The notes beneath the pieces were generated by a model. It was not told where the DNA came from, ran no database searches, and saw only the letters and a list, made by a program, of their open reading frames with translations. Both the position numbers and the translations under genes were made by a program. Positions 1-64,000 of a stretch of 64,000 bases of DNA are shown here, in pieces; positions within the stretch are counted from its first letter, which is position 1; every line of letters begins with the position of its first letter. This DNA comes from a virus, in IMG/VR virus record IMGVR_UViG_3300045534_000133, positions 1 to 64,000 of that record. One strand, 5' to 3'.

Positions 1-1
1 G

Positions 2-319
2 GCCGAGGCCGCGCCTGCCCTGCAGTCGTTTGCCGAGGGCGACTCCAAACTGGTGATCGCAGGCGTCAACGCCGCCAAGACGGCCATCGTCAGCAAGGAC
101 ACCGACGAGCGGGTGGACTTCCTGCAGGGCTTCGGGTTCAGCCGCAAGCAGGCCATGGCGCTCATCGGTATCGGTGAGGCCGAGGAAGGCCACGCCCCGA
201 CCTCGGTGTGGGACCATGCGCAGGCCGTCACCGCTCTGGCCCGGCGCCAGACGCTGAACGAAACCCGGATGGCGCTGGAGGTGACGGCGGGCAAGATGCT
301 CGACAAGGTGACCGCCTAA
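2..319 (+). CDS. C-terminal fragment of a DUF932-like phage protein
   Basis: The frame is open from the first bases of the window, so the true start lies upstream and only about the last 105 residues are present. A GTG at 53 is in frame but has no convincing ribosome site and is probably internal. The end of the protein, with PTSVWDHAQAVTALAR followed by a charged helix ending in AGKML, resembles the C-terminus of DUF932 phage/plasmid proteins, whose function is unknown. It is followed at once by a strong terminator, so it is the last gene of its transcription unit. The family assignment rests on memory of the C-terminal pattern and is tentative. Confidence 0.6.
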   Translation, partial: AEAAPALQSFAEGDSKLVIAGVNAAKTAIVSKDTDERVDFLQGFGFSRKQAMALIGIGEAEEGHAPTSVWDHAQAVTALARRQTLNETRMALEVTAGKMLDKVTA

Positions 320-330
320 GCGTTGGCCAC

Positions 331-361
331 GGGGCTCGGCTCCACGCCGGGCCCCACTTTT
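331..361 (+). terminator. Rho-independent terminator
   Basis: A 10-bp stem with one G-T pair (arms 331-340 and 346-355), loop TCCAC, is followed by ACTTTT. It sits 11 bases after the stop codon of the DUF932-like gene and separates it from the next gene. Confidence 0.85.
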
Positions 362-462
362 CGCGCTGGACTTTCAGACCGCGTTTTTCTGTTGCAACCG
401 GTCCAGTTCTATGGTTTAGCTATTCATGCGGGGCCAGCCGGTCCCGCCTTGGGAGAAAAAAG

Positions 463-717
463 ATGAAAACCACCACCTTCTACCGTCACCGGAACCTTGG
501 CGGCTCTTGGACGATCACCACGGCCCCGCGCTACCCGGACAGCGGCAAGCTGGCCCCGGAGTTCGACACGGTGGCCACCTTCTCCGGCTCGGAAGCCGGG
601 AAGATCGGCCTCGGCGCCTTCATCGCCGGGCTCCGGGTTCTGATCGGAGCCAGCCTCTACAACGAGGAAACCCGGCAGTTCGACGTGGGCACAGTTGCCC
701 AGCTTGACGCCGCCTGA
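463..717 (+). CDS. Hypothetical protein (84 aa)
   Basis: Starts at ATG 463 behind the purine-rich ribosome site GGGAGAAAAAAG. Longer in-frame starts exist but run through the terminator at 331-361 and lack a ribosome site. The protein begins MKTTTFYRHRNLGGSWTI and looks like a small mixed alpha/beta protein without membrane segments or recognisable motifs. Upstream at 419-425 there is a GCTATTC sequence of the kind seen before other rightward genes here. Function unknown. Confidence 0.75.
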   Translation: MKTTTFYRHRNLGGSWTITTAPRYPDSGKLAPEFDTVATFSGSEAGKIGLGAFIAGLRVLIGASLYNEETRQFDVGTVAQLDAA

Positions 718-727
718 CGTGCCTACC

Positions 728-750
728 GGCCCGGGCATCCCGCCCGGGCC
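728..750 (+). repeat. Perfect 9-bp GC inverted repeat between genes
   Basis: GGCCCGGGC (728-736) and GCCCGGGCC (742-750) flank a 5-base loop, ATCCC. There is no T-run, so this is more likely an mRNA-stabilising or attenuating hairpin than a full terminator. A similar GC hairpin with no T-run lies between the genes at 57.8 kb. Confidence 0.7.
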
Positions 751-777
751 ACCTCCCCCTTCACATGGAGAAGCCCC

Positions 778-1320
778 ATGTGGGTGATGCTCAATAATGC
801 CTTCCTGTCGATCGTCAGCCCGTCCGCGCGGAGCCCCACGCTCGACGTGCGAGCCCGCGCCCGGGGCGATATCGAGCGGGTCTTTCCCGGTGCCAAGGTG
901 ATCTGCCTGCCGAACAGAGACTACGCCTTCCGCGCCCACCTGCCGCGCAATGACGTGGCCGCCGCGATCGAGCGCGAGGTGGCAGGCATCCGCTACCCCA
1001 ACTTCAAGGGCTCCACGGTGCAAAACGACCGGCACGATGCTTACGTCCGGTGCTGGCAGGCCATGGCCGATTTTCAGGAGAGCCGGGGTCATGGCCGCCC
1101 CTACCAGACGACGGCCACCGGCAAGGGCCGCAAGCAGCCCAAGGGGCGCAAGGGCGGCTACGGCAGCCTGCAGTCGGGCCTCTACGACATGTTCGACGAT
1201 CTGCCCTTCCCGCCGCTCCCCGGCGACACCATGGCCGATCTGGACGAGGCCGAGGCCAAATGGCTGGCCGATCGCGAAGACACCATGGACTTTGATGGCC
1301 CGGCGCACCGTAAGGGTTGA
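778..1320 (+). CDS. Conserved phage hypothetical protein (180 aa)
   Basis: Starts at ATG 778 with GGAG eight bases upstream. The N-terminal half (MWVMLNNAFLSIV, then GDIERVFPGAKV and a RYPNFKGSTVQND stretch) matches my memory of a protein found in many alphaproteobacterial phages, but it has no known function. The middle is rich in Lys, Gly and Arg and could touch nucleic acid; the C-terminus is acidic (DDLPFPPLPGD, then a Glu/Asp-rich helix). There is no signal peptide or membrane segment. It is the last gene before a strong bidirectional terminator. Confidence 0.8.
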   Translation: MWVMLNNAFLSIVSPSARSPTLDVRARARGDIERVFPGAKVICLPNRDYAFRAHLPRNDVAAAIEREVAGIRYPNFKGSTVQNDRHDAYVRCWQAMADFQESRGHGRPYQTTATGKGRKQPKGRKGGYGSLQSGLYDMFDDLPFPPLPGDTMADLDEAEAKWLADREDTMDFDGPAHRKG

Positions 1321-1392
1321 CGGAGCGCAAAAGCCAAGCCATAACGATCTCGCTGCAGCCCAAGGGCTCTGGCGTTTCCTCCCAAGGACTCT

Positions 1393-1427
1393 GGCCCCGG
1401 CGGGCTTGCTCGCCGGGGCCTCTTTTT
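1393..1427 (+). terminator. Strong terminator between convergent units
   Basis: A perfect 10-bp stem (GGCCCCGGCG with CGCCGGGGCC), 8-base loop and TCTTTTT tail. It ends the rightward unit at 1320; the leftward replication unit stops at 1437, so the stem may stall both transcripts. Confidence 0.9.
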
Positions 1428-1436
1428 GCCCGGCGC

Positions 1437-2249
1437 TCACGTCAGCAGTTCCGGCGGGCACAGGCAGCCCGGCTCGCCCGGACGCGGGCCCCAGTCCACC
1501 CGGTTCCAGTTCTGGTCCTCTTTCCACTCCCGCACACGGGATGGCCAGCGGTCGATGGTGTCGGGCTTCGGCCCGGCCGACGACAGAGGCGGTGCCTTCT
1601 CGATCGCCATGACAATCCAGTTCCGCCACGCGGCTGCCCAGTCCCGGGCCCTCCGGTCGTTCGTCATGGCGTGGTTGCGGAAGCGCTCGGCCTCCATGGT
1701 GATCTTCACGGCTGCACCGGCGTCGGCCACCTGCACCTTGGCGGCCTGCAGGGCGGGCAGATCGGGGAAGCCGTCGGGGATGGCCACCTCGGGCTTTCGA
1801 GCCTTCGGCTTCGCCTTCGCGTGCGAGGAATCTACTCTTGTAGATTCCTTCTCTGTATCTGTGTCTGTATGGCTAACTTTTGGCTGCGGTATCCCTTTGT
1901 TTTTCCTTGGTTTCGCTGCGATTTCGGCCTGATTATCCCGGTATTTTCTCGTTTCTTCCCCGAGATAATCCGCGCGAGGGTTCGTGATGAAGCCGGATTT
2001 GATCGTGATTTTACCGACGGTCCCGTTGGCGTTCGGCCACGTCTGGAGCGCCAGTTTGATTACCCGCCACTTGCGGACGCTGCAGCCAAGCTGCCCGGCA
2101 ATATAGCCGTCATCCTCCTGCAGAAGCCCGCCCCGATAGTAGATCAGGTCCAGCAGGATGGCGTAGGCGCCCTTCGTCTCAAGGTCCATGCCTATGGTGC
2201 CGTCGAGGAAGTCCCGGGGAAACCGCTTGTAGTAGGGCAGGGCGCTCAC
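1437..2249 (-). CDS. DUF1376 (YdaU-like) replication initiator-type protein
   Basis: About 270 residues. The N-terminal ~85 residues (YYKRFPRDFLDGTIGM, ETKGAYAILLDLIYYRGG, YIAGQLGCSVRKW) are a typical DUF1376 winged-helix domain, found in phage proteins that act like lambda O. A low-complexity linker follows (HTDTDTEKES, then Lys/Ala/Pro), then a C-terminal helix region with RARDWAAAWRNWI. The GTG start at 2249 is preferred because it overlaps the dnaB stop (GTGA) and has GGGAG at good spacing; an ATG at 2264 would add five residues. It is the last gene of the VRR-NUC, dnaB, DUF1376 operon. It probably binds the origin and loads or recruits the helicase. The linker-coding DNA is unusually AT-rich. 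Confidence 0.85.
   Translation of the reverse strand: MSALPYYKRFPRDFLDGTIGMDLETKGAYAILLDLIYYRGGLLQEDDGYIAGQLGCSVRKWRVIKLALQTWPNANGTVGKITIKSGFITNPRADYLGEETRKYRDNQAEIAAKPRKNKGIPQPKVSHTDTDTEKESTRVDSSHAKAKPKARKPEVAIPDGFPDLPALQAAKVQVADAGAAVKITMEAERFRNHAMTNDRRARDWAAAWRNWIVMAIEKAPPLSSAGPKPDTIDRWPSRVREWKEDQNWNRVDWGPRPGEPGCLCPPELLT
1826..2030. other. Candidate replication origin inside the DUF1376 gene
   Basis: Inside the linker-coding part of the initiator-like gene the base composition drops sharply. The stretch opens with a perfect 10-bp palindrome with 4-base spacer (1826-1835 and 1840-1849), then three tandem hexamers TCTGTA/TCTGTG/TCTGTA (1852-1869), then about 150 bases rich in T and A. Lambda-like phages place the origin in the middle of the initiator gene with this kind of iteron plus AT-rich layout. 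The role is inferred. Confidence 0.4.
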
Positions 2250-3673
2250 GAGACGGGCTCCCATGGCATGATCTGCTCTCCCTCATTGATGACGATATCG
2301 AACGCCGGGCTGTAGCGCTGCATGTCGTTCCCGATGGCGCCGCCACGGAACTTTGCGGTCATCACCTCCATCTTGTTTTTCATCGTCTCAATGCGCGCCT
2401 CGTACACCAGCGGGTCGGTGTCCTTCGGGCAACCCTGCCGTTCGAGGTAGTAGCTTTCGCGGTACGGGAACATCACCACGTCGGCGTCCTGCTCGATCGA
2501 GCCGGAGTCGCGAAGATCGGAAAGCTGGGGTCTCTTGTCCTCTCGCTTCTCCACGTCCCGGGAAAGCTGCGACAGGGCGACGATGCCGCACCCGAGGTCT
2601 TTGGCCAGACGCTTGAGGGTGCTGGTGATCTCGCCGATGGCCTCGTTGCGGCTGTTATTGAAGCCGCGCGGCATCTCCATGATCTGGATATAGTCGATGA
2701 AAATGGCGGCCAGCTTGCCCTTTTTGGCCAGCGAGTGGCTGCGCCGGACGACGTGATCGAGCGACAAGGTGCTGCTGTCGTCCAGTATGAAGTTCGGCGG
2801 GACTTCCTCGGCCGCCGCTGCCAGCCGATCAAGCTGGGAGTGCGAGAGTTCGTCGCCCTGCATGTCGAAATAGGGGATGCCGTGGCCGCGCTCGCGGGTG
2901 ATCTGGGCCAGCGTGCGCTCGCTCATCTCCTCCCGGTCCATCTCGACGCAGTAGTAGGCCACGATCTCGTCCGGGTTCCGCCGGGCGCATCCGATCGCGG
3001 CCGCGCGAGCGAGCGAGGTCTTGCCCATACTCGGGCGACCGGCGACCACGATCAGCTTGGCGGGCCGGATGCCGTGCAGGCGCTGGTCGAAGCAGCGCAG
3101 CCCTGTCAGGCGCCCGTTCTTTTTGCCGGTGTCCTTCTCGTGGTTGAGGCGCACCACCGTGCCCCGGGCGGCCTCCAGAGCGCTCACCATCGTGATCGAG
3201 GCAGGCGCGCTGGCGTGCATCATGCTTGTGATGGCCCCAGAGGTGGCCGTGAGCGTGCTGTAGGCCGCAACAGTGGGGTCGTTGGCCCCATCCCTCACCC
3301 CACCGGCCAGTTCCACCAGCATGCGTCGCTGGGCAGCGTCTATGATGGTGCTGGCGGCCGTAATGGCCCACGCCGTTGGCGGTGCCCTCTCCACCAGAGA
3401 CAAGAAAAACAGATGAATGTTCGGTGCCGGACCGCCCGGATGTTCTGGCAAAAAGGACGGGTCTGTCGAAAAAAGGCTTGCCAGTGTCGAGGGCTCCGGC
3501 GCCTCATTGGCGGCCACGCGCTCTCGGATGGCCTCAAAGATGCGCGCGTGCAGCGGCTCGTAGAAGTGGGCAGGTTTCAGGTCGGCGATGCTGTCGAGCA
3601 TCGTAGGGTCGAAGATGGCCGCGCCAAGCACGTCCAGTTCGGCCTCCAGATTGATCAGAGCAGTAGCGGTCAT
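2246..3673 (-). CDS. dnaB: DnaB-like replicative helicase
   Basis: A 475-residue protein of normal DnaB size. The N-terminal ~110 residues are the helical DnaB_N domain; the RecA-like ATPase follows, with Walker A GRPSMGKT near residue 209, Walker B AAIFIDYIQIM near 324, and the later SQLSRDVEKR and RDSGSIEQDAD motifs. It unwinds DNA as a hexameric ring ahead of the fork; no phage polymerase is seen, so it presumably works with the host replisome. The start ATG at 3673 overlaps the stop of the VRR-NUC gene (ATGA), and a longer frame to 4180 is only the shadow of that gene. Confidence 0.95.
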   Translation of the reverse strand: MTATALINLEAELDVLGAAIFDPTMLDSIADLKPAHFYEPLHARIFEAIRERVAANEAPEPSTLASLFSTDPSFLPEHPGGPAPNIHLFFLSLVERAPPTAWAITAASTIIDAAQRRMLVELAGGVRDGANDPTVAAYSTLTATSGAITSMMHASAPASITMVSALEAARGTVVRLNHEKDTGKKNGRLTGLRCFDQRLHGIRPAKLIVVAGRPSMGKTSLARAAAIGCARRNPDEIVAYYCVEMDREEMSERTLAQITRERGHGIPYFDMQGDELSHSQLDRLAAAAEEVPPNFILDDSSTLSLDHVVRRSHSLAKKGKLAAIFIDYIQIMEMPRGFNNSRNEAIGEITSTLKRLAKDLGCGIVALSQLSRDVEKREDKRPQLSDLRDSGSIEQDADVVMFPYRESYYLERQGCPKDTDPLVYEARIETMKNKMEVMTAKFRGGAIGNDMQRYSPAFDIVINEGEQIMPWEPVS

Positions 3674-4119
3674 CGACGGCCCCACCGATCGGGCGTTAGC
3701 TTGAGGGCAATGCCGTTGCCGAAGGCAAACTTGACCGTTTCGGTGCGCGAGCGGAGCGGCACACCCCACCGCGTCAGGATATCCAGCACCTCGTCCAGAG
3801 ACTCGGCCACTTCCCAGTTGTGGCCGCACGCGGCCATGTCGCCGCCGAAGGCCACCTGCTCGGCCGACAGGCCGCCGACGCCGCCGGGCGGCTTCATCTC
3901 GATCGTGCCAAAGCCGGAGCGCACCACGTTGTCTCCGCGAGGCCAGATGAAGTGCAGATCGTGGACGCCCTTCGTGAGCCCCATGGCCTTGTAGATACCG
4001 CCCTGTACGGCGCTGCCGCCCATATTGTTCGGCACATGCCAGACGCGGGCAGGTGCGATCAGCGCAGCACGAAGCCATGCCACGACGCCGATTTGCAGGT
4101 CTTGTTCCAGTCTTTTCAT
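3670..4119 (-). CDS. VRR-NUC domain nuclease
   Basis: 149 residues, the normal size for phage VRR-NUC proteins. The PD-(D/E)XK-type core is visible: GLTKGVHDLHF with Asp54, GTIEMKP with Glu74 and Lys76, then LSAEQVAF with Gln88 and a C-terminal helix AESLDEVLDIL. Such enzymes cut branched or structured DNA and probably process replication or recombination intermediates. It is the first gene of the leftward replication operon and overlaps dnaB by 4 bases. Confidence 0.85.
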   Translation of the reverse strand: MKRLEQDLQIGVVAWLRAALIAPARVWHVPNNMGGSAVQGGIYKAMGLTKGVHDLHFIWPRGDNVVRSGFGTIEMKPPGGVGGLSAEQVAFGGDMAACGHNWEVAESLDEVLDILTRWGVPLRSRTETVKFAFGNGIALKLTPDRWGRR

Positions 4120-4299
4120 GCCGCTTACCGTTCGCTCCCAAGCTGGATTCGGGACTGGCCCGTGTCCGCCTTACCGTCAAGCTGAAAAGTCTTAACAGCC
4201 ACAGCCGGGAGCGTTTTGTGGATGCCCTGATATTTTTCTGGTGTTCCTGTTGGTGGCTTGATATGCACCGCTCAAGCTATCCCTTCACCGAGAGTTTCA
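4120..4299. promoter_or_regulatory. Divergent promoter region between replication and recombination units
   Basis: 180 bases without a gene. Rightward, TTGATA (4258-4263), 12-base spacer and GCTATCCC (4276-4283) give a plausible alphaproteobacterial promoter directly before the YqaJ gene, and GCTCAAGC (4270-4277) is a variant of the box seen elsewhere. A CTGATAT site (4227-4233) lies upstream. Leftward, TTGACG at 4180-4175 may be the -35 of the replication operon, but no clear -10 is seen. Confidence 0.55.
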
Positions 4300-5334
4300 A
4301 TGGCAAACATCAAGTTCAAGACCGAAGACGAGTGGCACGCTCTACGCGACAGCCACATTGGCGGCTCCGACGTGGCCGCCTTGTTCAATCTCTGGCGCGA
4401 CGCCGACGGGGTTGAGCGCGTCCGCCACCTGTTTGAGGCCGTGCCCGAGGACAGCCTATGCCTCGGCAGCCTGTCGCCCTACAAGAGCGGCTACCGGCTC
4501 TGGATGGAGAAGGCCGGGCGTCTCGCGCCGGATGACCTGTCGGAGGTCGAGCGCGTGCTGGCCGGGCAGTTCATGGAGCCCGCCATCGCGGCATGGGCAA
4601 ACCGGCGCTGGCCCGACTGGAAGCTGCTCAAAAGCAGGGTCTACCACGTCCACCCGTCGATCGACGGGTTCGGTGCCAGCCTCGACTACTTCATCCAGAA
4701 GGGCGTCGAGCCGGTCGATATCAAAAACGTCGATGGGCTGCAGTTCAAACGCAAATGGCTGCTGGACGACGACACCGGCGAGATCGTGGACTTCCCCATG
4801 GCCATCGTGCTGCAGATTCAGCACCAGATCGCCTGCACCGGGGCCGACCGGGGATGGGTTCTGGCCTGCGTCGGCGGCAACGAACTGCGCCGGGGCTCGA
4901 TGCCCCGGCACCAGCCGACGATCGACAAGATCGAGACGGCCGTGCGCGCGTTCTGGGCGGCCGTTGCTGCCGGTATCGAGCCCATGGACGCTGACTTTGG
5001 CACGGTGAAGGAGGTCTATTCCTTCGGCGACGCCAAGGACACCGACAACCCGCCGGTGGACTGGACGGGCACCACCACCGAGGCCGAGGACGCCGATCGC
5101 GCCGTGCGCCGCTACCTGCGCTGGAGTGATCACCTCAAGTTCGTCACGCAGCAGGTGGACCTACTCAAGGGCCGCGTCGGCCAGCACGTCGGCGCGGCCT
5201 ACAAGGCCAAGTTCAACAGCGCCAACGTGACGTGGCCCACCATTCACCGGGAGGCCAAGACCGTCTCCTACAACGTCGATGCCAAAACCTACCGGGGCGG
5301 CATGACCGTCACCCGCATCAAGGAAACCGCCTGA
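4300..5334 (+). CDS. YqaJ-type viral recombinase/exonuclease
   Basis: 344 residues. The lambda-exonuclease-like fold is indicated by IGGSDVAALF (residues 20-29) with SPYKSGYRLWMEKAGR, GQFMEPAIAAW near 90, GASLDYF near 127 (catalytic Asp), VDIKN near 140 (the D-x-K pair) and LQIQHQIACTG near 171. It should degrade one strand from double-stranded ends and hand the other to the annealing protein encoded next. Start ATG 4300 follows CTTCACCGAGAG; an earlier in-frame ATG at 4258 overlaps the promoter and is rejected. The next gene begins one base after the stop. Confidence 0.88.
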   Translation: MANIKFKTEDEWHALRDSHIGGSDVAALFNLWRDADGVERVRHLFEAVPEDSLCLGSLSPYKSGYRLWMEKAGRLAPDDLSEVERVLAGQFMEPAIAAWANRRWPDWKLLKSRVYHVHPSIDGFGASLDYFIQKGVEPVDIKNVDGLQFKRKWLLDDDTGEIVDFPMAIVLQIQHQIACTGADRGWVLACVGGNELRRGSMPRHQPTIDKIETAVRAFWAAVAAGIEPMDADFGTVKEVYSFGDAKDTDNPPVDWTGTTTEAEDADRAVRRYLRWSDHLKFVTQQVDLLKGRVGQHVGAAYKAKFNSANVTWPTIHREAKTVSYNVDAKTYRGGMTVTRIKETA

Positions 5335-5335
5335 T

Positions 5336-6385
5336 ATGACCGATACTGCCCCCTCTACCGCTCTGGCCATGCCAGCGGAAACCTCGCCCACCGCGTTCTC
5401 CAGCTTGATGGACGCGGCCAATGCGTTCGATGCCGCCATGAAGATGGCGGGCTCGATCGCCGCTGCCGGGTGGGCCCCGAACAGCTATCGCAAGGACGTG
5501 CCGAAAAACCACGCGGGCGCTCGCATCGGGCGCCCCGAAGATCAGGACTTGGACACCAACAAAATCGCCATCGGCATCATGCAGGGCGCTGAACTGGGCC
5601 TGAAACCCATCCAGTCCCTGCAGTCGATCGCGGTGGTGAACGGAATCCCGTCTCTGTATGGCGACGCCATGCTGGCGGTCGTCAACGCCACAGGGCAGGT
5701 TGAGGACTTCGCCGAGGAGCCTGTCGTCAACAACGAGGGAGTGGTGACCGGCTGGAAAGCCACGATGAAGCGCAAGAGCCGCGCGACGCCCACCGTTCGA
5801 TTCTTTACAGTCGAAGATGCCAAGGGTGCAGGCCTGCTCAACAAGTCTGGACCGTGGACGCAGTACCGCTCGCGCATGCTGCAGATGCGCGCCCGGGGCT
5901 GGTGCCTTCGCGACAGCTTCCCCGACACCCTCAAGGGCCTGATGATTGCCGAGGAGGCGCAGGACATTGTGATCGTCACCAACGAGCCGGTCCCGGCCAT
6001 CGCCGCACCCAAGTCGGTCAAGGGTAAGCTGAAAGCCTTTACCGAGGGCAACAAGGCCCCGGAGGTGCAGGAGCCGGTGGACGCCGATTTTACCGAGGAC
6101 GCCCACGACCCGGTCACAAGTGAGGTTACGCAGGAGGAAGCAAGTGGCCTGCCTAACGAGATTCAGGCAGCCTTCGACAACGCCAAGTTCACCCCGTTCC
6201 TCCAGTGGCTGGACGTGGAACTGCAGAAACTGGCCGACGCGCCCGAGGTGAAGCAGGGGCTGGTCGATCGCCATGCCGCGCGCCTGCGCACCGTCTATGC
6301 CAGCGGCAAGGCCGCCGAGGCTGCCGTCAACAAGCTGGTCACCGCGTTTGGTGTCGAACTGTCGCTTGAAGGGCTGGAAAACTGA
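5336..6385 (+). CDS. RecT-like single-strand annealing protein
   Basis: 349 residues. The segment with NKIAIGIMQGAELGLKP, SIAVVNGIPSLYGDAML and a following Gly/Glu-rich strand is the hallmark of RecT/Bet-like proteins; LQMRARGWCLRDSFPD also fits. It anneals complementary single strands and partners the exonuclease just upstream, giving a two-component recombination system for repair or concatemer formation. The C-terminal ~100 residues are acidic then helical and may bind a host SSB or the nuclease. It starts one base after the exonuclease stop and overlaps the next gene (TGATG). Confidence 0.82.
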   Translation: MTDTAPSTALAMPAETSPTAFSSLMDAANAFDAAMKMAGSIAAAGWAPNSYRKDVPKNHAGARIGRPEDQDLDTNKIAIGIMQGAELGLKPIQSLQSIAVVNGIPSLYGDAMLAVVNATGQVEDFAEEPVVNNEGVVTGWKATMKRKSRATPTVRFFTVEDAKGAGLLNKSGPWTQYRSRMLQMRARGWCLRDSFPDTLKGLMIAEEAQDIVIVTNEPVPAIAAPKSVKGKLKAFTEGNKAPEVQEPVDADFTEDAHDPVTSEVTQEEASGLPNEIQAAFDNAKFTPFLQWLDVELQKLADAPEVKQGLVDRHAARLRTVYASGKAAEAAVNKLVTAFGVELSLEGLEN

Positions 6386-6729
6386 TGGGAACGTCGGTCC
6401 CTATTCCGCGCGGTGAACTGGAGGTGGCGCTGGGCGCCGCTTTCAGGGACGCCCGCACCGCCAAGCGCTGGACGCTAAAGGAGATGGCCGATGGCCTTGG
6501 CGTCGGCGTCAACACCATCCGCTGGCACGAAGCTGGTGACACCATCATGGCGCCGGACAAACTGATAAAGGCGGCCGGGTTGCTGGGAGCGGCCCCCAAC
6601 GCGCTGGGAGCCTCCTACAGGGCCGCACAGGCGCTGGCCGCACTGACGGAAGCCGCGACAGCCGAAGGCCTGCAGGTGGCTGTCTCGCGGCTTCCCAGTG
6701 GCCACAACATCAATCTTAGAAAGGGGTAG
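6385..6729 (+). CDS. XRE-family HTH regulator (114 aa)
   Basis: Residues ~12-70 form a Cro/CI-type helix-turn-helix: RDARTAKRWTLKEMADGLGV, then GVNTIRWHEAGD as the recognition helix and turn. The remainder is a short helical tail with no dimerisation or protease-sensing domain, so it resembles Cro more than CI. Being the third gene of the recombination operon, it may repress early promoters nearby. It overlaps the RecT-like gene by one base. Confidence 0.8.
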   Translation: MGTSVPIPRGELEVALGAAFRDARTAKRWTLKEMADGLGVGVNTIRWHEAGDTIMAPDKLIKAAGLLGAAPNALGASYRAAQALAALTEAATAEGLQVAVSRLPSGHNINLRKG

Positions 6730-6733
6730 CCCT

Positions 6734-7030
6734 GTGCAAAACTACAAAGAGACCAGCCGCGCGGCATGGGAGTCAATGATACCGGCCAACGCCACGCTGG
6801 ACCGGGCCATCATGGCGGAACTGACAAAGCACGGCGCGCGAGGCCGGACGTGCCAGAACGTGGAGGACGCCATCAAGCGCGAGCATCAGGCCGTAAGTGG
6901 AAACCTGCGCCACTTGGTGGAGAAAGGCTATGTAGAGGTCGTGCCCGGGGTGTTTGGGGTCACCCGCTCCGGCCGCCGGGCGATGCTCTGGCGCATCATC
7001 GAAAACCCGACTGCTTCGATCACGCGCTAG
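6734..7030 (+). CDS. Small winged-helix protein (98 aa)
   Basis: Start GTG 6734 lies seven bases after AAGGGG. The protein has RAIMAELTKHGARGRTCQNV, AIKREHQAVSGNLRHLVEKG and a beta hairpin (YVEVVPGVFGVTRSGRRA), the pattern of a MarR-like winged helix: helix, helix, recognition helix, wing. It probably binds DNA; the target is unknown. Its TAG stop lies in a CTAG that is also the stop of the convergent Rz1-like gene. Confidence 0.7.
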   Translation: MQNYKETSRAAWESMIPANATLDRAIMAELTKHGARGRTCQNVEDAIKREHQAVSGNLRHLVEKGYVEVVPGVFGVTRSGRRAMLWRIIENPTASITR

Positions 7031-7359
7031 GGCAGCAGCTTCTGCCACCACGTCTTCTGGCGCTCGGCCTGCAGACGTAGCCATTCGTCCTCAAGCGCGT
7101 GTTCCGCGTCGTGCGTCTGCACGGCCAGATCGCGGGCGCCGTCACAGGTGATAATGGCGACACCACGGGCGATCAGAGTGTTGTCCGCGTCCTCATTTGT
7201 CGGGAACAGGGGCAACCGCTCCAGATGGCACGCCTGCCGGGCCGCTTGTGGCATCTCCAGCCGGGGCGGACGCACAGGTTCTGGGGGCGAGTGCGCACAG
7301 GCGCTCGTCAACAGCATGATGGCGAGCGGCACGCTCAACAGGCCACGGGTCTTGGGCAT
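7027..7359 (-). CDS. Rz1-like outer-membrane spanin lipoprotein
   Basis: 110 residues. A short positive N-terminus and a hydrophobic stretch (LLSVPLAIMLLTSAC) end at Cys21, a likely lipidation site, followed by Ser/Pro-rich sequence. The pattern of conserved Cys residues with PRLEMPQAARQACHLERLP is familiar from o-spanins of alphaproteobacterial phages. It overlaps the Rz-like gene by 167 bases in another frame, the classical Rz/Rz1 arrangement. Role: joins the inner-membrane spanin to destroy the outer membrane at lysis. Confidence 0.72.
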   Translation of the reverse strand: MPKTRGLLSVPLAIMLLTSACAHSPPEPVRPPRLEMPQAARQACHLERLPLFPTNEDADNTLIARGVAIITCDGARDLAVQTHDAEHALEDEWLRLQAERQKTWWQKLLP

Positions 7360-7666
7360 CAGGGGCTCTCCCGGCTTCGGTGGACGCAGCAGCCTGCAGG
7401 GCCGAGGCGTCGAGGATGACGTGGGTGTAGGCGTCCACCCGGGCGGCCTGCGCCGTCAGGCCCTGCACTTCGAGCCCACGGGCATCAGCGTCCTGCGTTG
7501 CTGTCTCGGCCTGCCCTTGAGCCGCCTCCAGCTTTCGATCGCCCCACCCAAACGGGTCGAACTTCAAGCCGACGCGGCCAAGGACGAAAAACGCCAGCAG
7601 CAGGACGAGGGCGAGGCCGATGAGGCGGGCCACCAAGCCTGTTGCCCACTTAGGTAGAACCGGCAT
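7193..7666 (-). CDS. Rz-like inner-membrane spanin
   Basis: 157 residues: a single N-terminal membrane segment (LIGLALVLLLAFFVLGRVGL, residues 15-34) followed by a long Gln/Ala/Glu-rich coiled-coil region and an Ala/Pro-rich tail. This is the topology of i-spanins. The gene overlaps both the holin candidate upstream and the Rz1-like gene nested at its 3' end. The nested position is the main evidence for the pair. Confidence 0.7.
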   Translation of the reverse strand: MPVLPKWATGLVARLIGLALVLLLAFFVLGRVGLKFDPFGWGDRKLEAAQGQAETATQDADARGLEVQGLTAQAARVDAYTHVILDASALQAAASTEAGRAPDAQDPWPVERAARHHAVDERLCALAPRTCASAPAGDATSGPAGVPSGAVAPVPDK

Positions 7667-8069
7667 TAGGCTTCTCCTGCGGCTCTGGCGTGATCGTCAG
7701 GTTCCCCTGCACCGTGGCGTCTATAGGGTCGCCCGGCAAGGTTCTATCTGCCGTGTCGATCTCGGCCGAAAACCCGCCCGGGCCCTGCAGCTTGACGCCG
7801 GTAATCAGACCGGCCGCGATAGCCAGCACGAACATGCCGAGGATGGAGAAGCCGTACCGGATGGCCTCGCGCAGCGTCAGCATCTGCTCCAGCCGGTGTT
7901 CGACAGGCCAGCGCATGGACGTGGCCCTGTCCACCCAGACATACACCAGCGCCGTCATCACCGGGGCGCCGAGAACCATGGCCCAAAGCTGCAGGCGCGG
8001 CCCGGTCATCATGGTGATGACACGACCGGCACCGGCGCCGAAGTTGGCCAGAAACTCTTTCCACGTCAT
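7650..8069 (-). CDS. Holin candidate, two membrane segments
   Basis: 139 residues with two predicted membrane helices (about residues 27-46 and 73-91) separated by a charged loop, and a hydrophilic tail. Immediately upstream of the spanin pair and overlapping it, so it is probably the class II holin that triggers lysis. The endolysin is not adjacent; it lies at 62 kb. Other small membrane proteins in this window could also serve, so the call rests on context. Confidence 0.6.
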   Translation of the reverse strand: MTWKEFLANFGAGAGRVITMMTGPRLQLWAMVLGAPVMTALVYVWVDRATSMRWPVEHRLEQMLTLREAIRYGFSILGMFVLAIAAGLITGVKLQGPGGFSAEIDTADRTLPGDPIDATVQGNLTITPEPQEKPNAGST

Positions 8070-8623
8070 AGCGACCGCTCCAGATCGGCGAGGGCCACGT
8101 CCAGCAGCCGGTACAGCGTCGGCGCGTCAACCCCCCGGTTTATGATCGTCCTGTCGGGCTCGATTCGTAGCCGATACTGGTCGCTCTCGCGCGTGGGCTC
8201 CAGCCCGGGCCGATGGATGCGCCAAATGACGCCGCCCCGATCGCGCACCGCGCGGGCCTCACTGGGGTAGTCAGCGTCCTTGACCACGATGCGTTCAGAG
8301 GCGCTGGCATCCACCATCAGCCCCCACGCCTTCGCCCATAGGCTTCCGTGCACCGTGGAGCGCCCCCACGCATGCAGGAGGCCATTGCGCAGCCCGATGG
8401 GCGTGGAGCCCTCTGGCAGGCCCTCCAGCGGCTCTCTCTGGGCATCTGTGGTGAAGATGGCCGGGTCGATGCCGAAGCCCGCCTGCAGCATGCGCTCGGC
8501 CGGTGTGGCCATGTGGAGCGGGGTGAACCCGTATTCCCTGACCAAATAGGCCACAGCCATCGACGCCCCGGAGCCTGTGATGCCCGAGACGGCGATGACC
8601 GGCCGTCGGTTTTGCCTTGTCAT
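8066..8623 (-). CDS. Deoxynucleoside-monophosphate-kinase-like protein with altered P-loop
   Basis: 185 residues. It has the layout of phage dNMP kinases (T4 gp1-like): N-terminal P-loop, a helix with ATPAERMLQAGFGI, an aligned LHAWG segment, VVKDADYPSEARAVRDRGG, then WRIHRPGLEPTRESDQYR and a C-terminal helix. The P-loop reads GITGSGAS at residues 14-21, so the usual catalytic Lys is Ala20 (codon GCG). Either another residue compensates or the protein has lost kinase activity. It sits between tail genes and the lysis cassette, overlapping the holin candidate. Confidence 0.7.
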   Translation of the reverse strand: MTRQNRRPVIAVSGITGSGASMAVAYLVREYGFTPLHMATPAERMLQAGFGIDPAIFTTDAQREPLEGLPEGSTPIGLRNGLLHAWGRSTVHGSLWAKAWGLMVDASASERIVVKDADYPSEARAVRDRGGVIWRIHRPGLEPTRESDQYRLRIEPDRTIINRGVDAPTLYRLLDVALADLERSL

Positions 8624-8641
8624 TGACAGGTGAGCGCCAGA

Positions 8642-9070
8642 TCAGGGTGCGACAGGCTGCGGTGCAGGGTTCGGCATGATGGGCGACACCGGTTCTGCCG
8701 CGACAAAGACGAACTCCGGGTCCAGTTCCGGTCCGGCAACGCCGCCAGCTTCCTCGTCCAGCAGCCCTGCCGCCCACGCCGCGATCTGGTAGTGGCGCCC
8801 CGCGCGGCCCCACAGATTGATCTGGTAGGTGTGCATGGCCAGCGTGCCCATGACCGAAAGGGCCTCGACGCGGCCGGGCAGGTCTTCGTCCTCCGAACAG
8901 GCCCGGTACAGATACTCCACCGCCTCAATGTGGGCGCGGGCAGCCTCGTCGAGGCGGTTCAGGTAGCGCATCTTTTCCTTGATGGGCTCCGACAGCAGGG
9001 CGGCGTGGTCGACCACCCAGTCGTAGAAGCGGCTCATCGCGCCGACGGGGCCTTGGGAAAGATCGAACAT
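8642..9070 (-). CDS. Hypothetical protein (142 aa)
   Basis: Starts MFDLSQGPVGAMSRFYDW. Mostly helical, with aromatic-rich segments (HTYQINLWGRAGRHYQIAAW) and a Pro/Val-rich tail. No membrane segment or known motif. It lies directly downstream of the J-like tail tip gene with 24 bases between, so it could be a receptor-binding accessory or chaperone, but this is only position. Confidence 0.7.
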   Translation of the reverse strand: MFDLSQGPVGAMSRFYDWVVDHAALLSEPIKEKMRYLNRLDEAARAHIEAVEYLYRACSEDEDLPGRVEALSVMGTLAMHTYQINLWGRAGRHYQIAAWAAGLLDEEAGGVAGPELDPEFVFVAAEPVSPIMPNPAPQPVAP

Positions 9071-9094
9071 TAGTGGTCTCCTAGATGATTGTGG

Positions 9095-12000
9095 TTACGC
9101 GGGGTTGCGTTGGATTTGGACGAGCAGATTCAAGCCAACCGACAGAAGGTTCTCGCCGGAGTTTGTCTTCATGCGCAGCTTCCATGTACGCGAGCCGCCA
9201 GCCCGGACGCGCCAGCTTCGGCTCACGTCACTGTTGGGCTCGCCGATACCGTCAACGATGAAACTTTCAATGTTGTCCGCACCGCCACCGCTGCCGATTC
9301 TGTTAGCCTCCCAAGTTCCAGAGAGGAGAATCTTGCTGCTGCTTCCGCCGGTCGCGTCCTCGACGATCTCCCATGTGCCCTCGGGATTGATACCCGGCGA
9401 GCCGCCGCTCTTTCTGGTGCGGGAGGGCGTCAGTTCAACGTCCATAGCCATCCAGACCACCATGTAGGAGTTGGCTTGAATGTTCGTAAGGTTCAGCGTC
9501 ACCTTGTCGGTCATGGTGGTGCTGTTCACATCCACCTGTGTGGAAAAGCCCCTGAAGAGTCCCGAGGTGTCGACCTCTTTGATCACACCCCCGCTTTGCA
9601 CCTTGAAGCCGTAGGGCGTCAGCGAGGTGTCAACGTAGGTGTCACCGTTCTGGATGCCCGCCGTGACGGCGGCAGCGTTGCCCGCGTGTTCGCCAAGGTA
9701 GCGGCCTTGGACCTTCACCTCTGTCAGCGTGGAGGTAGCCAGCGGGCCCTGATTGATGACATTAAGCGCGGTGCCAGCCGCCGTCCTGATAAGATTCTCC
9801 GCGTACTGGCTGGCGCCGTCGGTTGACCAGAGTTCATCGACGCGGGCCACCCGGTTGAAAGGTGTAAACCGCAGGTCTTCGACCCCAGAACTGATGTTGT
9901 CAGCGCCGGTTGTGGCGACATGAACCCTGAACGCTCGGGATGCCGTCGTGGCAACGGTTCGCAACAGCGTCGAGACCCCCGCCGACTCCCGATAATACCT
10001 GACGTTCACCCCGTCATAAGTGACCGTAAACAGATCGCCCATGGCCACAAGGATGGCCGCCCCCTGTGGAGCCCCACCTTCGTATAGCTGGATGTGCGGC
10101 AGGCTTGAACTTGAGAACAAGTAGAAGGCGTAGTCGATGTGGATGTAGCCCGCGTCGCCCAGCGTGTAGCTGTCCGACAGGCCGAACATCGTCTCGGCGA
10201 GGCCGCCGCTCTGGAGACGGCGAGCCGAGGCCGAGGCGCCGCCCACATACCACTGGCGCGAATACGCACTGCCGGTCGTCCATGTGTAACCGCCGCTCGC
10301 TTTGCCAATCCGGTTTCCTTGGATGGTCACATGCGCGTCAGCCGCGATCATAGAGAGGTCGCTTGTCGCCCTGTCGCTCGGGCGAGTTGCGCCCGTCACG
10401 ACGGCAAAATCAGACGAGGTCGCCGTGGGCGCTTGGCTGACGATGTTCAGGGCGGTGCCCTGATCGGTCCGGTGGGAGGCCCGCGTGGCGATCACATTGT
10501 CACCGGGAAGACCGCTGCCCGGAGGGGCTTCATAGATGCCCTCACCAAAGACCTGATCGCCGCTGCGCGGAACGCCGACCATGTGCACCCAGTAGGGCGT
10601 CGTCATGTTGACAGCAGTGCCAGAGATGGCGGTGTTGTTCAGCGAGACGGACCAGCCGTTCTCCCATGCAAGCGATTGCGAGGTGTAGCCGATCTGCACG
10701 TTCCGAATGGTGACGTTCGGATACTGCCAGAGGTCACCGACAGACCCAATCCAGACGGTCGCCTTGCCTGCCGCGTTATAACCAAACTTAACCGGACGAG
10801 AGAAGGCTCGGGGGCCGTTGAATGTTGCAGTGACGTTCGCCCACCAGCCGCCGCTCCCAGTATTGTAGTGGTGACCGGCGACCGTGTAGGTGCTGGTGCG
10901 CCCGGTGGTGTAGTCGTGAACAACCACGTCGAACGTGATCATCGGGCTCGCCACGTTCCAAGCGAACGGCAGAACGATCTCAAGCTGGCCGACTTGGTTT
11001 GAGGAACTGACATTGAACTGCCCGCCGTCGGGCTGCTGAACCAGTTTGACGCCACCCTCGAAGCGATCGTTCAGGACGCGGTTTGCGAGAGCCGTGGCCC
11101 CCGGGCCTTGGTTCACCACAAGGTTTGCGGTGCCCAAGCTGGTGACGAGGGCAGCCTCCGTTGCGACGGTTCCGTCCGCCCGCCGGAGGCTGCCGCCCAC
11201 GGTCGTCACCTCAACGATGCGCCAGCCCGAAAACCAGTGGTTTGCGTTCGCCACGTTTCCGTAGTTGGGGAAGCCGATGATCTTCATACGCATGGCGTTT
11301 GTCGGGATTGGCCGCCCCGTCCCCGCGCCGAACACCGCGCTAAAATACTGGGTCTCGTTGTGGGCGATAGTCACCGCTGCCGGGTTATAGAGCCAGTAGG
11401 TTCCGTCACCACTAATGTTAGTGCCATTTACAGTCTCAAGAGCAACGCCGCCGTAGCAATGCGAGACGGCGCTAGTCGAAGACCAGCTATAGACGTAACC
11501 TTCCACCATATAGGTTTTCGTGCGGTCAACAGGCACACTACGAGCACCACTGAAGAAACCGCTAAGACCGGTGATATTCTTTATCGCGGTGCCCGCTGGG
11601 GGCAGGTCGATGGCTTGGAACTCTGCATTGCTGAGAGTCCAAGCCGCCGGGTCGGCCATCGCCGTGTCTTCTGTCAGGCTGTCGCCTTGCGTGACGGCGG
11701 GGCGGTTATCCAGCGCCGACCATGGCGCGGCAATGTCAGCATCAGCGGTGGAGAGCGAGGTCGCCGTCGCAAAGCGAGTCTGGTTCACCACAAGGTTCGC
11801 GGTGCCCAGTGAGGTGATCAGATTGGTGCGACCGACCAGTGTTCCATCGCTGTCGTCAAAGGTGTTCTGGCCGATGCGTGGCACCTGCAGCGCCGGGCCC
11901 ACCTGAATGTCGATCAGGTTGTTTCCGATATAGACCTGCGAAGCCGCGAACCCGAGAACCTGACCAGCGGCTGCCGCGTAGGTGGCCCTCAAAACACCGT

Positions 12001-15000
12001 TCTGGAACCACCGAGTCCTCACGCCGTCGTAAACGATAGTCAGAACATCGGTCAGGGCCCAAGTTCCGGCGGCTCCTTCCCACACAATCCCGTGGCCCCC
12101 AACGTAAGCGCGGATTGGGGTGGTTGCAGGTAGGCCCTCCACATACCACGAGTAGTTGATGGTGCTGTAGATGCCATCGAAGGCGGAGGACGCGAGGCCC
12201 GCCATGAAATAGGGCTGGGCGCTGGTTCCGACGCGGAACGCGCAGTAGGCTGACCCTGTGAAGCGATCGCGCGAATAGACGCCCGCGCCCCAGCCTCCGT
12301 TCGAGCCCCCTACCTTCGTGGCCGTGCTGCCGGTGACGGAGGTCTCCGCGTTGTAGGGCACCAGCGTGACTGTCGAGACCGTATTCTCGGTCCATGCGCC
12401 ATATTGGATATCGACGATGGCCGACGGGAAAACGGAGTCGATCGAGTTGTAAAAGTCGATGACCTTGGGCCACAGGGTCAGCCCGGCCGGAGCAGGTGCA
12501 GAGCAGTATCGGATGCCGTCAATGTCCACGAACACCGACGAGCCGTCGTAGCCCAGCGTCATGCGCGAAGTGAGATACATCAGCGGAGTGGAAACAGCGG
12601 CAACAAGCGTGTCGTTTTGGCTGTAAAGTTGAACGGTTCCTGCCGAACCGCCGTTGGTGATGTAGCGGCACCAGTATTTCAGGTTGCCTGCAGCAAAGCT
12701 GGTGGCGTCGTCATCGAGCGCAAACTGCGTGTACCAGCCGCCGCCCGCTGACGCCGAAAGAAGGCTGCCGCGAATGTAGGCGGAGCCACGCTGCGGCGAC
12801 CCGACAGCGCCCCCCTGAAAGGTTCCGTGTGTTCCGCCTGTCGCCTTAAAGACGCTGTTGCCGACCACCGAAGAAAACGAGCCGATAGGCGTCAGGACGC
12901 CGCTCGTGCCTGCGTAAGGGCTGGGCCGAGTGGCACCCTCGATGTAGGCGAAGTCGATCTGCCCGGCCGAGGTCAGCCGCTGCGTACGGTTGGTGACGGT
13001 GCTGGGCGTGATCGAGGTGTCGGTCACCCACGGGGACTGACCGTTGACGAAGGCGGCCGTGCCGTCGCCAGTCACCAGCAGCGTGTCGCTAAGAGCCGCG
13101 CCGTTGTTCACACGACGCAGATTGCCCGTGAAAGCGCTGACGCCAGACGTTATGTCCACCTGCTCGTATTTGGCGATGTCCCACGAGAAAGCGACGTTAG
13201 TGCCCCCGGCGACATACATGTGGCCGATGCTGGAGAACGTGCCGGTCGTGCCGATGTAATAGATCAGTTCATAGAGCGCCCAGTTTCCAGTGCCCGCTTG
13301 AGAGGTCAGCCACGTTACAGTGCCCTCGTTTCCGTAGGAGTTAGCGGCAGTTTCGAGGGTGCGACCGACCGGGATTTTGGCCCAAATCTTGTAGAGGATT
13401 TTCGTGTTCTTGGCGTACAGACCCGGACGCGACGGGTTGCCGTCCCCCGTGTACTGCAGGCCCTGATAAATACCCCCAAAGCCCGGTGTCGGGTTGCTGT
13501 TTGGCGTGCCCGTGCCGTCGTAGGCAATCGTCAGCTTGAAGCCGGAGGCGTTCGGGGCCGTCGCGTCGGCGACACGGGTGATCGTGACCTTGGTGCCGCC
13601 CGCGTTATTGTAGATGCCGGTGTCTGCAGGAGGCCAAGCCAGATGGAACTCGGGGTCACGAGCAAGCTGCGTCCCCACGGCGCCGTTCATCATCTGGGCC
13701 GGGTTGAAGTGCGTGTTCAAGCCCGAGGTCAGATAGCTGTTGGTGTCGATGGCGTTGGCAAGGTGCGTTGTCGTGCGCCCGGTATAGGTCGCCCAGTCCT
13801 GTTGGTTCTGGACGTTCAGGGCGGTGCCATACTGGGTGACCAGCACGGGGTCCGTGCTGCTAACGTCCCCACCGGCCACGCTCACGAACACCGGAATGGC
13901 GTTACCGAGGAAGGTGGCCGTGGCCGCTTCGTTCCCAGTGCGATCGACGGTGCGACCGTAGTACCGGTAGTTGGTGCCGACCGTGACGTTAACGTCAACG
14001 AACTCCTCGTCAGTCGCGACCGTGTAAACCGACTGGGGAACGTCGTCCGGGCTCAAACCGTTTGTGTTGCGGTAGATCAGCGTGTGCAGGTAGTCGGTCA
14101 TCGCCGGGCGCTTCTGCACCACGCGAACCCTGCGGCCCCCGATAGCAGTCGCCGAACCCGAAGTGATTGCGGGTGGCAACGTGGTTTTGCCTGTGGCTAC
14201 GAGGGTCGCCGTAGAGTTGGCGGTGCTGACGTTGCCCAGCTTATCGACAGCCCAGACGCGGACTTGGTAAGAGACCCCAGACCGAACCCGGATGGTGTCT
14301 TGGCTGATGGAAACCGGATAGCGCCCAAGAGAGGTGCCGCCCTCCAACCACTCGACTTGGTAGCCGTCCAGATCGCTCTCGGCGTTATCGGGCCAGTTAG
14401 CGGTCATCAGGGTGACAGAGGTGCCATCCGTGTTCAGCGTTGTCGCTTGCGACATGGTGACGGTGCCGGGCGTGGCCGGAGGGGTGGTGTCAAGATCGCC
14501 TGCGATGACGGCGCGCGTCTCCCCCAGCACCCCGGAGGTAGCCCCGGCCGGGAAATACGCCGTGGAATAGTTGCCGGACAGGTCGCGCGTGCGCACCCAG
14601 TAGTAGCGGCTGACAGTGCCAGCCAGCGCGTGTTCGTAGGTCTTGCCGGGGTCGGCAATCGAGTCGACCAGTGTGGCCAGCGCGCGGTTGTTCGTGGTGG
14701 CCGCCCACACCTCTGTCGCCCAGAGGTCGATATCGGTCGGCAGCCCCCAGTTCAGGACAATCTTGCCCACCTGCGCGCCGACGCCGTTGGTGGCCGTCAG
14801 GGACGTGGGAGCGTCGGGTGGGGCCGTCTTGCCAGCCGCCTCAATCTGAGCCGTCACCCACTCGCTGGTGAGGCCGTAGGGGCTGATCGAGCGGGCTCTG
14901 ACCTCGTACTCGGCACCGGCATAGACAGGGTCGATGAAAAACCCTGCCGTGTCGCGCGGCTGGCGCGGCAGCGGGGTGAAGTTGGGGCTCTCCAGATCGC

Positions 15001-17599
15001 GGTACTGCACCTCGACCGTCTCCACCGGAATCTCGGCAGATGGCCAAGCGTCAAAAGAGACCGCAATGCGCTCGATGATCGTGCTGTCGGCGGTGTAGCG
15101 GGCCGTGTTGCTGTCGCTGGTGAGCCGCATGACGGGCACGGGCGGCTGCGCCCGCTCGAACGGCCGGGGCGTGGTGATGTAGCTGTTGAAGGCCGGGATA
15201 GTGCCCTGATCGGCCGTCCAGATGCCCGGCTGCGCGTTCGTGAGCGACAGAACCGCCGTCAGATCAGGGCCCGGCGCGATGCGCTTGACGATCATGGGCG
15301 CGGTTTCGAGGTCGCGGATTCCGTACTGGAACAGGTCGCCGACTTCCGGCCCGCTGGCGATCGCGACGGGCGTGACCAGTTGCAGGGTGTCGGTCAGAAC
15401 CGGTGAGGCACCGGCCGGGTTCACAACCGGCAGGGCTGCAGTCGCAAAGTTGGCCTTGCGGCATCGTAGGCCCAGTAGTTGACCCGGGTCGCACTGCACC
15501 TCCGAGTCCAGCACGACGTGGGTGATGTTCGGGCCGGAGATCGTGACCGCAGTGACGCGGCCATGGGCAAGCCCCACACTGATCGCGTCGTGGCTGAACT
15601 GGACGAGGCTGCCCAGCGTGCAGCGCAGGTTCTCCACGTCCATGCTGACCGTGTGCGTCTCCATCCGAAGCTGGAGAACCGCGAAGTGGTACATGCCCTC
15701 GCGCCACGCCTGCGCCGCCCGGGAGATGCCGGGCATATCCAGCGTCTCGAAGGTGACTGCAGGGTCGGTGGCGCCAGCACCGTCGGCGCTGTAGCCCGGC
15801 GCATAGACCACGACCTCGTCATCCGCGTACAGTTTGTCCTCGTTCGAGAACCGGACCCGAAGGGCATGCGGAATCTCGGCGAAAACCTTGCTGCCAGCAT
15901 AGCCCCACGAGTTCCGGGGGCTGATGTGCTGAACAGGGACAGTTTGCACAACGTCGCGAACGACCGAGTATTTTCCGTCCCTGATCGTGAAGTTGGCCCG
16001 GCCGTGGCTGGCAACGGTGCGCAGGGCGGTGAAGATCGAGCCGCCCTCCAGAACCCCATCGAACGTCCAGTAGGGCGCCGGGCCGTTGGCTGGCGTGCTG
16101 GCGCAGGCGTTGGCCCAGTCCACGATCGCGGTGAGGTCAATCCGGCTGTCAGCATTGATGGTGGCCGTGCCGCGACGGCGCAGCAGGTCAGCAAAGGCCC
16201 ACGCCGGGTTTCTGGTGATCTGGTAGGCCCAAGTCCCGGGGCCCGGAGAGTAGACCGGCAGGTAGGATTCCGCGACGCAGTTAATCTGGTCCGGCACGCC
16301 GTTAAGCTGGCCAGACGCCTTCATGCGCAGTGCGATCAGGGCCATGCCGTCAGTCGGCAGAAACTCCTCGTCCACGATCGAGCGCAGGGTCGTGAAGATA
16401 GCGAAGCCCACCTCGCCCATCGGCTCGATCGGCGAGGTGCGTGTGATCTTGACCTCGTATTGGCCCGGCGAAACCGTCCAGCGGCCAGAACGCCGGAGAC
16501 CGGCCTGCGTCTTGTCGCGAACGAACAGCACGCCGTCGGTCTGGGTGCCGTATTCAGAACTGGGCTCAAGCCAATCGGCGTTTATCCATGCCCCGCCGGA
16601 GCCCGCCACACGATACTGGACCGTGAACGAAACCTCATGGAAACGGAGTTCACCCTTGACCACCCGGTTCACGCCGGACGGGAAGCCGATCTCGACGCTG
16701 ATTTCCTTGGTGTTGAGCCGGGTGGTCTTGGTTGTCGTGGAGCCTGCCGCATCCAGCACGACAGCGTAGCTGTCCTCCTTGATGGCCTTCTGGTAGAGAG
16801 TCACGTCGGCATCGCCAACCCAGCCCTCGCGCGTCTCGATCTCGATGCCCGGGTAGGCGCTGATCGGCGTCTCGCCCAGCTTGATATCGCTGATCTTGAG
16901 CGGGCCCAGTCCCACCAGAAGCAGCAGGCGCAGGTACTGATCGTTGCCTTGCGTCTCGGTGTAGGGGCGCCCGGCCAGCATCGGGTACATCCGGCGCTTG
17001 CCCAGCACGCGCGGGATGGGCCCATAGGGGGCCATCTGGTTGCGGAGGCCGGTGATCTGGCCGTAGGGGTTGCCTAGTTCCTGATCGAACCCCCACTGAT
17101 TTTTCGCACCGGGCGGCGGGATAAGGGCCTGCACCAGCATCATGCCAGCAGTCGCGACCGCTATCTGCGCAAGACCCGTGACGACTCCCAAGGTGGTAGC
17201 GCCGACGCCGATCGGGGCCAGAAAACCGAGGGCCATGCCAGCCAGCGGTCCAGCAACCGCCATGGCCACGACCATGACAGCGATCATGGCGATCGCGCGC
17301 AGGGTGTCCTTGCCCCCGCCGCCGCCGTGAAGCTGGTATCGAACATTGACGACCGCGCCCAGCTTGGGCTTCACGAGGTGCCACAGGGCAGGCTCGATCT
17401 GTTGGTCGTCGATGAAAACTTGGACGTGGGCCGACATGGCGGGCGTAGCGCCAGTCGATCGAACGATATCCTCGACCGTTGACCCGAAGCCGACATGGAG
17501 AACGCGGGGCGCGACAAAGGGGCTCGACTGCAGGACCACGTCCGTCAGCGGCGGCAGAACCTCGCCCTCAATGGGCTCAAGCCGTTCCCCATCAGCCAT
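9095..17599 (-). CDS. J-like tail tip and receptor-binding protein (2834 aa)
   Basis: The largest protein here. N-terminal ~900 residues resemble lambda gpJ-type tip proteins, with an Ala/Gly/Met-rich hydrophobic stretch near 96-156 and then TGLRNQMAPYGPIPRVLGK. Fibronectin-type domains follow from about 930 to 1240 (PDAPTSLTATN and similar starts). The C-terminal 1600 residues are a chain of beta modules separated by repeated linkers (ALNVQNQ, ANLVVNQ, ALNIVSQ, ALNVINQ). At least three modules share a VYDGVRTRW/TYDGVNVRY/GYDGSSVFV strand typical of concanavalin/SPRY-like folds and may bind surface sugars. Start ATG 17599 (MADGERLEP) has GGGGG upstream; longer frames overlap the NlpC gene. 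Confidence 0.88.
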   Translation of the reverse strand: MADGERLEPIEGEVLPPLTDVVLQSSPFVAPRVLHVGFGSTVEDIVRSTGATPAMSAHVQVFIDDQQIEPALWHLVKPKLGAVVNVRYQLHGGGGGKDTLRAIAMIAVMVVAMAVAGPLAGMALGFLAPIGVGATTLGVVTGLAQIAVATAGMMLVQALIPPPGAKNQWGFDQELGNPYGQITGLRNQMAPYGPIPRVLGKRRMYPMLAGRPYTETQGNDQYLRLLLLVGLGPLKISDIKLGETPISAYPGIEIETREGWVGDADVTLYQKAIKEDSYAVVLDAAGSTTTKTTRLNTKEISVEIGFPSGVNRVVKGELRFHEVSFTVQYRVAGSGGAWINADWLEPSSEYGTQTDGVLFVRDKTQAGLRRSGRWTVSPGQYEVKITRTSPIEPMGEVGFAIFTTLRSIVDEEFLPTDGMALIALRMKASGQLNGVPDQINCVAESYLPVYSPGPGTWAYQITRNPAWAFADLLRRRGTATINADSRIDLTAIVDWANACASTPANGPAPYWTFDGVLEGGSIFTALRTVASHGRANFTIRDGKYSVVRDVVQTVPVQHISPRNSWGYAGSKVFAEIPHALRVRFSNEDKLYADDEVVVYAPGYSADGAGATDPAVTFETLDMPGISRAAQAWREGMYHFAVLQLRMETHTVSMDVENLRCTLGSLVQFSHDAISVGLAHGRVTAVTISGPNITHVVLDSEVQCDPGQLLGLRCRKANFATAALPVVNPAGASPVLTDTLQLVTPVAIASGPEVGDLFQYGIRDLETAPMIVKRIAPGPDLTAVLSLTNAQPGIWTADQGTIPAFNSYITTPRPFERAQPPVPVMRLTSDSNTARYTADSTIIERIAVSFDAWPSAEIPVETVEVQYRDLESPNFTPLPRQPRDTAGFFIDPVYAGAEYEVRARSISPYGLTSEWVTAQIEAAGKTAPPDAPTSLTATNGVGAQVGKIVLNWGLPTDIDLWATEVWAATTNNRALATLVDSIADPGKTYEHALAGTVSRYYWVRTRDLSGNYSTAYFPAGATSGVLGETRAVIAGDLDTTPPATPGTVTMSQATTLNTDGTSVTLMTANWPDNAESDLDGYQVEWLEGGTSLGRYPVSISQDTIRVRSGVSYQVRVWAVDKLGNVSTANSTATLVATGKTTLPPAITSGSATAIGGRRVRVVQKRPAMTDYLHTLIYRNTNGLSPDDVPQSVYTVATDEEFVDVNVTVGTNYRYYGRTVDRTGNEAATATFLGNAIPVFVSVAGGDVSSTDPVLVTQYGTALNVQNQQDWATYTGRTTTHLANAIDTNSYLTSGLNTHFNPAQMMNGAVGTQLARDPEFHLAWPPADTGIYNNAGGTKVTITRVADATAPNASGFKLTIAYDGTGTPNSNPTPGFGGIYQGLQYTGDGNPSRPGLYAKNTKILYKIWAKIPVGRTLETAANSYGNEGTVTWLTSQAGTGNWALYELIYYIGTTGTFSSIGHMYVAGGTNVAFSWDIAKYEQVDITSGVSAFTGNLRRVNNGAALSDTLLVTGDGTAAFVNGQSPWVTDTSITPSTVTNRTQRLTSAGQIDFAYIEGATRPSPYAGTSGVLTPIGSFSSVVGNSVFKATGGTHGTFQGGAVGSPQRGSAYIRGSLLSASAGGGWYTQFALDDDATSFAAGNLKYWCRYITNGGSAGTVQLYSQNDTLVAAVSTPLMYLTSRMTLGYDGSSVFVDIDGIRYCSAPAPAGLTLWPKVIDFYNSIDSVFPSAIVDIQYGAWTENTVSTVTLVPYNAETSVTGSTATKVGGSNGGWGAGVYSRDRFTGSAYCAFRVGTSAQPYFMAGLASSAFDGIYSTINYSWYVEGLPATTPIRAYVGGHGIVWEGAAGTWALTDVLTIVYDGVRTRWFQNGVLRATYAAAAGQVLGFAASQVYIGNNLIDIQVGPALQVPRIGQNTFDDSDGTLVGRTNLITSLGTANLVVNQTRFATATSLSTADADIAAPWSALDNRPAVTQGDSLTEDTAMADPAAWTLSNAEFQAIDLPPAGTAIKNITGLSGFFSGARSVPVDRTKTYMVEGYVYSWSSTSAVSHCYGGVALETVNGTNISGDGTYWLYNPAAVTIAHNETQYFSAVFGAGTGRPIPTNAMRMKIIGFPNYGNVANANHWFSGWRIVEVTTVGGSLRRADGTVATEAALVTSLGTANLVVNQGPGATALANRVLNDRFEGGVKLVQQPDGGQFNVSSSNQVGQLEIVLPFAWNVASPMITFDVVVHDYTTGRTSTYTVAGHHYNTGSGGWWANVTATFNGPRAFSRPVKFGYNAAGKATVWIGSVGDLWQYPNVTIRNVQIGYTSQSLAWENGWSVSLNNTAISGTAVNMTTPYWVHMVGVPRSGDQVFGEGIYEAPPGSGLPGDNVIATRASHRTDQGTALNIVSQAPTATSSDFAVVTGATRPSDRATSDLSMIAADAHVTIQGNRIGKASGGYTWTTGSAYSRQWYVGGASASARRLQSGGLAETMFGLSDSYTLGDAGYIHIDYAFYLFSSSSLPHIQLYEGGAPQGAAILVAMGDLFTVTYDGVNVRYYRESAGVSTLLRTVATTASRAFRVHVATTGADNISSGVEDLRFTPFNRVARVDELWSTDGASQYAENLIRTAAGTALNVINQGPLATSTLTEVKVQGRYLGEHAGNAAAVTAGIQNGDTYVDTSLTPYGFKVQSGGVIKEVDTSGLFRGFSTQVDVNSTTMTDKVTLNLTNIQANSYMVVWMAMDVELTPSRTRKSGGSPGINPEGTWEIVEDATGGSSSKILLSGTWEANRIGSGGGADNIESFIVDGIGEPNSDVSRSWRVRAGGSRTWKLRMKTNSGENLLSVGLNLLVQIQRNPA

Positions 17600-17613
17600 A
17601 AAGGCCCCCATCG

Positions 17614-18027
17614 TCAGACGTGACGGTAGAACCCCACGATTCGGTTCTCCCACATCATCGACGGACGGTAGCGCTCAACGCACGAGTCTGCACCCCTGAT
17701 CGAATGAATCATCTGTCCATCACCGACGACCATGCCGACGTGCATGGGGTGGCCGGAGAGGCGAATGATGATGCCGTCGAAAACCTGCTCCTGCCCGGGC
17801 AGCACGGGCATGAACCGTTCGGCGAACGCACTGCAGGCTTTTCCAATGTCGCGGCTTGTAGCCCCCTCCCCGCCCCAAACAGGGCCATCATACGATGGGA
17901 TGGTGCGGCCGGACTGTTCGTTGAAGATCAGTTCAAAAAGACCGTAACAATCGAGCCCATCCCTAGAGCGCCCCCCAATACTATACGGCAGACCAACATA
18001 ATCGGCCACCCACGCAGGAATAGTCAC
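17614..18027 (-). CDS. NlpC/P60-type tail tip peptidase (gpK-like)
   Basis: About 137 residues. GRSRDGLDCYGLFEL carries the catalytic Cys and HPMHVGMVVGDGQMIHS the catalytic His, as in NlpC/P60 enzymes. Lambda gpK has the same domain and position before J. It likely trims peptidoglycan during DNA entry. GTG 18027 is preferred as start: it overlaps the HNH gene stop (GTGA) and has GAAGGG eight bases upstream. Confidence 0.88.
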   Translation of the reverse strand: MTIPAWVADYVGLPYSIGGRSRDGLDCYGLFELIFNEQSGRTIPSYDGPVWGGEGATSRDIGKACSAFAERFMPVLPGQEQVFDGIIIRLSGHPMHVGMVVGDGQMIHSIRGADSCVERYRPSMMWENRIVGFYRHV

Positions 18028-18512
18028 AACGTGCACCCTTCGTGAAGACGGCGCTTTATCAGAACGTAGGCCTCGTGGGCCTCCGCTGCTGATGGGAAAC
18101 GCGGGGTCTTGTACTGGCGGCCGTTGCTCCAGACGACGCCGACAAACTTGCCGTTCCGGGTTTTCTGGACGCCCAGATACCCCGTTGTGTTTTGTTTGCG
18201 GGGGCGTCGTTCGTTCTGCTGATTTTGCTTGCGCGGCACGTCACGAAGGTTGGACCAGCGACAGTCTGCAGGATTTTGGTTGAGGTGATCGACTTGACCT
18301 TTGGGCCACTCACCGGTCATGTAAAGCCAGATCAGAACGGCGATCTGGCACCGCTTCCCCATGAACTGCGTGCGTTTGCGCCCGTCGGGGTCTTCCCACC
18401 TGCCGCCAACAGCATAACCCGGACGGCCCCGGCCTACCGACTTCACCCACAAAAACTCGCCGGTGAGCGGGTTGTAGCTGGTGGCTGCCCGGATAGCGTC
18501 GGCTTCTGTCAT
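18024..18512 (-). CDS. HNH homing endonuclease with AP2 DNA-binding domain
   Basis: 162 residues. The HNH core is GQVDHLNQNPADCRWSNLRD (His, Asn, His-like order) and the C-terminal AP2 domain is TTGYLGVQKTRNGKFVGVVW to the end. Such free-standing endonucleases are selfish mobile genes. Here it sits between the gpL-like and gpK-like genes with ATGA and GTGA overlaps on both sides, so it is fully integrated into the operon. Local GC looks lower than in neighbouring tail genes, consistent with recent arrival. Confidence 0.88.
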   Translation of the reverse strand: MTEADAIRAATSYNPLTGEFLWVKSVGRGRPGYAVGGRWEDPDGRKRTQFMGKRCQIAVLIWLYMTGEWPKGQVDHLNQNPADCRWSNLRDVPRKQNQQNERRPRKQNTTGYLGVQKTRNGKFVGVVWSNGRQYKTPRFPSAAEAHEAYVLIKRRLHEGCTL

Positions 18513-19039
18513 GCCCCCAAATGGGGCGCCGCAAGGCTCACGGTCAAGCCTATCGACAGCAGGGCCGCAAACAAGCCCGGGAAACGCTCTGGTGTGATCG
18601 TCAACGTGCAGGGCTCGGTGACGATCGACTCGAAAATCAAACGCCCTCGCACCGTGGACGCATCCCATTTCAGTTCCCGCATCGTCAATCCGGGGTACTG
18701 AATCTCGATGACGTTGGGTTGGGACGCCAGCACCACCGTGATGGTGCAGGATGCGGGCCCGGAGAGTTCACGACCGGCCGCCACGATTGCCCGGTCCACG
18801 TTCGGGATTGCGATAGATGCAAAGCCCGGCGCCTCCGCGCTGTCGCCCGGGAGGTCAAGGTCGAACGGCAGCCCCTGATACAGCACGCCGTTCGAGGTGC
18901 AGTCCTGATTGTCGTTCACGACGCGAATAGGGGTCACCATCGACGGGTGAGTGATCTCCAGCAAGACCAGCCAAATCTCGTCTGTGTTTTCAGCGGTCAG
19001 GCTGGCGATCGCCGCCGCAGAAAGCGTGCGAACGGTCAC
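18509..19039 (-). CDS. DUF1833 tail tip protein (gpL-like)
   Basis: 176 residues with the DUF1833 pattern: EIWLVLLEITHP, PIRVVNDNQD, then LYQGLPFDLDLPGD, IAIPNVDRAIV, and TPERFPGLF near the end. Family members are phage tail proteins placed between gpM-like and gpK-like genes, where lambda has gpL. Start is GTG 19039, overlapping the upstream stop. Confidence 0.82.
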   Translation of the reverse strand: MTVRTLSAAAIASLTAENTDEIWLVLLEITHPSMVTPIRVVNDNQDCTSNGVLYQGLPFDLDLPGDSAEAPGFASIAIPNVDRAIVAAGRELSGPASCTITVVLASQPNVIEIQYPGLTMRELKWDASTVRGRLIFESIVTEPCTLTITPERFPGLFAALLSIGLTVSLAAPHLGA

Positions 19040-19392
19040 GGTTTAATCTCCACCTTGAAGTTGACGTAGTAGTTGTCGCCGTCAGCCGGAGTAATCTTCA
19101 CCTTGGAGATGATCTGCATGGTGGCAGCCACCTGTTTTCGGGGGTGCGTCCAGTCGAACACCACCACACCACCGTCGAGCGTGGTGAAATAGAACGTCTC
19201 GAACGTGGCGACCTGCGCGGCCGACATGATCAGCCGAATGTCGATCTGGTCAAACCGGGCGGAGAACCGACGGCGCGACTTCATCGTGCCGCCCTCCATG
19301 GGCGTGCGCAGGACTTGATCGGGTAGGTCTTCCCCATAGCCCTGCTGCAGGACGTATGACGGAAGGGTGCCGGGCCATGTCGGGTTTGGCAT
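19036..19392 (-). CDS. Minor tail protein, gpM-like
   Basis: 118 residues. PTWPGTLPSYVLQQGYGEDL, MKSRRRFSARFDQIDIRLIM, and FYFTTLDGGVVVFDWTHP are typical of the Phage_min_tail (gpM) family, which caps the tape measure at the tail tip. It directly follows the tape measure gene, as in lambda. Confidence 0.85.
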   Translation of the reverse strand: MPNPTWPGTLPSYVLQQGYGEDLPDQVLRTPMEGGTMKSRRRFSARFDQIDIRLIMSAAQVATFETFYFTTLDGGVVVFDWTHPRKQVAATMQIISKVKITPADGDNYYVNFKVEIKP

Positions 19393-22300
19393 TAGCGCCT
19401 CGCGATCTGACGGGAGAGGCCGTAGGTGTCTCGCATCGGGCCGTCCATGTCACCCTCCCGCAACGCGCTTCTGGTTTCGTCGCGGATGAGCATGCTGATC
19501 ATGCGCCGCCCGTCCGGGCCCTTGCTCTCGCTCGTTTCGACAGGGGCCGCCGCGCCAGAGCGCTGATCAATGACGGTGATCTGCACGCCGCCGCCGTCGC
19601 CACTGCCGCCGACACCCAGACGCCCATCAGGGCCCCGCTTGAGCGGCAGCACAGCTTCGGGGCCTGCCTCGAAGGCCAACCCCATGCCGCCCGCCATCGG
19701 GAACAGCACCGGAGAGGCGCCCACGCCACCAAAGGTGTCTCCGAAGGCCGCTCCCTTGACGATCGTACCGACCGCCGTCGCCGCAACCTTGGTCAAGGTG
19801 TCGCCGCCCCCGACTTGGGCCAAGGCTGCGGACGCTGCCATAGCGGACCTCGTCAGGGTCGTCATGGCGCCGGTAGCAGCGGTGGTCGCAACAGCCGCCC
19901 GGGCATCAGCAGTCGATCGAGCCGCTGTGGCAGCGGCATCCCTCGTTGCCTCGGCGATAACAGCGCCAGCCCCGCCGCCACGCGCAGAAGCACGATCGCC
20001 ACGCATGCCGCCCACGGTGTTCTGCAGGAAATCAGTTGCCTGCTCGGCGAACTGCTCTGTGGCCCGCTCCAGAGGACGGACCAGCAGAACGTCGGCGATG
20101 TTGGTGCCGATGCGGGAGACGACGCCTTGGATGACCGACACGAACTTCTCGGCCTCAACCTTGCCGTCTTCAAACAGGTCCGCAAACAGGCTACGGGCGC
20201 CTCCGCCAACCGCGTCTGCCGTGTTGGCGGCGATGCTGGCGATCTCCTCCATAGACTGGGCCTGCTGCTGGATGAGGCGCAGCCGCTCGCTGTTGGCGCG
20301 TACGGACCGCTCCTCCTCCTCGGCGAGTTTGGCACCGGCAGGCAGGAGCCCGTCCCGCACCAGTTCCTCCTCGCGCTGGATGACGGCCGCCTCCTCGCGA
20401 CGGGCGCGACCAACGAGGCCCCGTAGTTCAAGTTGGCGCTCGGCAACGCGCACGCTCTCGGCGTCGGCGTCGCGCCGGTCCTTGGTGATGCGGGCGTCCT
20501 CGTTCGCCTGATCGGCCACCACCCGCGCAATCGCCAGCATGGGGTTTGACGAGCCCTCGGCGGCCTGCCGCCCCTCCTCCATCCGGCCGAACTGTCGGCG
20601 GCTGAACGCATCGCTACCGATGCTGGCGTACCGACCGGCCGCACCCATCGCGTCAACAGACTCGGCGTTGGCGGCAGCTTCCCGGGCAGCGTTTCGGCTG
20701 TTGAACCGGATACGGGCTCCGGTCACGTCTCCGCCGTCGCTGGCCAGCACCGCCTCCTCTGCCCGCTGCCGGGCGAGATCGACGGCATAGCCGCGCTGGC
20801 CCGACACAAGGGCAGCAGACGCCGCCGCCTCGACCCCGGCCTCATTCTGGGCGTTCAGCAGGCTCTGCGCATTGGCAGTGGCCCGTTGGGCGACAATCAG
20901 GCGCTCCAGCGCTTGCCGGTACTTCTCGGTCGCCTCGGTGATCTTGTCGTCTTGTATCGTGCCGAAGTTCTGGAACCGGAACTGGGCGGTCTGCTCTGCG
21001 ATGCGCGCATTGTCCATGGCGAGGCGCCCGCGCCCAGCCGCAACCGTCCGGCCTTCCTCTGCTGTCGCCTGCTGGCCAAGAGTCTCGATTGAACCTTGAG
21101 TTTGGGCAACCGCGCCAGCGACGCCGATGTTAACAAAATCCTGCTCTGTGGCGCCGGTGTAGCCAGCTTCATCGAACGCGCGGAAGGCGCGTGCCGCCGC
21201 CGTGCCGATGGCAGTACCACCCCCCCCGCCGCCGATCTCGCGGCCACGGAGAGCGTCCTGCGCAGAGTCCTGCATGCGCGTGTATGGGGTGCGGGAAAGG
21301 CTCTCCTGTGCCGCCACGGCCGCGCGCCGTCGATCGCGCAGTTCCGCCAAGCGTTCAGCCTTGCGGGGCGTCCCGTCTGGCAGGCTTTCCACGTCGCGGA
21401 TATCAGCATCAATGTCTGCGATCTGAGCAGAACTTCCCGATGTGAGAAGCGCCTGCCCTCGCTGCACCATACCAGAAGTGTTTGGGTCCGAAGCAGGAGT
21501 GGCAGGAGCGTCTGGCAGGGGGCGACCTTGAGAATCCACTGGGCGGCGCGTGACCGGGTCCAGAAGGCGGCCTTGGCTGTCCCGGCTTGTTATGTGCAGG
21601 TGAGGCCCGGTAGTCGAGTTCCCGCTATTGCCTGTCCGGGCCAGCATTTCCCCGGCTCTGAACTCCTGCCCCCGTCTCCAGTTGTCCCCCTCGATATTCT
21701 GGAGGTGGGCGTAGTAGTCAGTGGAGCCGTCTTCGTAGCGAACGGTCAAGGCGTTGCCGCCGGGCGTGCGGTTGAACGGGTCGGAATTAAAGTCCGTGAC
21801 TACGCCGTTGGCAAGGGCACGCAACGGGGTGCCTACCGGCGCGGCATAATCGTAGCCAGTATGGACCCTGTTGCCGGGACGGGCTGCACCGGGCCGACCT
21901 TCGGGACCGGGCATGCGTCCACCAGCGATCGGAAGCCCGCCTCGCAAACCCCGGGGGCCGCCATTAGCCCGGTCTTGCTCCTCTTGATCAATAGACCGCT
22001 GGACCAGATCGTTGTATTGGTCGCCCATCCCACCGGGCGCCGTACGCAAAAGCAGATACTCAAGGCCGCGCGCTTCGATGCCGCGCTTGGCGTCATCGAA
22101 ACCCTTGGCAATGGCATTAGATATGGCCGCAGAGAACTTGTTCAGACCGGACTCCTCGGCCAGCGAATCGAAGAAATCGCCAGCGGCCCGCCCCATGTTG
22201 GTGAAGGCAGCCTCCGAGGTCTGCTCCATGTCGCCGATATCTTTCCGAACCTGCTCTGAGGTGCGATTGATTGCGGCGATGAAGTCGTCTGAAAACAGGT

Positions 22301-23450
22301 TCCCGTCAGCGGCCATCTGCTTGATAGCTTCGATCGGAAGGTTCAGCCCGTCAGCAAGGCGGCTTGCCAGTTCGGGTGACTGATCGAGAAGGGTGTTGAG
22401 TTCTCCAAGTTCGACGCGACCGTCCTTGAAGGCCGAAGCGACCTTGTTGCCCAGTTGCTCAAAATCTGCCGCTCTGGCACCGCCGATCTGGTCAATCAGG
22501 GCAAGCGTGGAACCAAAGGTGTCCATGTCCTGTGCCGACGAGTCGAGCGGGGCCCTTTCGAGCCCCACGCGCAGGGCCCGCTGATCACCGCGCTCTGAAC
22601 CACTAAACCGGGCCGCTCGACTGACGCCCTCGATCGCCTCGGCGGCTGCAGCGCTGGACCCGGTGATCGAAACCAGTCGGCGCTCCAGCAGTTCCGCGTC
22701 GTCGGCAGCCTTGATGGCAGCCTCCGCAGTGGCCTTCAAAACCATGACGAGGCCAACGCCCAGCGCGGCCCCTGCAGAGCGACCAACGATCGAGAGTAGG
22801 TTCATGCCGCTCGCGGCCCGGCCTACCGCCGTGCTGGCCGCCCCTGCGGCTTGGGTGGTGTCGTCAAGGGCGTCCGTGATGCCGCCGCGTCCCTGTGAGT
22901 TACCAGCCGCTCCGGTAATGGCGCCAGCCACCGCGTTACCAGTGACCCCCGCACCGATCGCAGCGACAGGGTTCTGTCGAACGGCAGCAGCTTGCAAAGC
23001 AGCCTGCTCTGCCGCCGATGCCGACGCTCTGCGCGCCACCTGACCGTCAGCCCAGTCGGCCATGGCCTGATCAGCGTACCAGCCCCCAGACTTGGCCTGA
23101 ACAGGCATTGGGGCAGACGGGATATTGACGGGCGACACCGCGCCCGGCGTAGCGGCAGCAGGTGTCGGCTTCGGCGCCGTCGCCAGCATAGTCTGGGCTT
23201 GTTGAGCCTTGGCGGCGCTCTCGGCGACACGCTCGTTGGCCTTGGCCAGCGCTTCGGCGGCCTGCGCCGTCTGGTTCAGCTTCTGGGCATCCGATGACGC
23301 GCCCTGCGCCATGCCGGAAGTGGCCTGTTGGGCCTGCCCGGCGGCCGTACCGACACCCTTGAGGCTTTCGGCAACCGCCTCTGCGGCCTCCTGAGCCTTG
23401 AGTAGCGGGCCCGTGTCGATCGCAAAGCCCAGCGGGGCAATATCAGCCAT
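19392..23450 (-). CDS. Tape measure protein with M23 peptidase domain
   Basis: 1352 residues, which at the usual ~0.15 nm per residue suggests a tail of about 200 nm. N-terminal Gln/Ala coiled coil, hydrophobic region near 217-235, then the tape-measure N-terminal domain (ERRLVSITGSS, VASAFKDGRVELGELNTLLD). Residues ~525-645 form a LytM/M23 zinc peptidase with both metal motifs: HTGYDYA (HxxxD) and GPHLHI (HxH). The rest is long Glu/Arg/Ala coiled coil with a hydrophobic segment near the C-terminus. Start ATG 23450 overlaps the chaperone extension stop by 8 bases. Confidence 0.93.
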   Translation of the reverse strand: MADIAPLGFAIDTGPLLKAQEAAEAVAESLKGVGTAAGQAQQATSGMAQGASSDAQKLNQTAQAAEALAKANERVAESAAKAQQAQTMLATAPKPTPAAATPGAVSPVNIPSAPMPVQAKSGGWYADQAMADWADGQVARRASASAAEQAALQAAAVRQNPVAAIGAGVTGNAVAGAITGAAGNSQGRGGITDALDDTTQAAGAASTAVGRAASGMNLLSIVGRSAGAALGVGLVMVLKATAEAAIKAADDAELLERRLVSITGSSAAAAEAIEGVSRAARFSGSERGDQRALRVGLERAPLDSSAQDMDTFGSTLALIDQIGGARAADFEQLGNKVASAFKDGRVELGELNTLLDQSPELASRLADGLNLPIEAIKQMAADGNLFSDDFIAAINRTSEQVRKDIGDMEQTSEAAFTNMGRAAGDFFDSLAEESGLNKFSAAISNAIAKGFDDAKRGIEARGLEYLLLRTAPGGMGDQYNDLVQRSIDQEEQDRANGGPRGLRGGLPIAGGRMPGPEGRPGAARPGNRVHTGYDYAAPVGTPLRALANGVVTDFNSDPFNRTPGGNALTVRYEDGSTDYYAHLQNIEGDNWRRGQEFRAGEMLARTGNSGNSTTGPHLHITSRDSQGRLLDPVTRRPVDSQGRPLPDAPATPASDPNTSGMVQRGQALLTSGSSAQIADIDADIRDVESLPDGTPRKAERLAELRDRRRAAVAAQESLSRTPYTRMQDSAQDALRGREIGGGGGGTAIGTAAARAFRAFDEAGYTGATEQDFVNIGVAGAVAQTQGSIETLGQQATAEEGRTVAAGRGRLAMDNARIAEQTAQFRFQNFGTIQDDKITEATEKYRQALERLIVAQRATANAQSLLNAQNEAGVEAAASAALVSGQRGYAVDLARQRAEEAVLASDGGDVTGARIRFNSRNAAREAAANAESVDAMGAAGRYASIGSDAFSRRQFGRMEEGRQAAEGSSNPMLAIARVVADQANEDARITKDRRDADAESVRVAERQLELRGLVGRARREEAAVIQREEELVRDGLLPAGAKLAEEEERSVRANSERLRLIQQQAQSMEEIASIAANTADAVGGGARSLFADLFEDGKVEAEKFVSVIQGVVSRIGTNIADVLLVRPLERATEQFAEQATDFLQNTVGGMRGDRASARGGGAGAVIAEATRDAAATAARSTADARAAVATTAATGAMTTLTRSAMAASAALAQVGGGDTLTKVAATAVGTIVKGAAFGDTFGGVGASPVLFPMAGGMGLAFEAGPEAVLPLKRGPDGRLGVGGSGDGGGVQITVIDQRSGAAAPVETSESKGPDGRRMISMLIRDETRSALREGDMDGPMRDTYGLSRQIARR

Positions 23451-23829
23451 CGGTCGCCCCTCCATCCTTGTCATCGCCCCGACGCATAGAATCGAGCGCC
23501 CGGATGGTCCTTATCTCCCACGGAGAGAGCGGGTCGTCCATGTTCTGGCAGCGGGCCGCGATTTCCATGTGCGATATCGCCTGCCCGCCACTGAAACCGG
23601 CCTCGCGGCCCTGATCTAGGTCAACGAAAACAGACCAGAGGTGGAACGCCTCGACAGGCAGCACCGCCTCCTCCTCGGGCACAACCGCCTTGTGCTTCCC
23701 GGCGGCGATGAGAGCCTTTTTGGCAACCGCCCAGTGGTCGTTGACCGAAGCCCCGTCCGAGGTCGCAACGCGCGCCCTGAACTTCTGGCGGCCGTAGGCA
23801 AGGGTGCGGCCTACGACGCCTTCATAAAA
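23443..23829 (-). CDS. Tail chaperone extension (gpT-like), probably made by -1 frameshift
   Basis: The independent reading would start at GTG 23682 (79 residues), but the same frame is open back to about 23850, before the stop of the upstream chaperone gene. Reading -1 from there gives RFYEGVVGRTLAYGRQKF and continues without a stop into FHLWSVFVDLDQG and ISHMEIAARCQNM, sequence typical of the second tail chaperone. The best slip point is the TTTT at 23829-23826 (GCT TTT A), where a Phe tRNA can re-pair. This mirrors lambda G/GT between tube and tape measure genes. Confidence 0.7.
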   Translation of the reverse strand, partial: FYEGVVGRTLAYGRQKFRARVATSDGASVNDHWAVAKKALIAAGKHKAVVPEEEAVLPVEAFHLWSVFVDLDQGREAGFSGGQAISHMEIAARCQNMDDPLSPWEIRTIRALDSMRRGDDKDGGATDG

Positions 23830-24248
23830 GCGACCCGGCGGGCGATGAACTGGTCAGCCTGATCGCGGCTGATCGGGTAGGCGCGCAGGAACCGGGAGAT
23901 GGTGGCCGCATCGCAGGGCGCCTCGGTGCCGTCGGAAAGCTGCACATTCCAGCCCTTGATCATGCCAGCGAGGAACAGCACGGCGTCCTCGTCGGCATCG
24001 TCCGCGCGCTGCTCGTCGGTGCGCTCACCAAGGCTGGAGCGCTCGATCTGACGCTTGCGCTGCAGGCGGTTCTGGGTGCGGTAGGCCTTGCTGTCAGGGC
24101 CATAGAGGGTGAAAACGACGGGCTTTCCGTCCTGCCGCTTGAGCGGCGTGCCGTCGGCGCGAATGACGGGCATGTCCACGCCAGATTCTGACATGGTGAC
24201 CGTGTCGAGGCCGGGCGCGTGGAATCCGAGTTCGGTGGGTTTCGTCAT
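23811..24248 (-). CDS. Tail assembly chaperone (gpG-like)
   Basis: 145 residues. Contains VVFTLYGPDSKAYRTQNRLQ, an LAGMIKGWNVQL segment and ISRFLRAYPISRDQADQFI, the pattern of siphophage tail assembly chaperones that coat the tape measure before tube polymerisation. It lies between tube protein and tape measure. Near its 3' end translation may slip to make the longer GT-type protein. Confidence 0.82.
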   Translation of the reverse strand: MTKPTELGFHAPGLDTVTMSESGVDMPVIRADGTPLKRQDGKPVVFTLYGPDSKAYRTQNRLQRKRQIERSSLGERTDEQRADDADEDAVLFLAGMIKGWNVQLSDGTEAPCDAATISRFLRAYPISRDQADQFIARRVAFMKAS

Positions 24249-24272
24249 GGTGGTCCTGTTTCCTAAACGGTT

Positions 24273-24300
24273 GAGTGGCGGGTCTGGCCCCCCGCCACTC
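24273..24300 (-). terminator. Hairpin after the tail tube gene
   Basis: A 10-bp perfect stem (arms 24273-24282 and 24291-24300) with 8-base loop in the gap between tube protein and chaperone genes. There is no clear T-run, so it is probably an attenuator that lowers chaperone expression relative to the abundant tube protein. Confidence 0.55.
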
Positions 24301-24333
24301 CATAATCCCCCACGCGCGGCCAGCGCGGTTCGG

Positions 24334-25578
24334 TTACGTCAGGTTGCTGCGCTGGATGACCAGCGTGCTGGTGTCGAAGCCGGTCCCCGACTTAACGGTT
24401 GCCTGATACGGGAACTGGACGATCACGCCGCCCTCGGGCCCGATCTGCTTTTGAGCGCCCATCAGCTTGACGCGCTGCATGTTGAACGCGAGGAAGTCCG
24501 AGTTGGCCACGGCGCCCGGGACGAGCGCGGCGATCTCGACTTCGGTTTCGTTGAGGAAGGCGGCGATCAGGCTCTGGCTTTCGAGGAAGGCCGTAACCAT
24601 GCCGGTCACGGTCGTGCGGCCGTAGAAAATGTCGGGCACAAAGCGTGGGCCGATCACAGGCGGGGCCGACAGGTTGAGGTTCACGTTCACGTCGAAGCCG
24701 GTGATGATGGCCTGATCGACACCGGCGACACGGATGCTGCCGCCGATACCGTTGACGATGCCGGTCGAGCCTGCAGCCACCGGTGCCGTGAAGTAGGGCG
24801 CAGAGGCCCCGGTCAGAATCTCGGGCTTGCGGCCCGCAAAGTCGAAACCGACAGTGGCGTTGCCGTTCGGCGCAACACGGAAGCTGCCCCCGCCCACGCG
24901 CACGCCGGTGAACAGTTCCGACACGTCGATATCGTCGTAGGACTGCTCGATCGTGAACGACGGCTTGAGAACGCCGTTGGTGATCTTGAGGCCGACGACC
25001 TCCATGGTGAAAGTGGCATGCGTCGGGGCCGCCAGCATGGTCAGTTCCGCATTGCAGAACGTGAAGTCCATGGTCGTCGCGGTGATCGCCGTGATGCGCA
25101 GGTAGTTGTTCAGCAGTGAAGTCGCCGCCGGACCGGCTGGCAGAGCCGTGAACCGGACGATATCGCCAACCCGGAAGCCCACAGTGATCAGAGAGCCGCC
25201 CGACGCACCAAAGGTGGCGCGGAAAACCCCGCCGCCCGACACAGTGAAGGCGACGTTCGGGGTGGTCCAGACCGTCTGGGTCATCGACAGGGCAGTGCCC
25301 CACGTCGAGCGCATCAGCGCTGCCAGCAGGAGATCGTAGCTGACGGTCGAGAGTTCGCCTTGGATGCCACCGGCGACGCCGAAAGTGCCGTGGCGCACGT
25401 CGGAAACCTGCTGATCAGCCCGCACCTCGTTGGACGCGAAGGCGGCCTTGGTGCCAGCCAGCGACGAGGACACACGACGGGTGCGCTGCGCGGTTACAAG
25501 ACCGGTTGCGGCGGCCGTGCCAAAGGTGGTTTCAGCGCCGACAGTGATAGTCGCGCCAACATTCGGTTGGATGGGCAT
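24334..25578 (-). CDS. Major tail (tube) protein
   Basis: 414 residues, beta-rich, beginning MPIQPNVGATITVGAETTFG as in tube proteins of the Phage_tube_2 type, with YDLLLAALMRSTWG and a C-terminal region containing FLNETEVEIAALV and VQFPYQATVKSG. An internal segment of ~75 residues (FRVGDIVRFTALPAG, then LRITAITATTMDFTF) looks like an inserted beta domain that may decorate the tail; the tail terminator encoded next has a similar insert. Position before the chaperones supports the call. Confidence 0.9.
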   Translation of the reverse strand: MPIQPNVGATITVGAETTFGTAAATGLVTAQRTRRVSSSLAGTKAAFASNEVRADQQVSDVRHGTFGVAGGIQGELSTVSYDLLLAALMRSTWGTALSMTQTVWTTPNVAFTVSGGGVFRATFGASGGSLITVGFRVGDIVRFTALPAGPAATSLLNNYLRITAITATTMDFTFCNAELTMLAAPTHATFTMEVVGLKITNGVLKPSFTIEQSYDDIDVSELFTGVRVGGGSFRVAPNGNATVGFDFAGRKPEILTGASAPYFTAPVAAGSTGIVNGIGGSIRVAGVDQAIITGFDVNVNLNLSAPPVIGPRFVPDIFYGRTTVTGMVTAFLESQSLIAAFLNETEVEIAALVPGAVANSDFLAFNMQRVKLMGAQKQIGPEGGVIVQFPYQATVKSGTGFDTSTLVIQRSNLT

Positions 25579-25591
25579 GGTGGCAAGCCTC

Positions 25592-26233
25592 CTAGTTCTC
25601 GGTCCATGCCGTCACCGATGCAGTGACGGCGCATGCTGTCCAGACCGATTCCTCATTCAGGGGGGCCTGATCAGCAGACGCCACCTTCCCTACGTTCCCC
25701 CCGAACGAAAGTCCGGTGCCGGGGCGGTAGAGTTCCAAGAGTCGGCCTGCCATAGATTCGATGCCCAGAGTGCCTTGACCGGACGGCCATTGCAATGTCA
25801 GCGACAGAAGCAGGTCATGGCGCCATTGACCGCCAAACAGAACGGGCTGTCCGCCGATGCGCCGGAACACCTCACTGATGAAAGGCACGCCCTCGACCGG
25901 GTGGAAAGTCTCGCGCTCCCACGCCACCTGCGGCATGTAGGCGGTCACGCTGCCGCCTGTCACGCTTTGGTTGGTCAGGGCCCGGCCGAACGTCAGCGTG
26001 TTGCCAGCCACACCCTCCAGCCGATGAAGGCCGTTATTTGCCGCAGAGAAGCCCGCCAGAACCACATAATCGCCCGGCGCGTGCCCATCAGCCCCAAAGT
26101 CCTTCCCTGCCGCTGTGAGCGTGTCTCCGGCGATTACAGCGCTGCCCGGGATAGCCGACACCGGAAGGGACAGCGTCAACAGCCGGGCCCGGGCCGCCGC
26201 ACGCATGTTTGGAATGATCTTGCGCGCCGTCAT
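25592..26233 (-). CDS. Tail terminator-like protein (gpU-like) with inserted beta domain
   Basis: 213 residues, longer than the usual ~130. The flanks (PNMRAAARARLLTL at the start; RRIGGQPVLFGGQWRHDLLL, LGIESMAGRLLELY and VTASVTAWT at the end) fit tail-terminator proteins. Residues ~30-95 appear to be an insert (GDTLTAAGKDFGADGH, YVVLAGFSAANNGLHRLEG) resembling the insert in the tube protein. The next gene upstream is the gpZ/HK97 gp10-like protein, with a 4-base overlap. Confidence 0.7.
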   Translation of the reverse strand: MTARKIIPNMRAAARARLLTLSLPVSAIPGSAVIAGDTLTAAGKDFGADGHAPGDYVVLAGFSAANNGLHRLEGVAGNTLTFGRALTNQSVTGGSVTAYMPQVAWERETFHPVEGVPFISEVFRRIGGQPVLFGGQWRHDLLLSLTLQWPSGQGTLGIESMAGRLLELYRPGTGLSFGGNVGKVASADQAPLNEESVWTACAVTASVTAWTEN

Positions 26234-26664
26234 GCCGCCAGCCCCTTCGCAGTAGCCTCAACGATTGCGGGCCAGCGCTTCACATTGTTCGTGACGTAAA
26301 ACCGACCGGCCTGATTGTAGTTTCGCCCCAGACTGTCCATGCCCACAAAGCCATACTCGATGCGGCGGGCATAGACGCAGGCGTTGGTGTAATAGATCGT
26401 CGAGCCCAGTTCCAGCGTCTCGACCTGAACCGCGAAATCGGCCATGGCCAGCGCGCCACCCGGGTCCAGCGAAACATCAGCCTTGGCCGGGGGTATGTCG
26501 CCGATGCTCGGCTGCCAGCTTCCGCGCAGGAACCCCGTGTCGACCGGCGTCGAGGTCACCACGTCAAAGGCCAGAGTGTAGGCAGACTGACGAGCGACCG
26601 CCTTGAGATCGGCCTCGACTTGCGAAAGCCACTTTTGGATACCGGCGTTGTACTCGACCGTCAC
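26230..26664 (-). CDS. HK97 gp10-like tail completion protein
   Basis: 144 residues. PVDTGFLRGSWQPS, followed by STIYYTNACVYARRIEYGF and NQAGRFYVTNNVKRWP, is the signature of the HK97-gp10_like family, which joins tail to head. Overlaps neighbours by 4 bases on both sides. Confidence 0.87.
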   Translation of the reverse strand: MTVEYNAGIQKWLSQVEADLKAVARQSAYTLAFDVVTSTPVDTGFLRGSWQPSIGDIPPAKADVSLDPGGALAMADFAVQVETLELGSTIYYTNACVYARRIEYGFVGMDSLGRNYNQAGRFYVTNNVKRWPAIVEATAKGLAA

Positions 26665-27035
26665 TTGCCGATCAGGACGCGGAAATAAATCACGGCGTCG
26701 CCATCAGGGTCGTAAACCACGGCGTCCACGATCTTCCAGTCCTGCCCCTTCCAGCGCACACGATCTCCCCCCATCGGCGTGTAGCCTTCGGGGAAGACGT
26801 GCAGTTCCTCCATGCCCGCCGTGATCTGCGTGCCGTCGCGAAACGACCACGATCGGCCCGGGGGCAAGCCGACCGCCCAGCGAACCCACGAGCCCGAAGC
26901 CGACGCTGTGGTCCGTTGCTGCGTGACCGGGTCTTTGCCGGTTTGGCCAGCCTGCCGGGTGAACGTCGCCTGTACGCCTTTGGACTTGATCAGGCGGCCG
27001 GTCGTCGCACGCAGGCGGTCATACAGGGCAACCAT
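26661..27035 (-). CDS. Head-tail adaptor / head closure protein
   Basis: 124 residues. LYDRLRATTGRLIKSKG at the start and VFPEGYTPMGGDRVRWKGQD with WKIVDAVVYDP near the end are the usual layout of phage head-closure (stopper) proteins of the lambda FII type. Start ATG 27035 overlaps the previous stop by one base (TGATG). Confidence 0.72.
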   Translation of the reverse strand: MVALYDRLRATTGRLIKSKGVQATFTRQAGQTGKDPVTQQRTTASASGSWVRWAVGLPPGRSWSFRDGTQITAGMEELHVFPEGYTPMGGDRVRWKGQDWKIVDAVVYDPDGDAVIYFRVLIGK

Positions 27036-27598
27036 CACTCCACCTCATCGAGCGGCGCCGTGGCAAAATCGTGCATGCCGATCGAGAAGGCGTTGTCACC
27101 CTCCGGCGGAGACCAGCCGGGGACAGCGATCGCTTGATTGTCTGGGCGGACATACTGGGCCACCAGCCTGTCGAAGGTGGTGAAAGCCTTGTGCCGGTTT
27201 GAGCCTGCCACATAGGAGACGCTGATCGCCCCCACAGACTCGCTGGCCACTTCCGGCGCCGTGATGTTCTCGTACAAGGCCTCGCCCGCCAGAACCTGTG
27301 AGGCGAGGAACAAGACCCCGTTTTTGAGCCGGACGGGCACGCCGGTGATGACGTGCCCGCTCCAGTCAGTCAGGCCCTCTCGCGGAAACATGAAGGCCTG
27401 ACTGGGCGACAGTGTGGTCCCTTTGTAGCGCCGGACCGTGTCCGCATATTCAGAGGCGAGGCGCAGGGCCACCTCTTTGGTCGTCACGTCAGCGACCGCC
27501 GCAAGGCCGTGCGCCGACAGGTAGGCGTCAAGTTCGGCCACAGAGGCCATCGAGTCCGCGTTTACGAGCCCGGTCCCGTTTTCAACAATCAGCGCCAC
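27035..27598 (-). CDS. DnaT-like (PF20557 type) head-tail connector
   Basis: 187 residues. MALIVENGTGLVNADSMASV, LDAYLSAHG, RLASEYADTVRRYKG and QAFMFPREGLTDW match a common phage family annotated as DnaT-like but placed, as here, just downstream of the capsid where HK97 gp6-like connectors lie. I infer a connector role from position rather than DNA binding. Confidence 0.75.
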   Translation of the reverse strand: MALIVENGTGLVNADSMASVAELDAYLSAHGLAAVADVTTKEVALRLASEYADTVRRYKGTTLSPSQAFMFPREGLTDWSGHVITGVPVRLKNGVLFLASQVLAGEALYENITAPEVASESVGAISVSYVAGSNRHKAFTTFDRLVAQYVRPDNQAIAVPGWSPPEGDNAFSIGMHDFATAPLDEVE

Positions 27599-27610
27599 AT
27601 TGCCCTCCCG

Positions 27611-28177
27611 TTATTTCGGCGGAAGCCCAGCCGCTACGATCGCATCGGCCTCGTCTTTCGACTTGATGCCCTTGGCGACCACATACCCGTTCTCGGCCAC
27701 AACGTCATGGCCGTCGAAGCCACGGTAGTGGCGCTTTAGCGCTCCCACGGGCTGATCGGGAGCCGCACCTGCTCCATCGGCGTCAGCATCGGCGGCAGGT
27801 TCGCTGCCACCTGCAGCGCGATCACCGATGTTGTCAGCAGCATCATCTGCCTGTGCGTCAGCGGTATGCGGTTCATCGTTCTCGTCCTCCAGCGGGGCCT
27901 GCTCGACTTGATCGGATTCGACGGGAGCGGCCAGCGCGGCCTCCCGATCGGCCTTGGACACAGCCTTGACGCCACCGATGGGCTGCGCTGGCGCCTCGGC
28001 GACCACGATCATTTTCTGGCGGTACAGCTTCTCCAGCATGGACGCGCCCGGCTTCTCCACGCCCTCGGCCGGGAACGGGTCACCATTGATGTAATCCACG
28101 CCCTCATACTTGAAGGCCCGCCAGCAGGCGAAGCTGTATTGGGGGCTGAACGGAAGCGGGTCTGTACGGCGGCGCAT
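27611..28177 (-). CDS. Hypothetical protein next to capsid, acidic linker
   Basis: 188 residues in three parts: an N-terminal ~65-residue domain (FKYEGVDYINGDPFP, MLEKLYRQKMI), a central disordered Asp/Ala/Glu-rich linker (~75-140), and a C-terminal ~45-residue domain (HYRGFDGHDVVAENGY then KSKDEADAIVAAG). The two ends look like small independent folds. It follows the capsid gene beyond a terminator, so it may be a low-copy head accessory protein. Confidence 0.75.
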   Translation of the reverse strand: MRRRTDPLPFSPQYSFACWRAFKYEGVDYINGDPFPAEGVEKPGASMLEKLYRQKMIVVAEAPAQPIGGVKAVSKADREAALAAPVESDQVEQAPLEDENDEPHTADAQADDAADNIGDRAAGGSEPAADADADGAGAAPDQPVGALKRHYRGFDGHDVVAENGYVVAKGIKSKDEADAIVAAGLPPK

Positions 28178-28195
28178 CGGCGCTCTCCTGATAAG

Positions 28196-28227
28196 AAAAA
28201 CGGCGGGGGACTCGGAGCCCCCCGCCG
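28196..28227 (-). terminator. Rho-independent terminator after capsid gene
   Basis: On the leftward strand: CGGCGGGGG stem with CCCCCGCCG, 9-base loop, then TTTTT (28200-28196). It lies 32 bases after the capsid stop codon and should reduce read-through, keeping capsid mRNA in excess over connectors and tail genes. Confidence 0.9.
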
Positions 28228-28258
28228 CAAACTGTCACGGTTTCCGCCCGCTGTCGCG

Positions 28259-29242
28259 TTAGGAAACGGCGTCCTTGAAGAAGTAGCCCAGCTTGTTGCC
28301 GATCAGCTTCTGGGCAAAAGCCATCTCGATCTCGACGCGGTCGGACTTGAGTTGTTCCATGCGGAACGAACGGATACGGCCGCCGCGCGCACCGGCACCG
28401 AGGTGGCCAGTCCACGAGAAAGTGTAGCCAGCCGACGCGGTTTCGAGACCGGGCTCCGGCGCGCAGTAGGCGAACATGGCATGCTTGCCGCCGATGAAGG
28501 CGTGGACGGCCGTTTGGCCTTCCTTGGCCGTGTTCTCCACCGCGTTCATCACCTCGATCGTTTCGATCTCGAACAGGGCAGCCAGAGCAGCCTTGCTGGC
28601 CATGGCCGGGGCACCCGGGGTCTGGCCGTACTTCACGCGGTCGATCACATCGGGGTGGTCCAGCAGGGCGTCATAGACGGCCCGGCCCAGAACCAGCTTG
28701 TTGGGCTCGAAGCCGGTTTCCTGCATCATCTCGCGCTTGGCGCGGCGCACGTCCTCGATCGGAGTCGAGGCGGCGTCATCCCAGCGACGGAACTGGGTGC
28801 CGGTTTCGCCGGACGCGACACCGGCCCGCTCGAATCCCCAGACGCCGGTTGCGAAGAAGCTGGTAACGAACAGTTTCTCGCGCTTGATCAGCGCCTTGTT
28901 GGTCACGAAGATCGTGGCGTGACGATCGGGGGCCAGAACGCTGTCGGCGTTGGCGCGAACTTGGTCGTCGATATCCTTGTGGAAAGCGTAGACCGGCGCG
29001 TAGTACTGATCGGTCCCCAGACGGAAGCCGCCACCCTCGGACTCGGTGCCGGGCGCCCGCACTTTCATTTCGTCGCGGTTGAAGTCGCCCTGATTGAAGG
29101 TCCAGAACAAGTCCGACTGCTTCTGGACCGGAATGTTCGGGAAAATGCTGTCAGCGACGAAGTTGGTCGCGTTCTGCATGTAGGCGACGCTGATGTTGGT
29201 CAGCGGAGTGTTGACGTGCACGTCACCGGGAGTCGGGTTCAT
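28259..29242 (-). CDS. Major capsid protein
   Basis: 327 residues. Start region NTPLTNISVAYMQNATNFVA, DSIFPNIPVQKQSD and the later NKLVLGRAVYDALLDHPDV, TIEVMNAVENTAKEG and LIGNKLGYFFKDAV are typical of HK97-fold capsid proteins that lack a fused scaffold. Preceded by decoration protein, scaffold and protease genes and followed by a terminator, the classic capsid position. Confidence 0.92.
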   Translation of the reverse strand: MNPTPGDVHVNTPLTNISVAYMQNATNFVADSIFPNIPVQKQSDLFWTFNQGDFNRDEMKVRAPGTESEGGGFRLGTDQYYAPVYAFHKDIDDQVRANADSVLAPDRHATIFVTNKALIKREKLFVTSFFATGVWGFERAGVASGETGTQFRRWDDAASTPIEDVRRAKREMMQETGFEPNKLVLGRAVYDALLDHPDVIDRVKYGQTPGAPAMASKAALAALFEIETIEVMNAVENTAKEGQTAVHAFIGGKHAMFAYCAPEPGLETASAGYTFSWTGHLGAGARGGRIRSFRMEQLKSDRVEIEMAFAQKLIGNKLGYFFKDAVS

Positions 29243-29316
29243 CGTAGGTGCCCCCCTTCGGGCTAATCTTGGGCCAGCGCCCGGTTACGTTTCAGTTGAG
29301 GCCGTCAGACTCCCGC

Positions 29317-29682
29317 TTACGCGGGAAGCTGCTTGCCGGAGGTGGTGGTGACGAGGACTTGGAAAATGTCGCCAGCGGCGGCGGCCTCCATGGCCCGGGC
29401 GACAACCCAGACGCTGGCACCGGTGGCCGTGACGAGCGCGCCAGAGCCGTTGCTCATCAGATCAGCGTCCTTGGCGATGTTGCCGCCAGCGACAGCCTTG
29501 GACAGGTGTTCGGTGCAGACGGTGGCGGCTTGGCCGCTGGCCGGGTTGTTCTGCAGGATGCCCAGCGCCTTGGCACCGTTGGCGCACACGGCACCAGCGT
29601 TGGTGACGGCGCGGAACTGCTGCGCGGCCAGATCGGCCGAGGCGATGACGGTGATGTTGCCCTTGGGATTGGCGGTGGTCAT
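29317..29682 (-). CDS. Capsid decoration protein (DUF2190-like)
   Basis: 121 residues, Ala/Gly-rich, with FRAVTNAGAVCANGAKALGI, ASGQAATVCTEHLSKA and VARAMEAAAAGDIFQVLV, the pattern of DUF2190/gpD-like trimeric decoration proteins that bind the expanded capsid. It is encoded just upstream of the capsid gene. Confidence 0.75.
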   Translation of the reverse strand: MTTANPKGNITVIASADLAAQQFRAVTNAGAVCANGAKALGILQNNPASGQAATVCTEHLSKAVAGGNIAKDADLMSNGSGALVTATGASVWVVARAMEAAAAGDIFQVLVTTTSGKQLPA

Positions 29683-29726
29683 GGGTCCGTTCCTTAAAAA
29701 TCAGAGAGATGAGGGCGGAGCCCGGG

Positions 29727-30779
29727 TTATTGGCCAGCCATCGCGGCGCCAGCGCGGCGCTTGGCCACGATCTGGCCGTACAGGGCGGGGTTGGCGTCGA
29801 GCGCGAGGTCGTAGGCTTGGGCTGCCGAGAGTTCCGGGCGAGCCTTGCGAACTTCGTCCGCCTTGGCCTGCAGGGCAGCCTCGGGGTCGTCCTCGCCGTC
29901 AGTACCCTCGGCGACGGCGACACCGTAGGACTTCATCAGCCCCTTGGCCGCCTTGTTCGTGTCGGCGGCGGAGTACATCGCCTTCTCGACGATGGCGAGC
30001 GCATCAGCATCGGCCGCGCGCAGGGTGCGCAGAGCCTTGCCGACGGCCTCCGGGTCCGCCAAGCCCATCTTGCGGGCCTTGGCCACCTCGGCCTCGTTGT
30101 CGCGGGCCTCGCGATCGGCGCGGTTCTGGACGAACTCGGCGCGCAGGTGTTCCGGCAGGCCCTTGAGAACGACCTCGTCCTGCTCGGCTTGCGTCGGGGC
30201 GGGCTTCGACTTGGCGATCTGCTCGTCCTTGGCGGCCAAAGCGGCGTTGGCCTCGGCCAGAGCGGCCTCGGCAGCCGCAGCACGGCCCTTGGCCACGTTC
30301 GTTTCGCCGTTCAGGACTTCAACGCGGGCCTCAAGGGCGGCGTAGGCGGTGTTCAGTTCCTTGAGGTCCACGACGCTCTCCATAACCATCGACGCGACAG
30401 TGTTTGCCGCTGATTTCGCAACCGGAGAACCGCCGGTTTCGGCTTCGGTCATCAGGCTCGCCACCATGGCATCGCCTTGGGCCAGAAAGTCAGAGACGCT
30501 GATCGAGGAGGCTTCAAGCTGTTCGACCAGATCGGCGTAGGGCTTGAGTCCCTTCTCGATCAGTTCGGCTTCCGAAACTTGGGCGCCCCCGGGGTGCCAC
30601 TGACCTTCACTTCGGTCCCGGTTGTCATACGATTCGTGCGTCTCGGACAGACCCCCTTTGCGAGCCTTGATCACCACAACGTCGGAACCGGGCACGCAGG
30701 CCTCGTCCACCAGCGACAGTTCGCCGATACGCAGGCGCTTGAACACGCGCTTGATTTTCGTCGGAAGTTCCTCGGTCAT
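29727..30779 (-). CDS. Capsid scaffold protein
   Basis: 350 residues. The first ~35 (RLRIGELSLVDEACVPGSDV) resemble the tail end of XkdF-type proteases, after which a long Ala/Glu/Lys coiled coil (roughly residues 150-215, with ALAEANAALAAKDEQI) and further helices follow. This fits an internal scaffold cleaved and expelled during maturation. It starts at ATG 30779 overlapping the protease stop (ATGA). Splitting protease and scaffold into two coupled genes is common. Confidence 0.75.
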   Translation of the reverse strand: MTEELPTKIKRVFKRLRIGELSLVDEACVPGSDVVVIKARKGGLSETHESYDNRDRSEGQWHPGGAQVSEAELIEKGLKPYADLVEQLEASSISVSDFLAQGDAMVASLMTEAETGGSPVAKSAANTVASMVMESVVDLKELNTAYAALEARVEVLNGETNVAKGRAAAAEAALAEANAALAAKDEQIAKSKPAPTQAEQDEVVLKGLPEHLRAEFVQNRADREARDNEAEVAKARKMGLADPEAVGKALRTLRAADADALAIVEKAMYSAADTNKAAKGLMKSYGVAVAEGTDGEDDPEAALQAKADEVRKARPELSAAQAYDLALDANPALYGQIVAKRRAGAAMAGQ

Positions 30780-31201
30780 TTCGCCACCGTTGGGTGAAAG
30801 CTGCCCCTGCCGCCAAGGCTGAACCCCTTGAGTTCGCCCCGGACAACCCTGCTTTTGGCGACCGGGCAGTGCACCTCCATGCCCGCCCACCAGCCGCGTT
30901 TCTTGTGCGTGATGCCCATGGCCTTGGCAAAATCATCGTCGATCAGGACGGACTCAACGATCGCGCCGGTCTGCTTGCCGTCGTGCATCACCTTGGCGAC
31001 GCGTTCTCCAGCCATGAACTCATGCACGGCAGTTCGCAGGACCGGCATCGGGCAGACCTCGCCATCCCAGTCCACGTTCACCGGGCGGCCATCGTCGGAG
31101 GTTACACAGGCCCAGCCGCGCACGAACGAACCGTCCGGCGCAGCCTTCTCGATCTCAAAGTAGAGATGCAGGTCGTCGTCGGTGTCGGTGCCGTCAGTCA
31201 T
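30776..31201 (-). CDS. Prohead protease, XkdF-like (peptidase S78 type)
   Basis: 141 residues. SFVRGWACVTSDDGRPVNVD, TAVHEFMAGERVAKVMHDG, QTGAIVESVLIDDDFAKAMG, GWWAGMEVH and ELKGFSLGGRG match the XkdF/S78_2 protease domain, with a catalytic His in MHDG and Ser in FSLGG. It should cleave the scaffold encoded next. The gene is short because the C-terminal part is encoded separately. Confidence 0.82.
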   Translation of the reverse strand: MTDGTDTDDDLHLYFEIEKAAPDGSFVRGWACVTSDDGRPVNVDWDGEVCPMPVLRTAVHEFMAGERVAKVMHDGKQTGAIVESVLIDDDFAKAMGITHKKRGWWAGMEVHCPVAKSRVVRGELKGFSLGGRGSFHPTVAK

Positions 31202-31263
31202 GCCGCCCCCGGCCGTAGCTACGGGGACAGACCCCGATTCAGGGGGCGACTATGGCACGGGAT

Positions 31264-31764
31264 TCAGTCGGCGGACAGAGGCAGGCGGAGGATGGCGTAG
31301 ACCGACTCCTCAATCATCACGTCGAGGGCGAACTGGGCTTGCTCGTCGTCCATGCCGTTTTCATGCTTCACCATCAAGTCGAACATGTCACCGGCCAGCC
31401 TCGACCAGTAGGCCTGCATGGCCTCCTCGGGCTCACCAGCGATGCCCACGCTGTCGCCAAAGCCGTACCCCATCTGGTCGGGGCTGTTCCATGGCGTCGT
31501 GGCGTAGTCCGGGTTCCGGCCATAGAAAATGTCGGTCATGGCCTTGGCTTCGGCCTCCACGAACGCCTCGGGGGCCTCGGCTTTGCCTGTTTCGAGATAC
31601 TTGCGGCGGTAGCCCACCAACCGCGTTCCAAACGCCCGGACGACAGACTCCACACCCTCGATCGTGTTGAGGGCAGGCCTGTCATCCCCAAGGACCGGCA
31701 AGTCCTTGAGGATGATATCGGGCCGCACTTCGGCGCTGCCGCCGGGATTGGACGAGTCTGTCAT
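31264..31764 (-). CDS. Hypothetical protein (166 aa)
   Basis: Acidic, mostly helical. GVESVVRAFGTRLVGYRRKY, then AKAMTDIFYGRNPDYATTPW and a C-terminal helix ending VYAILRLPLSAD. No known motif. It lies between the giant polyvalent protein and the prohead protease, 62 bases from the latter, and could be a head-internal or assembly protein. Confidence 0.72.
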   Translation of the reverse strand: MTDSSNPGGSAEVRPDIILKDLPVLGDDRPALNTIEGVESVVRAFGTRLVGYRRKYLETGKAEAPEAFVEAEAKAMTDIFYGRNPDYATTPWNSPDQMGYGFGDSVGIAGEPEEAMQAYWSRLAGDMFDLMVKHENGMDDEQAQFALDVMIEESVYAILRLPLSAD

Positions 31765-31796
31765 GGCCTCAACGTAACCCCTGCCGCTTCAAATAG

Positions 31797-34700
31797 CTAT
31801 AGCTTGGTGAGAAGGCTGTTTTTGTGCGGCGGCAGCAGCGTCACCTCGATCTCAAAGTGGTTGCCCATTTTCTTTGTCCCCAGCAGCACCATGCGAGCGC
31901 CGGGCAGAGAAGTCAGTTCCGCCTCGCTGTCGTAACTGTAGCCGGAGCCCTTGTAGGTCGGCATCATCTTGGCCCCCTTGGCCGCGCGATAGACGATGCG
32001 GGCCCGGGTTTTGGGGTCGGAGCCCGCAAAGCCGGAGGTAGACGTTGGCGACATGCTGTTGCAAGCGCTGCCCGGGTTCTGCAGCACAGTCCCTACTGGC
32101 GCTGACAGCAGGGCCGCCTGCATGTTCGGCTCGACGCGCAGCCACTTGTAGACCGTCGAGCCCTCCGGCAGTTCCACGGCGTCCTTGTGCATGGCGACGT
32201 TTGCGGCAACGAGGTCAATGCTGCCGTGCGTCGTCTTGCCCTGATTGTAGGCATCATTGATGGCGCCAGAGCCCTGCACCGAGTTCATAAATTGCTTGGA
32301 CAGGGGTGAGGCCTTTTCGCGCAGACCCGGGATGCTGTTTTTGAACGAGGCGGGCACCGTCTCGGTGATCGGAGCCTTGGGCAGAAAGTCGGCGCGCTCG
32401 CCCTGAACCTGCCCAAGGGCCATCCAGAAGCCGACGCGCTGGTTCATCGGCATCTGCTTCACCGTCGTCAGCAGGGGCGCCGTCGGGAACGCCTCTGCAA
32501 TCTTGGCCAGAGAGGCTTTCTTGATCGTCTTGGCAGGGACCAGCGGTTTGGGCGGGTTGAACTTGTCGTCCACCGCCTTCATCGTGTCGGACCAGTACCC
32601 CTGCATCTTCATTGAGGGGTGAGCCGAAAACTCTAGCTGCTTGCCCGTCAGTGTGCCCTCGGCGTCGTCAATATGCTCCGGGTACGTCAGGCCTTTCAGC
32701 TTGGTCAGGTTGCCTTCGAGGGCAGCAGCCTCAATCGCATCGACGCTCTGTTGGTTGACCGTGTTTTTCCACGCCTTGGAGGACTTGTCGAAAGTGGGCT
32801 TGGGAGGCAGATCGGCCTTCGTGATCACCACCTTTTTCGGCTTGGCGGGCGTCGGCTCGACAACCTCAACCACCTCCTCGATCTCGTCGGCGGCAGCAGC
32901 GTTCTCGGCAGCACCGGTTAGGGCCGGGTGGGCCAGCTTTTTCTGCCCCGGGACCACCTTGTGCGGAGAGCCCAGCGCGGCCAGCGCATTGTTCGCCAGC
33001 GCAGCCTGCTTTTTGCCGTAGGTGTTGGTGCCGTAGTTCAGACCGAGGATGCCGGACTTGTTGCCGACATTGGCCAGCTTCTCGATCAGGTCGACCTTGG
33101 CGTTGTGGCTGGACGCGTTTGAGTTCGAGGCGTCCAGCTTGGCCGCCGCGAAGTCGGGCAGGGCGGGCTTCACGGTGTCTGCCGTCAGTTCCGCATACAG
33201 GGCGTCGGTGTCGACCGCGCCTTTCGCCTTTTTCCCGGTGGCGATCTCCCAGTTGGTGGCCATCGCCTTCGCGTAAGCGTTTATGGCCGTGGTGTTCGGC
33301 ATGCCCGCATCGAGTTCGGTGCCATACAATGTCCCGGCGAGCGCCTTGGCATGTGTCGAGGCCACCGCTCCCGGCCCGCCCGGCCCGTACTTGCTTTGCA
33401 GCCACGAAATGCCTTCGGAATAAGCGTCACCCGGCAGGGTCGGAGGCAGCGGCTGGATGCCATTGCTGCCCAGACGGACAGCCTGCTTGGCGTAGTACTC
33501 CGCGCTGATCATGTCGAAGACCACAGAGGGGGCACCCGACGCGGTCTTTTCGCCCCACTTCGGCGTCACACCGGCCAGCACGTCATGATAGGTGGCCAGC
33601 GCCTTGCCGTAGCCGCCCAGAGCAACACCTTGCGTGCTGGCTTTGTCGTAAAGATTGTCATTCAAAATGAGTTCGTGAGTGCTTTTTGACGGCGGGAAAC
33701 CCTCTATGTATTTCTTTTTCAGCCAGTTCACGTCTTCCGTGTTGCCGTGCATCCCGGGCCCTTTGGGCGCGGTTGGCATCAATCCGTCCTGCGCATCCAT
33801 GACCGCCAGTTCGGCGTATTCTTGGGCCGACTTCATGTCGGTGATCTCGGGGTAGCCGGATGATGCGGCCGAAGGTGTGCTGGCCAGCGAGACGCCAGCC
33901 GCCATCGTGGTAACGCCGGGCTTGCCGGTGCCGAACTTGTTGTTGGCCTCCTCAAACTCGCTGGCGGTGTAGAGGTACTTCGCGATGGCGTCTGGTATCT
34001 GGGCGATGCTCGCCGGGCTGATGCCGTCGTGAAACGCCGCAAGCTGGCCGTAGTAGGCCGCCACCTTCATGGCATCCCACTTCGTCTTCCCGTCGGTGTT
34101 CATGGCGTTCGTCAGCCATGTGTTGTTCAGCATGCTCAACATCGGCTTGGCGGCCAAGGTCGCCTTGCCCATGGCCTGCTCGTCGGCCTGTATCGTCGCG
34201 ATCGACTCGGCGGCCTTCCCGCCGGGCGACACCACTGGCGGCTCGGCGACGAACGCGCCAGTCTTGGCCGCCACGTCGTACATCGTGCTGGACGCAGCCT
34301 GCGGGGCGTCGCTCGCGGCCGGAAGGTTCATCGGGGCGAGGTTGGCCTTGGCCAGAATCTGGTCCCGGCGTGCCATCAGTTTCGAGGCCAGCTTCTGCTT
34401 GGTGTTCTGGCCGTCGTCCACCCAGTAGGCATCCACCAGCGCGGTGATCTTCTCGTCGGTCATGCCCTTGAGCGCTTCGGCGGAGTCCTGCAGGCCGGTG
34501 GCGTTCATGCTGCCAAACAGACCAGCCGCATCCGCGTTTTTGGCCGGGTCGCGCATCGTTTCCCAGTCCGGTGCACCGGCAGTGAACTCCATGGCCGTCT
34601 TCGGTTGGCCTTGGGCGCGGTACAGCAGGGCGCCGCCCGGGTCGATGTTCACCACCTCGCCGTCTGGCGTCACCAGCAGGTTGTCGCCGCCCATGCCCAC

Positions 34701-37700
34701 CACATCCCAGTTCCCCAGCCACGCATGGACCGCGAACTGCTGCTTGGCCTTGGACCGTTGGCCGGGGGTGCTGATCTTCTGCAGCCCCTCAACCCACTTT
34801 GTGGCCACACCCAGACCGCCACCATACTTGCCGCCGAGATCGACCAGCTTGTACTCGGGCGCGGGGATGCCAGCAGCCTCCATCAGTTTGGACGCCAGCA
34901 CCTCGTTGCGGGCCCGGGCGTCGTCCTTGCCCTGCAGGTTGCCTTTCACCAGCCACTTCTGGCCGTCGGCGTCCTCGTAGAGGCCCTTGGGAGCCGTGCC
35001 GCCGATGCCGTCGCTCTTGATCAGGGTCCAGCCCGAGATGGACTGCGGCCCCAGCTTGCCGTCGATCACTTTGGCCGACTGGGCCGCCATGCCTTTCCCT
35101 TGCCACACGAACATCAGTTCCATGGCGTACTGCCCGACCTGCGCCTTCCACTTCGTGTGGGAGTTCGTCTTCACGTTCGGATTGAAGGCATCCATGATCG
35201 CGAAGTTCTTTTTGTAGAGCGCTGCAGCCGGGGCAATATCGCCCTTCACAGCAGCATCGAAGACCGCCTTCATCTGGTTATAGTAGGTCGCGTTCGCGCC
35301 CGGGCCGGAGCCGTCCTTTTTCCAGCCGATCTTGGGCGGAGCCGGGTAGCCCCCGGAACCGCCACCTTGGTCCTTGAACTGGCCGCCCAGCGGCGTGCCC
35401 TTGGGCCAGCGGTCAACCTTGCTCTCGTCGAACTTTTTGCGGACCTTCACTCCAGTGAGGTCTTCAAGCGCCTCTACAATCGGGTGGTCCGTGTATCCGT
35501 TGTTCAGCCATGTGCGCAGCGTCGAGACGGGCGCCAGCCGGACAGCCTGCGACTCCCAGCCCATGCGGGCAGGGCTGCCGCCGACGCGCTTGGCCAGATA
35601 CATGCGGGCCGTTGACGTGGTGCGCTCGAAGTCGCCCAGAACGCCGGTGATCTCCACCTGCAGACCAGACTCCTCGAACGCTTCCTTGATGGCGTTCGCC
35701 TGCAGGCTCGGCACGTCGTCTTCGTAGGTGCCCTTGGGGAACGTCTGGCGGTAGCCGCCAAAGCCGTTCGTGGGGCTCACAATCCAGACCCGGCCGTCCT
35801 CCTCCTGCACGATCACGCCAGCGCCGATGTTTTTCCCCTTTGGGGCCGTCAGTTCTGGCAGCATGGCTTCAACGGCCGGGTTCTGGCCCGGCACCTTCAC
35901 CCACTCGGCCGCCGTCTGGGGCGGCTTGTAGGCCAGCTTCGTGGGGATGCCCTGCAGCACGGCAGGGGCCGGGCTGTTTGGGGTAAACGTCGCCGTGGCG
36001 TCCGGGTCGTTCCACACCACCTCGGGGCTGGCCTTGGACGGGTATTTGACCCAGACCTCGCCACCGTCATCATCGGTGTGCGGGTGCTTCACAGCGCTCG
36101 ACGGCAGAGAGTACGACTTGTCGGCACCAGTGTCGGTTTTCCCGGTCCACTTCGGGCCGGTCTTCGGGCCGTCGAACGGCTTCGTGATGCCGTTGAAATC
36201 AAGCGGGTGCTTTGCCTTCGGCTTCGGCGTGTCGAACAGCGGACCGCTGCTCCACGTCACCTTGGGCTTCGGCGCAGCATCAGACCCGGGCTTCGGCTGG
36301 AACTTGCCACCGTCCGGGTGGCCCTTTGGGGCCCGGGGGTGCATCCACGACTGCCACAGGCCCTTGATGCCCTTGCGCACGCGCTCGATCGCGCTCGGCT
36401 CGACGGCAGGCTCAACGGGCTCGCTGGCCATCGAAAGGGCCATAGCGAAGGCGTCCATCTCGGCACGCAGAGTGCCGGGCTTGGCCTTGGTGATGCCTAC
36501 GCCTTGGGGGCGGCGGGCTTTGCGCCCTTCGGCTCGGGCGAGGTATTTGCCGACGAGGGTGGTCGCTTCACTCCGAAGACGACCAGCGGCTTGGCGAAGG
36601 GGTGCGGCCCCTTCCGTGGCACCACTGGCATAGTCGTATTCCTTTTTGTCAGGGAAGGCCGAATAGGCCTCGTCGGTCGAAATGTCGTATTTACGCTCAA
36701 GCTGTGCGTCGATCAAGTCCGCCAGCTTATCCGTCGGCACACCGCTGTAGTTCAGCACGATCATCTGCCCGTCAGCAGTCGAGTGACCGCCAATCAGGGG
36801 TTCGCCATCCTCGCCCTTAATCGCCCAGAGGCGGTCATACAGGGTGGAAACAGAGGCCAGATCGCGCTCGCTTTCCGGCAGTTCGATCGTGACGATGCCG
36901 ACCGGCTCCATGCCTTCGGCGGCGGTTTCGGAAACCACCATCATGCTGTCCTGTGACAGCGCGAAGCCCAGCACCTTGGAGAGTTCGATGGCCTTGGCCG
37001 GGTCATCGACGCGAACCGACAGGCTCGGGTTCGTCGCACCCAGATAGCCGCCGATCTGCTCCGAAAACTCACCCTTGCTGCCGACAGCCTCCAGCGCTTT
37101 CGGGACCAGATCGGCCGAAACCGACTGGCTGATCTCGAACTTGTCGGCGTCGTCCAGAGCGTTCCAACGTGCCGTCAGACCCGCATCGTTCGGGTCCGGC
37201 GCCACCTCGAAAAACACCTTGGCGTCAGGGTTGCCCCCTATGCCTTGGGAGCCTCCAGCGGTCGTTTGCGGAGCGACACCTGCCCCTCCCGCATCCATTT
37301 GGCCCGGGCCTCCATCCGTTCCTCCGCCGCCGGGCCGTAGGGCCCGTCCCGCCACGAGGTTTTTGACGCCGATGGATTCGGTGATGCGCTCGGAGCCTTG
37401 GGGTCCGTTAACGTCGATTTCGGCATAGCCGTCCGCCTCTCCCTTGATGGTCTGATATGTGGTTTTGGGCTTGTCGCCGATCGAGGCGAAGTAGCCGGGG
37501 TCGATCAGCCGCCCGGTTTTCAAATAGCGCGCGGCCATGCGGCGCGCAGCCTCGTCAGGAGTCACCATGACGTGCAACAGCTCGACCGTATAGCCTTCGG
37601 ATTGGTAGTCGTCAATAAGCCCGGCCAGTTTTTCTCGGTTGTGGCCGACGACCGGGTAAATGATGTTGGCGCCGCTGGCGCGCAGTTCCATCCCGACAGC

Positions 37701-38411
37701 ATCGCTGATGAACTTGGACTCTTCGTGAACGGCTGCAGCGCCAAGACCACCGGCGAACTCGGGCACCAGTTTTTTGGCGTCATCGCTGTCCCAGATCGCG
37801 GCGCCCTGCTGCTCGGCCAGCAGTTCAGACACGGTGGATTTACCGGCGGCCGGAGGCCCCACCACGACCGTCATTTTCCGATCGTAGGCCAGCTTGCCCT
37901 TGGCGTAGCCCTTCGCCGTGGCCACCAGATCGTCAAGGGTTTCGTCGATATCCTTGCCGCCCGCGTAGGTGCGCCCACCCACGAAGGCCTGCATCTGCTC
38001 GTTCGTCATGTCCGGCGTGACCGTCGGCGTGATCAGCCGCATCTTCTCGGCGGCAGGCTCCAGAGCCGCCATCAGTTCAGCAGCGGGGGCTTTGTCTGCG
38101 ATCTTCGCCCAGACCGCATCAGCAGCTTCCTGCCCGATATCCTTGAGGACCGTAGGGTGAGGCTCGCCCGGCATAACCTTGGCAGGGTTGGTCTTGCTTC
38201 CGACGAACCCGACCGATGCCATGGCCTTGCCCTCGCTGCCGTGGCCGCCGGGCTTTTCGACAGCGCCCAAGGCCGGGCCTTCGTTGGGCTTGCCGTCATT
38301 GATCTTTCCGTCGCCGTCGCCGTCGCGAGGGTCGCGCGCCTTGGCGACGCTCTCCTCAACCCGGGCCATCAGGGCGGCTATGCGCTGTCCGAGTTGTTCG
38401 CCGTCTGCCAT
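31797..38411 (-). CDS. Giant polyvalent protein: zeta-toxin, Nudix, kinase and ADP-ribosyltransferase domains
   Basis: 2204 residues. Order: Asp/Gly calcium-loop-like DGDGDGKINDG (~35); zeta-toxin-like P-loop domain ~175-350 (GPPAAGKST at ~185, WDSDDAKK); unknown domain ~397-595 (ALSQDSMMVV, GGHSTADGQM, AFPDKKEYDY); PKGHPDGGKF motif; Nudix-like ~858-985 (IKEAFEESGL, Lys for Arg); KGTPLGGQF; HipA/PI4K-like kinase ~1140-1380 (KWLVKGN, GNWDVVGMGGDNLL, NIDPGG); ~90-residue tandem repeats ~1520-1735; R-S-E ADP-ribosyltransferase ~2080-2190 (Arg in YKWLRVEP, STSGF, EAELTS). Encoded among head genes, it is probably packaged and injected to modify host targets. Start ATG 38411 has GGGGG upstream. Confidence 0.9.
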   Translation of the reverse strand: MADGEQLGQRIAALMARVEESVAKARDPRDGDGDGKINDGKPNEGPALGAVEKPGGHGSEGKAMASVGFVGSKTNPAKVMPGEPHPTVLKDIGQEAADAVWAKIADKAPAAELMAALEPAAEKMRLITPTVTPDMTNEQMQAFVGGRTYAGGKDIDETLDDLVATAKGYAKGKLAYDRKMTVVVGPPAAGKSTVSELLAEQQGAAIWDSDDAKKLVPEFAGGLGAAAVHEESKFISDAVGMELRASGANIIYPVVGHNREKLAGLIDDYQSEGYTVELLHVMVTPDEAARRMAARYLKTGRLIDPGYFASIGDKPKTTYQTIKGEADGYAEIDVNGPQGSERITESIGVKNLVAGRALRPGGGGTDGGPGQMDAGGAGVAPQTTAGGSQGIGGNPDAKVFFEVAPDPNDAGLTARWNALDDADKFEISQSVSADLVPKALEAVGSKGEFSEQIGGYLGATNPSLSVRVDDPAKAIELSKVLGFALSQDSMMVVSETAAEGMEPVGIVTIELPESERDLASVSTLYDRLWAIKGEDGEPLIGGHSTADGQMIVLNYSGVPTDKLADLIDAQLERKYDISTDEAYSAFPDKKEYDYASGATEGAAPLRQAAGRLRSEATTLVGKYLARAEGRKARRPQGVGITKAKPGTLRAEMDAFAMALSMASEPVEPAVEPSAIERVRKGIKGLWQSWMHPRAPKGHPDGGKFQPKPGSDAAPKPKVTWSSGPLFDTPKPKAKHPLDFNGITKPFDGPKTGPKWTGKTDTGADKSYSLPSSAVKHPHTDDDGGEVWVKYPSKASPEVVWNDPDATATFTPNSPAPAVLQGIPTKLAYKPPQTAAEWVKVPGQNPAVEAMLPELTAPKGKNIGAGVIVQEEDGRVWIVSPTNGFGGYRQTFPKGTYEDDVPSLQANAIKEAFEESGLQVEITGVLGDFERTTSTARMYLAKRVGGSPARMGWESQAVRLAPVSTLRTWLNNGYTDHPIVEALEDLTGVKVRKKFDESKVDRWPKGTPLGGQFKDQGGGSGGYPAPPKIGWKKDGSGPGANATYYNQMKAVFDAAVKGDIAPAAALYKKNFAIMDAFNPNVKTNSHTKWKAQVGQYAMELMFVWQGKGMAAQSAKVIDGKLGPQSISGWTLIKSDGIGGTAPKGLYEDADGQKWLVKGNLQGKDDARARNEVLASKLMEAAGIPAPEYKLVDLGGKYGGGLGVATKWVEGLQKISTPGQRSKAKQQFAVHAWLGNWDVVGMGGDNLLVTPDGEVVNIDPGGALLYRAQGQPKTAMEFTAGAPDWETMRDPAKNADAAGLFGSMNATGLQDSAEALKGMTDEKITALVDAYWVDDGQNTKQKLASKLMARRDQILAKANLAPMNLPAASDAPQAASSTMYDVAAKTGAFVAEPPVVSPGGKAAESIATIQADEQAMGKATLAAKPMLSMLNNTWLTNAMNTDGKTKWDAMKVAAYYGQLAAFHDGISPASIAQIPDAIAKYLYTASEFEEANNKFGTGKPGVTTMAAGVSLASTPSAASSGYPEITDMKSAQEYAELAVMDAQDGLMPTAPKGPGMHGNTEDVNWLKKKYIEGFPPSKSTHELILNDNLYDKASTQGVALGGYGKALATYHDVLAGVTPKWGEKTASGAPSVVFDMISAEYYAKQAVRLGSNGIQPLPPTLPGDAYSEGISWLQSKYGPGGPGAVASTHAKALAGTLYGTELDAGMPNTTAINAYAKAMATNWEIATGKKAKGAVDTDALYAELTADTVKPALPDFAAAKLDASNSNASSHNAKVDLIEKLANVGNKSGILGLNYGTNTYGKKQAALANNALAALGSPHKVVPGQKKLAHPALTGAAENAAAADEIEEVVEVVEPTPAKPKKVVITKADLPPKPTFDKSSKAWKNTVNQQSVDAIEAAALEGNLTKLKGLTYPEHIDDAEGTLTGKQLEFSAHPSMKMQGYWSDTMKAVDDKFNPPKPLVPAKTIKKASLAKIAEAFPTAPLLTTVKQMPMNQRVGFWMALGQVQGERADFLPKAPITETVPASFKNSIPGLREKASPLSKQFMNSVQGSGAINDAYNQGKTTHGSIDLVAANVAMHKDAVELPEGSTVYKWLRVEPNMQAALLSAPVGTVLQNPGSACNSMSPTSTSGFAGSDPKTRARIVYRAAKGAKMMPTYKGSGYSYDSEAELTSLPGARMVLLGTKKMGNHFEIEVTLLPPHKNSLLTKL

Positions 38412-38441
38412 GGTGGCCCCCTGATTCCGTGCAGCGAGCCT

Positions 38442-38618
38442 ATGCGAACGACGGACGACTTGACAGCCTACCGTCGCCTCACCGGTCTCGCTCGCGCGCT
38501 TGGCGAGGAGGCTGACGACTGCATGTCGCCGATCACCGCCGCCGCGTTCAGGGCAGCGTCTCACTTCCTCACCCGTCTGGCCAGCGCCGTTTACACCAAG
38601 GGGCTCAAGCTGGACTGA
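38442..38618 (+). CDS. Possible small antisense-oriented gene (58 aa)
   Basis: A rightward reading frame in the 193-base gap between the Mu gpF-like gene and the giant gene: MRTTDDLTAYRRLTGLARAL, then a Met-Ser-Pro-Ile turn, FRAASHFLTRLASAVY and KGLKLD. It reads like a compact helical hairpin and has high third-position GC, but it opposes the surrounding operon and has only a weak ribosome site. It overlaps the end of the neighbouring gene by 14 bases. Confidence 0.4.
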   Translation: MRTTDDLTAYRRLTGLARALGEEADDCMSPITAAAFRAASHFLTRLASAVYTKGLKLD

Positions 38619-39741
38619 CAGGCTTCGGCGGCTCGATCGTGCGAATAAACTGGGTGCAACGACAGTTGGGATGAATAGGCGGCATCATCACCGGCCCCAC
38701 GGGCGTGGCGAAGGGCTGGGCGAACTTCACACCCTGTGGCGGGTTCATGCCCGGGACCGGCGCGCACACCTCGCACAGGCGCTCGTCGGCGGCCACCACC
38801 CACCGGCGGCGGACCAAGTCCTCCGACAGCAGGCCCTTCTCGATCGCCTGCCTGAAAGCCTCCTGAATCCCCATGTTGGTGGCGCGCAGGCTCTCCGTGC
38901 GGGCAATCGTGCGGGACCGGAACTGCAGGTATTTGCGCTTGTAGGCCGCCACCATCTTGTCGATCTGGGCAGGCGTCAGGGGCTTTTTCGTTGCCTGCGC
39001 CTTCGCGAGCGCGGCGTCGTACCGGAAATCGCGCAGGCGGCGGTTCAGGATGCCGTCTTTCGGGTCGCCGTCGATACCGGGCTTGAACACCTGCCGCCCG
39101 TTCACCCGGTCGATCTGCTGGCCCAACCCCCAACTTGCTGCAGACCGTTTCAGGTGAAAGGTTTCGAGTTCTTTTCGGAAGTTCCCGATCGCGTTGGCTT
39201 GTCGTGTGGTGAGCCCAATGGCTTCTCTGATTTTTTGGGCCTGCTTAATGGGGCCCTGACCGACACGCATGTTTTCCACCAGCACATCACGGATGGTCTC
39301 GCGCGTCGTGCCGCTGATCTGTTTGATGAGGCCAAGGTCATACTCCTGCAGCCAACGGGTGAGAGCGGGATTGATGCGATCGAAGTGGAACTCTGCCCGG
39401 CCGATGAACGGTGCCGTCCCGGGGGCCGCCAAGGCCTCAATCCCGGCCGCCCAGACCGCATCCTGCAGGGCGTCTTTCATCTTGCCCGCCATCATGGCTT
39501 CGGCCTGATCGGCGGCGGCTCCCACTACGGCCAGAACCTTGTCGCCCTGCCCAGATAGCAGCGCCTCTAACAGGGCATCCATATCCAGCATGTCGCCGTG
39601 CGCCTGCAGGAGGTCGAGAACGGCCTTGGCGATCTGCGGCTCAAACTTCTCGGCCAGCTTCTCGGCCAGCGACAGGTCTTCCGGCTTGACCTTGGCTACG
39701 GCGTGATCGTGCCCGCACAGTCTGGAAAATGTCAGCTTCAT
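38605..39741 (-). CDS. Mu gpF-like minor head protein
   Basis: 378 residues. The PF04233-type C-terminal domain is clear: TIARTESLRATNMG, RRRWVVAADERLCEVCAPV and MMPPIHPNCRC, with Cys and His residues that could bind a metal. The N-terminal part is helical (GTTRETIRDVLVENM, TTRQANAIGNFRKEL). Such proteins sit inside the portal/head and aid morphogenesis or DNA ejection. It is the first gene of the leftward block; its relative, the portal, is 14 kb away across a rightward cluster. Confidence 0.88.
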   Translation of the reverse strand: MKLTFSRLCGHDHAVAKVKPEDLSLAEKLAEKFEPQIAKAVLDLLQAHGDMLDMDALLEALLSGQGDKVLAVVGAAADQAEAMMAGKMKDALQDAVWAAGIEALAAPGTAPFIGRAEFHFDRINPALTRWLQEYDLGLIKQISGTTRETIRDVLVENMRVGQGPIKQAQKIREAIGLTTRQANAIGNFRKELETFHLKRSAASWGLGQQIDRVNGRQVFKPGIDGDPKDGILNRRLRDFRYDAALAKAQATKKPLTPAQIDKMVAAYKRKYLQFRSRTIARTESLRATNMGIQEAFRQAIEKGLLSEDLVRRRWVVAADERLCEVCAPVPGMNPPQGVKFAQPFATPVGPVMMPPIHPNCRCTQFIRTIEPPKPVSPA

Positions 39742-39752
39742 AATATCTGCCC

Positions 39753-39790
39753 TTGACGCCAGAACACTGCTCGCTTACCCATGCTCTAGC
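39753..39790 (+). promoter_or_regulatory. Rightward promoter-like region with GCTCTAGC box
   Basis: TTGACG (39753-39758) and the octamer GCTCTAGC (39783-39790) precede the first gene of the rightward cluster by 21 bases. The same order, TTGACG then GCTCTAGC about 30 bases on, occurs at 45425-45464. The octamer is also found at 57545, 59525 and, leftward, at 50017. Confidence 0.5.
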
Positions 39791-39811
39791 TTTATTCGCT
39801 TGGGAGGCGAC

Positions 39812-39925
39812 ATGACACAGAAACCTAACCGGCGCGGCCCCGCTGCGCCATCCCTCGCATGGGCGCCTCTGCAGGCGTTCGTGATCTTCGGCTTTATTGC
39901 CGCCATCTGGGCCATTCTGGCCTGA
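39812..39925 (+). CDS. Small membrane protein (37 aa)
   Basis: ATG 39812 follows GGGAGGCGAC. The protein has a basic Pro-rich head (TQKPNRRGPAAPS) and one membrane helix (LQAFVIFGFIAAIWAILA), so it is N-in with a short cytoplasmic head. Its own GCTCTAGC box, good ribosome site and tight spacing to the next gene support it as real. Function unknown; phages often use such peptides to alter host membranes. Confidence 0.7.
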   Translation: MTQKPNRRGPAAPSLAWAPLQAFVIFGFIAAIWAILA

Positions 39926-39948
39926 CCCCTTCACAGGAAACCACCACG

Positions 39949-40701
39949 ATGAGCAAGCAACCGAACCTGCCCGGAACGGCGCCGGTCAAAAAGAAGCAGT
40001 ACACCGAATATCCGGGGCGCCGCTGCCCGCATGCGGTGAACCGCCCTCTGCCCCACATCAAATATCAGATTGAAAACCTGCCGGGGTTCCGCACTGTCCT
40101 GCAGCAAACCGGCCTTAGTGTCGCCTCAACCGGCCACTCCGCTGCGCGTCGCATTTTGGGGGCTCACGTCAAACACGGGACCGACTACGCGGTGTTTGTT
40201 GACGAGAACGGTTACGGCGGTTTCGTGCCGAAACCGGGCACCATTCCCGAGGGCGCACGCCTGACGAACCCAAACATTTGCCAATGGGCCTTGCCCAAGC
40301 CGGTCCCCACCGCTGTGGTGCACGGGGTGGTGCATGGGAATGACTCGACCTTCCCTCCCACCTGCACCGGCGCAATCCGGCCTGATCGCCCCGACCTGAA
40401 ACCGTCGGAGTGGGCCAAAGCCCTGACAGCGGTGGTGGGCGCGATCAATCCGGTGACGTTCCGCTATGGCCGGAACGTCACCGACGAGACGGTGGCCGAG
40501 AGCGTTGGACTTCCGGTCGCCGCCATCACCTTGACCCGCCTTGAGGAATACGGCGAGCCGGTGCCCACGGTTAGCCCGGCCGAGTTAATCGCCCTGCGCA
40601 ATGAGGCTACCTCACGGGCCGAGGCGTTCCTGAAATACGCCGCTGACGAGGAAACCTTCGCCGCCCGCATGAACGCCGCCCTCGCGAAACTGGGAGCCTG
40701 A
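39949..40701 (+). CDS. Hypothetical protein (250 aa)
   Basis: Starts at ATG 39949 behind CTTCACAGGAAA. Begins with a basic segment (PVKKKQYTEYPGRRCPHAVN), then a globular part with YAVFVDENGYGGFVPKPG and a C-terminal half with VTDETVAESVGLPVAAIT, which could be a small helix-turn-helix, and a final helix. No firm family. It is followed two bases later by the TetR-like gene. Confidence 0.75.
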   Translation: MSKQPNLPGTAPVKKKQYTEYPGRRCPHAVNRPLPHIKYQIENLPGFRTVLQQTGLSVASTGHSAARRILGAHVKHGTDYAVFVDENGYGGFVPKPGTIPEGARLTNPNICQWALPKPVPTAVVHGVVHGNDSTFPPTCTGAIRPDRPDLKPSEWAKALTAVVGAINPVTFRYGRNVTDETVAESVGLPVAAITLTRLEEYGEPVPTVSPAELIALRNEATSRAEAFLKYAADEETFAARMNAALAKLGA

Positions 40702-40703
40702 TC

Positions 40704-41096
40704 ATGGCCAACACTCCCATCAGAGACGCCAAGCGCGCCGCCACCCGGGCGAAGATCGAGACGGCAGCCAAGGCCGTGTTCGACGCCAAAGGCTGGGAGG
40801 GCGGCGGCATCCGCCTGATCGCCGAGACGGCTGGCGTGTCCATCGGTGCCATCTTCGCCATCTGGCCTGACGGCAAGCGGGCCCTCTGGAGCGAGATTAT
40901 CAAGACCGAGCCGCCGGTGGACGGAGCGCTCTGGCGCTCCGCCCCGGGCATGCTGGCCATCCTTCGGGCCCTGCAGGCAGCGGAGGACATGAATCAGGCC
41001 GTCGGGCTCAAGGCTATGACTACTGAAACCCGCGTGGCGATTGACGCCATCGTGGCCAGCGCCACCACCCCCATGCCGTTCGAGGTGGGCCGATGA
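40704..41096 (+). CDS. TetR-like HTH protein (130 aa)
   Basis: The first ~60 residues fit the TetR N-terminal domain: TRAKIETAAKAVFDAKGWEG, IRLIAETAGVSIGAIFAIWP, then KRALW. The rest is a short helical region, smaller than a normal TetR ligand domain, so it may dimerise without binding a ligand. It overlaps the next gene (ATGA). Likely a phage regulator, target unknown. Confidence 0.72.
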   Translation: MANTPIRDAKRAATRAKIETAAKAVFDAKGWEGGGIRLIAETAGVSIGAIFAIWPDGKRALWSEIIKTEPPVDGALWRSAPGMLAILRALQAAEDMNQAVGLKAMTTETRVAIDAIVASATTPMPFEVGR

Positions 41097-41455
41097 ACCC
41101 GGCCCCCGAGAGCGCATCCTACCCCGTCGCGGGCGCCGCCGTGGCGTGCGGCGTCGATATCGGCATGGCGCAGCGCTACTGCTGGGCCAACCGGGTGTGG
41201 CTGCTGAACCCTTCCGGGCCGACGCGCCGGGCTTTGGAGGGGGCCTACAATGCCATCCTGCAGGTGTACGGCGACCAGACCACGGCCGCCCTGCAGGAGC
41301 GGCTGGAGGCGGCTATCATGGAGGACCGCATCTACTGGCCGGTCCCGGGCTGGAAAGAGGCGATGGCCGGGCAGCCTGATCGGCCCCTGCCCGACGTGGA
41401 CCGCACTGATGACGACGGCGTGGAGCCGCCGGAGCAGCCGGAGCCGATCGAGTAG
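41093..41455 (+). CDS. Hypothetical protein (120 aa)
   Basis: An N-terminal part with VACGVDIGMAQRYCWANR could be a helix-turn-helix; a helix with AALQERLEAAIMEDRIYWP follows, and the tail is Pro/Asp/Glu-rich and probably disordered. Coupled to the TetR-like gene by an ATGA overlap, so the two may act together. Confidence 0.7.
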   Translation: MNPAPESASYPVAGAAVACGVDIGMAQRYCWANRVWLLNPSGPTRRALEGAYNAILQVYGDQTTAALQERLEAAIMEDRIYWPVPGWKEAMAGQPDRPLPDVDRTDDDGVEPPEQPEPIE

Positions 41456-41524
41456 CGAAGCCGGGGCTGTCCATTTTTGTCAGCTATGCTATGGAGGGCC
41501 CCCGGCTCTGCAACAGGTGAACCC

Positions 41525-41722
41525 GTGACTGAATCCGCCAAACCCAAGGCCCGCCGTGGCTTCGCCTGCATGGACCCGGCCCGCGTCGCCGAGATCGCAG
41601 CCAAGGGTGGTCGCTCTGTGCCGGACGAGAAGCGTTCATTCTCGAAAGACCGCACACTGGCCGAGACCTCCGGCCGCAAGGGAGGCCTCGCTGGGGCCGG
41701 GAAAACGAAAAAGCCGGTCTGA
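41525..41722 (+). CDS. KGG-repeat small stress-type protein (65 aa)
   Basis: GTG 41525 has AGGTGA five bases upstream. The protein RGFACMDPARVAEIAAKGG, later RTLAETSGRKGG, has the spaced KGG repeats of the GsiB/Con-10 (PF10685) family, hydrophilic proteins linked to stress in bacteria. In phages they are small accessory proteins of unknown role. It has its own upstream region (41456-41524) with GCTATGCT and a long-range 8-bp inverted repeat (41459-41466 and 41500-41507). Confidence 0.78.
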   Translation: MTESAKPKARRGFACMDPARVAEIAAKGGRSVPDEKRSFSKDRTLAETSGRKGGLAGAGKTKKPV

Positions 41723-41738
41723 TCATTTTCCCGCTTGC

Positions 41739-41758
41739 TATATCAGTTCTCTGATATA
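41739..41758. promoter_or_regulatory. Perfect palindrome TATATCAG-N4-CTGATATA, operator candidate
   Basis: An 8-bp palindrome with 4-base spacer, 43 bases before the start of the gene at 41801 and just upstream of GCCTAGCTATC (41772-41782). A near copy (ATATCAG, ACGC, CTGA-C-ATAT) is found at 45434-45453 and half sites at 4227, 42406 and 45055, all before promoter-like boxes. Confidence 0.5.
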
Positions 41759-41800
41759 TGTTCCTCCCATAGCCTAGCTATCACTTGGGAGTGAAACGAC

Positions 41801-42004
41801 ATGATCACCTACGAAAAGCGAACCTTCGGGAAGGTTCCGGCCAAGACCGAGTATGTGGTGCGCCTTGATCGCCGCATGGTGGGCCGCATCCGGCCGTTCG
41901 AGGGCGGCTACCGCTACGAGCCCAAGGGCGCGCTCAACAGCATGATGGGCGCAACCTTCCCCACTGTCGCCGCCGCCAAGGCCTCGATCGAGGGCACCGA
42001 CTGA
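41801..42004 (+). CDS. Hypothetical protein (67 aa)
   Basis: ATG 41801 follows TTGGGAGTGAAACGAC. A small beta-rich protein (TEYVVRLDRRMVGRIRPFEG, YRYEPKG) ending in an Ala-rich helix. Stop and next start overlap (TGATG). The segment looks like a DNA- or RNA-binding mini-domain but there is no clear family. Confidence 0.72.
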   Translation: MITYEKRTFGKVPAKTEYVVRLDRRMVGRIRPFEGGYRYEPKGALNSMMGATFPTVAAAKASIEGTD

Positions 42005-42426
42005 TGGACGCCCTGAATACCCTTTCCATCACTGACCAGTTCGTTGTGCTGCGTCAGTTCATCGGCACCGACAAACAGCCCTACAGGGGCCTCCCGGGGC
42101 CTGTGATGGTCTTCCGGGTTAACGCGCTGCAGGCCAAGCCCAGTGAGCCCGAGGACGCCCTGTTTGAGCCCCCGGTGCGCCGCATCGACCTGCGCTCCGA
42201 CGATCGCATCCGCTTCACCGAGCAAGGTGCCGACGTGAAAACCGAACCGCGCGGCGCAAGGCCTTGGCTGCAGGCTCACCCGGCTGCCATGGGCCGCGCC
42301 AACGGCGCCTGCATCGTGCGCCTCACGTCGGAGGGGCGGCGTCGGCTGGCCCTGCTGAACGACCTGATCGAGACACATCAGGCAGCCCCATCATCCGTCC
42401 ACGAACTGATATCTGCATTGTCGTAA
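42004..42426 (+). CDS. Hypothetical protein (140 aa)
   Basis: Overlaps the previous gene by one base. Mixed alpha/beta, with PVRRIDLRSDDRIRFTEQGA and a C-terminal helix (RLTSEGRRRLALLNDLIETH). A CTGATAT half site (42406-42412) lies in its last codons, ahead of the next promoter-like box. Function unknown. Confidence 0.72.
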   Translation: MDALNTLSITDQFVVLRQFIGTDKQPYRGLPGPVMVFRVNALQAKPSEPEDALFEPPVRRIDLRSDDRIRFTEQGADVKTEPRGARPWLQAHPAAMGRANGACIVRLTSEGRRRLALLNDLIETHQAAPSSVHELISALS

Positions 42427-42428
42427 CA

Positions 42429-42436
42429 GCTAGAGC
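42429..42436 (+). promoter_or_regulatory. GCTAGAGC box (inverted GCTCTAGC)
   Basis: The octamer lies three bases after the upstream stop codon and 35 bases before the next start, and is the reverse complement of the GCTCTAGC box seen before other genes. It also fits the GCTA-type -10 element of alphaproteobacteria. No clear -35 is seen. Confidence 0.4.
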
Positions 42437-42470
42437 GTGCCACCGTATCACTTCACAGAGGAACAACCCC

Positions 42471-42668
42471 ATGATCGACATGCAAGACCCTCGCGACCAC
42501 CGCCGTGTGGCCGCCATGACTACCGACCAAGCCAGCCACAGAGGCTGGGACTTCCGCCCGTGCGACGAGCCGCCGCTGTGGTTCAGGGCCGTGGCCGAGG
42601 TGCTGCGTCCGCGCAGCCTCATCATCTTGGCTGCAATGGCCGGGGTTATCAGCCTGTGGTTTCTGTGA
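42471..42668 (+). CDS. Small C-terminally anchored membrane protein (65 aa)
   Basis: ATG 42471 has AGAGG upstream. A soluble N-terminal part (QDPRDHRRVAAMTTDQASHR) is followed by a membrane helix at the very end (SLIILAAMAGVISLWFL), so it is probably tail-anchored in the inner membrane. Overlaps the next start by one base. Confidence 0.68.
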   Translation: MIDMQDPRDHRRVAAMTTDQASHRGWDFRPCDEPPLWFRAVAEVLRPRSLIILAAMAGVISLWFL

Positions 42669-42874
42669 TGGAAAAAGTTCAGTTGCAGTTACCGACGACG
42701 CCATACCCGCTCGCCACCGCGCCGGTTTACGACCGGACCCGCGATGAGTTTGCAATGGCCGCACTGACGGGGCTTTTGGCGGCTCGCTCATACGACACCA
42801 CTGACGGTCTTGTTTATGCAGCAACCGCCTACACCCTTGCCGACGCCATGCTTAAGCAGAGAGAAGCATCATGA
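42668..42874 (+). CDS. Hypothetical protein (68 aa)
   Basis: ATG 42668 overlaps the previous stop (TGATG). Residues FAMAALTGLLAARSYDTTDG and a following Ala/Tyr-rich helix (YAATAYTLADAMLKQR) resemble a short helical hairpin protein common in phage small-gene clusters. Function unknown. Confidence 0.68.
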   Translation: MEKVQLQLPTTPYPLATAPVYDRTRDEFAMAALTGLLAARSYDTTDGLVYAATAYTLADAMLKQREAS

Positions 42875-43080
42875 CCTCGGATGCCACATACACCACGTCG
42901 GGCGCCAGCATGACGTTGACGCCGGGCCAGACCATTTTCATCAACGGAAAGCGCCATGTGGTCCGCGAGGTCTTCACGCACACGTTCACGGCGGACCCCG
43001 ACACTCGCAATCACCAGACACGGCGGGTTGATCGCGCGAAAGCCCGCGCCGCCGCCAAGTCCAAGAGGAAAGCATCATGA
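42871..43080 (+). CDS. Hypothetical protein (69 aa)
   Basis: An ATGA overlap links it to both neighbours. A beta-rich start (MTLTPGQTIFINGKRHVVRE) is followed by a very basic Ala/Lys/Arg tail (RVDRAKARAAAKSKRKA) that should bind nucleic acid or ribosomes. No family recognised. Confidence 0.68.
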   Translation: MTSDATYTTSGASMTLTPGQTIFINGKRHVVREVFTHTFTADPDTRNHQTRRVDRAKARAAAKSKRKAS

Positions 43081-43739
43081 CCCCCGACGAACTCCCCGCT
43101 GATATGGAGGGGCGCACCCCTGCACCAGAGGGGGAGGCCCTTTTGTGTCGCCTGTGTTCAATGGGTTTGAAGGAGTGCGATTGCATCTCCGAACCCCGCT
43201 ACGCATCCCCTGTCGTTCCTGCACCAGAGGGGGTGTTTGTTAGCGAGACTTGCGAAGGTGAAGTCTGCTGGTGCGGAAAGCCTGCGGTCCGAAAGGTCGG
43301 GGAGGAGTTTGCGGATGACGAGCCGAACCCTAACCGCCACAACCTCACTCGGTATATCTGCGCCCACCACTTCGCTGAACTCATGGGGCCAGCGGGGGCG
43401 CGGTCTGTCGGCATTGCCCCTGTCGTTCCGGTAGGGAGCGGGGAGGCGGTGGCGCGAGCCACCTGTCAAGACTGCGGTGGCCATATCGAGGGCTGGATTT
43501 GCCAATCGTGCGACCGTCAGTTCCGGGAAAACGACGCGGGCAAACTCGTTTTTGAGGACCAGCCTGTCGTTCCGGTAGGGGTGAGCAGGGAGGAGATTAT
43601 CAAGGCCGTTCGTCCGGTTCTAGACCGGCACCCAATGATCGACAGCAGCCAGTCGCACAAGCTGGACATTCAAGCCGGGTGGGTGGCCGACGCCGTCCTC
43701 GCAGCCCTTACAGGAGAAGACCCCAGAGGGGCAGGGTGA
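43077..43739 (+). CDS. Modular zinc-binding protein with PVVP linkers (220 aa)
   Basis: Three Cys/His modules are visible: LLCRLCSMGLKECDC; CEGEVCWCGKP with a later CAHH; and TCQDCGGHIEGWICQSCDRQF, a clear zinc ribbon. They are joined by repeated linkers (PAPEG, SPVVPAPEG, APVVPVG, QPVVPVG), and the last part is a small helical domain (REEIIKAVRPVLDRHPM). The linkers are encoded by exact DNA repeats of 16 and 18 bp, suggesting duplication by recombination. Possibly binds nucleic acid or proteins; function unknown. Confidence 0.72.
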   Translation: MTPDELPADMEGRTPAPEGEALLCRLCSMGLKECDCISEPRYASPVVPAPEGVFVSETCEGEVCWCGKPAVRKVGEEFADDEPNPNRHNLTRYICAHHFAELMGPAGARSVGIAPVVPVGSGEAVARATCQDCGGHIEGWICQSCDRQFRENDAGKLVFEDQPVVPVGVSREEIIKAVRPVLDRHPMIDSSQSHKLDIQAGWVADAVLAALTGEDPRGAG

Positions 43740-43936
43740 CCAGCCGCGTCGCGCGCTGGTACGCCACCGACGGCGAACTGGACTTCCTCTGGGAGGCCTA
43801 CGTCCATGAGGGCCAGCACAGGGCCCGGCTGACGGTGATCTGCAGCTACCCCGGGGACTCTGCAACCGGCACCGGGGCGAACGACAACGAGGCCCTATGG
43901 AGCGCGTGGGCCGCTTATCAGGACAGACCACAATGA
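43736..43936 (+). CDS. Hypothetical protein (66 aa)
   Basis: GTG 43736 overlaps the preceding stop (GTGA). A small beta-rich protein (RWYATDGELDFLWEAYVHEG, ARLTVICSYPGD) that ends in an aromatic helix. Overlaps the next gene by 4 bases. No family recognised. Confidence 0.62.
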   Translation: MTSRVARWYATDGELDFLWEAYVHEGQHRARLTVICSYPGDSATGTGANDNEALWSAWAAYQDRPQ

Positions 43937-44319
43937 AGCGGTGCGAGCGAGAAGCCGTCGATATCATCCGGTCCATGCTGGAACCTCACGGCATCACATG
44001 CCGGACAGAACCGGGCGGCAAGCACCTTGCCGTCCACGTCGATCACAACGGCGGCCACCACAAGTTCGCCATCTCCAGCAGTCCCCTGAATCGGGACCAC
44101 CAGCTTACAAACGTGCGTCAGCAGGTGACCGGCTGGATGGAGGCACAAGGCCTCGTCCCCGCGCGCGGGAGGGCTGCACAGAGGCCTAACAAGCGGAGGC
44201 GACAAACCCGGGTAAAGTCCACCATCTATCGCTACGAGGTGTCCATCGACGAAGCCGATCACGGCCCGTCCAGCGACCCTTGGCGGGCGTTGCGGGCCCT
44301 ACAGGGGCAAGAGGCATGA
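43933..44319 (+). CDS. HicA-fold-like small protein (128 aa)
   Basis: The N-terminal ~75 residues (EAVDIIRSMLEPHG, GGKHLAVHVDHNGGHHKFAI, SPLNRDHQLTN) have the GGKHLxV strand and following segments of HicA/dsRBD-like folds seen in many phage proteins; a catalytic-type His is present in GGKH. A basic linker (NKRRRQTRVKS) and acidic tail follow. No HicB-like partner is adjacent, so a toxin role is not supported. Confidence 0.62.
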   Translation: MKRCEREAVDIIRSMLEPHGITCRTEPGGKHLAVHVDHNGGHHKFAISSSPLNRDHQLTNVRQQVTGWMEAQGLVPARGRAAQRPNKRRRQTRVKSTIYRYEVSIDEADHGPSSDPWRALRALQGQEA

Positions 44320-45053
44320 CCCGGCCCCTTCTGATTGATCTGTTCTGTGGCGAGGGCGGAGCCGGTGAAGGCTACCGCCGCGCGGGCTGGAGCGTCATCG
44401 GCGTGGACACGGCGCCCCTGATGAAGCGCTACCCGGCCGGGCCGTACCTGCGCATGGACGTGCTGGGCATCGACCCGCGCCTGCTGGCCATGGCCGACGC
44501 CATCCATGCCAGCCCGCCCTGCCAGTTCGGCAGCGAGATCACCCCCGAGGAAGCCCGCCACCGGCACGTCAACCTCATTCCCCAGACCCGGAAGCTGCTG
44601 CAGGCCAGCGGCAAGCCCTACATCATCGAGAACGTGCGCGCCGTCCGGCCGCACCTGATCGACCCGGTGTCGCTGTTCGGCACGATGTTCGGTTGCCGAA
44701 TGATGACCAGCAAGTTCGAGACGTTCGTGCTGTCGAGGGAGCGGCTGTTCGAGACGAACTGGGGGCTCACCGCGCCCCATGATCATGGCCGGGGCATCCA
44801 CCCGATCGCCAACGTCTATGGGGGCCACCTGCGCGCCCGGGGCGGCGACAACCGCACCGGCGGCAAGACTGGCCGCACCGTGGACTTCCCCGGGGAAGAC
44901 CGGCAGGCCCTCGCCCGCGAACTGATGGGCATGCCATGGGCGACGATGAAGGGGATGAGCGAGGCGGTCCCACCGGCCTACACCGAGTTCATCGGTCGGC
45001 GGCTGCTGGAGAAGATCGGGGCCCGATGGGAGCCCCTGCGCCTTACCGCCTAA
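44316..45053 (+). CDS. DNA (cytosine-5-)-methyltransferase
   Basis: 245 residues, shorter than the usual ~330. Motif I is DLFCGEGGAGEGYRRAG, motif IV is ASPPCQ with the catalytic Cys, and motif VI is IENV. The C-terminus (LMGMPWATMKGMSEAVPPAY) fits motifs IX-X, so the protein is complete but with a small target-recognition region. It probably protects phage DNA from restriction. No partner endonuclease is seen. Confidence 0.88.
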   Translation: MTRPLLIDLFCGEGGAGEGYRRAGWSVIGVDTAPLMKRYPAGPYLRMDVLGIDPRLLAMADAIHASPPCQFGSEITPEEARHRHVNLIPQTRKLLQASGKPYIIENVRAVRPHLIDPVSLFGTMFGCRMMTSKFETFVLSRERLFETNWGLTAPHDHGRGIHPIANVYGGHLRARGGDNRTGGKTGRTVDFPGEDRQALARELMGMPWATMKGMSEAVPPAYTEFIGRRLLEKIGARWEPLRLTA

Positions 45054-45054
45054 A

Positions 45055-45092
45055 ATATCAGGGTTGCAATATATCTCAAGGTGTGTTATAAT
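45055..45092 (+). promoter_or_regulatory. Consensus sigma70-type promoter with ATATCAG site
   Basis: TTGCAA (45064-45069), 17-base spacer, TATAAT (45087-45092): the best canonical promoter in the window. ATATCAG (45055-45061) directly precedes the -35 and may be a regulator half site. The start codon of the next gene is 59 bases beyond the -10. Confidence 0.85.
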
Positions 45093-45151
45093 AGCCTCAC
45101 TGGCCAATCGGGCCAGCGACTGTTCTTTCATACCGTGAATAGGAATACACG

Positions 45152-45385
45152 ATGGTAAAGCTGCCAAAGGTTATTGCACGCCCGGACGATCACTACATGA
45201 TCATCTGCCCCGGCTACTGGGGTAAGGGCGAAACCCTCGCCGCCGCCCGCAAGGCCTTGCCGTTCTCTCTTGACGAGGACCGCTGGGTTATTCAGTCGGT
45301 GCACCCCAGCACTAGGCTCGATGGAGACGGCTACCTCGTGCGCGACGGCGGCACTCACGCCCCGCTCGAACTGGCCCGCTCCTGA
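45152..45385 (+). CDS. Hypothetical protein (77 aa)
   Basis: Transcribed from the strong promoter at 45064-45092 and ended by a terminator, so it is a single-gene unit and probably highly expressed early. The protein (HYMIICPGYWGKGETLAAAR, DEDRWVIQSVHPS) is a small alpha/beta fold with no recognised family. A dedicated consensus promoter makes it a good candidate host-takeover protein. Confidence 0.75.
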   Translation: MVKLPKVIARPDDHYMIICPGYWGKGETLAAARKALPFSLDEDRWVIQSVHPSTRLDGDGYLVRDGGTHAPLELARS

Positions 45386-45391
45386 CGGCCC

Positions 45392-45420
45392 GGCCCCCGG
45401 CTCACCCCGGGGGCCATTTT
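45392..45420 (+). terminator. Rho-independent terminator
   Basis: A 9-bp stem GGCCCCCGG with CCGGGGGCC, loop CTCACC, followed by ATTTT, six bases after the stop codon. Confidence 0.85.
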
Positions 45421-45433
45421 CGTCCTTGACGCC

Positions 45434-45470
45434 ATATCAGACGCCTGACATATCACGCTCTAGCTATCCC
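45434..45470 (+). promoter_or_regulatory. Promoter-operator: CTGACA-N12-GCTATCCC with ATATCAG repeat
   Basis: CTGACA (45445-45450), a 12-base spacer and GCTATCCC (45463-45470) match the spacing and -10 at 4258-4283. The imperfect palindrome at 45434-45453 overlaps the -35, a position suited to repression. GCTCTAGC occupies 45457-45464. Confidence 0.55.
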
Positions 45471-45487
45471 CTTCACGGAGACCTGAC

Positions 45488-45697
45488 ATGCCCACACCCA
45501 AAAAAGCGAAGCCGCGCCGCAAGGTGGTCTTCCTCACCATCGCCGTGTCGCTCCGGCCCGGCATCACCGTGGCCCACGCCAAGCGCGAGGTCCGCACCCG
45601 CGTCAACGACCTGACCGAGCATCACTGCTTCCGGCCCGATCGTTCGCAGGCCGAGGAGTCGGACGTTCGCATCAAGCGCGTCGCGAGCGCCCGCTGA
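45488..45697 (+). CDS. Hypothetical basic protein (69 aa)
   Basis: ATG 45488 follows CTTCACGGAGACCTGAC. Begins with a Lys-rich tail (PTPKKAKPRRK), then a beta strand (VVFLTIAVSLRPG) and a helix (VAHAKREVRTRVNDL). Likely nucleic-acid binding. Overlaps the next start by one base. Confidence 0.7.
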   Translation: MPTPKKAKPRRKVVFLTIAVSLRPGITVAHAKREVRTRVNDLTEHHCFRPDRSQAEESDVRIKRVASAR

Positions 45698-46155
45698 TGG
45701 CCGACCCTGCCTTCTACCGGGCCATCGCCCGCCTCGCCGAGGTCGCCAACACGGACGACGCCTCGTGCCTCACCCCTCAAGAGGTCACCACCGTTCTGGT
45801 GACCACCTTACGCGACGCCGCCTCTGATCTGGACCGGGTGCAAGAGGACCGCCAGCGCGGCACCCTGCTGACGCCCGGTGAGATCGGGGCCTACATCGGT
45901 GTGGAGGTGCCTGCCGGTGTCGTCATCGCCGACTGGCTGCGCGAACAGGTGCAGGCCGGAGTGGCCTCACACATGGAGCCGGTGAAAATCGGCCCGCGCC
46001 CGCTTCGGTATGAGGAGATCAGCGTGCACCTCGAACACAAGGCTGGGCGGGGCCTCAACGGCATGACCGTCCAGCCCCTTGTGGCCATCCTCGTACCCGC
46101 TGACGATCTGGCCACATGGACGCGGCAGGGCAAGGCGTTGCGGGTTCCGTCGTGA
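45697..46155 (+). CDS. Hypothetical protein (152 aa)
   Basis: Helical N-terminus (AFYRAIARLAEVANTDDASC), a central TPGEIGAYIGVEVPAGVVIA segment that could be a helix-turn-helix, and a beta-rich end (MTVQPLVAILVPADDL). Overlaps both neighbours. No family recognised. Confidence 0.68.
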   Translation: MADPAFYRAIARLAEVANTDDASCLTPQEVTTVLVTTLRDAASDLDRVQEDRQRGTLLTPGEIGAYIGVEVPAGVVIADWLREQVQAGVASHMEPVKIGPRPLRYEEISVHLEHKAGRGLNGMTVQPLVAILVPADDLATWTRQGKALRVPS

Positions 46156-46511
46156 CCGCCGCTGCCCCCACCGCGCTCGATCGCTACCGGGCCGCCAAGC
46201 TGGCGCTGGACACGTTCGACGCCTTCACGAAGCGGCTGCAGGGCGATGCGCCCCGGACGTTCAGGGTGACCACCGAGGCCAGCATCACGGCCGCGACAAA
46301 GCACCCCCAAGCCAACACCTACGACGCCCCGACCTACGTCAACGGCGGCGCCCATCAGGGGTTCAGTAGGTTCTGCGCCGACTGGATTATGACCGAGCGA
46401 CTGGGCCTCGCCGCCGAGTACCGCGCCACGCTGGTTGAGAAGCTGAAAGCGGCCAAGTTCGCCGCCGACGCCGAAGCCCGCGCCCTCCTCATAGAGAACC
46501 CGCCGACATGA
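46152..46511 (+). CDS. Hypothetical protein (119 aa)
   Basis: GTG 46152 overlaps the upstream stop (GTGA). Mostly helical, with RYRAAKLALDTFDAFTKRL, a short beta part (TFRVTTEASIT) and a C-terminal Ala-rich helix. Coupled to the DnaA-like gene downstream by ATGA. Confidence 0.65.
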   Translation: MTAAAPTALDRYRAAKLALDTFDAFTKRLQGDAPRTFRVTTEASITAATKHPQANTYDAPTYVNGGAHQGFSRFCADWIMTERLGLAAEYRATLVEKLKAAKFAADAEARALLIENPPT

Positions 46512-46822
46512 CCGCCGATTACGAACACTTCTGCGCTCGCACTTTGGCGGCCTACGGCGTGTCGTGGGCTGACGTGATAGGCCCCGATCGGCGGCCAACA
46601 ACAAGGGCAGCCCGGGACGCCGTCTGCTGGATGCTGCACCAGCGGCAGGAAAAGCCCTATTCGCATGAGTACAGCTACAGCCACATCGGCCGCATCATCG
46701 GCGGCCGGAGTGAAACCACCGTGCGGGACTCGATCGTGCGCCACGAGGGCCGGATAGACCTGCTTGACCGTGCCGCTAACGCCCGCCACGCTTATCTGTC
46801 ATCAATGGAGGCCCACCCATGA
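46508..46822 (+). CDS. DnaA domain IV-like DNA-binding protein (104 aa)
   Basis: YGVSWADVIGPDRRPTTRAA, DAVCWMLHQ, YSHIGRIIGGRSETTVRDS and the following HEGRI resemble DnaA domain IV, with GGRSETTVRDS in place of the DnaA signature. There is no ATPase domain. It may bind DnaA boxes in phage or host DNA and redirect or block initiation. ATGA overlaps on both sides. Confidence 0.65.
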   Translation: MTADYEHFCARTLAAYGVSWADVIGPDRRPTTRAARDAVCWMLHQRQEKPYSHEYSYSHIGRIIGGRSETTVRDSIVRHEGRIDLLDRAANARHAYLSSMEAHP

Positions 46823-47028
46823 AACTCGTGCTTCAAATCGCCGCTGGCCTCGTTCTGGCCGTCCTGATCATCTCCTTGCTGCCCTCGATGGGCTACGTCT
46901 TCGGCTACGCAGTCGGCATCCTCGTTTTCGCGGGCATCCCTCTGGCCATGTGTGGGCTGCTGATCTGGGGCATGGTGGCGGCCTACCGCTACCTGAAACG
47001 CCAGAAAGCGACCCCCGACCGCCGCTAA
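46819..47028 (+). CDS. Small two-helix membrane protein (69 aa)
   Basis: Two membrane segments (VLQIAAGLVLAVLIISLL and GILVFAGIPLAMCGLLIWG) with a short turn, and a basic tail (YRYLKRQKATPDRR) placing the C-terminus inside. It resembles holins or superinfection-exclusion proteins by topology only. Its stop is followed by 80 bases without a gene. Confidence 0.68.
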   Translation: MKLVLQIAAGLVLAVLIISLLPSMGYVFGYAVGILVFAGIPLAMCGLLIWGMVAAYRYLKRQKATPDRR

Positions 47029-47108
47029 CCAGACGGGGCGAATCCGCCTATGCGAGATTCCCAGAACCTCTGACTTGGAGGTGTCCGTGTTGCTTGGGGC
47101 GAAAACCG

Positions 47109-47597
47109 ATGGACCCTACCGTTCAGACGGCTCTCATAGGGGCTGCAGCCACCGTCCTGACCCTCGTGATCGCCGAGGCCGGGAAACGGTGGAAAACGGC
47201 ACATGACAGGCGGGCCGCCGAGGCTGCAACAAGGGTCACCGACGCTGACGCCGAGGTGCGCACCACCGACGCTCTCGGTGCCGCCTTCCGAACGATTACC
47301 GAGTCCCTGACCATCATCCACGACCTTCGCGCACGACTTGGGAAAGTCGAGACAGACCTGATGGCGGCCCGATCAGAGATCGAAGCACTGCAGCGCGCCA
47401 ACACGAATCTGAAAGACGAGAAGATCAGCCTGACGACGCAGCTTGAACTGGCGCGGCAGGAAAAGGCCTTGGCCCGAAACCATCTTGAACTGGCGCGTGG
47501 CGACATTCGGACCCTCAAGGATGTTCTCTCGTCGCACCCGGCAGTCGTGATGCCCAAGCTGGCGTCAGAGCGCAGGCTTGACGGCAAGGAAGCGTAA
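47109..47597 (+). CDS. Membrane-anchored coiled-coil protein (162 aa)
   Basis: ATG 47109 follows GGGGCGAAAACCG. An N-terminal hydrophobic helix (TALIGAAATVLTLVIAEAG) is followed by ~110 residues of strong heptad pattern (LGKVETDLMAARSEIEALQR and onward). Inner-membrane anchored with the coil in the cytoplasm or periplasm. It resembles i-spanins, but a spanin pair is already present at 7 kb. Confidence 0.68.
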   Translation: MDPTVQTALIGAAATVLTLVIAEAGKRWKTAHDRRAAEAATRVTDADAEVRTTDALGAAFRTITESLTIIHDLRARLGKVETDLMAARSEIEALQRANTNLKDEKISLTTQLELARQEKALARNHLELARGDIRTLKDVLSSHPAVVMPKLASERRLDGKEA

Positions 47598-47682
47598 GCG
47601 TAACCAGCGCTCGCCCCGGGACGAAACAGGCCCGGGGGTTGCGTCACACGCTGGGCTGACAGCGCGGAAGGTGGATGCCAGA

Positions 47683-47718
47683 AGGCCCCGGGGGACGACC
47701 CCTCTCCGGGGCCTTTTT
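47683..47718 (+). terminator. Rho-independent terminator
   Basis: Stem AGGCCCCGG with CCGGGGCCT around a 14-base loop, then TTTTT; it ends the operon that runs from 45488. Confidence 0.88.
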
Positions 47719-47762
47719 GTTGCCCCCCTGACATTTCCTCCTTGCCCGTTTGGACCTAAACA

Positions 47763-47770
47763 GCTAAAGC
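47763..47770 (+). promoter_or_regulatory. GCTAAAGC promoter-like box
   Basis: GCTAAAGC fits the GCTANA-type -10 element; TTGCCC (47742-47747) is 15 bases upstream as a possible -35. The next start is 35 bases downstream. Confidence 0.45.
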
Positions 47771-47805
47771 ATGGGAGCCGCACTGACGCGGCCTTGGGAG
47801 ACGAC

Positions 47806-47997
47806 ATGCACAAGATTTTTGGATGGAGCGCCAAGCGCTCCGGCGCCACACAGACGATCAAGGGCCGCGACGTTCAGAACAAGGGCGTGCGCGTCACTGA
47901 CGTGGTGTCGATCGAGGCCACTACCGGAGACGGCCGCGTCGTCGCCACCACGGCCAACGGTGCCCAGTTCGCCCTGATCGCCGGGCCTGCAGCCTGA
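47806..47997 (+). CDS. Hypothetical protein (63 aa)
   Basis: ATG 47806 follows CTTGGGAGACGAC. Small, beta-rich (GVRVTDVVSIEATTGDGRVV, NGAQFALIAG) with a basic start. First gene of a new unit behind the terminator and GCTAAAGC box. No family recognised. Confidence 0.7.
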   Translation: MHKIFGWSAKRSGATQTIKGRDVQNKGVRVTDVVSIEATTGDGRVVATTANGAQFALIAGPAA

Positions 47998-48119
47998 TGG
48001 CCGCCGTCCGCCTATTTTTCCGGCGCCTGTTCTGCCGCCACCAGTTTCAGTGGTCCCGGCGCTTCGGCAGCACGTTGACCTGCCGCAAGTGCGGCCACCG
48101 CACCCGGGCGCGCGACTGA
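47997..48119 (+). CDS. Very small zinc-finger-like protein (40 aa)
   Basis: ATG 47997 overlaps the stop of the previous gene (TGATG), and its own stop overlaps the next start in the same way. Contains CRHQFQ and CRKCGHRT, so two Cys and nearby Cys/His could bind one zinc; strongly basic (Arg-rich). Coupling on both sides makes it very likely real despite its size. Confidence 0.65.
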   Translation: MAAVRLFFRRLFCRHQFQWSRRFGSTLTCRKCGHRTRARD

Positions 48120-48367
48120 TGGGCTTTCAACACATAGAGCCGGAGCGCCTGCGTACCTTCGCCCGGGCCAACGGCGTGCGCCGCCGGGCGATGACGGATG
48201 CGCAGGTGAAGCGCCTGCGTGAGTGCACCGACGGGACGGACGATCTGACGTTTGCGGTGGAGTTCGGTGTGGATATCCAGACCGTTTTTTCCGCCCGCGT
48301 GGGAAACAGCTACAAGGACCACCCGTCGGCACCACGCCGCATTTACGCGAAGCGAGCCCGGTCGTGA
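48119..48367 (+). CDS. Hypothetical protein (82 aa)
   Basis: ATG 48119. Helical, with RLRTFARANGVRRRAMTDAQ, then a possible helix-turn-helix in FAVEFGVDIQTVFSAR, ending in a basic tail. Possibly a small DNA-binding protein. Overlaps both neighbours. Confidence 0.65.
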   Translation: MGFQHIEPERLRTFARANGVRRRAMTDAQVKRLRECTDGTDDLTFAVEFGVDIQTVFSARVGNSYKDHPSAPRRIYAKRARS

Positions 48368-48666
48368 TCGCGGGGACGGAGATCGTCGCCTACAAGCGGT
48401 GGCAGGCCGACGGCACAGCGCTGGACATGTTTACATGGCCCATGGGCCCGAACGGTTGCAAAGCCTTGGCCGCGATCTGGACCGCCCGCCTGCAGAGCGG
48501 TCGATACAGCCGCATCGAACTGCGAATGGCCAACGGTCAGACCGTCGTCGTTAAGGCGAAGCGCGCCAAGGTGCCCCATGTGGAGGGAGTCTACATCGGC
48601 GACATGCCCTATCACGAATGGCTGGACACCCTGCAGCCCCGGCCGGAAGCTGGAGACGCGACATGA
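48364..48666 (+). CDS. Hypothetical protein (100 aa)
   Basis: GTG 48364 overlaps the upstream stop. Beta-rich with a helix (GPNGCKALAAIWTARLQSG), RIELRMANGQTVVVKAKRAK and a C-terminal segment (YIGDMPYHEWLDTLQ). No family recognised. It directly precedes, by ATGA overlap, the alpha-CTD homologue. Confidence 0.65.
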   Translation: MIAGTEIVAYKRWQADGTALDMFTWPMGPNGCKALAAIWTARLQSGRYSRIELRMANGQTVVVKAKRAKVPHVEGVYIGDMPYHEWLDTLQPRPEAGDAT

Positions 48667-49085
48667 CCGACAAACCAGTTTCCGGCCCAACGCTGTGGGT
48701 TTTGGAGGACATGATCAAACGGCGAGACCAGCGCATCATGGCGCTGGAGCGCTTGCTGGCCACCGTCGCTAAAGACGCTCTTGCCCTTCTCGATCGCCGC
48801 CTAGATCACGGGCCTGTCATCTACGACTCGACCATCCTCAACGGTGAGGTTTCTGAACTGCTGTTCTCAACCCGCACCGCGCGGGCACTGGAGGGGGCAG
48901 GTATTATCCGCGTCGGCGACCTTACCAAAACGACACGCGCCTACTTGTTGGGGCTGCCCAACATGGGGGCCAAGTCCGTCAATGAGATCGAGGAGGCTCT
49001 GGGCCACATGGACCTGTCACTGGCAGGTGGCCGCTCTCCTCACATTGAGGCGTACCTGCAGCGGCACAGGGAAGCCCGCCCATGA
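48663..49085 (+). CDS. RNA polymerase alpha-CTD-like protein (140 aa)
   Basis: An N-terminal coiled segment (LEDMIKRRDQRIMALERLLA) precedes a domain at ~58-118 that aligns with the C-terminal domain of RNA polymerase alpha: SELLFSTRTARALEGAGI, IRVGDLTKTTRAYLLGLP, NMGAKSVNEIEEALGHM. By alignment the DNA-contacting Arg265, Gly296, Lys298, Ser299 and Glu302 of E. coli alpha are kept, while Asn268 is Arg. It could bind UP elements or activators and redirect host transcription, with the coil replacing the linker to polymerase. Overlaps neighbours by 4 bases. Confidence 0.85.
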   Translation: MTDKPVSGPTLWVLEDMIKRRDQRIMALERLLATVAKDALALLDRRLDHGPVIYDSTILNGEVSELLFSTRTARALEGAGIIRVGDLTKTTRAYLLGLPNMGAKSVNEIEEALGHMDLSLAGGRSPHIEAYLQRHREARP

Positions 49086-49339
49086 TCGCTACCCACTTCA
49101 CCGCCAACCCGTTCTACCCAAACGACGGCACGCTGGTCTTCACTGACACGGCCACCGGGCGGCGCCAGCACATGCCCATCCATGCCACCACGACGCGGAC
49201 CGAGTTCCTGCGTCTGGCCCGCTACCACATGCGGCAGGTGCTGGTGCCCTACGACGCGGTGGAACCGAGGACAGCATCTCGCGTGCGCCTGCAGTTCCGG
49301 GGCGATCGGCGGCGCAACGGGGGCAGGTGGACGGAGTGA
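49082..49339 (+). CDS. Hypothetical protein (85 aa)
   Basis: Beta-rich start (FYPNDGTLVFTDTATGRRQH), a helix (TEFLRLARYHMRQV) and a basic end (VRLQFRGDRRRNGG). Overlaps the alpha-CTD-like gene (ATGA). No family recognised. Confidence 0.65.
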   Translation: MIATHFTANPFYPNDGTLVFTDTATGRRQHMPIHATTTRTEFLRLARYHMRQVLVPYDAVEPRTASRVRLQFRGDRRRNGGRWTE

Positions 49340-49548
49340 AGCCTGACGCCCGGCGCTTCCCCTTGTCGGCCGAGGCCGAGGCTTTGCTGGCCCGGCCGGA
49401 CTGGGAGCGTGTAAGCCTCGCTGACGGGGATGCTGCACAGGCTTTGGCACCCGGCATACCGGCGAGGGCTCCGATGCCGCTCCACGAGCCGGAATCTGGC
49501 CCTGCTGACGATGTTGAGGTGGGTGACGCCTCTGGCGATCTGTTCTAG
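49336..49548 (+). CDS. Hypothetical acidic protein (70 aa)
   Basis: GTG 49336 overlaps the previous stop (GTGA); an earlier in-frame GTG at 49327 lacks this coupling. A short folded part (RRFPLSAEAEALLARPDWER) is followed by a Pro/Asp/Glu-rich tail. Last gene of the rightward cluster. Confidence 0.6.
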   Translation: MKPDARRFPLSAEAEALLARPDWERVSLADGDAAQALAPGIPARAPMPLHEPESGPADDVEVGDASGDLF

Positions 49549-49566
49549 TAGCCCGAAGCTGCCCCG

Positions 49567-49584
49567 GCCCCGACTCGACGGGGC
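49567..49584. terminator. Hairpin between convergent units
   Basis: A perfect 6-bp stem (GCCCCG, loop ACTCGA, CGGGGC) in the 65 bases between the rightward cluster and the leftward tRNA. A second small hairpin (CACCG with CGGTG) lies beside it. There is no T-run, so termination is only probable. Confidence 0.5.
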
Positions 49585-49613
49585 TGCACCGAAGGCCCGG
49601 TGGCGAGGCGTCT

Positions 49614-49690
49614 TGGGAGCGAGAGAGGGATTTGAACCCTCGACCTTCCGGGTATGAGCCGGACGCGCTACCGGACTGCGCCATCTCGCA
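49614..49690 (-). tRNA. tRNA-Met (CAT), initiator-like
   Basis: 77 bases with encoded CCA. All four arms pair: D-stem GCGC/GCGC, anticodon stem TCCGG/CCGGA with loop CTCATAC, T-stem GAGGG/CCCTC with loop TTCAAAT. The acceptor stem has six pairs but position 1:72 is T-T, an unpaired end that is a hallmark of bacterial initiator tRNAs; the D-loop and variable region also resemble initiator tRNA. The three G-C pairs of the initiator anticodon stem are not fully kept (CGG instead of GGG), and the 11:24 pair is C-G. It lies three bases after the tmRNA terminal hairpin T-run and may be cut from the same transcript. Confidence 0.92.
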
Positions 49691-49700
49691 TCAAAAAGGT

Positions 49701-49728
49701 GCCGGGGTTCTGTTGCCAAGCCCCCGGC
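49701..49728 (-). terminator. tmRNA terminal hairpin
   Basis: GCCGGGG and CCCCGGC pair around a 14-base loop, followed after ACC by TTTTT (49697-49693). It may serve both as the 3' end structure of the coding piece and as a partial terminator before the tRNA. Confidence 0.65.
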
Positions 49729-49737
49729 GGGCTCCGC

Positions 49738-49779
49738 TTAGGCCGCTTGGGCCATGGGCTGGTAGTCGTTGTCGTTCAG
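49738..49779 (-). other. tmRNA tag-peptide reading frame
   Basis: Codons from CTG at 49779 to TAA at 49738 encode LNDNDYQPMAQAA. The run before it (AAATAAAA) matches the position of the A-rich element before tmRNA resume codons. The NDN start and the Ala-Ala end are normal for tags that send proteins to ClpXP, but the resume codon CTG and the QPMAQ middle are unusual. The exact resume codon is inferred. Confidence 0.75.
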
Positions 49780-50009
49780 TTTTATTTCGTGCCGACTGGT
49801 TACGGCGTCCTATGGCAAATCGAGTCTATTCGCCCCCATCATGGCCGCACCGCACAGGTCAGTTACGGAAGCCTTCGCAGGAACTCCCGGCCCTCCCATC
49901 TCCCGCGCTATGAACCCGGTCTGTGGAGGCCTGCCGATGCGGCTATGGTGGAGGCGCCGGGATTCGCACCCGGGTCTTTACCAGAACCCAGCCTGTGTGC
50001 CCCACAGAA

Positions 50010-50023
50010 GCTAGAGCGTCAAG
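50010..50023 (-). promoter_or_regulatory. GCTCTAGC box upstream of the tmRNA
   Basis: On the leftward strand the octamer GCTCTAGC (50017-50010) lies just before the acceptor hairpin, preceded by CTTGAC. It is the same octamer found before rightward genes, here in the opposite orientation and placed where transcription of the tmRNA should begin. Confidence 0.5.
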
Positions 50024-50026
50024 CCT

Positions 50027-50146
50027 TTACGACGGCTCGACCGGGTGCCACTCGGTTGAGGTGTACCCGTTCTCGTCAACGAAGGAGCAGGCCTCCCAGA
50101 GAGCCCCGTCCTCCGCCAAGAAAAAGACCTGCCCTGTCTGGGTCAT
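50027..50146 (-). CDS. Small coupled protein (39 aa)
   Basis: ATG 50146 lies two bases after the stop of the 842-residue virion gene. Sequence starts MTQTGQVFFLAEDGALWEAC and ends with WHPVEPS. A tiny beta-type protein with acidic character; no signal or membrane segment. Coupling, good codon use and the immediate start of the tmRNA region after its stop support it. It may assist the virion protein or be virion associated. Confidence 0.62.
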   Translation of the reverse strand: MTQTGQVFFLAEDGALWEACSFVDENGYTSTEWHPVEPS

Positions 50147-50148
50147 GG

Positions 50149-52677
50149 CTAATCATGCGCTTTGATCAGAACGTAGCCGAGGGTCGCACCGGAGCCTGCC
50201 GTGGAGACACGGGCACGGAGAGCGGCAGCGTTTACGTCCGGCACGGTGACCTGAACGGTCGAAGATGCGACGCCGGTAAGCGGAGAGCCGATGGCGTACC
50301 ACGTCGCGCCGAAGTCGTCCGAACCTTCAAGCTGGAACGCCGGGGCGGTCGTGGTGATCGCACCCATATTGACGACAAGCTGGGTGGCGTTGCCGCAGTC
50401 ACGGGCCAGCAGAACAGGCGTGGTGCTGTTGCCGGTGTTCGGCGCGATAGAGCGGTCGATCAGTTGGCGCGTGTTGGGGAACGGCGCGTTCGATTGCAGA
50501 CGGTTGATCGCGCGGGTGAACGAAGGCGTCGTGCCACCGATAGTCTGCACATAGCGGATGCGGTTGCCGGTCACAGGCAGGAACGGGCTGCGATAAATGC
50601 CCGTCGCCGTGATGCGCGGGAAGTCATACACCGTGAACCAGTTGGTGCCCGCGTCGTCGCTTTCCTCGATACGAACATCCAGCGTCGGGTTCGTGCCGCT
50701 GACAACCGTGACCGGAATGTTCACCTGATAGGAAATGCCGAAGCCGGGCGTGACAGCGGCAACCGTGGCGGTCGTGGTAATGGCCGCAGAGGCAACGTCG
50801 GCCACTGAAGCCATCAGAGCAAGGTTGGCGGCACCGATGGTGTTCGCACCAGCCGGAAGCGCGTTTGTGATTCCGGTCACCGCCGTGATCGTGCCAGAAG
50901 ACACCGTAACAGCCGGGACGTTCTGGACCGCCACAGGGGCCGCGCCCGAGATATCGCCGGTCGGGCGGGCCAGCACCTCAACGCGCTGGCGTTCGTAGTC
51001 GAAGATGCGAACGAACGACATGCGGAAGCATGACCGCTTGATAACAGCGCCAGCCGAGTTGGTCAGGGCGAAATCAGCAGGGAGGGTGGCTGCAAACGCC
51101 GCCGTGCCGGGCACAAGGGTCAGAGCCGTGGTGGCCGAGTTGGCCACCTTCCACACCCCGTCAACGCCGAGGGTGGCCCCGTTGGTCACGTTGGTGATGC
51201 CTTCGGCGTTCACATAGTCGCCGATCAGCAGACCAGCCCACGCAGCAGCACCGGTGATCACCAGTTGCCGGGTGCCGTTCGTCAGGGTGGACAGGGTGAC
51301 GTTGACGCCGGAGTTGTTGATGACCCCGAGGGCCGACAGAAGGTTGCCGCCTTGCACCTTGGCGATGACGCCGCCGTAACCAGTGACCGTCGAGGCCGTG
51401 CCTATCACCATAGTGAAGGTGGTCGCGTCAACAACCGTGACAGCCGTGGCCGCGACGACGTTCGGGAAGGCAGCCGCCGCCGTGTTGCTGTTGCCGTAAT
51501 AGACGATCAGATCGCCAGTCGTCAGGCCGTGTGCCGTCGCCGTCGTGAAAGTGCCGGTCGTCGTGCCGGTCTTGACGACGCTAACCACCTTGGCGGTCAG
51601 CACAGTCAAGGACTTCGAGTTGTTCGCGCGGATGCGGAGCCGGTAGTTCACAGACGGGTCCGGGCACACCTGCGTCCGCAGCACTCGACCGACGGCCTGC
51701 ACCAAGCTGTCCACCGGGCTGTCAGCCGTCTGAACGCGGTCAGCTTGGAGGTTGAACCGGTATTCGGAAGTCGGCGAGAAGGCGTAGGCGTACGGGGAGT
51801 TGACCAGTTGCACCGACGCAGCCGTAGCAACCGTGATCGCGTGGTTGCCCAAGATCGTGCCCGAGGGCAGTACGTCGCCGCTCTCCGACCGAAGATAGAA
51901 ACTGGCGTTCGTGATCGTGGCGTTCTCGAAAATCTGCGACACGCCGTTCTGGGCGCGTCCAAGACGCTCGCGAGCAAAGACCGAGCCTTTCGCGCCGACC
52001 GGGTTCGTGATGGTCTGCGAAGGGATGGTGCCGCCCGGTCCTGCGGTGCAGGTAAACTGGCGCGGCGTCGGGGTTGAAGCCACCACCAGCGCCGGATAGT
52101 TGGCCAGTTGGTTCGAGCAACCGACGATGCCAATGGACTGACCGGGCACCAGCCCGTGATCTGCTGAGGTATCGACAGTCAGGATGGTCGTGGTTTGCGT
52201 GATCGACGAAATCGCAATGTCAGCCACGGCAGCCAGAGGCGTCTGTGTGTCCACAATTTCGACGGAGAACTCTTGCCCGAGCGTGGCCTGCGAACGGCTT
52301 GCCCCGTACGCGAGTTCAAGCGGCATCCCGAAGGTGTCGATGGTTTCGAGCGTGGTCTGGTTTCCTGCGTCCCAAGGGGACTTGGAGATCATCAGATACG
52401 ATGCGCTCGCCGCATTACCGTCAGTCTGGACAATATCGCCCGTGCCCGTGGTGCGCGTCCAGTTCGCCAGCGACGGGTCTTCAAACGCATCCCGGAACTT
52501 CGTCTTGATGTTTGAGGCGACCACATCAATCGGCGACGGGGCGACAATCGGAACAGGAGCGTGATCGGAGGCCAGAACAACCGAGCGCGAGTTTGCGCTG
52601 GCCAGAGGGCCATCAGCGTTCGGGATGTTGATGGCGACGACGTTTCCAGCGGCGTCCAGTACGTTCATGGTGGTCAT
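50149..52677 (-). CDS. Large virion-associated fibre/decoration protein (842 aa)
   Basis: Beta-rich, Thr/Val/Ala-rich, almost no Lys, as in extended phage fibres. Starts MTTMNVLDAAGNVVAINIPN. At least two E1-FCCH-like repeats are seen (SADHGLVPGQSIGIVG and ATAHGLTTGDLIVYYG, each followed by a TFTM/QFTC strand). C-terminal segments (VRIEESDDAGTNWFTVYDF, LEGSDDFGATWYAIGSPL) look like paired beta-sandwich domains. Encoded downstream of the portal and well apart from the tail tip genes, it may be a head fibre. No enzymatic motif seen. Confidence 0.75.
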   Translation of the reverse strand: MTTMNVLDAAGNVVAINIPNADGPLASANSRSVVLASDHAPVPIVAPSPIDVVASNIKTKFRDAFEDPSLANWTRTTGTGDIVQTDGNAASASYLMISKSPWDAGNQTTLETIDTFGMPLELAYGASRSQATLGQEFSVEIVDTQTPLAAVADIAISSITQTTTILTVDTSADHGLVPGQSIGIVGCSNQLANYPALVVASTPTPRQFTCTAGPGGTIPSQTITNPVGAKGSVFARERLGRAQNGVSQIFENATITNASFYLRSESGDVLPSGTILGNHAITVATAASVQLVNSPYAYAFSPTSEYRFNLQADRVQTADSPVDSLVQAVGRVLRTQVCPDPSVNYRLRIRANNSKSLTVLTAKVVSVVKTGTTTGTFTTATAHGLTTGDLIVYYGNSNTAAAAFPNVVAATAVTVVDATTFTMVIGTASTVTGYGGVIAKVQGGNLLSALGVINNSGVNVTLSTLTNGTRQLVITGAAAWAGLLIGDYVNAEGITNVTNGATLGVDGVWKVANSATTALTLVPGTAAFAATLPADFALTNSAGAVIKRSCFRMSFVRIFDYERQRVEVLARPTGDISGAAPVAVQNVPAVTVSSGTITAVTGITNALPAGANTIGAANLALMASVADVASAAITTTATVAAVTPGFGISYQVNIPVTVVSGTNPTLDVRIEESDDAGTNWFTVYDFPRITATGIYRSPFLPVTGNRIRYVQTIGGTTPSFTRAINRLQSNAPFPNTRQLIDRSIAPNTGNSTTPVLLARDCGNATQLVVNMGAITTTAPAFQLEGSDDFGATWYAIGSPLTGVASSTVQVTVPDVNAAALRARVSTAGSGATLGYVLIKAHD

Positions 52678-52689
52678 GTCAGGGCGTCC

Positions 52690-53010
52690 CTAGAGTTCGT
52701 CGATGATAAGGGCGACGTATTGCGAGTTGGCCGCCACGTTGAAGGCCGTTTTGGGTGGGGCGTATTCCCCAAGCCCGACCGCCGCCAGTCGGGCCTCCCA
52801 ACCGCCTTTGAAGCCAGCGTTGTCACCGGCCGTGCGACGTTCCCAAGACCCCTTCACGCTTCTCGGAAAGAGATTTGCGACGCGCCGAGGCCAGCTACCC
52901 TGACCAGCCGTGCTGGTGCCGACTGCAATGGCCGCCCGGCGCCGCCAAGAGCCTTTTCCAGCAGCCCCGGCCCCTGCATTTTCCGCGATCTGCCGCCAAT
53001 AGCTTTTCAT
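52690..53010 (-). CDS. Hypothetical protein with GSWxRR repeats (106 aa)
   Basis: Five similar units are visible: SYWRQIAENAG, GSWRRRAAIAVG, GSWPRRVANLF, GSWERRTAGDN and GGWEARLAAVG, each a Trp-Arg-rich short helix. The rest ends AANSQYVALIIDEL. This motif occurs at the ends of phage structural proteins in my memory, but the function is not known. It lies 13 bases upstream of the fibre gene and is likely an attachment or chaperone protein. Confidence 0.7.
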   Translation of the reverse strand: MKSYWRQIAENAGAGAAGKGSWRRRAAIAVGTSTAGQGSWPRRVANLFPRSVKGSWERRTAGDNAGFKGGWEARLAAVGLGEYAPPKTAFNVAANSQYVALIIDEL

Positions 53011-53063
53011 GTCGCCACGGTCCCCGAACCTGCAGGTCTTTGACCGGGCTTACCGGCGTTCGC

Positions 53064-53098
53064 GCGTCTCGTCTAGGCTTCCGTTTGAAACGAGACGC
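53064..53098. repeat. 9-bp inverted repeat in a gene gap
   Basis: GCGTCTCGT (53064-53072) and ACGAGACGC (53090-53098) are exact inverted copies separated by 17 bases, in the 97-base gap between two leftward genes. No T-run; either an attenuating hairpin or a protein-binding site. Confidence 0.5.
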
Positions 53099-53107
53099 CC
53101 GTTTTCC

Positions 53108-53419
53108 TCACCCCACCGAGCCCATACTGGCGACGATCTGGGCCCGAAAATCTTCCCACTGCGATGCTGACATGACGACGCGCTGGGTGAGCCCCGGCTT
53201 GACGTGCTTGTGGCGCTGGGGTTTGACGGCCGTGCCCCTACAGAACCCGCTGCAGGTGTCGCTGGAGGGGTAGCAGGTGACGCCGCACTGGCGGGATTCG
53301 TCCATATCCTCCCCCGCCGGGCGCATCGTGATCGCCACCTCTCCGCTCTCAAGGACGGTGATGTTGACGAACGCCGGGAACTCTCCGGGCGCCGTGTAGG
53401 ACGACACGCAACCGCTCAT
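53108..53419 (-). CDS. Hypothetical Cys-containing protein next to portal (103 aa)
   Basis: ATG 53419 overlaps the portal stop (TGATG). Starts MSGCVSSYTAPGEFPAFVNI and has GVTCYPSSDTCSGFCRG, so four nearby Cys could bind a metal or form disulfides. Ends with a helix (ASQWEDFRAQIVASMG). A longer frame into the portal gene is only a shadow. Confidence 0.7.
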   Translation of the reverse strand: MSGCVSSYTAPGEFPAFVNITVLESGEVAITMRPAGEDMDESRQCGVTCYPSSDTCSGFCRGTAVKPQRHKHVKPGLTQRVVMSASQWEDFRAQIVASMGSVG

Positions 53420-54975
53420 CACTCCCCCCAATCGGCAATGCCGTTCATGTCGCTGTCGGTCTGCGGAACCGACATGCCAGCGCCGCGCTCTGGGGATGCA
53501 GCAGCGGCAGCAGCGGCCTTTTGCTGTTCCTGCTGCTGCTGCCACGCCGTGGATGGCAAGGGCTTGCCGTCCGGCCCGAGCGTCATGCCGGGCATGCCCC
53601 CGCCGCGCAGGTTGAAGTCCTCGCTGCCCTCCTCCGGCGCCTGCGGCAGGTTCGCCATCTCGCGCAGCTTGTTCTCCAGTTCCCGGTCGGGGAACATCGG
53701 GGCGCCAGCACCGGCCAGAGAGGTGATGAAGCCCGCCAGCATGGTGAGGTCCGGGCGCTCCACATCCTCAACGTGGAACTTGGGCATGGTCGTCTGGTCC
53801 ATACCGTTGACGGCCCACAGGGCAGGCAGAACCGTGCGGTTGAGTTCGGCCACCGTCATTTTGAGGAAAGCGCCGAGCGCCTGCCCGAACAGGGCCGTCT
53901 TGTCGCTCGACAGGGCGAACGACCCGACCGCCGACTGACCGAGGAAAATGAAATCGGCGAGCGCGGACATGGCGATCTGCCGGTCATACCGCTCCAGCAC
54001 CTTCGTGGTGTCGGTGCGAGCGGAGCCGCCGGTGGACAGCAAGGTGAAGTCGAACCGGTATTTGCCCTGTGCGTCGGTTTCTGACGGCAGGACGAGGCCT
54101 TCGTTGGTGTCGCGGCGGACACCCTTCACAAGGGCCTGATAGGCGGCAAACACGGCCTTCTCTGCCGGGTCCGCGTCGGCGTCCATGTACTCGACCGGGA
54201 TGCGCGCGAGCGGCAGGCCCGCCATGTCGCGCTCAACCCCGACCGCCTCGATCTCCTCGATACGCCGCTTGAAGTACCACGGGCGGTAGGCGTTCCGCAG
54301 GATGGACCGGCCCTCTGGATTGTTCATCGCATCCGAGGTGCGGAACAGGACCATCTTCTCCATGGGGATGTAAAGCTGGACGCCGGTGTAGGGCTGCTGC
54401 CATGCGCCCAAAATCCGCCCGCTGGCGTCGTCGATATCCCACCGGACGATCGTGGCCTGTGCCCGGCCGGGAAGGCCGCGCAGGCCGATCTTGTTGTCAT
54501 TGAAGCGACTGTGGCGTGTCGGGTCCGCCTCATCCGGGCCCACGCGCTTTTTCCAAAGCATCTCGTGTAGGGAGAAGCCATAGATGAACATGGTGCTGAT
54601 CTCGGTCATCAGGCTCTCGACCGGCCGTTCCATGTCGTCGAACACCTCCTCGACGAACTTGGCCGCATCCTCCGCCTCTGGCGTCTCGTCAGCAGGCTGA
54701 ACGGTGTATGCAACGGACCGGAAAAGGGCCTGCAGCGCAAAGAGCAGACTGCCGACGACCGGGCAGTTGTCGCTCATCTCTTTGTAAACGCGACGGCCGC
54801 GCTGGCCACGCAGTTCGGCCAGCAGTTCCTCGTCAACATAGCCGGACGACTGGCGCAGGCCGGTCTGGCCCATCACAGAGGTGTCGAATCGGGTCACGCC
54901 CGGCTTGCGCGCGGCGCCCGGGGCCATGCCCTTGATATCAGGGTCTCGTCCAGTGGTGGCCTTATTCGTTGCCAT
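53419..54975 (-). CDS. Portal protein (Mu gp29-like)
   Basis: 518 residues. YKEMSDNCPVVGSLLFALQA, VESLMTEISTMFIYGFSLHE, VLFRTSDAMNNPEGRSILRN and YRPWYFKRRIEEIEAVGVER are typical of the DUF935/gp29 portal family. The C-terminus is Gln/Ala-rich and probably disordered. Forms the 12-mer through which DNA enters and exits. ATG 54975 is preferred over 54981 because AGAGGG is 8 bases upstream of it. Confidence 0.9.
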   Translation of the reverse strand: MATNKATTGRDPDIKGMAPGAARKPGVTRFDTSVMGQTGLRQSSGYVDEELLAELRGQRGRRVYKEMSDNCPVVGSLLFALQALFRSVAYTVQPADETPEAEDAAKFVEEVFDDMERPVESLMTEISTMFIYGFSLHEMLWKKRVGPDEADPTRHSRFNDNKIGLRGLPGRAQATIVRWDIDDASGRILGAWQQPYTGVQLYIPMEKMVLFRTSDAMNNPEGRSILRNAYRPWYFKRRIEEIEAVGVERDMAGLPLARIPVEYMDADADPAEKAVFAAYQALVKGVRRDTNEGLVLPSETDAQGKYRFDFTLLSTGGSARTDTTKVLERYDRQIAMSALADFIFLGQSAVGSFALSSDKTALFGQALGAFLKMTVAELNRTVLPALWAVNGMDQTTMPKFHVEDVERPDLTMLAGFITSLAGAGAPMFPDRELENKLREMANLPQAPEEGSEDFNLRGGGMPGMTLGPDGKPLPSTAWQQQQEQQKAAAAAAASPERGAGMSVPQTDSDMNGIADWGE

Positions 54976-56377
54976 TACCATAGCCCTCTTGCGCCACGCC
55001 GAACCACGGGACAGCGCGCACTATGCCAGCGGGCGCGACTCGTTTCACCCCTGTGGGATAGAGACGCCGATACTGCTCTTGCGCAAGAGCAAGGGCCATC
55101 ACGCAGTCGTCGTGAAAACCTTCGGGAGCCGTGTAGCGTGTGCCGGTCCGGGTATGCTCGAACTCGAAAATCTCCAGTTCCTCGACAAGGTGCTGACCGG
55201 CGCCCTCTTTCACGATGCCAATGAGGCCGCCTTGGATGGCGTTGGCCAAGCCCTCCATCAGGTGCTGCTTTGACTTCATGGAGAACAGGTAGCCCTCCGC
55301 GCGGCTGGCCTTGGCCACGATGTTCTGGACGACGACAGAGCCGAGGCCGGTGGAGTCGACCAGCGCTGGCCTGCGGCCGATGATCTGGGTGACGCGCTCC
55401 TGTGTGAAGGGCCAGCCCGTCTTGTTCCAGCGCTCGATACCCGTCATGTCGCCGAAGCGATCGAGCCCCACCACGACCGTGTAGTCCCGCGTGTCGCCGA
55501 GATCGACGCCAAAAACAACGGTCTTTTCCTCGCTTAGGGACGGCATGATGCAGCGCTGGATGTTGGCGATGCCGAAGGGGTTTTCCCCGTCCTCGCTGCC
55601 TTCGGCGAGGTAGAGTTCAAGAAAGACCGCGTCGGGCAACATGGACTTGGCCTGCCGCACCTCGTCAAAGCTGATCACCCCGCCCTTGGCCGCGTCCCAC
55701 GCGGTGATCTTGCGGTAGGACATATCCGGGGCGCCCATCTGGGCCTTCCGGCTCATCTTGTAGAACCAGTTCCCCCGGCCCTTGACGTTCCCAATGATGC
55801 GGACCGGGCCGCGCGTGGCCGTCAGCGTTGACCGGATGGCGAAAAAGGCGGCCTCTCGCATGCGGGATGCCTCGTCGATCACGACCGCGTAAACGTCGTC
55901 CCCATACAGGTTGTCCGGTTTTTCTGCAGACCGGAAACGCATCACTGCATCGTGGAAAAGCACGATGACGTTGTCCGTGTCGTTCGTGGACTTGATCATC
56001 CACGGCTTCAACGCCCGCTTCATCCGGCTGTAGGCGATCTTGGCTTGGGCATAGACCGGGGCCACCCACCAATACTCTCGACCCGCGCCAACGCCGAGGA
56101 CCGCCTGCTCTGCCAGCCACGCCATGCAGCCGACGGTCTTCCCCGCCTTTGTGGACGCCTCACACAGGCCGAAGCGTGCGGTTCGTCCATTCAGGTCAGG
56201 GCACAGGAACAAGGCTTCCCACTGGGCCGTGTAAAGCGGCGGTCGGCGCCACCGATATCGTTTGCCGTTATGCTCGACGATCTGGGTGAACTCCGGCGCC
56301 TTTTGCAGGTCGCCCGGCGGGTTCAGCCCGCTGTCGATCTCCGCGAGCAGAATCTCGGTCTCGGGTGAAGCCGTCAT
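54962..56377 (-). CDS. terL: Large terminase subunit
   Basis: 471 residues. ATPase: Walker A EASTKAGKT near residue 77, Walker B AVVIDEASRM near 166 with the coupling motif IIGNVKGRG. Nuclease: GVDLGDTRDYTVVVG near 289, VDSTGLG near 346 and FHDDCVMALALA near 440 supply the acidic residues. Cuts concatemers and drives packaging with TerS. Overlaps TerS by ATGA. Confidence 0.95.
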   Translation of the reverse strand: MTASPETEILLAEIDSGLNPPGDLQKAPEFTQIVEHNGKRYRWRRPPLYTAQWEALFLCPDLNGRTARFGLCEASTKAGKTVGCMAWLAEQAVLGVGAGREYWWVAPVYAQAKIAYSRMKRALKPWMIKSTNDTDNVIVLFHDAVMRFRSAEKPDNLYGDDVYAVVIDEASRMREAAFFAIRSTLTATRGPVRIIGNVKGRGNWFYKMSRKAQMGAPDMSYRKITAWDAAKGGVISFDEVRQAKSMLPDAVFLELYLAEGSEDGENPFGIANIQRCIMPSLSEEKTVVFGVDLGDTRDYTVVVGLDRFGDMTGIERWNKTGWPFTQERVTQIIGRRPALVDSTGLGSVVVQNIVAKASRAEGYLFSMKSKQHLMEGLANAIQGGLIGIVKEGAGQHLVEELEIFEFEHTRTGTRYTAPEGFHDDCVMALALAQEQYRRLYPTGVKRVAPAGIVRAVPWFGVAQEGYGNGNE

Positions 56378-57363
56378 GCCAGACCAGTTTCTCGCGCCAA
56401 CTTTTCAGCAGCAATCTGCTCATCGGTCAGTTCATAACCGTCAGCACTCAACGGCCGCTCTGGCACTCCCAACACCATCTCCATCTCGATGATGCCGTCC
56501 TCATCCGGCTCCGGCTCGCGCGTCTGGCGACGGTTGGCGATCGCTGCAGCCGACTGGCCCATCACACCCCGCGCGGTCACGGACAAGTCGAGTGGGCCGG
56601 AGTTGTCACGCACCGCCGTGAACGGCTTGTCAGCAGACCCGAACCCCCGCAACCGCTTCTCCGCGATGAACTTGGCCGCCTTGAAGTCTCCGGCCAGCCC
56701 CATCGTGGCCATGCGGATGGCCAGCTTTCCGCTCATCTGGGCGTGGGCCTCGGCCATCGTCACCCTGTAGCACCGGTACAGGGTCTCCATGCTCACCCGG
56801 AGATACAGGGCGATCTCCTCATCATTCTGACCGGCATAGCGCAAAGCCATCACCTGCGCCTCTGTGGCTGGCGTGGCCTCGTGGTGCAGACCGCGATAGC
56901 GGGCCGTGGCTGGCGTGTCGAAAGGGACCGGCGCATCCATCAGACCGGCAAACTCCGCCTTATCAAGGACCACCCCTTCGTGCGCGCGTGCGTGCGCGTG
57001 CGTGGGCGCCTGCGCTGTGTGCGCCTGCGAAGCACCGGGAGGCGCGGCGGCTGGGGGGGCTTCGGTGATGAGGTGCGCCATTCCAGACGGGCTGACGATC
57101 TGGGCGGCGACGCCGGGCGAGGCGAGGCGTGCGGGTTCCTCGATCATTTGGGTGGTGTCACCGATATGATCGGGCCGGGCAAGGACGGTTTCGAGCGGGG
57201 CGTTGCGGAGTGCTTCGCGCTTGGCGGCTTCGGCGGCGACCATGGCGGCGTGTTCTGCTTTTTTCCGGGCGGAGCGCTGGGCCCGTGTTTCCTTGACGGG
57301 CGGCTGGGCAGGAGCAGGACTTGCCGTACCCACCTTTGTCGCCTTTGCCTTTCTCGTAGCCAT
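56374..57363 (-). CDS. terS: Small terminase subunit-like protein
   Basis: 329 residues, larger than usual. A basic Ala/Lys-rich N-terminus and a Pro/Ala/His stretch (PTHAHARAHEG) precede a helix-turn-helix (QVMALRYAGQNDEEIALYLR) that fits DNA recognition by TerS, then a helix (AIRMATMGLAGDFKAAKFIA) and an acidic tail. Start ATG 57363 has GGGGGAGA upstream; a longer frame to 57666 runs through the divergent promoter region. The His/Ala stretch is encoded by a GTGCGC-rich simple repeat (about 56980-57030). Confidence 0.78.
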   Translation of the reverse strand: MATRKAKATKVGTASPAPAQPPVKETRAQRSARKKAEHAAMVAAEAAKREALRNAPLETVLARPDHIGDTTQMIEEPARLASPGVAAQIVSPSGMAHLITEAPPAAAPPGASQAHTAQAPTHAHARAHEGVVLDKAEFAGLMDAPVPFDTPATARYRGLHHEATPATEAQVMALRYAGQNDEEIALYLRVSMETLYRCYRVTMAEAHAQMSGKLAIRMATMGLAGDFKAAKFIAEKRLRGFGSADKPFTAVRDNSGPLDLSVTARGVMGQSAAAIANRRQTREPEPDEDGIIEMEMVLGVPERPLSADGYELTDEQIAAEKLARETGLA

Positions 57364-57603
57364 GCCTGATCTCCCCCGGCTTCGCCTCTCCCGCCCCCCC
57401 GCTGCGCGGTGATCATGGGAGTCGCGCGTTCCTGTGTGTTCTCTCATATCGCACAGGCTTGAGCGCGCGTCATGGCTTAGGTGTGGGAAGCGGGCGCAAA
57501 GAAAATGTTGGTGGGTTGATAAAAAGCGCTTGCGGGCTTCCCACGCTCTAGCTATAAACGGTCTGTAGCCCGGGAAGCGGGCCGAAACCTTGGGAACCGA
57601 AAA
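57364..57603. promoter_or_regulatory. Divergent promoter region between TerS and rightward genes
   Basis: 240 bases without a gene. Rightward: TTGCGG (57530-57535), a 15-base spacer and GCTATAAA (57551-57558), with the octamer GCTCTAGC at 57545-57552, precede the gene at 57604. Leftward: the ribosome site of TerS is clear but I do not see a convincing promoter; the packaging genes may need a phage or late factor. Confidence 0.55.
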
Positions 57604-57813
57604 ATGCAAATCGAACTGACAGAAGGCGAACTGGGCACCCTGCAGATGGGCCTCGCCGCCTACCATGACTGGCTGAAAACGCAGCTTCGCAAAGGCGTGA
57701 CCGGCGATCAGGAGTACTTCATGGCGGAGGTGGGCCGCGTAAGCCGCGCTGGCGCCACCCTGAACGCGGCGGCGAGAAAGCTGCAGCCTGCTTGGGCCGT
57801 CGAGGCCGCCTGA
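57604..57813 (+). CDS. Hypothetical protein (69 aa)
   Basis: ATG 57604 follows CTTGGGAACCGAAAA. A helical protein (EGELGTLQMGLAAYHDWLKT, AEVGRVSRAGATLNAAARK). First gene of the rightward block, behind a good promoter-like site. After its stop comes a GC hairpin (CCGGGGGC, GCCCCC) without T-run. Function unknown. Confidence 0.72.
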   Translation: MQIELTEGELGTLQMGLAAYHDWLKTQLRKGVTGDQEYFMAEVGRVSRAGATLNAAARKLQPAWAVEAA

Positions 57814-57865
57814 ACCCGGGGGCTCCGGCCCCCACCCTTCCCTTCCCCTTCACAGGAAAACAAAC

Positions 57866-58156
57866 ATGACCGCTATCACCCTTCAAGCCACCGCGTGCGA
57901 GTTCGAGAACACCGCGACGGGGTTCCGCGTCACGCGGTTCGAGATGATGAAAATGGGCCGCCTTGCTCGCGAAGACCACGAGATCACCAAGGCCGCCGAA
58001 GTGCAGCCGCTGGCCAACGCCCTGCGCGCCCGGCTGGAGGCCGAACACCCGGGCCAATCGTTCTTCGTGTCGCACTCGCTGCGCCGGGGGGAGCGGGCAC
58101 CTGCAGGGTATCGCAAGCTGCCGCACCGGCTGGCCGAAGTCGATTGCCACGCCTGA
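57866..58156 (+). CDS. Hypothetical protein (96 aa)
   Basis: ATG 57866 follows CTTCACAGGAAAAC. Beta strands (ITLQATACEFENTATGFRVT) then a helix and a basic segment (FFVSHSLRRGERAPAGY). No family recognised. Overlaps the next start by one base. Confidence 0.7.
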   Translation: MTAITLQATACEFENTATGFRVTRFEMMKMGRLAREDHEITKAAEVQPLANALRARLEAEHPGQSFFVSHSLRRGERAPAGYRKLPHRLAEVDCHA

Positions 58157-58410
58157 TGAAACGCACCCTTGAAAACGCCCTCCGCTACGACGCCCGCTCC
58201 GGCTCTCTGCTGGACGACATGATCGCTCACGGGCTGCTGTATGACGCGGCCCGGGGCGGCGATCAGGCTGCCGCAGACAAGCTGCGCGAAGTCGAGGGCT
58301 TTATGCGGTGCGAAACCATCAGCCGCAAGGCGGTGCCCGGCGATGACGACTGGGGCACGCCCGTCGGCGACACCTTCGCCCCGCGCGGCATCACCAGAGT
58401 CCACGCCTAA
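58156..58410 (+). CDS. Hypothetical protein (84 aa)
   Basis: ATG 58156 overlaps the upstream stop (TGATG). Helical, with SGSLLDDMIAHGLLYDAARG and DKLREVEGFMRCETI, then an Asp-rich loop (GDDDWGTPVGD). No family recognised. Confidence 0.68.
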   Translation: MKRTLENALRYDARSGSLLDDMIAHGLLYDAARGGDQAAADKLREVEGFMRCETISRKAVPGDDDWGTPVGDTFAPRGITRVHA

Positions 58411-58476
58411 CCCCCCCCTTTTCGTGCCTACCCGGCCGGGCGGGTTTCCCGGACCACCTTTTCACAGGACACCAAC

Positions 58477-59472
58477 ATGACCACCAATCGCAAACTGAAA
58501 ATCGGCGGTGAGGCCCGCGACGGCATAGTCGTGGTGCGCGAGAACGGCAACGCCATCGCCATTTTCCTGCCGGGCGGCACGCGCGACAGTACGCCCCTGC
58601 AGGACGCTCACGCCTTTGTGGAGGCGGTGAAGGCCGCCCACACGGCGGAGCCGGGCGGGCACCCGGCATGGGTGGCGGGCACCACCTATCGGACTGGCGA
58701 CCGGGTTAGCCACAAGGGCTTTATCTGGGAGATAACGATTGACGTGGCCTACGCGAGCATCCCCCCGGCCGTTGGGACAATGGGTGACGGCAGGCTGGAC
58801 GAGTCCCTCTGGCGCAAGATCGGCCCGGCCGTGGCTGGCCCCACCCCCGACGCGCTGGACAAAGTGCTGGCCGAGATTCCGCCCGAGGAACTGTCGGTTA
58901 AGCTGGACGCGGCCATGAAAGCCCCCCAGCCCAAGCCCAAGCCCGGAGAGACCTTTACGGACTACATGCGCCGCGTGTCGGAGACGCAGGGCCTGCCGAA
59001 AGGCATCACCGAGATTCTGACGGGCATGGCTGGCAAGGTTGACACTGGCGAGCCGTTCCCCGGCCGCCGGGACGACGAGGTGCGCATCCGGTCCTTTGAC
59101 AATCTGGAGGACATGCTGGAGGCCATTGGTGCCACGGAAAGCGATGAAGACGCCGACGACTGTGACTGCGGCATCTGCATGCTTCGCCGCCACTGGTACA
59201 CTGACGACGGCGAACTGCGCCAAGGCCGGTCGCTTGCTGCCCTGATCAAGGGCATGGCGATCGTGACCCGTAAGGGCTCCGAGGACCGCGAGGTGGAGAC
59301 CGCCGCCCGCCGCGTCGCCGCCAGCCTTTACATTGCAGGCATCAGCACCGATGCCGACGTTGGGGTCGTTGGTTTGGAACTGCCGATCAGCTTGGACCAA
59401 AAAGCCGTGCTGGCGGCCGTCGCCATCAAGATGGACGGCTTTTCCGACGTAGAGCAAGTCGCGGTTCACTAA
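58477..59472 (+). CDS. Hypothetical multidomain protein (331 aa)
   Basis: ATG 58477 follows TTTCACAGGACACC. Residues ~62-100 (HPAWVAGTTYRTGDRVSHKG, FIWEIT) look like a carbohydrate-binding CBM5/12-type fold. A Pro/Lys-rich linker, a helical middle (FTDYMRRVSETQGLPKGITE) and a Cys cluster (DDCDCGICM) follow; the C-terminal ~80 residues are alpha/beta. No enzyme motif seen. The mix of a wall- or sugar-binding module with a metal-type cluster in an early gene is unusual. Confidence 0.72.
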   Translation: MTTNRKLKIGGEARDGIVVVRENGNAIAIFLPGGTRDSTPLQDAHAFVEAVKAAHTAEPGGHPAWVAGTTYRTGDRVSHKGFIWEITIDVAYASIPPAVGTMGDGRLDESLWRKIGPAVAGPTPDALDKVLAEIPPEELSVKLDAAMKAPQPKPKPGETFTDYMRRVSETQGLPKGITEILTGMAGKVDTGEPFPGRRDDEVRIRSFDNLEDMLEAIGATESDEDADDCDCGICMLRRHWYTDDGELRQGRSLAALIKGMAIVTRKGSEDREVETAARRVAASLYIAGISTDADVGVVGLELPISLDQKAVLAAVAIKMDGFSDVEQVAVH

Positions 59473-59478
59473 ATGCAA

Positions 59479-59521
59479 GAGCGGTCTGGACTCTTGGCTA
59501 AAGCCAAGCTACAGACCGCTC
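59479..59521. repeat. Nested inverted repeat (cruciform-like element)
   Basis: Outer 10-bp arms (59479-59488 and 59512-59521) enclose an inner 6-bp hairpin CTTGGC-TAAA-GCCAAG (59493-59508), with short bulges between. It starts 6 bases after a stop codon and ends 3 bases before a GCTCTAGC box (59525-59532). It could be an RNA structure at the end of the upstream message or a regulatory site. Confidence 0.7.
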
Positions 59522-59524
59522 ATT

Positions 59525-59532
59525 GCTCTAGC
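59525..59532 (+). promoter_or_regulatory. GCTCTAGC box
   Basis: The octamer lies 27 bases before the start codon of the gene at 59559, as at other rightward genes. No separate -35 is clear; the nested inverted repeat occupies that position. Confidence 0.45.
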
Positions 59533-59558
59533 TTCTCCCTTCAACAGAAAGACCTGAC

Positions 59559-60557
59559 ATGACTGATCACGCCCCCATCACGAGCCCGGCCGACTACGGC
59601 TTGGACGACGCCGCCCTTGAAACGATCGAGGCTGTCGGCGCCGCAAACACCCCGGAACCCAAGCGCAAAGGGCCCCGGGCGAACTCCCTGACGCCCGCAC
59701 GGGCCTGCCTGATCGGCGGAACCTCCATTCCCTACCTCGAACTGGGCTCTGCCCAGAACCCCGCTGCGACCGACAAGGGCTGGGCCCTGTGGAAACTGTA
59801 CGCAGGCACCGACGCGGCAGGCCTGCAGGCGTTCGTCATCGGCGGCAGCAACACCTATTCCAAGCTGCTCAAGGGCTACCGGGATATCCTGCTGGCCAGC
59901 ACGGCGGCCGGTATCGAGCCCGACGGCGAGACGATCGCGGCGTATCAGGCCGCATGGGACCGGAAGCAGGAACTCAAGGCTGCCGCCAAGATGGGCGCCC
60001 GGGCCGCCCGAAAGGCCGCGAAGGCGCCGACGCCTGCCGAACCGGGCCCCTATGCTGCCGTGCCGACGCCCGATCTGGAGGCCACCGCCAAGGGGCTGGA
60101 GGAACTGATCAGCGCCGAACGCACGACGGCAGACCGGGAACTGCAGGACGACCGCCGGGCGCGGGCCAAGGCCATGCGAAAGGAACTGGCCAGCCGCCTT
60201 ACCCCCGAGGACAAGGCCGCGACTGCCAAGGTGGCTGCCAGCCTAAAGGCTGCGGTGGCGCCGAAGGCAAAACCCACCCCAACGGCCGCTGACACCGCTC
60301 TGGTCGCCCGGGGTGGCAAAGCACCCAAGGTGCCCGAGAAGGCCCCAGAGAAGGCCGTGGAGGCCCCTGCAGCCGCCTCGGCAGCCAAGGCACCCGACAA
60401 ACCGAAGGTGGCGGTGTTCGCCTCCCTGATGGGCGCCCGCAAGGCCGCCCGGGACGCTCTCGGCGCCGAGGCGATCGAGGGTGTGGACTTCAAGATCGCG
60501 GGCAAAGGCAAACGCCTTTCGTGGATTCCCATTGGCATGAACGCGCCGAAGGCGTAA
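59559..60557 (+). CDS. Ala/Lys-rich protein with terminal domains (332 aa)
   Basis: N-terminal globular part (YLELGSAQNPAATDKGWALW, YSKLLKGYRDILLAS), a long central Ala/Lys/Pro-rich stretch of histone-H1-like composition, and a C-terminal ~50-residue domain (VFASLMGARKAARDALG, GVDFKIAGKGKRLSWIPIG). The middle should bind DNA or be flexible. No family recognised. It is followed by a terminator. Confidence 0.72.
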   Translation: MTDHAPITSPADYGLDDAALETIEAVGAANTPEPKRKGPRANSLTPARACLIGGTSIPYLELGSAQNPAATDKGWALWKLYAGTDAAGLQAFVIGGSNTYSKLLKGYRDILLASTAAGIEPDGETIAAYQAAWDRKQELKAAAKMGARAARKAAKAPTPAEPGPYAAVPTPDLEATAKGLEELISAERTTADRELQDDRRARAKAMRKELASRLTPEDKAATAKVAASLKAAVAPKAKPTPTAADTALVARGGKAPKVPEKAPEKAVEAPAAASAAKAPDKPKVAVFASLMGARKAARDALGAEAIEGVDFKIAGKGKRLSWIPIGMNAPKA

Positions 60558-60614
60558 ACAGAAGCCCTTCTGTGAAGGGAAGGTGCCAGCGTGTGGATGC
60601 GCGGTGGCACGGAG

Positions 60615-60651
60615 GGGCGGCCCGGGTATCAGACCCTCGGGCCGCCCTTTT
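60615..60651 (+). terminator. Rho-independent terminator
   Basis: A 10-bp stem GGGCGGCCCG with CGGGCCGCCC, 13-base loop, then TTTT. Confidence 0.85.
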
Positions 60652-60701
60652 CATGTCTGGCGAGCAGCGCTAGGCTTGCCGCTCCAGAACAGGAGAACCC
60701 C

Positions 60702-60989
60702 ATGAACGACAAGACCGACAAAGCCACCCTGAAAAAGGCTCTGGCAGCCCTGCGGCCCTTCGCTCACCTGCCGATCAGCGACATGCAGCCAGACGAGGCA
60801 CACCCGGCGTTTCAGGTGCAGGTCGGCTTCGTCCGGGCCGCTCGCGCCCTGTTCGACCCGGCCGACTTCGGAGCCCCGGCCAACCCCGCCAGCCCGGAGC
60901 CCACGATCGAGGCGGAACCGGAAATCCCGGTCGCTGAACCAGAGCCTGCCTCTGAACCGGAAGCCCCGGTCGCTGAACCGGAAGCCTAG
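60702..60989 (+). CDS. Hypothetical acidic protein with AEPE repeats (95 aa)
   Basis: ATG 60702 follows AGGAGAACCCC, a strong ribosome site. A helical N-terminal half (KDALK-like ATLKKALAALRPFAHLP) and a C-terminal Ala/Glu/Pro repeat (AEPEIPVAEPEP, then EAPVAEPEA). Stop TAG lies in a CTAG shared with the convergent methyltransferase gene. Confidence 0.72.
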   Translation: MNDKTDKATLKKALAALRPFAHLPISDMQPDEAHPAFQVQVGFVRAARALFDPADFGAPANPASPEPTIEAEPEIPVAEPEPASEPEAPVAEPEA

Positions 60990-61801
60990 TCCGATTTGAT
61001 CGGGGCAGGCTTCGGCTGGCGCGGCCAAGCGTCGTCCAATCGGGCCTGCCCCATCTTCGTGTAGTCGTGGCCGTCGAACAGACGCAGGGCGTTGTGGGCA
61101 GCCTCGACCCGGCGGCAGGCGAGGTCAAACCACTGCTGCTGCATCTCGATGCCCGTGAACGGCCGCCCCAGAGCGGCGCAGGCCACGCCAGTCGTGCCGC
61201 TCCCCATGAACGGGTCCAGCACCGTGTCGCCCGGCTTCGTGAAGTCGGAGACCAGTTCTTTCATCAGCCCCAAGGGCTTCTCGGTCGGGTGGCCGCCTTT
61301 GGATGTGGGAAGGCGAGACGAAGGGTTCACCATGTGGGTATAGACCCCGCGCTTCCCTCCCGCGTTCCAAGACCGATTGCCGGAACCGCACCACGCCGCA
61401 ACAAAGTTCTCGAACCCCCGCGCCGGGCCCTGCCCGTTCATGCGGGGCGTGCTGTCGGGCTTAATCCAGACGCAGGTGGTGTCCCACTTGCCCCCGGCCG
61501 CCTGTATGGGGTCGCGCCATGCCCGGACGCCCTCTGCCAGCGTGAACGCCAGCAGCCAACCATCCGAGGCTTCCACCATCAGCCGGGCGAACTCGTCCCG
61601 GTCGGCATTGATGCCCTCGAACGTCATCTCGTCATTGGTGCGCTGCCCGTCATTGCGCAGACGATTGATCTTGCCCACACCGGCGTGCAGTTCGTCCTCG
61701 TAGGGCGGGTCCGTGATGATGTGCTTCGCCCGCTCGGTCAGCAGCAGTTCGCGGCTGTCGCCCAGTATCAGGGTGTGAGGCCCGATGCGCTCAACCTGCA
61801 T
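60986..61801 (-). CDS. DNA adenine-N6/cytosine-N4 methyltransferase
   Basis: 271 residues. Catalytic motif IV DPPY near residue 32 comes first, and the SAM-binding motif LDPFMGSGTTGVAC lies near 195-208, the beta-type order. GGHPTEKPLGLMKEL is the usual motif before it. Likely protects phage DNA. Overlaps the small winged-helix gene upstream. Confidence 0.88.
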   Translation of the reverse strand: MQVERIGPHTLILGDSRELLLTERAKHIITDPPYEDELHAGVGKINRLRNDGQRTNDEMTFEGINADRDEFARLMVEASDGWLLAFTLAEGVRAWRDPIQAAGGKWDTTCVWIKPDSTPRMNGQGPARGFENFVAAWCGSGNRSWNAGGKRGVYTHMVNPSSRLPTSKGGHPTEKPLGLMKELVSDFTKPGDTVLDPFMGSGTTGVACAALGRPFTGIEMQQQWFDLACRRVEAAHNALRLFDGHDYTKMGQARLDDAWPRQPKPAPIKSD

Positions 61802-62018
61802 GACCAGCCAAGGTATAGACGTTGGCCTTGCCGCCGGTGGCTTCGCGATCTGTAACGATCTGGTAGCCGCGATGACGCAGGCTTTTGATCGACTCTTTCA
61901 GCGTCGTCGGCGAGACGCGAACCTCGTTGCTGGCCTTCAGCCGGAGCGGACCCCGCTCAAGCCGGACCAGAACATCCGCGTCAATGGTGCCCTGTGAGGG
62001 GCGCTTCGGTTCTGCCAT
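61791..62018 (-). CDS. Small winged-helix DNA-binding protein (75 aa)
   Basis: RLKASNEVRVSPTTLKESIK, then SLRHRGYQIVTDREATGG and a last strand (KANVYTLAG) are a compact winged helix. ATG 62018 follows TTGGGAACGAAC; a TTG 12 bases upstream is less likely. Overlapping the methyltransferase gene, it may control it. Confidence 0.68.
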   Translation of the reverse strand: MAEPKRPSQGTIDADVLVRLERGPLRLKASNEVRVSPTTLKESIKSLRHRGYQIVTDREATGGKANVYTLAGHAG

Positions 62019-62034
62019 GTTCGTTCCCAAGGTT

Positions 62035-62060
62035 GCCCCCGCCGGATGCCCGACGGGGGC
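62035..62060 (-). repeat. GC hairpin after endolysin gene
   Basis: A 7-bp stem GCCCCCG with CGGGGGC around a 12-base loop between the endolysin stop and the next gene. No T-run; possible attenuator. Confidence 0.45.
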
Positions 62061-62077
62061 GGATTGGTCAAGCTGTT

Positions 62078-62629
62078 TCAGAGCGCGGTGGCCACATCGA
62101 AGGACGGGCAGGCCTTGGCCACGCCGGGCCAGTCGCGGTGGCCGCGCACGATGATGCCGGGATACTTGGCCTTGTACTCCGCCACCAGCTTGCGCAGCGT
62201 CGTCTTCTGGGCATCCGTGCGGGTGTCAGCGGGCTCCATGTCGGCCTCGACCCCGCCGACGTAGCAGATGCCGATGTTGCCGGTGTTGTGGCCGCCGACG
62301 TGGGCGCCCTTCTGGTTATCGAGGAGGGTGCGGACGGCAGAACCGTCCAGTTCGATGACGTGGTGGTAGCTGGGCTGGCCGAAGCGGGCCATGCCGATAC
62401 TGACGATGCCTGCAGCCTTTACGTCTCGGCCGCGCGGCGTCGCGGCGCAATGGATGGTCAGGTAACTGATGCCAGCGGCAGCCGGGGTGGCCGCAGCCGA
62501 AACCGGTGCCGGGACCAGCTTGTTCAGATCGTCTGTCGTGACGGCGCCTGCGTGCCCGTCAGCCTTGAGGCCGCGCCGGGCCTGATAGGACCGGACGAAC
62601 GCTTCGTTGGCTTCTGCTTTGGTGGTCAT
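62078..62629 (-). CDS. Endolysin: N-acetylmuramoyl-L-alanine amidase (T7-lysozyme type)
   Basis: 183 residues. A short peptidoglycan-binding-like head (FVRSYQARRGLKADGHAG, residues ~11-28) precedes an Amidase_2 domain: LTIHCAAT with His60, SYHHVIELDG, and RGHRDWPGVAKACPSFD with His164, Lys172 and Cys174, matching the zinc ligands and Lys of T7 lysozyme. No signal peptide, so it needs the holin. The lysis partners at 7 kb are distant in this window but may be near if the genome is circular. Confidence 0.9.
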   Translation of the reverse strand: MTTKAEANEAFVRSYQARRGLKADGHAGAVTTDDLNKLVPAPVSAAATPAAAGISYLTIHCAATPRGRDVKAAGIVSIGMARFGQPSYHHVIELDGSAVRTLLDNQKGAHVGGHNTGNIGICYVGGVEADMEPADTRTDAQKTTLRKLVAEYKAKYPGIIVRGHRDWPGVAKACPSFDVATAL

Positions 62630-62641
62630 GGTCGCCTCCTG

Positions 62642-63949
62642 CTAGTGTTTGACGCCTCGTGCGCCGGTAATTGTCTCGGGTACGCGCTCGGCCAGAACTT
62701 CGGCGAACGTCTGGCCGGTGGCCATCAGGATGGCCGTCTGGCCAGTGAACTTCTCCCACCGGGTGATGGCCACGTCCACATAGGCCGGTGACAGTTCCAC
62801 GGCATAGCAGATGCGGCCCTCGCGCTCGGCGGCGATGAGGCAGGTGCCGGACCCAGAGAACGGCTCATAGATGGCCTGCCCGGGGTTGCTGTTGTTTCGG
62901 ATGGCCCGGGCAAACAGTTCGACCGGTTTCTGGGTGCCGTGGCCGGTCTTTTCGTCACCCTTCTGCTCGCCGCCCTTGCGGCCGACAGGGTTAAGCGTCG
63001 GGACATCCCAGATCGTGGACTGGGTCCGATCTCCGCCCCAGTGGTGCGTCTTGGCCTTCCCCCGGACAACGTACCACGCCGCCTCGTGCTGCCAGTGGTA
63101 GTCGGAGCCCCCGAGGGCGTAGTGCTGCTTTTTCCAGATGATCTGGGACTTCACCTCGAACCCAACCTCCCGCAGGGAGAAGTCCACCTCGCTGGCGTAC
63201 AGGCCCGCATGCCAGACGTATGCCACGTCGCCCGGGAACAGGGCCCACGCCTCCGTCCAGATGGCGTTGTCATCGTTCTCGACCTTGCCGGTCCCGCGCT
63301 TGGCGAAGCTGGAGGTGGCCTTGTCGCGGAAACCCGGGTCGTACTTCACGCCGTAGGGCGGGTCTGTAACCATCAAGTGCGGCTTCACGCCCCCCAAAAC
63401 GGCGGCCACCGTGTCGGCGTCCGTGCTGCTGCCACAGGCGATGCGGTGGCCGCCCAGTTCCCAGATATCCCCAAGCACCGACACGGGGTGCACAGGGGCG
63501 TCCGGCACGTCGTCGGCTTCGCTCTCGCCCTCGTTCGGCTGGTGCAGCAGCTTGAGGAGTTCGTCCTCGTCGTGCCCGGTCAGAGACAGGTCGAAACCTG
63601 CCTCCTCCAGTTTGCGCAGTTCGGCGATCAGGGCGGCGGTGTCGGTATCGGAGTCCTCCGCCGACCGGTTGTCGGCGATGCGGTAGGCCATCTTTTGCTC
63701 CGCCGACAGGCCGAGAACCTGAATCACCGGCTTCTCGGTTAGGCCGAGGTTTCGAGCGGCATGGCGGCGGCGGTGGCCAGCCAAGATCACCCCGTCCTCG
63801 TCAACGATCACCGGATTGATGAAGCCGTACTCGTCGATCAGTTTTTCCATCTTCGCGATGGTGGCGGGCGTGTGAGCCTTGTGATTGTCGGGATAGTCCT
63901 TTGCCCCGTCGATCGGCCACATGGCCGTGGGCAGCACCTTCACCGTCAT
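62642..63949 (-). CDS. ParB-like nuclease domain fused to DNA methyltransferase
   Basis: 435 residues. N-terminal ParB/Srx-type domain (residues ~1-95: YPDNHKAHTPATIAKM, GFINPVIVDEDG, ILAGHRRRHAARNLGL), a linker, then the methyltransferase with DPPYG near 196 and EPFSGSGTCLIAAE near 370, beta-type order. Common in phages. ATG 63949 follows GGAGGGATGCG. Upstream, up to the window end, only 51 bases are seen. Confidence 0.9.
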   Translation of the reverse strand: MTVKVLPTAMWPIDGAKDYPDNHKAHTPATIAKMEKLIDEYGFINPVIVDEDGVILAGHRRRHAARNLGLTEKPVIQVLGLSAEQKMAYRIADNRSAEDSDTDTAALIAELRKLEEAGFDLSLTGHDEDELLKLLHQPNEGESEADDVPDAPVHPVSVLGDIWELGGHRIACGSSTDADTVAAVLGGVKPHLMVTDPPYGVKYDPGFRDKATSSFAKRGTGKVENDDNAIWTEAWALFPGDVAYVWHAGLYASEVDFSLREVGFEVKSQIIWKKQHYALGGSDYHWQHEAAWYVVRGKAKTHHWGGDRTQSTIWDVPTLNPVGRKGGEQKGDEKTGHGTQKPVELFARAIRNNSNPGQAIYEPFSGSGTCLIAAEREGRICYAVELSPAYVDVAITRWEKFTGQTAILMATGQTFAEVLAERVPETITGARGVKH

Positions 63950-64000
63950 CGCATCCCTCCGCGCTCGCGGGGCAGCTATGCCATGAACCGGCGGAAAGCG

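What the first reader, a model, noticed from the sequence alone, without database searches (positions are those of the whole stretch)
49698..50008. Phage-encoded circularly permuted tmRNA
Directly seen: an acceptor half (T-arm, CGCCTCC-A-CCA) lies upstream of a coding half that starts GGGGGCG and carries a tag frame. The two halves pair in the acceptor stem (7 of 7, with the G-U alanine determinant at position 3) and in the next helix (TTTGCCA with TGGTAAA). Known: two-piece tmRNA is the alphaproteobacterial form; one-piece tmRNAs are known in some phages. A permuted one in a phage, with its own box and hairpin end, could rescue ribosomes, retag host proteins, or compete with host ssrA for SmpB.
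Basis: partly seen in the sequence, partly recalled or inferred. Interest (0 to 1): 0.95.

Follow-up and report, generated by a model that had tools for sequence, protein, structure and literature searches.

The report
Phage-borne two-piece tmRNA with initiator tRNA
A bacterial virus carries its own two-piece tmRNA (an RNA that frees stuck ribosomes and tags the unfinished protein) right beside its own start-codon tRNA; viruses with such tmRNAs were already known, so the gene is a new member of a known kind, but its pairing with a start tRNA in unrelated phages seems not to have been described.

Summary
Confirmed. On the minus strand, 50004-49738 matches Rfam RF04321 tmRNA_permuted (59.3 bits, cut-off 47, E 5.7e-9). 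ARAGORN misses it and the alpha_tmRNA model stays below its cut-off. The acceptor stem pairs 7/7 with G3.U70, the next helix 7/7 with five pairs changed on both sides against the family consensus, and T-loop base 55 and a D-loop base co-vary as they do across about 50 phage tmRNAs. The tag frame reads LNDNDYQPMAQAA-stop, with CUG where most use an Ala codon; relatives with CUG, GUG or GUC there show that this is a shared trait, not decay. An initiator-type tRNA-Met follows 47 bases downstream.

The record is a 72.3-kb metagenomic siphovirus. Phage two-piece tmRNAs are already published (phage Melnitz; 53 in a 2021 phage survey), so this is a new member of a known kind. What I did not find described is the tmRNA plus initiator-tRNA neighbourhood in at least three phage lineages (this one, Caulobacter/Brevundimonas giants, contig L269), mostly unannotated. 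Most likely role: rescue of ribosomes stalled during infection, using host SmpB (no smpB gene found), with degradative tagging. Expression, processing, charging and function are not shown.

The parts
49946..50004 (-). Acceptor (3' tRNA-like) piece as matched by Rfam: P2' strand TGGTAAA (49977-49983), T-arm (49957-49973), acceptor strand CGCCTCC (49950-49956), A73 and encoded CCA (49946-49949). True 5' end of the precursor unknown, probably a little upstream of 50004
   Evidence: RF04321 alignment; pairing computed
49838..49945 (-). Intervening sequence (108 bases), expected to be removed; folds into a long hairpin that brings the two acceptor strands together
   Evidence: Fold of 49691-50030, z = -3.3; segment lengths
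49780..49837 (-). 5' part of the coding piece: acceptor strand GGGGGCG (G3.U70), D-loop AATAGACTCGA (A at 49827 co-varies with G55 at 49967), P2 strand TTTGCCA, pre-tag segment
49738..49779 (-). Tag reading frame: CUG resume codon, LNDNDYQPMAQAA, UAA stop
   Evidence: Sequence; frame aligned without gaps to ANDN-type tags; same CTG in L269
49701..49728 (-). 3' hairpin of the coding piece, GCCGGGGGCTTGGCAACAGAACCCCGGC; closely similar hairpin with CAACAGAA loop in phiCbK, CcrColossus and L268-L270
49614..49690 (-). tRNA-Met(CAU), initiator type (no standard pair at 1-72: U1/U72; G30-C40, G31-C39; C38 in the anticodon loop), starting 47 bases after the tag stop
   Evidence: ARAGORN, RF00005 64.3 bits, comparison with phage and E. 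coli initiator tRNAs
50027..50146 (-). 39-codon ORF (MTQTGQVFFLAEDGALWEACSFVDENGYTSTEWHPVEPS) directly upstream of the tmRNA; possible small gene in the same transcript
   Evidence: Translation only; no homology test done

Best explanation
The element is a phage-encoded, circularly permuted ssrA gene. Inferred working: one transcript is cut by host tRNA-processing enzymes (RNase P at GGGGGCG and perhaps at the 5' end of the adjoining tRNA; 3' processing to the encoded CCA). This leaves an acceptor piece of about 60-80 nt and a coding piece of about 140 nt, held together by the 7-bp acceptor stem and P2. Host AlaRS charges it (G3.U70), host SmpB and EF-Tu deliver it to ribosomes stalled on broken mRNAs during infection, and the ribosome resumes at CUG, adds A-LNDNDYQPMAQAA and terminates. 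The ribosome is recycled to phage mRNAs and the tagged fragment goes to host proteases. The adjoining initiator tRNA would support re-initiation by the freed ribosomes, or replace a host initiator tRNA cut by a defence nuclease.
For: Shown by sequence: RF04321 full-length match above cut-off; acceptor 7/7 with the alanine determinant G3.U70; P2 7/7, with five of seven pairs differing from the family consensus on both sides yet still paired (consensus); across 51 distinct phage tmRNAs a P2 strand pairs with its own partner better than with others' (mean 5.5 v 3.7 of 7); all 27 sequences with G55 have A in the D-loop, while U55 goes with G in 19 (5 further U55 rows were scored A, at least three of them through an ambiguous reading of CAAGG/CTAGG); compensatory acceptor change G5-C68 to C5-G68 in L269, L127 and L130. 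Tag frame open with Ala-Ala end, and the tag varies among relatives while keeping NDN and AA (VNDNDAPVMEQLLAA, LNDNYPIAQAIAA, VNDNQDLSYAVAA). No SmpB gene in the record, in the eight named phages or in eight other tmRNA-bearing viral records, so host SmpB must be used.
Against: No expression, processing, charging or tagging data. No promoter found. Host unknown, so no comparison with host ssrA was possible. The tag ends QAA rather than the usual LAA/VAA/IAA, which could weaken protease recognition. Of 48 records reached through capsid, terminase or portal relatives only Tunturi_4 has RF04321, so the gene is dispensable in this broader phage group.
Confidence: 0.72

Rival explanations
1. It is a decoy: the tRNA-like part sequesters host SmpB or AlaRS and so inhibits host trans-translation, as proposed for mycobacteriophage DS6A's tag-less tmRNA.
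For: DS6A carries little more than the tRNA-like domain, and a similar molecule inhibits tmRNA (PMC4131195; PMC11915505). No phage SmpB is encoded.
Against: The tag frame, a stop codon, AlaAla end, 3' hairpin and encoded CCA are all kept, and relatives keep the frame with sequence change; a decoy would not need a reading frame.
Confidence: 0.1
2. It is a non-functional or decaying copy of a host ssrA picked up by transduction or left from integration at ssrA.
For: RF04321 score is on the low side of the phage set (59 bits v up to 141); alpha model below cut-off; CUG instead of an Ala resume codon; compact 58-base pre-tag segment.
Against: Every tested pairing element is intact; CUG recurs in L269, and GUG/GUC occupy this place in L268/L270 and CcrColossus; a 62-base pre-tag segment is seen in L010, L012 and L120. 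A full-length gene with conserved flanking hairpin is not an att fragment.
Confidence: 0.12
3. The two RNAs together are a translation-shield cassette: tmRNA and an altered initiator tRNA replace host RNAs destroyed by anti-phage RNases (VapC-type toxins cut initiator tRNA between anticodon stem and loop). This overlaps with the rescue reading and concerns why the tRNA is there.
For: Window tRNA has C38 and C29-G41 where E. coli and most other phage initiators compared have A38 and a different 29-41 pair; VapC homologues cut tRNA-fMet at the stem-loop border, and an alphaproteobacterial toxin, BoVapC1, acts on tRNA-fMet (PMC8522696); phage tRNAs often carry anticodon-loop changes of this kind (PMC10264068). 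tmRNA and initiator tRNA lie close together in three phage lineages.
Against: Only the window's tRNA has C38; the other phage initiators keep A38. No host, so no host VapC or host tRNA to compare. Adjacency in Caulobacter phages is within larger tRNA clusters.
Confidence: 0.2

Closest known systems
Alphaproteobacterial two-piece tmRNA (ssrA; Rfam RF04321, RF01849), e.g. Caulobacter
   Same: Gene order acceptor half - intervening sequence - coding half; acceptor stem with G3.U70; P2; TCGA D-loop; NDN-type tag ending in Ala-Ala
   Different: Phage-borne; score below the RF01849 cut-off; CUG resume codon; T-loop G55 with D-loop A; tag ends QAA
Permuted tmRNAs of Caulobacter/Brevundimonas giant phages (CcrColossus, phiCbK, CcrSC, Kabachok, Bajun)
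   Same: Permuted tmRNA followed by initiator-type tRNA-Met; related 3' hairpin in CcrColossus and phiCbK; NDND tag motif; non-Ala resume codon in CcrColossus (GUC)
   Different: Jumbo phages of 200-356 kb with further tRNAs, a different phage group from this 72-kb siphovirus; tRNA roughly 0.1-0.5 kb away rather than 47 bases; all viewed records except Bajun leave the tmRNA unannotated
Methylophilales phage Melnitz two-piece tmRNA (PMC9004378)
   Same: Phage-encoded permuted tmRNA of alphaproteobacterial type
   Different: Marine myophage; associated with a glutamine riboswitch; no initiator tRNA reported next to it in the passages read
Mycobacteriophage tmRNAs (Bxz1, Wildcat; DS6A TLD-only)
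   Same: Phage-encoded tmRNA
   Different: One-piece form (or tag-less in DS6A), not permuted

Membership tests
Permuted (two-piece) tmRNA, Rfam RF04321 | Covariance-model score at or above gathering cut-off (47 bits) | tested here: met
   59.3 bits, full model 1-213
Permuted (two-piece) tmRNA, Rfam RF04321 | 3' acceptor half encoded upstream of the 5' coding half, with an intervening sequence | tested here: met
   CCA ends at 49946, GGGGGCG starts at 49837, 108-base gap, minus strand
Permuted (two-piece) tmRNA, Rfam RF04321 | Alanine identity: G3.U70 in the acceptor stem | tested here: met
   GGGGGCG/CGCCTCC, 7 of 7 pairs
Permuted (two-piece) tmRNA, Rfam RF04321 | Open tag frame ending in a short hydrophobic or Ala-Ala terminus and a stop | tested here: met
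   LNDNDYQPMAQAA-UAA; terminal residue triplet QAA is atypical
Permuted (two-piece) tmRNA, Rfam RF04321 | Alanine resume codon (common in members, not strictly defining) | tested here: not met
   CUG; but relatives L269 (CUG), L268/L270 (GUG), CcrColossus (GUC) share non-Ala codons
Permuted (two-piece) tmRNA, Rfam RF04321 | Mature RNA in two pieces, charged with alanine and bound by SmpB | not testable with these tools
   Needs RNA from infected cells or in vitro assays
Alphaproteobacterial tmRNA, Rfam RF01849 | Score at or above 50 bits | tested here: not met
   40.9 bits, positions 82-173 only
Initiator tRNA (tRNA-fMet), neighbour | Weak or no 1-72 pair; G-C-rich anticodon stem; CAU anticodon | tested here: met
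   U1/U72, C29-G41, G30-C40, G31-C39, CAU; the third canonical G-C (29-41) is reversed
Initiator tRNA (tRNA-fMet), neighbour | Formylated and used in initiation | not testable with these tools
   Needs biochemistry

The most novel reading that the evidence does not exclude
Unrelated phages of Alphaproteobacteria have repeatedly assembled a restart cassette of a two-piece tmRNA and an altered initiator tRNA. The tmRNA frees ribosomes from broken mRNAs and the (possibly nuclease-resistant) initiator tRNA reloads them on phage mRNAs; the tmRNA forms a distinct phage group with a non-alanine resume codon.
Probability: 0.25. Interest if true: 0.75.

Novelty: new member of a known kind. Interest (0 to 1): 0.45.

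Why it matters
It shows that phage permuted tmRNAs are commoner than annotation suggests, because a standard finder misses divergent ones: ARAGORN missed this one, CcrColossus and Kabachok. It also makes a question testable: what a phage gains from its own tmRNA. Caulobacter phages such as phiCbK and CcrColossus are laboratory phages of a host where two-piece tmRNA was first worked out, and they carry the same tmRNA plus initiator-tRNA neighbourhood, so deletion, tagging and infection experiments are practical there.

Tried and rejected
Portal protein in viral contigs gave no confirmed relative; megablast of 24 kb against INPHARED gave none. Capsid and terminase searches gave distant relatives, of which only Tunturi_4 carries RF04321; the 842-aa upstream protein has no family and no match in the records tested. 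An exact 26-base T-arm/CCA pattern in 84,980 genomes hit only Elusimicrobia with standard one-piece tmRNA, judged convergence, so the host could not be inferred this way. A sigma-70 promoter or intrinsic terminator was not found; the hairpin before the T-run is shared with other phage tmRNAs, so I reject a terminator-only reading. L266/L267 matched the 3' hairpin pattern but have no tmRNA. SmpB (PF01668) and release-factor (PF00472) genes were sought: none in this record. First attempts at the pairing script used too loose an offset or failed through indexing errors and were replaced.

Full report
What is there. On the minus strand of the window, 50004-49738 matches Rfam RF04321 (tmRNA_permuted) over its whole length with 59.3 bits, cut-off 47, E 5.7e-9; the same search over the 72,325-base virus record gives one place only. 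ARAGORN does not report it but finds a tRNA-Met at 49690-49614. The alphaproteobacterial model RF01849 scores 40.9, below its cut-off of 50. In transcript order: P2' strand TGGTAAA, T-arm, acceptor strand CGCCTCC, A, CCA (ends 49946); 108 bases of intervening sequence; GGGGGCG (from 49837), D-loop, TCGA, P2 strand TTTGCCA, a short pre-tag segment, the tag frame CTG AAC GAC AAC GAC TAC CAG CCC ATG GCC CAA GCG GCC TAA (49779-49738), and a hairpin GCCGGGG...CCCCGGC (49728-49701); the tRNA follows at 49690.

Is it more than chance. The covariance model answers this by itself. Four further tests agree. (1) Energy folding of 49691-50030, which knows no homology, forms the T-arm, acceptor stem, P2, the intervening hairpin and the 3' hairpin, z = -3.3, none of 100 shuffles as good. 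(2) Against the RF04321 consensus, five of seven P2 pairs have changed on both sides and all seven still pair. (3) Over 51 distinct phage tmRNAs collected here, P2 strands pair better with their own partner (mean 5.5 of 7) than with another's (3.7); the offset was fixed, so some true helices are scored out of register. (4) T-loop base 55 and a D-loop base co-vary: all 27 sequences with G55 have A, 19 with U55 have G; five U55 rows were scored A, at least three of them (CAAGG, CTAGG forms) where the short pattern matched ambiguously; the earlier count gave 27, 19, one exception and three unread. The window has G55 and A. Acceptor stems also show a compensatory change, GGGGCCG/CGGCTCC in L269, L127 and L130.

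Carrier. The record is a siphovirus-like phage: portal phrog_113, large terminase, major head protein phrog_1005, tape measure, DnaB-type helicase, two DNA methyltransferases. It has no near relative in INPHARED by DNA over the 24 kb searched. The nearest capsid relatives there are Pseudomonas KPP23 and Roseobacter RDJL phages at 51-59 percent. Of 48 records reached through capsid, terminase or portal relatives, only Tunturiibacter phage Tunturi_4 has RF04321; many of those records are fragments. The tmRNA looks like an accessory gene in this group. The host is unknown; the high G+C and tmRNA type suggest an alphaproteobacterium (inference).

Relatives of the RNA. A T-arm/CCA pattern in IMG/VR returned 120 contigs (the scan stopped at its limit); of the 80 displayed, 27 of the first 50 and 15 of the next 30 pass the RF04321 cut-off, and so do all eight named phages tested with them. 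BLAST with the window locus found Caulobacter and Brevundimonas giant phages. RF04321 is above cut-off in CcrColossus, phiCbK, CcrSC, Kabachok, Bajun, Rhodobacter phages RcSimone-Hastad and RcRudolph, and Alcaligenes phage QDWS595. In the records opened, only Bajun has a tmRNA annotated. The paper on the Brevundimonas phages states in a table note on tRNA and tmRNA detection that none could be detected. A pattern from the 3' hairpin brought in L268/L270 (tag VNDNQDLSYAVAA) and L269 (tag LNDNYPIAQAIAA with the same CTG). L269 comes from a different phage type: terminase phrog_675, portal phrog_12, and no match to the window's portal.

Resume codon. In most phage tags of the set the first codon is Ala. 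The window has CUG, L269 CUG, L268/L270 GUG, CcrColossus GUC. A shared non-Ala codon in still-varying tags points to a functional variant, not decay. Whether it alters resumption is unknown.

The neighbour. The tRNA is of initiator type: U1/U72, CAU anticodon, G30-C40 and G31-C39, overall pattern of E. coli tRNA-fMet (that sequence from memory). CcrColossus, phiCbK, CcrSC, Kabachok and Bajun have an initiator-like tRNA-Met downstream of the tmRNA, and L269 has one about 520 bases upstream. Among the other IMG/VR tmRNA loci no tRNA-Met was found within the stretch scanned, except L041, which has the contig length (322,272) of CcrBL9 and the tag of the CcrSC group. So the neighbourhood is specific to a few phage lineages. 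The window's copy alone has C38 and C29-G41, at the stem-loop border where VapC toxins cut initiator tRNA (PMC8522696; PMC10264068). PMC10264068 reports that phages generally avoid encoding tRNA-fMet where a host VapC targets it, which makes these cases worth testing.

How it most likely works. Shown: anatomy, co-variation, tag frame, absence of a detectable phage smpB. Inferred: transcription, RNase P and 3' processing into two pieces, alanylation by host AlaRS, use of host SmpB, resumption at CUG, tagging and proteolysis. I put 0.72 on rescue with tagging, about 0.1 on a decoy, about 0.12 on a decaying copy; the shield reading (0.2) overlaps with rescue and concerns why the tRNA is there.

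Novelty. Phage two-piece tmRNA is known (PMC9004378; 79 unique bacteriophage tmRNA sequences in the 2025 database, PMC11915505; tmRNAs of form not stated in Sphingobium phage Lacusarx, PMC5648845, and Bradyrhizobium elkanii phages, PMC12656738). My searches of the open library found no paper holding both Dolichocephalovirinae and tmRNA, and nothing evident by title on a phage tmRNA/initiator-tRNA pair; subscription journals were not searchable. I file it as a new member of a known kind.

Noticed in passing
L260 1533-2294 (Tunturiibacter phage Tunturi_4, PP885687.1 43532-44293): Unannotated permuted tmRNA (RF04321 79.2 bits) in a phage of an acidobacterium, with an unusually long 33-aa tag (ANTVTSTIRNVASVRTGFFRSAEPITNRYAVAA), directly beside a 115-aa RF-1-domain protein with a GGQ motif (ArfB-like): a possible two-component ribosome-rescue cassette.
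   Followed up: partly
window 48618-49085 (+): 155-aa protein with an RNA polymerase alpha C-terminal domain (PF03118, 46.6 bits): a phage-encoded alpha-CTD-like protein, possibly a transcription regulator.
   Followed up: no
window 31797-38564 (-): 2255-aa polyvalent protein with Zeta-toxin kinase, NUDIX and a weak HipA_C match.
   Followed up: no
L124 1476-1962 (-), phiCbK: GOLLD RNA (RF02032, 165 bits) overlapping a tRNA-Gly about 0.5 kb from the tmRNA in Caulobacter phage phiCbK; the record annotates only the tRNA.
   Followed up: no
window 50027-50146 (-): 39-codon ORF between the 842-aa ORF and the tmRNA.
   Followed up: no
window 50149-52677 (-): 842-aa protein with no Pfam or PHROG match and no match in the records tested.
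   Followed up: partly
L131-L138 (Elusimicrobia): Eight Elusimicrobia genomes share the window's exact 26-base T-arm/acceptor/CCA sequence but in standard one-piece tmRNA with tags ending AWAHA.
   Followed up: partly
L126 2971-3258, L129 1971-2259, L128 1971-2224: Unannotated permuted tmRNAs in Rhodobacter phages RcSimone-Hastad and RcRudolph (same tag ANDNVRMDAQALAA) and Alcaligenes phage QDWS595 (ANDNVYAAAA).
   Followed up: partly
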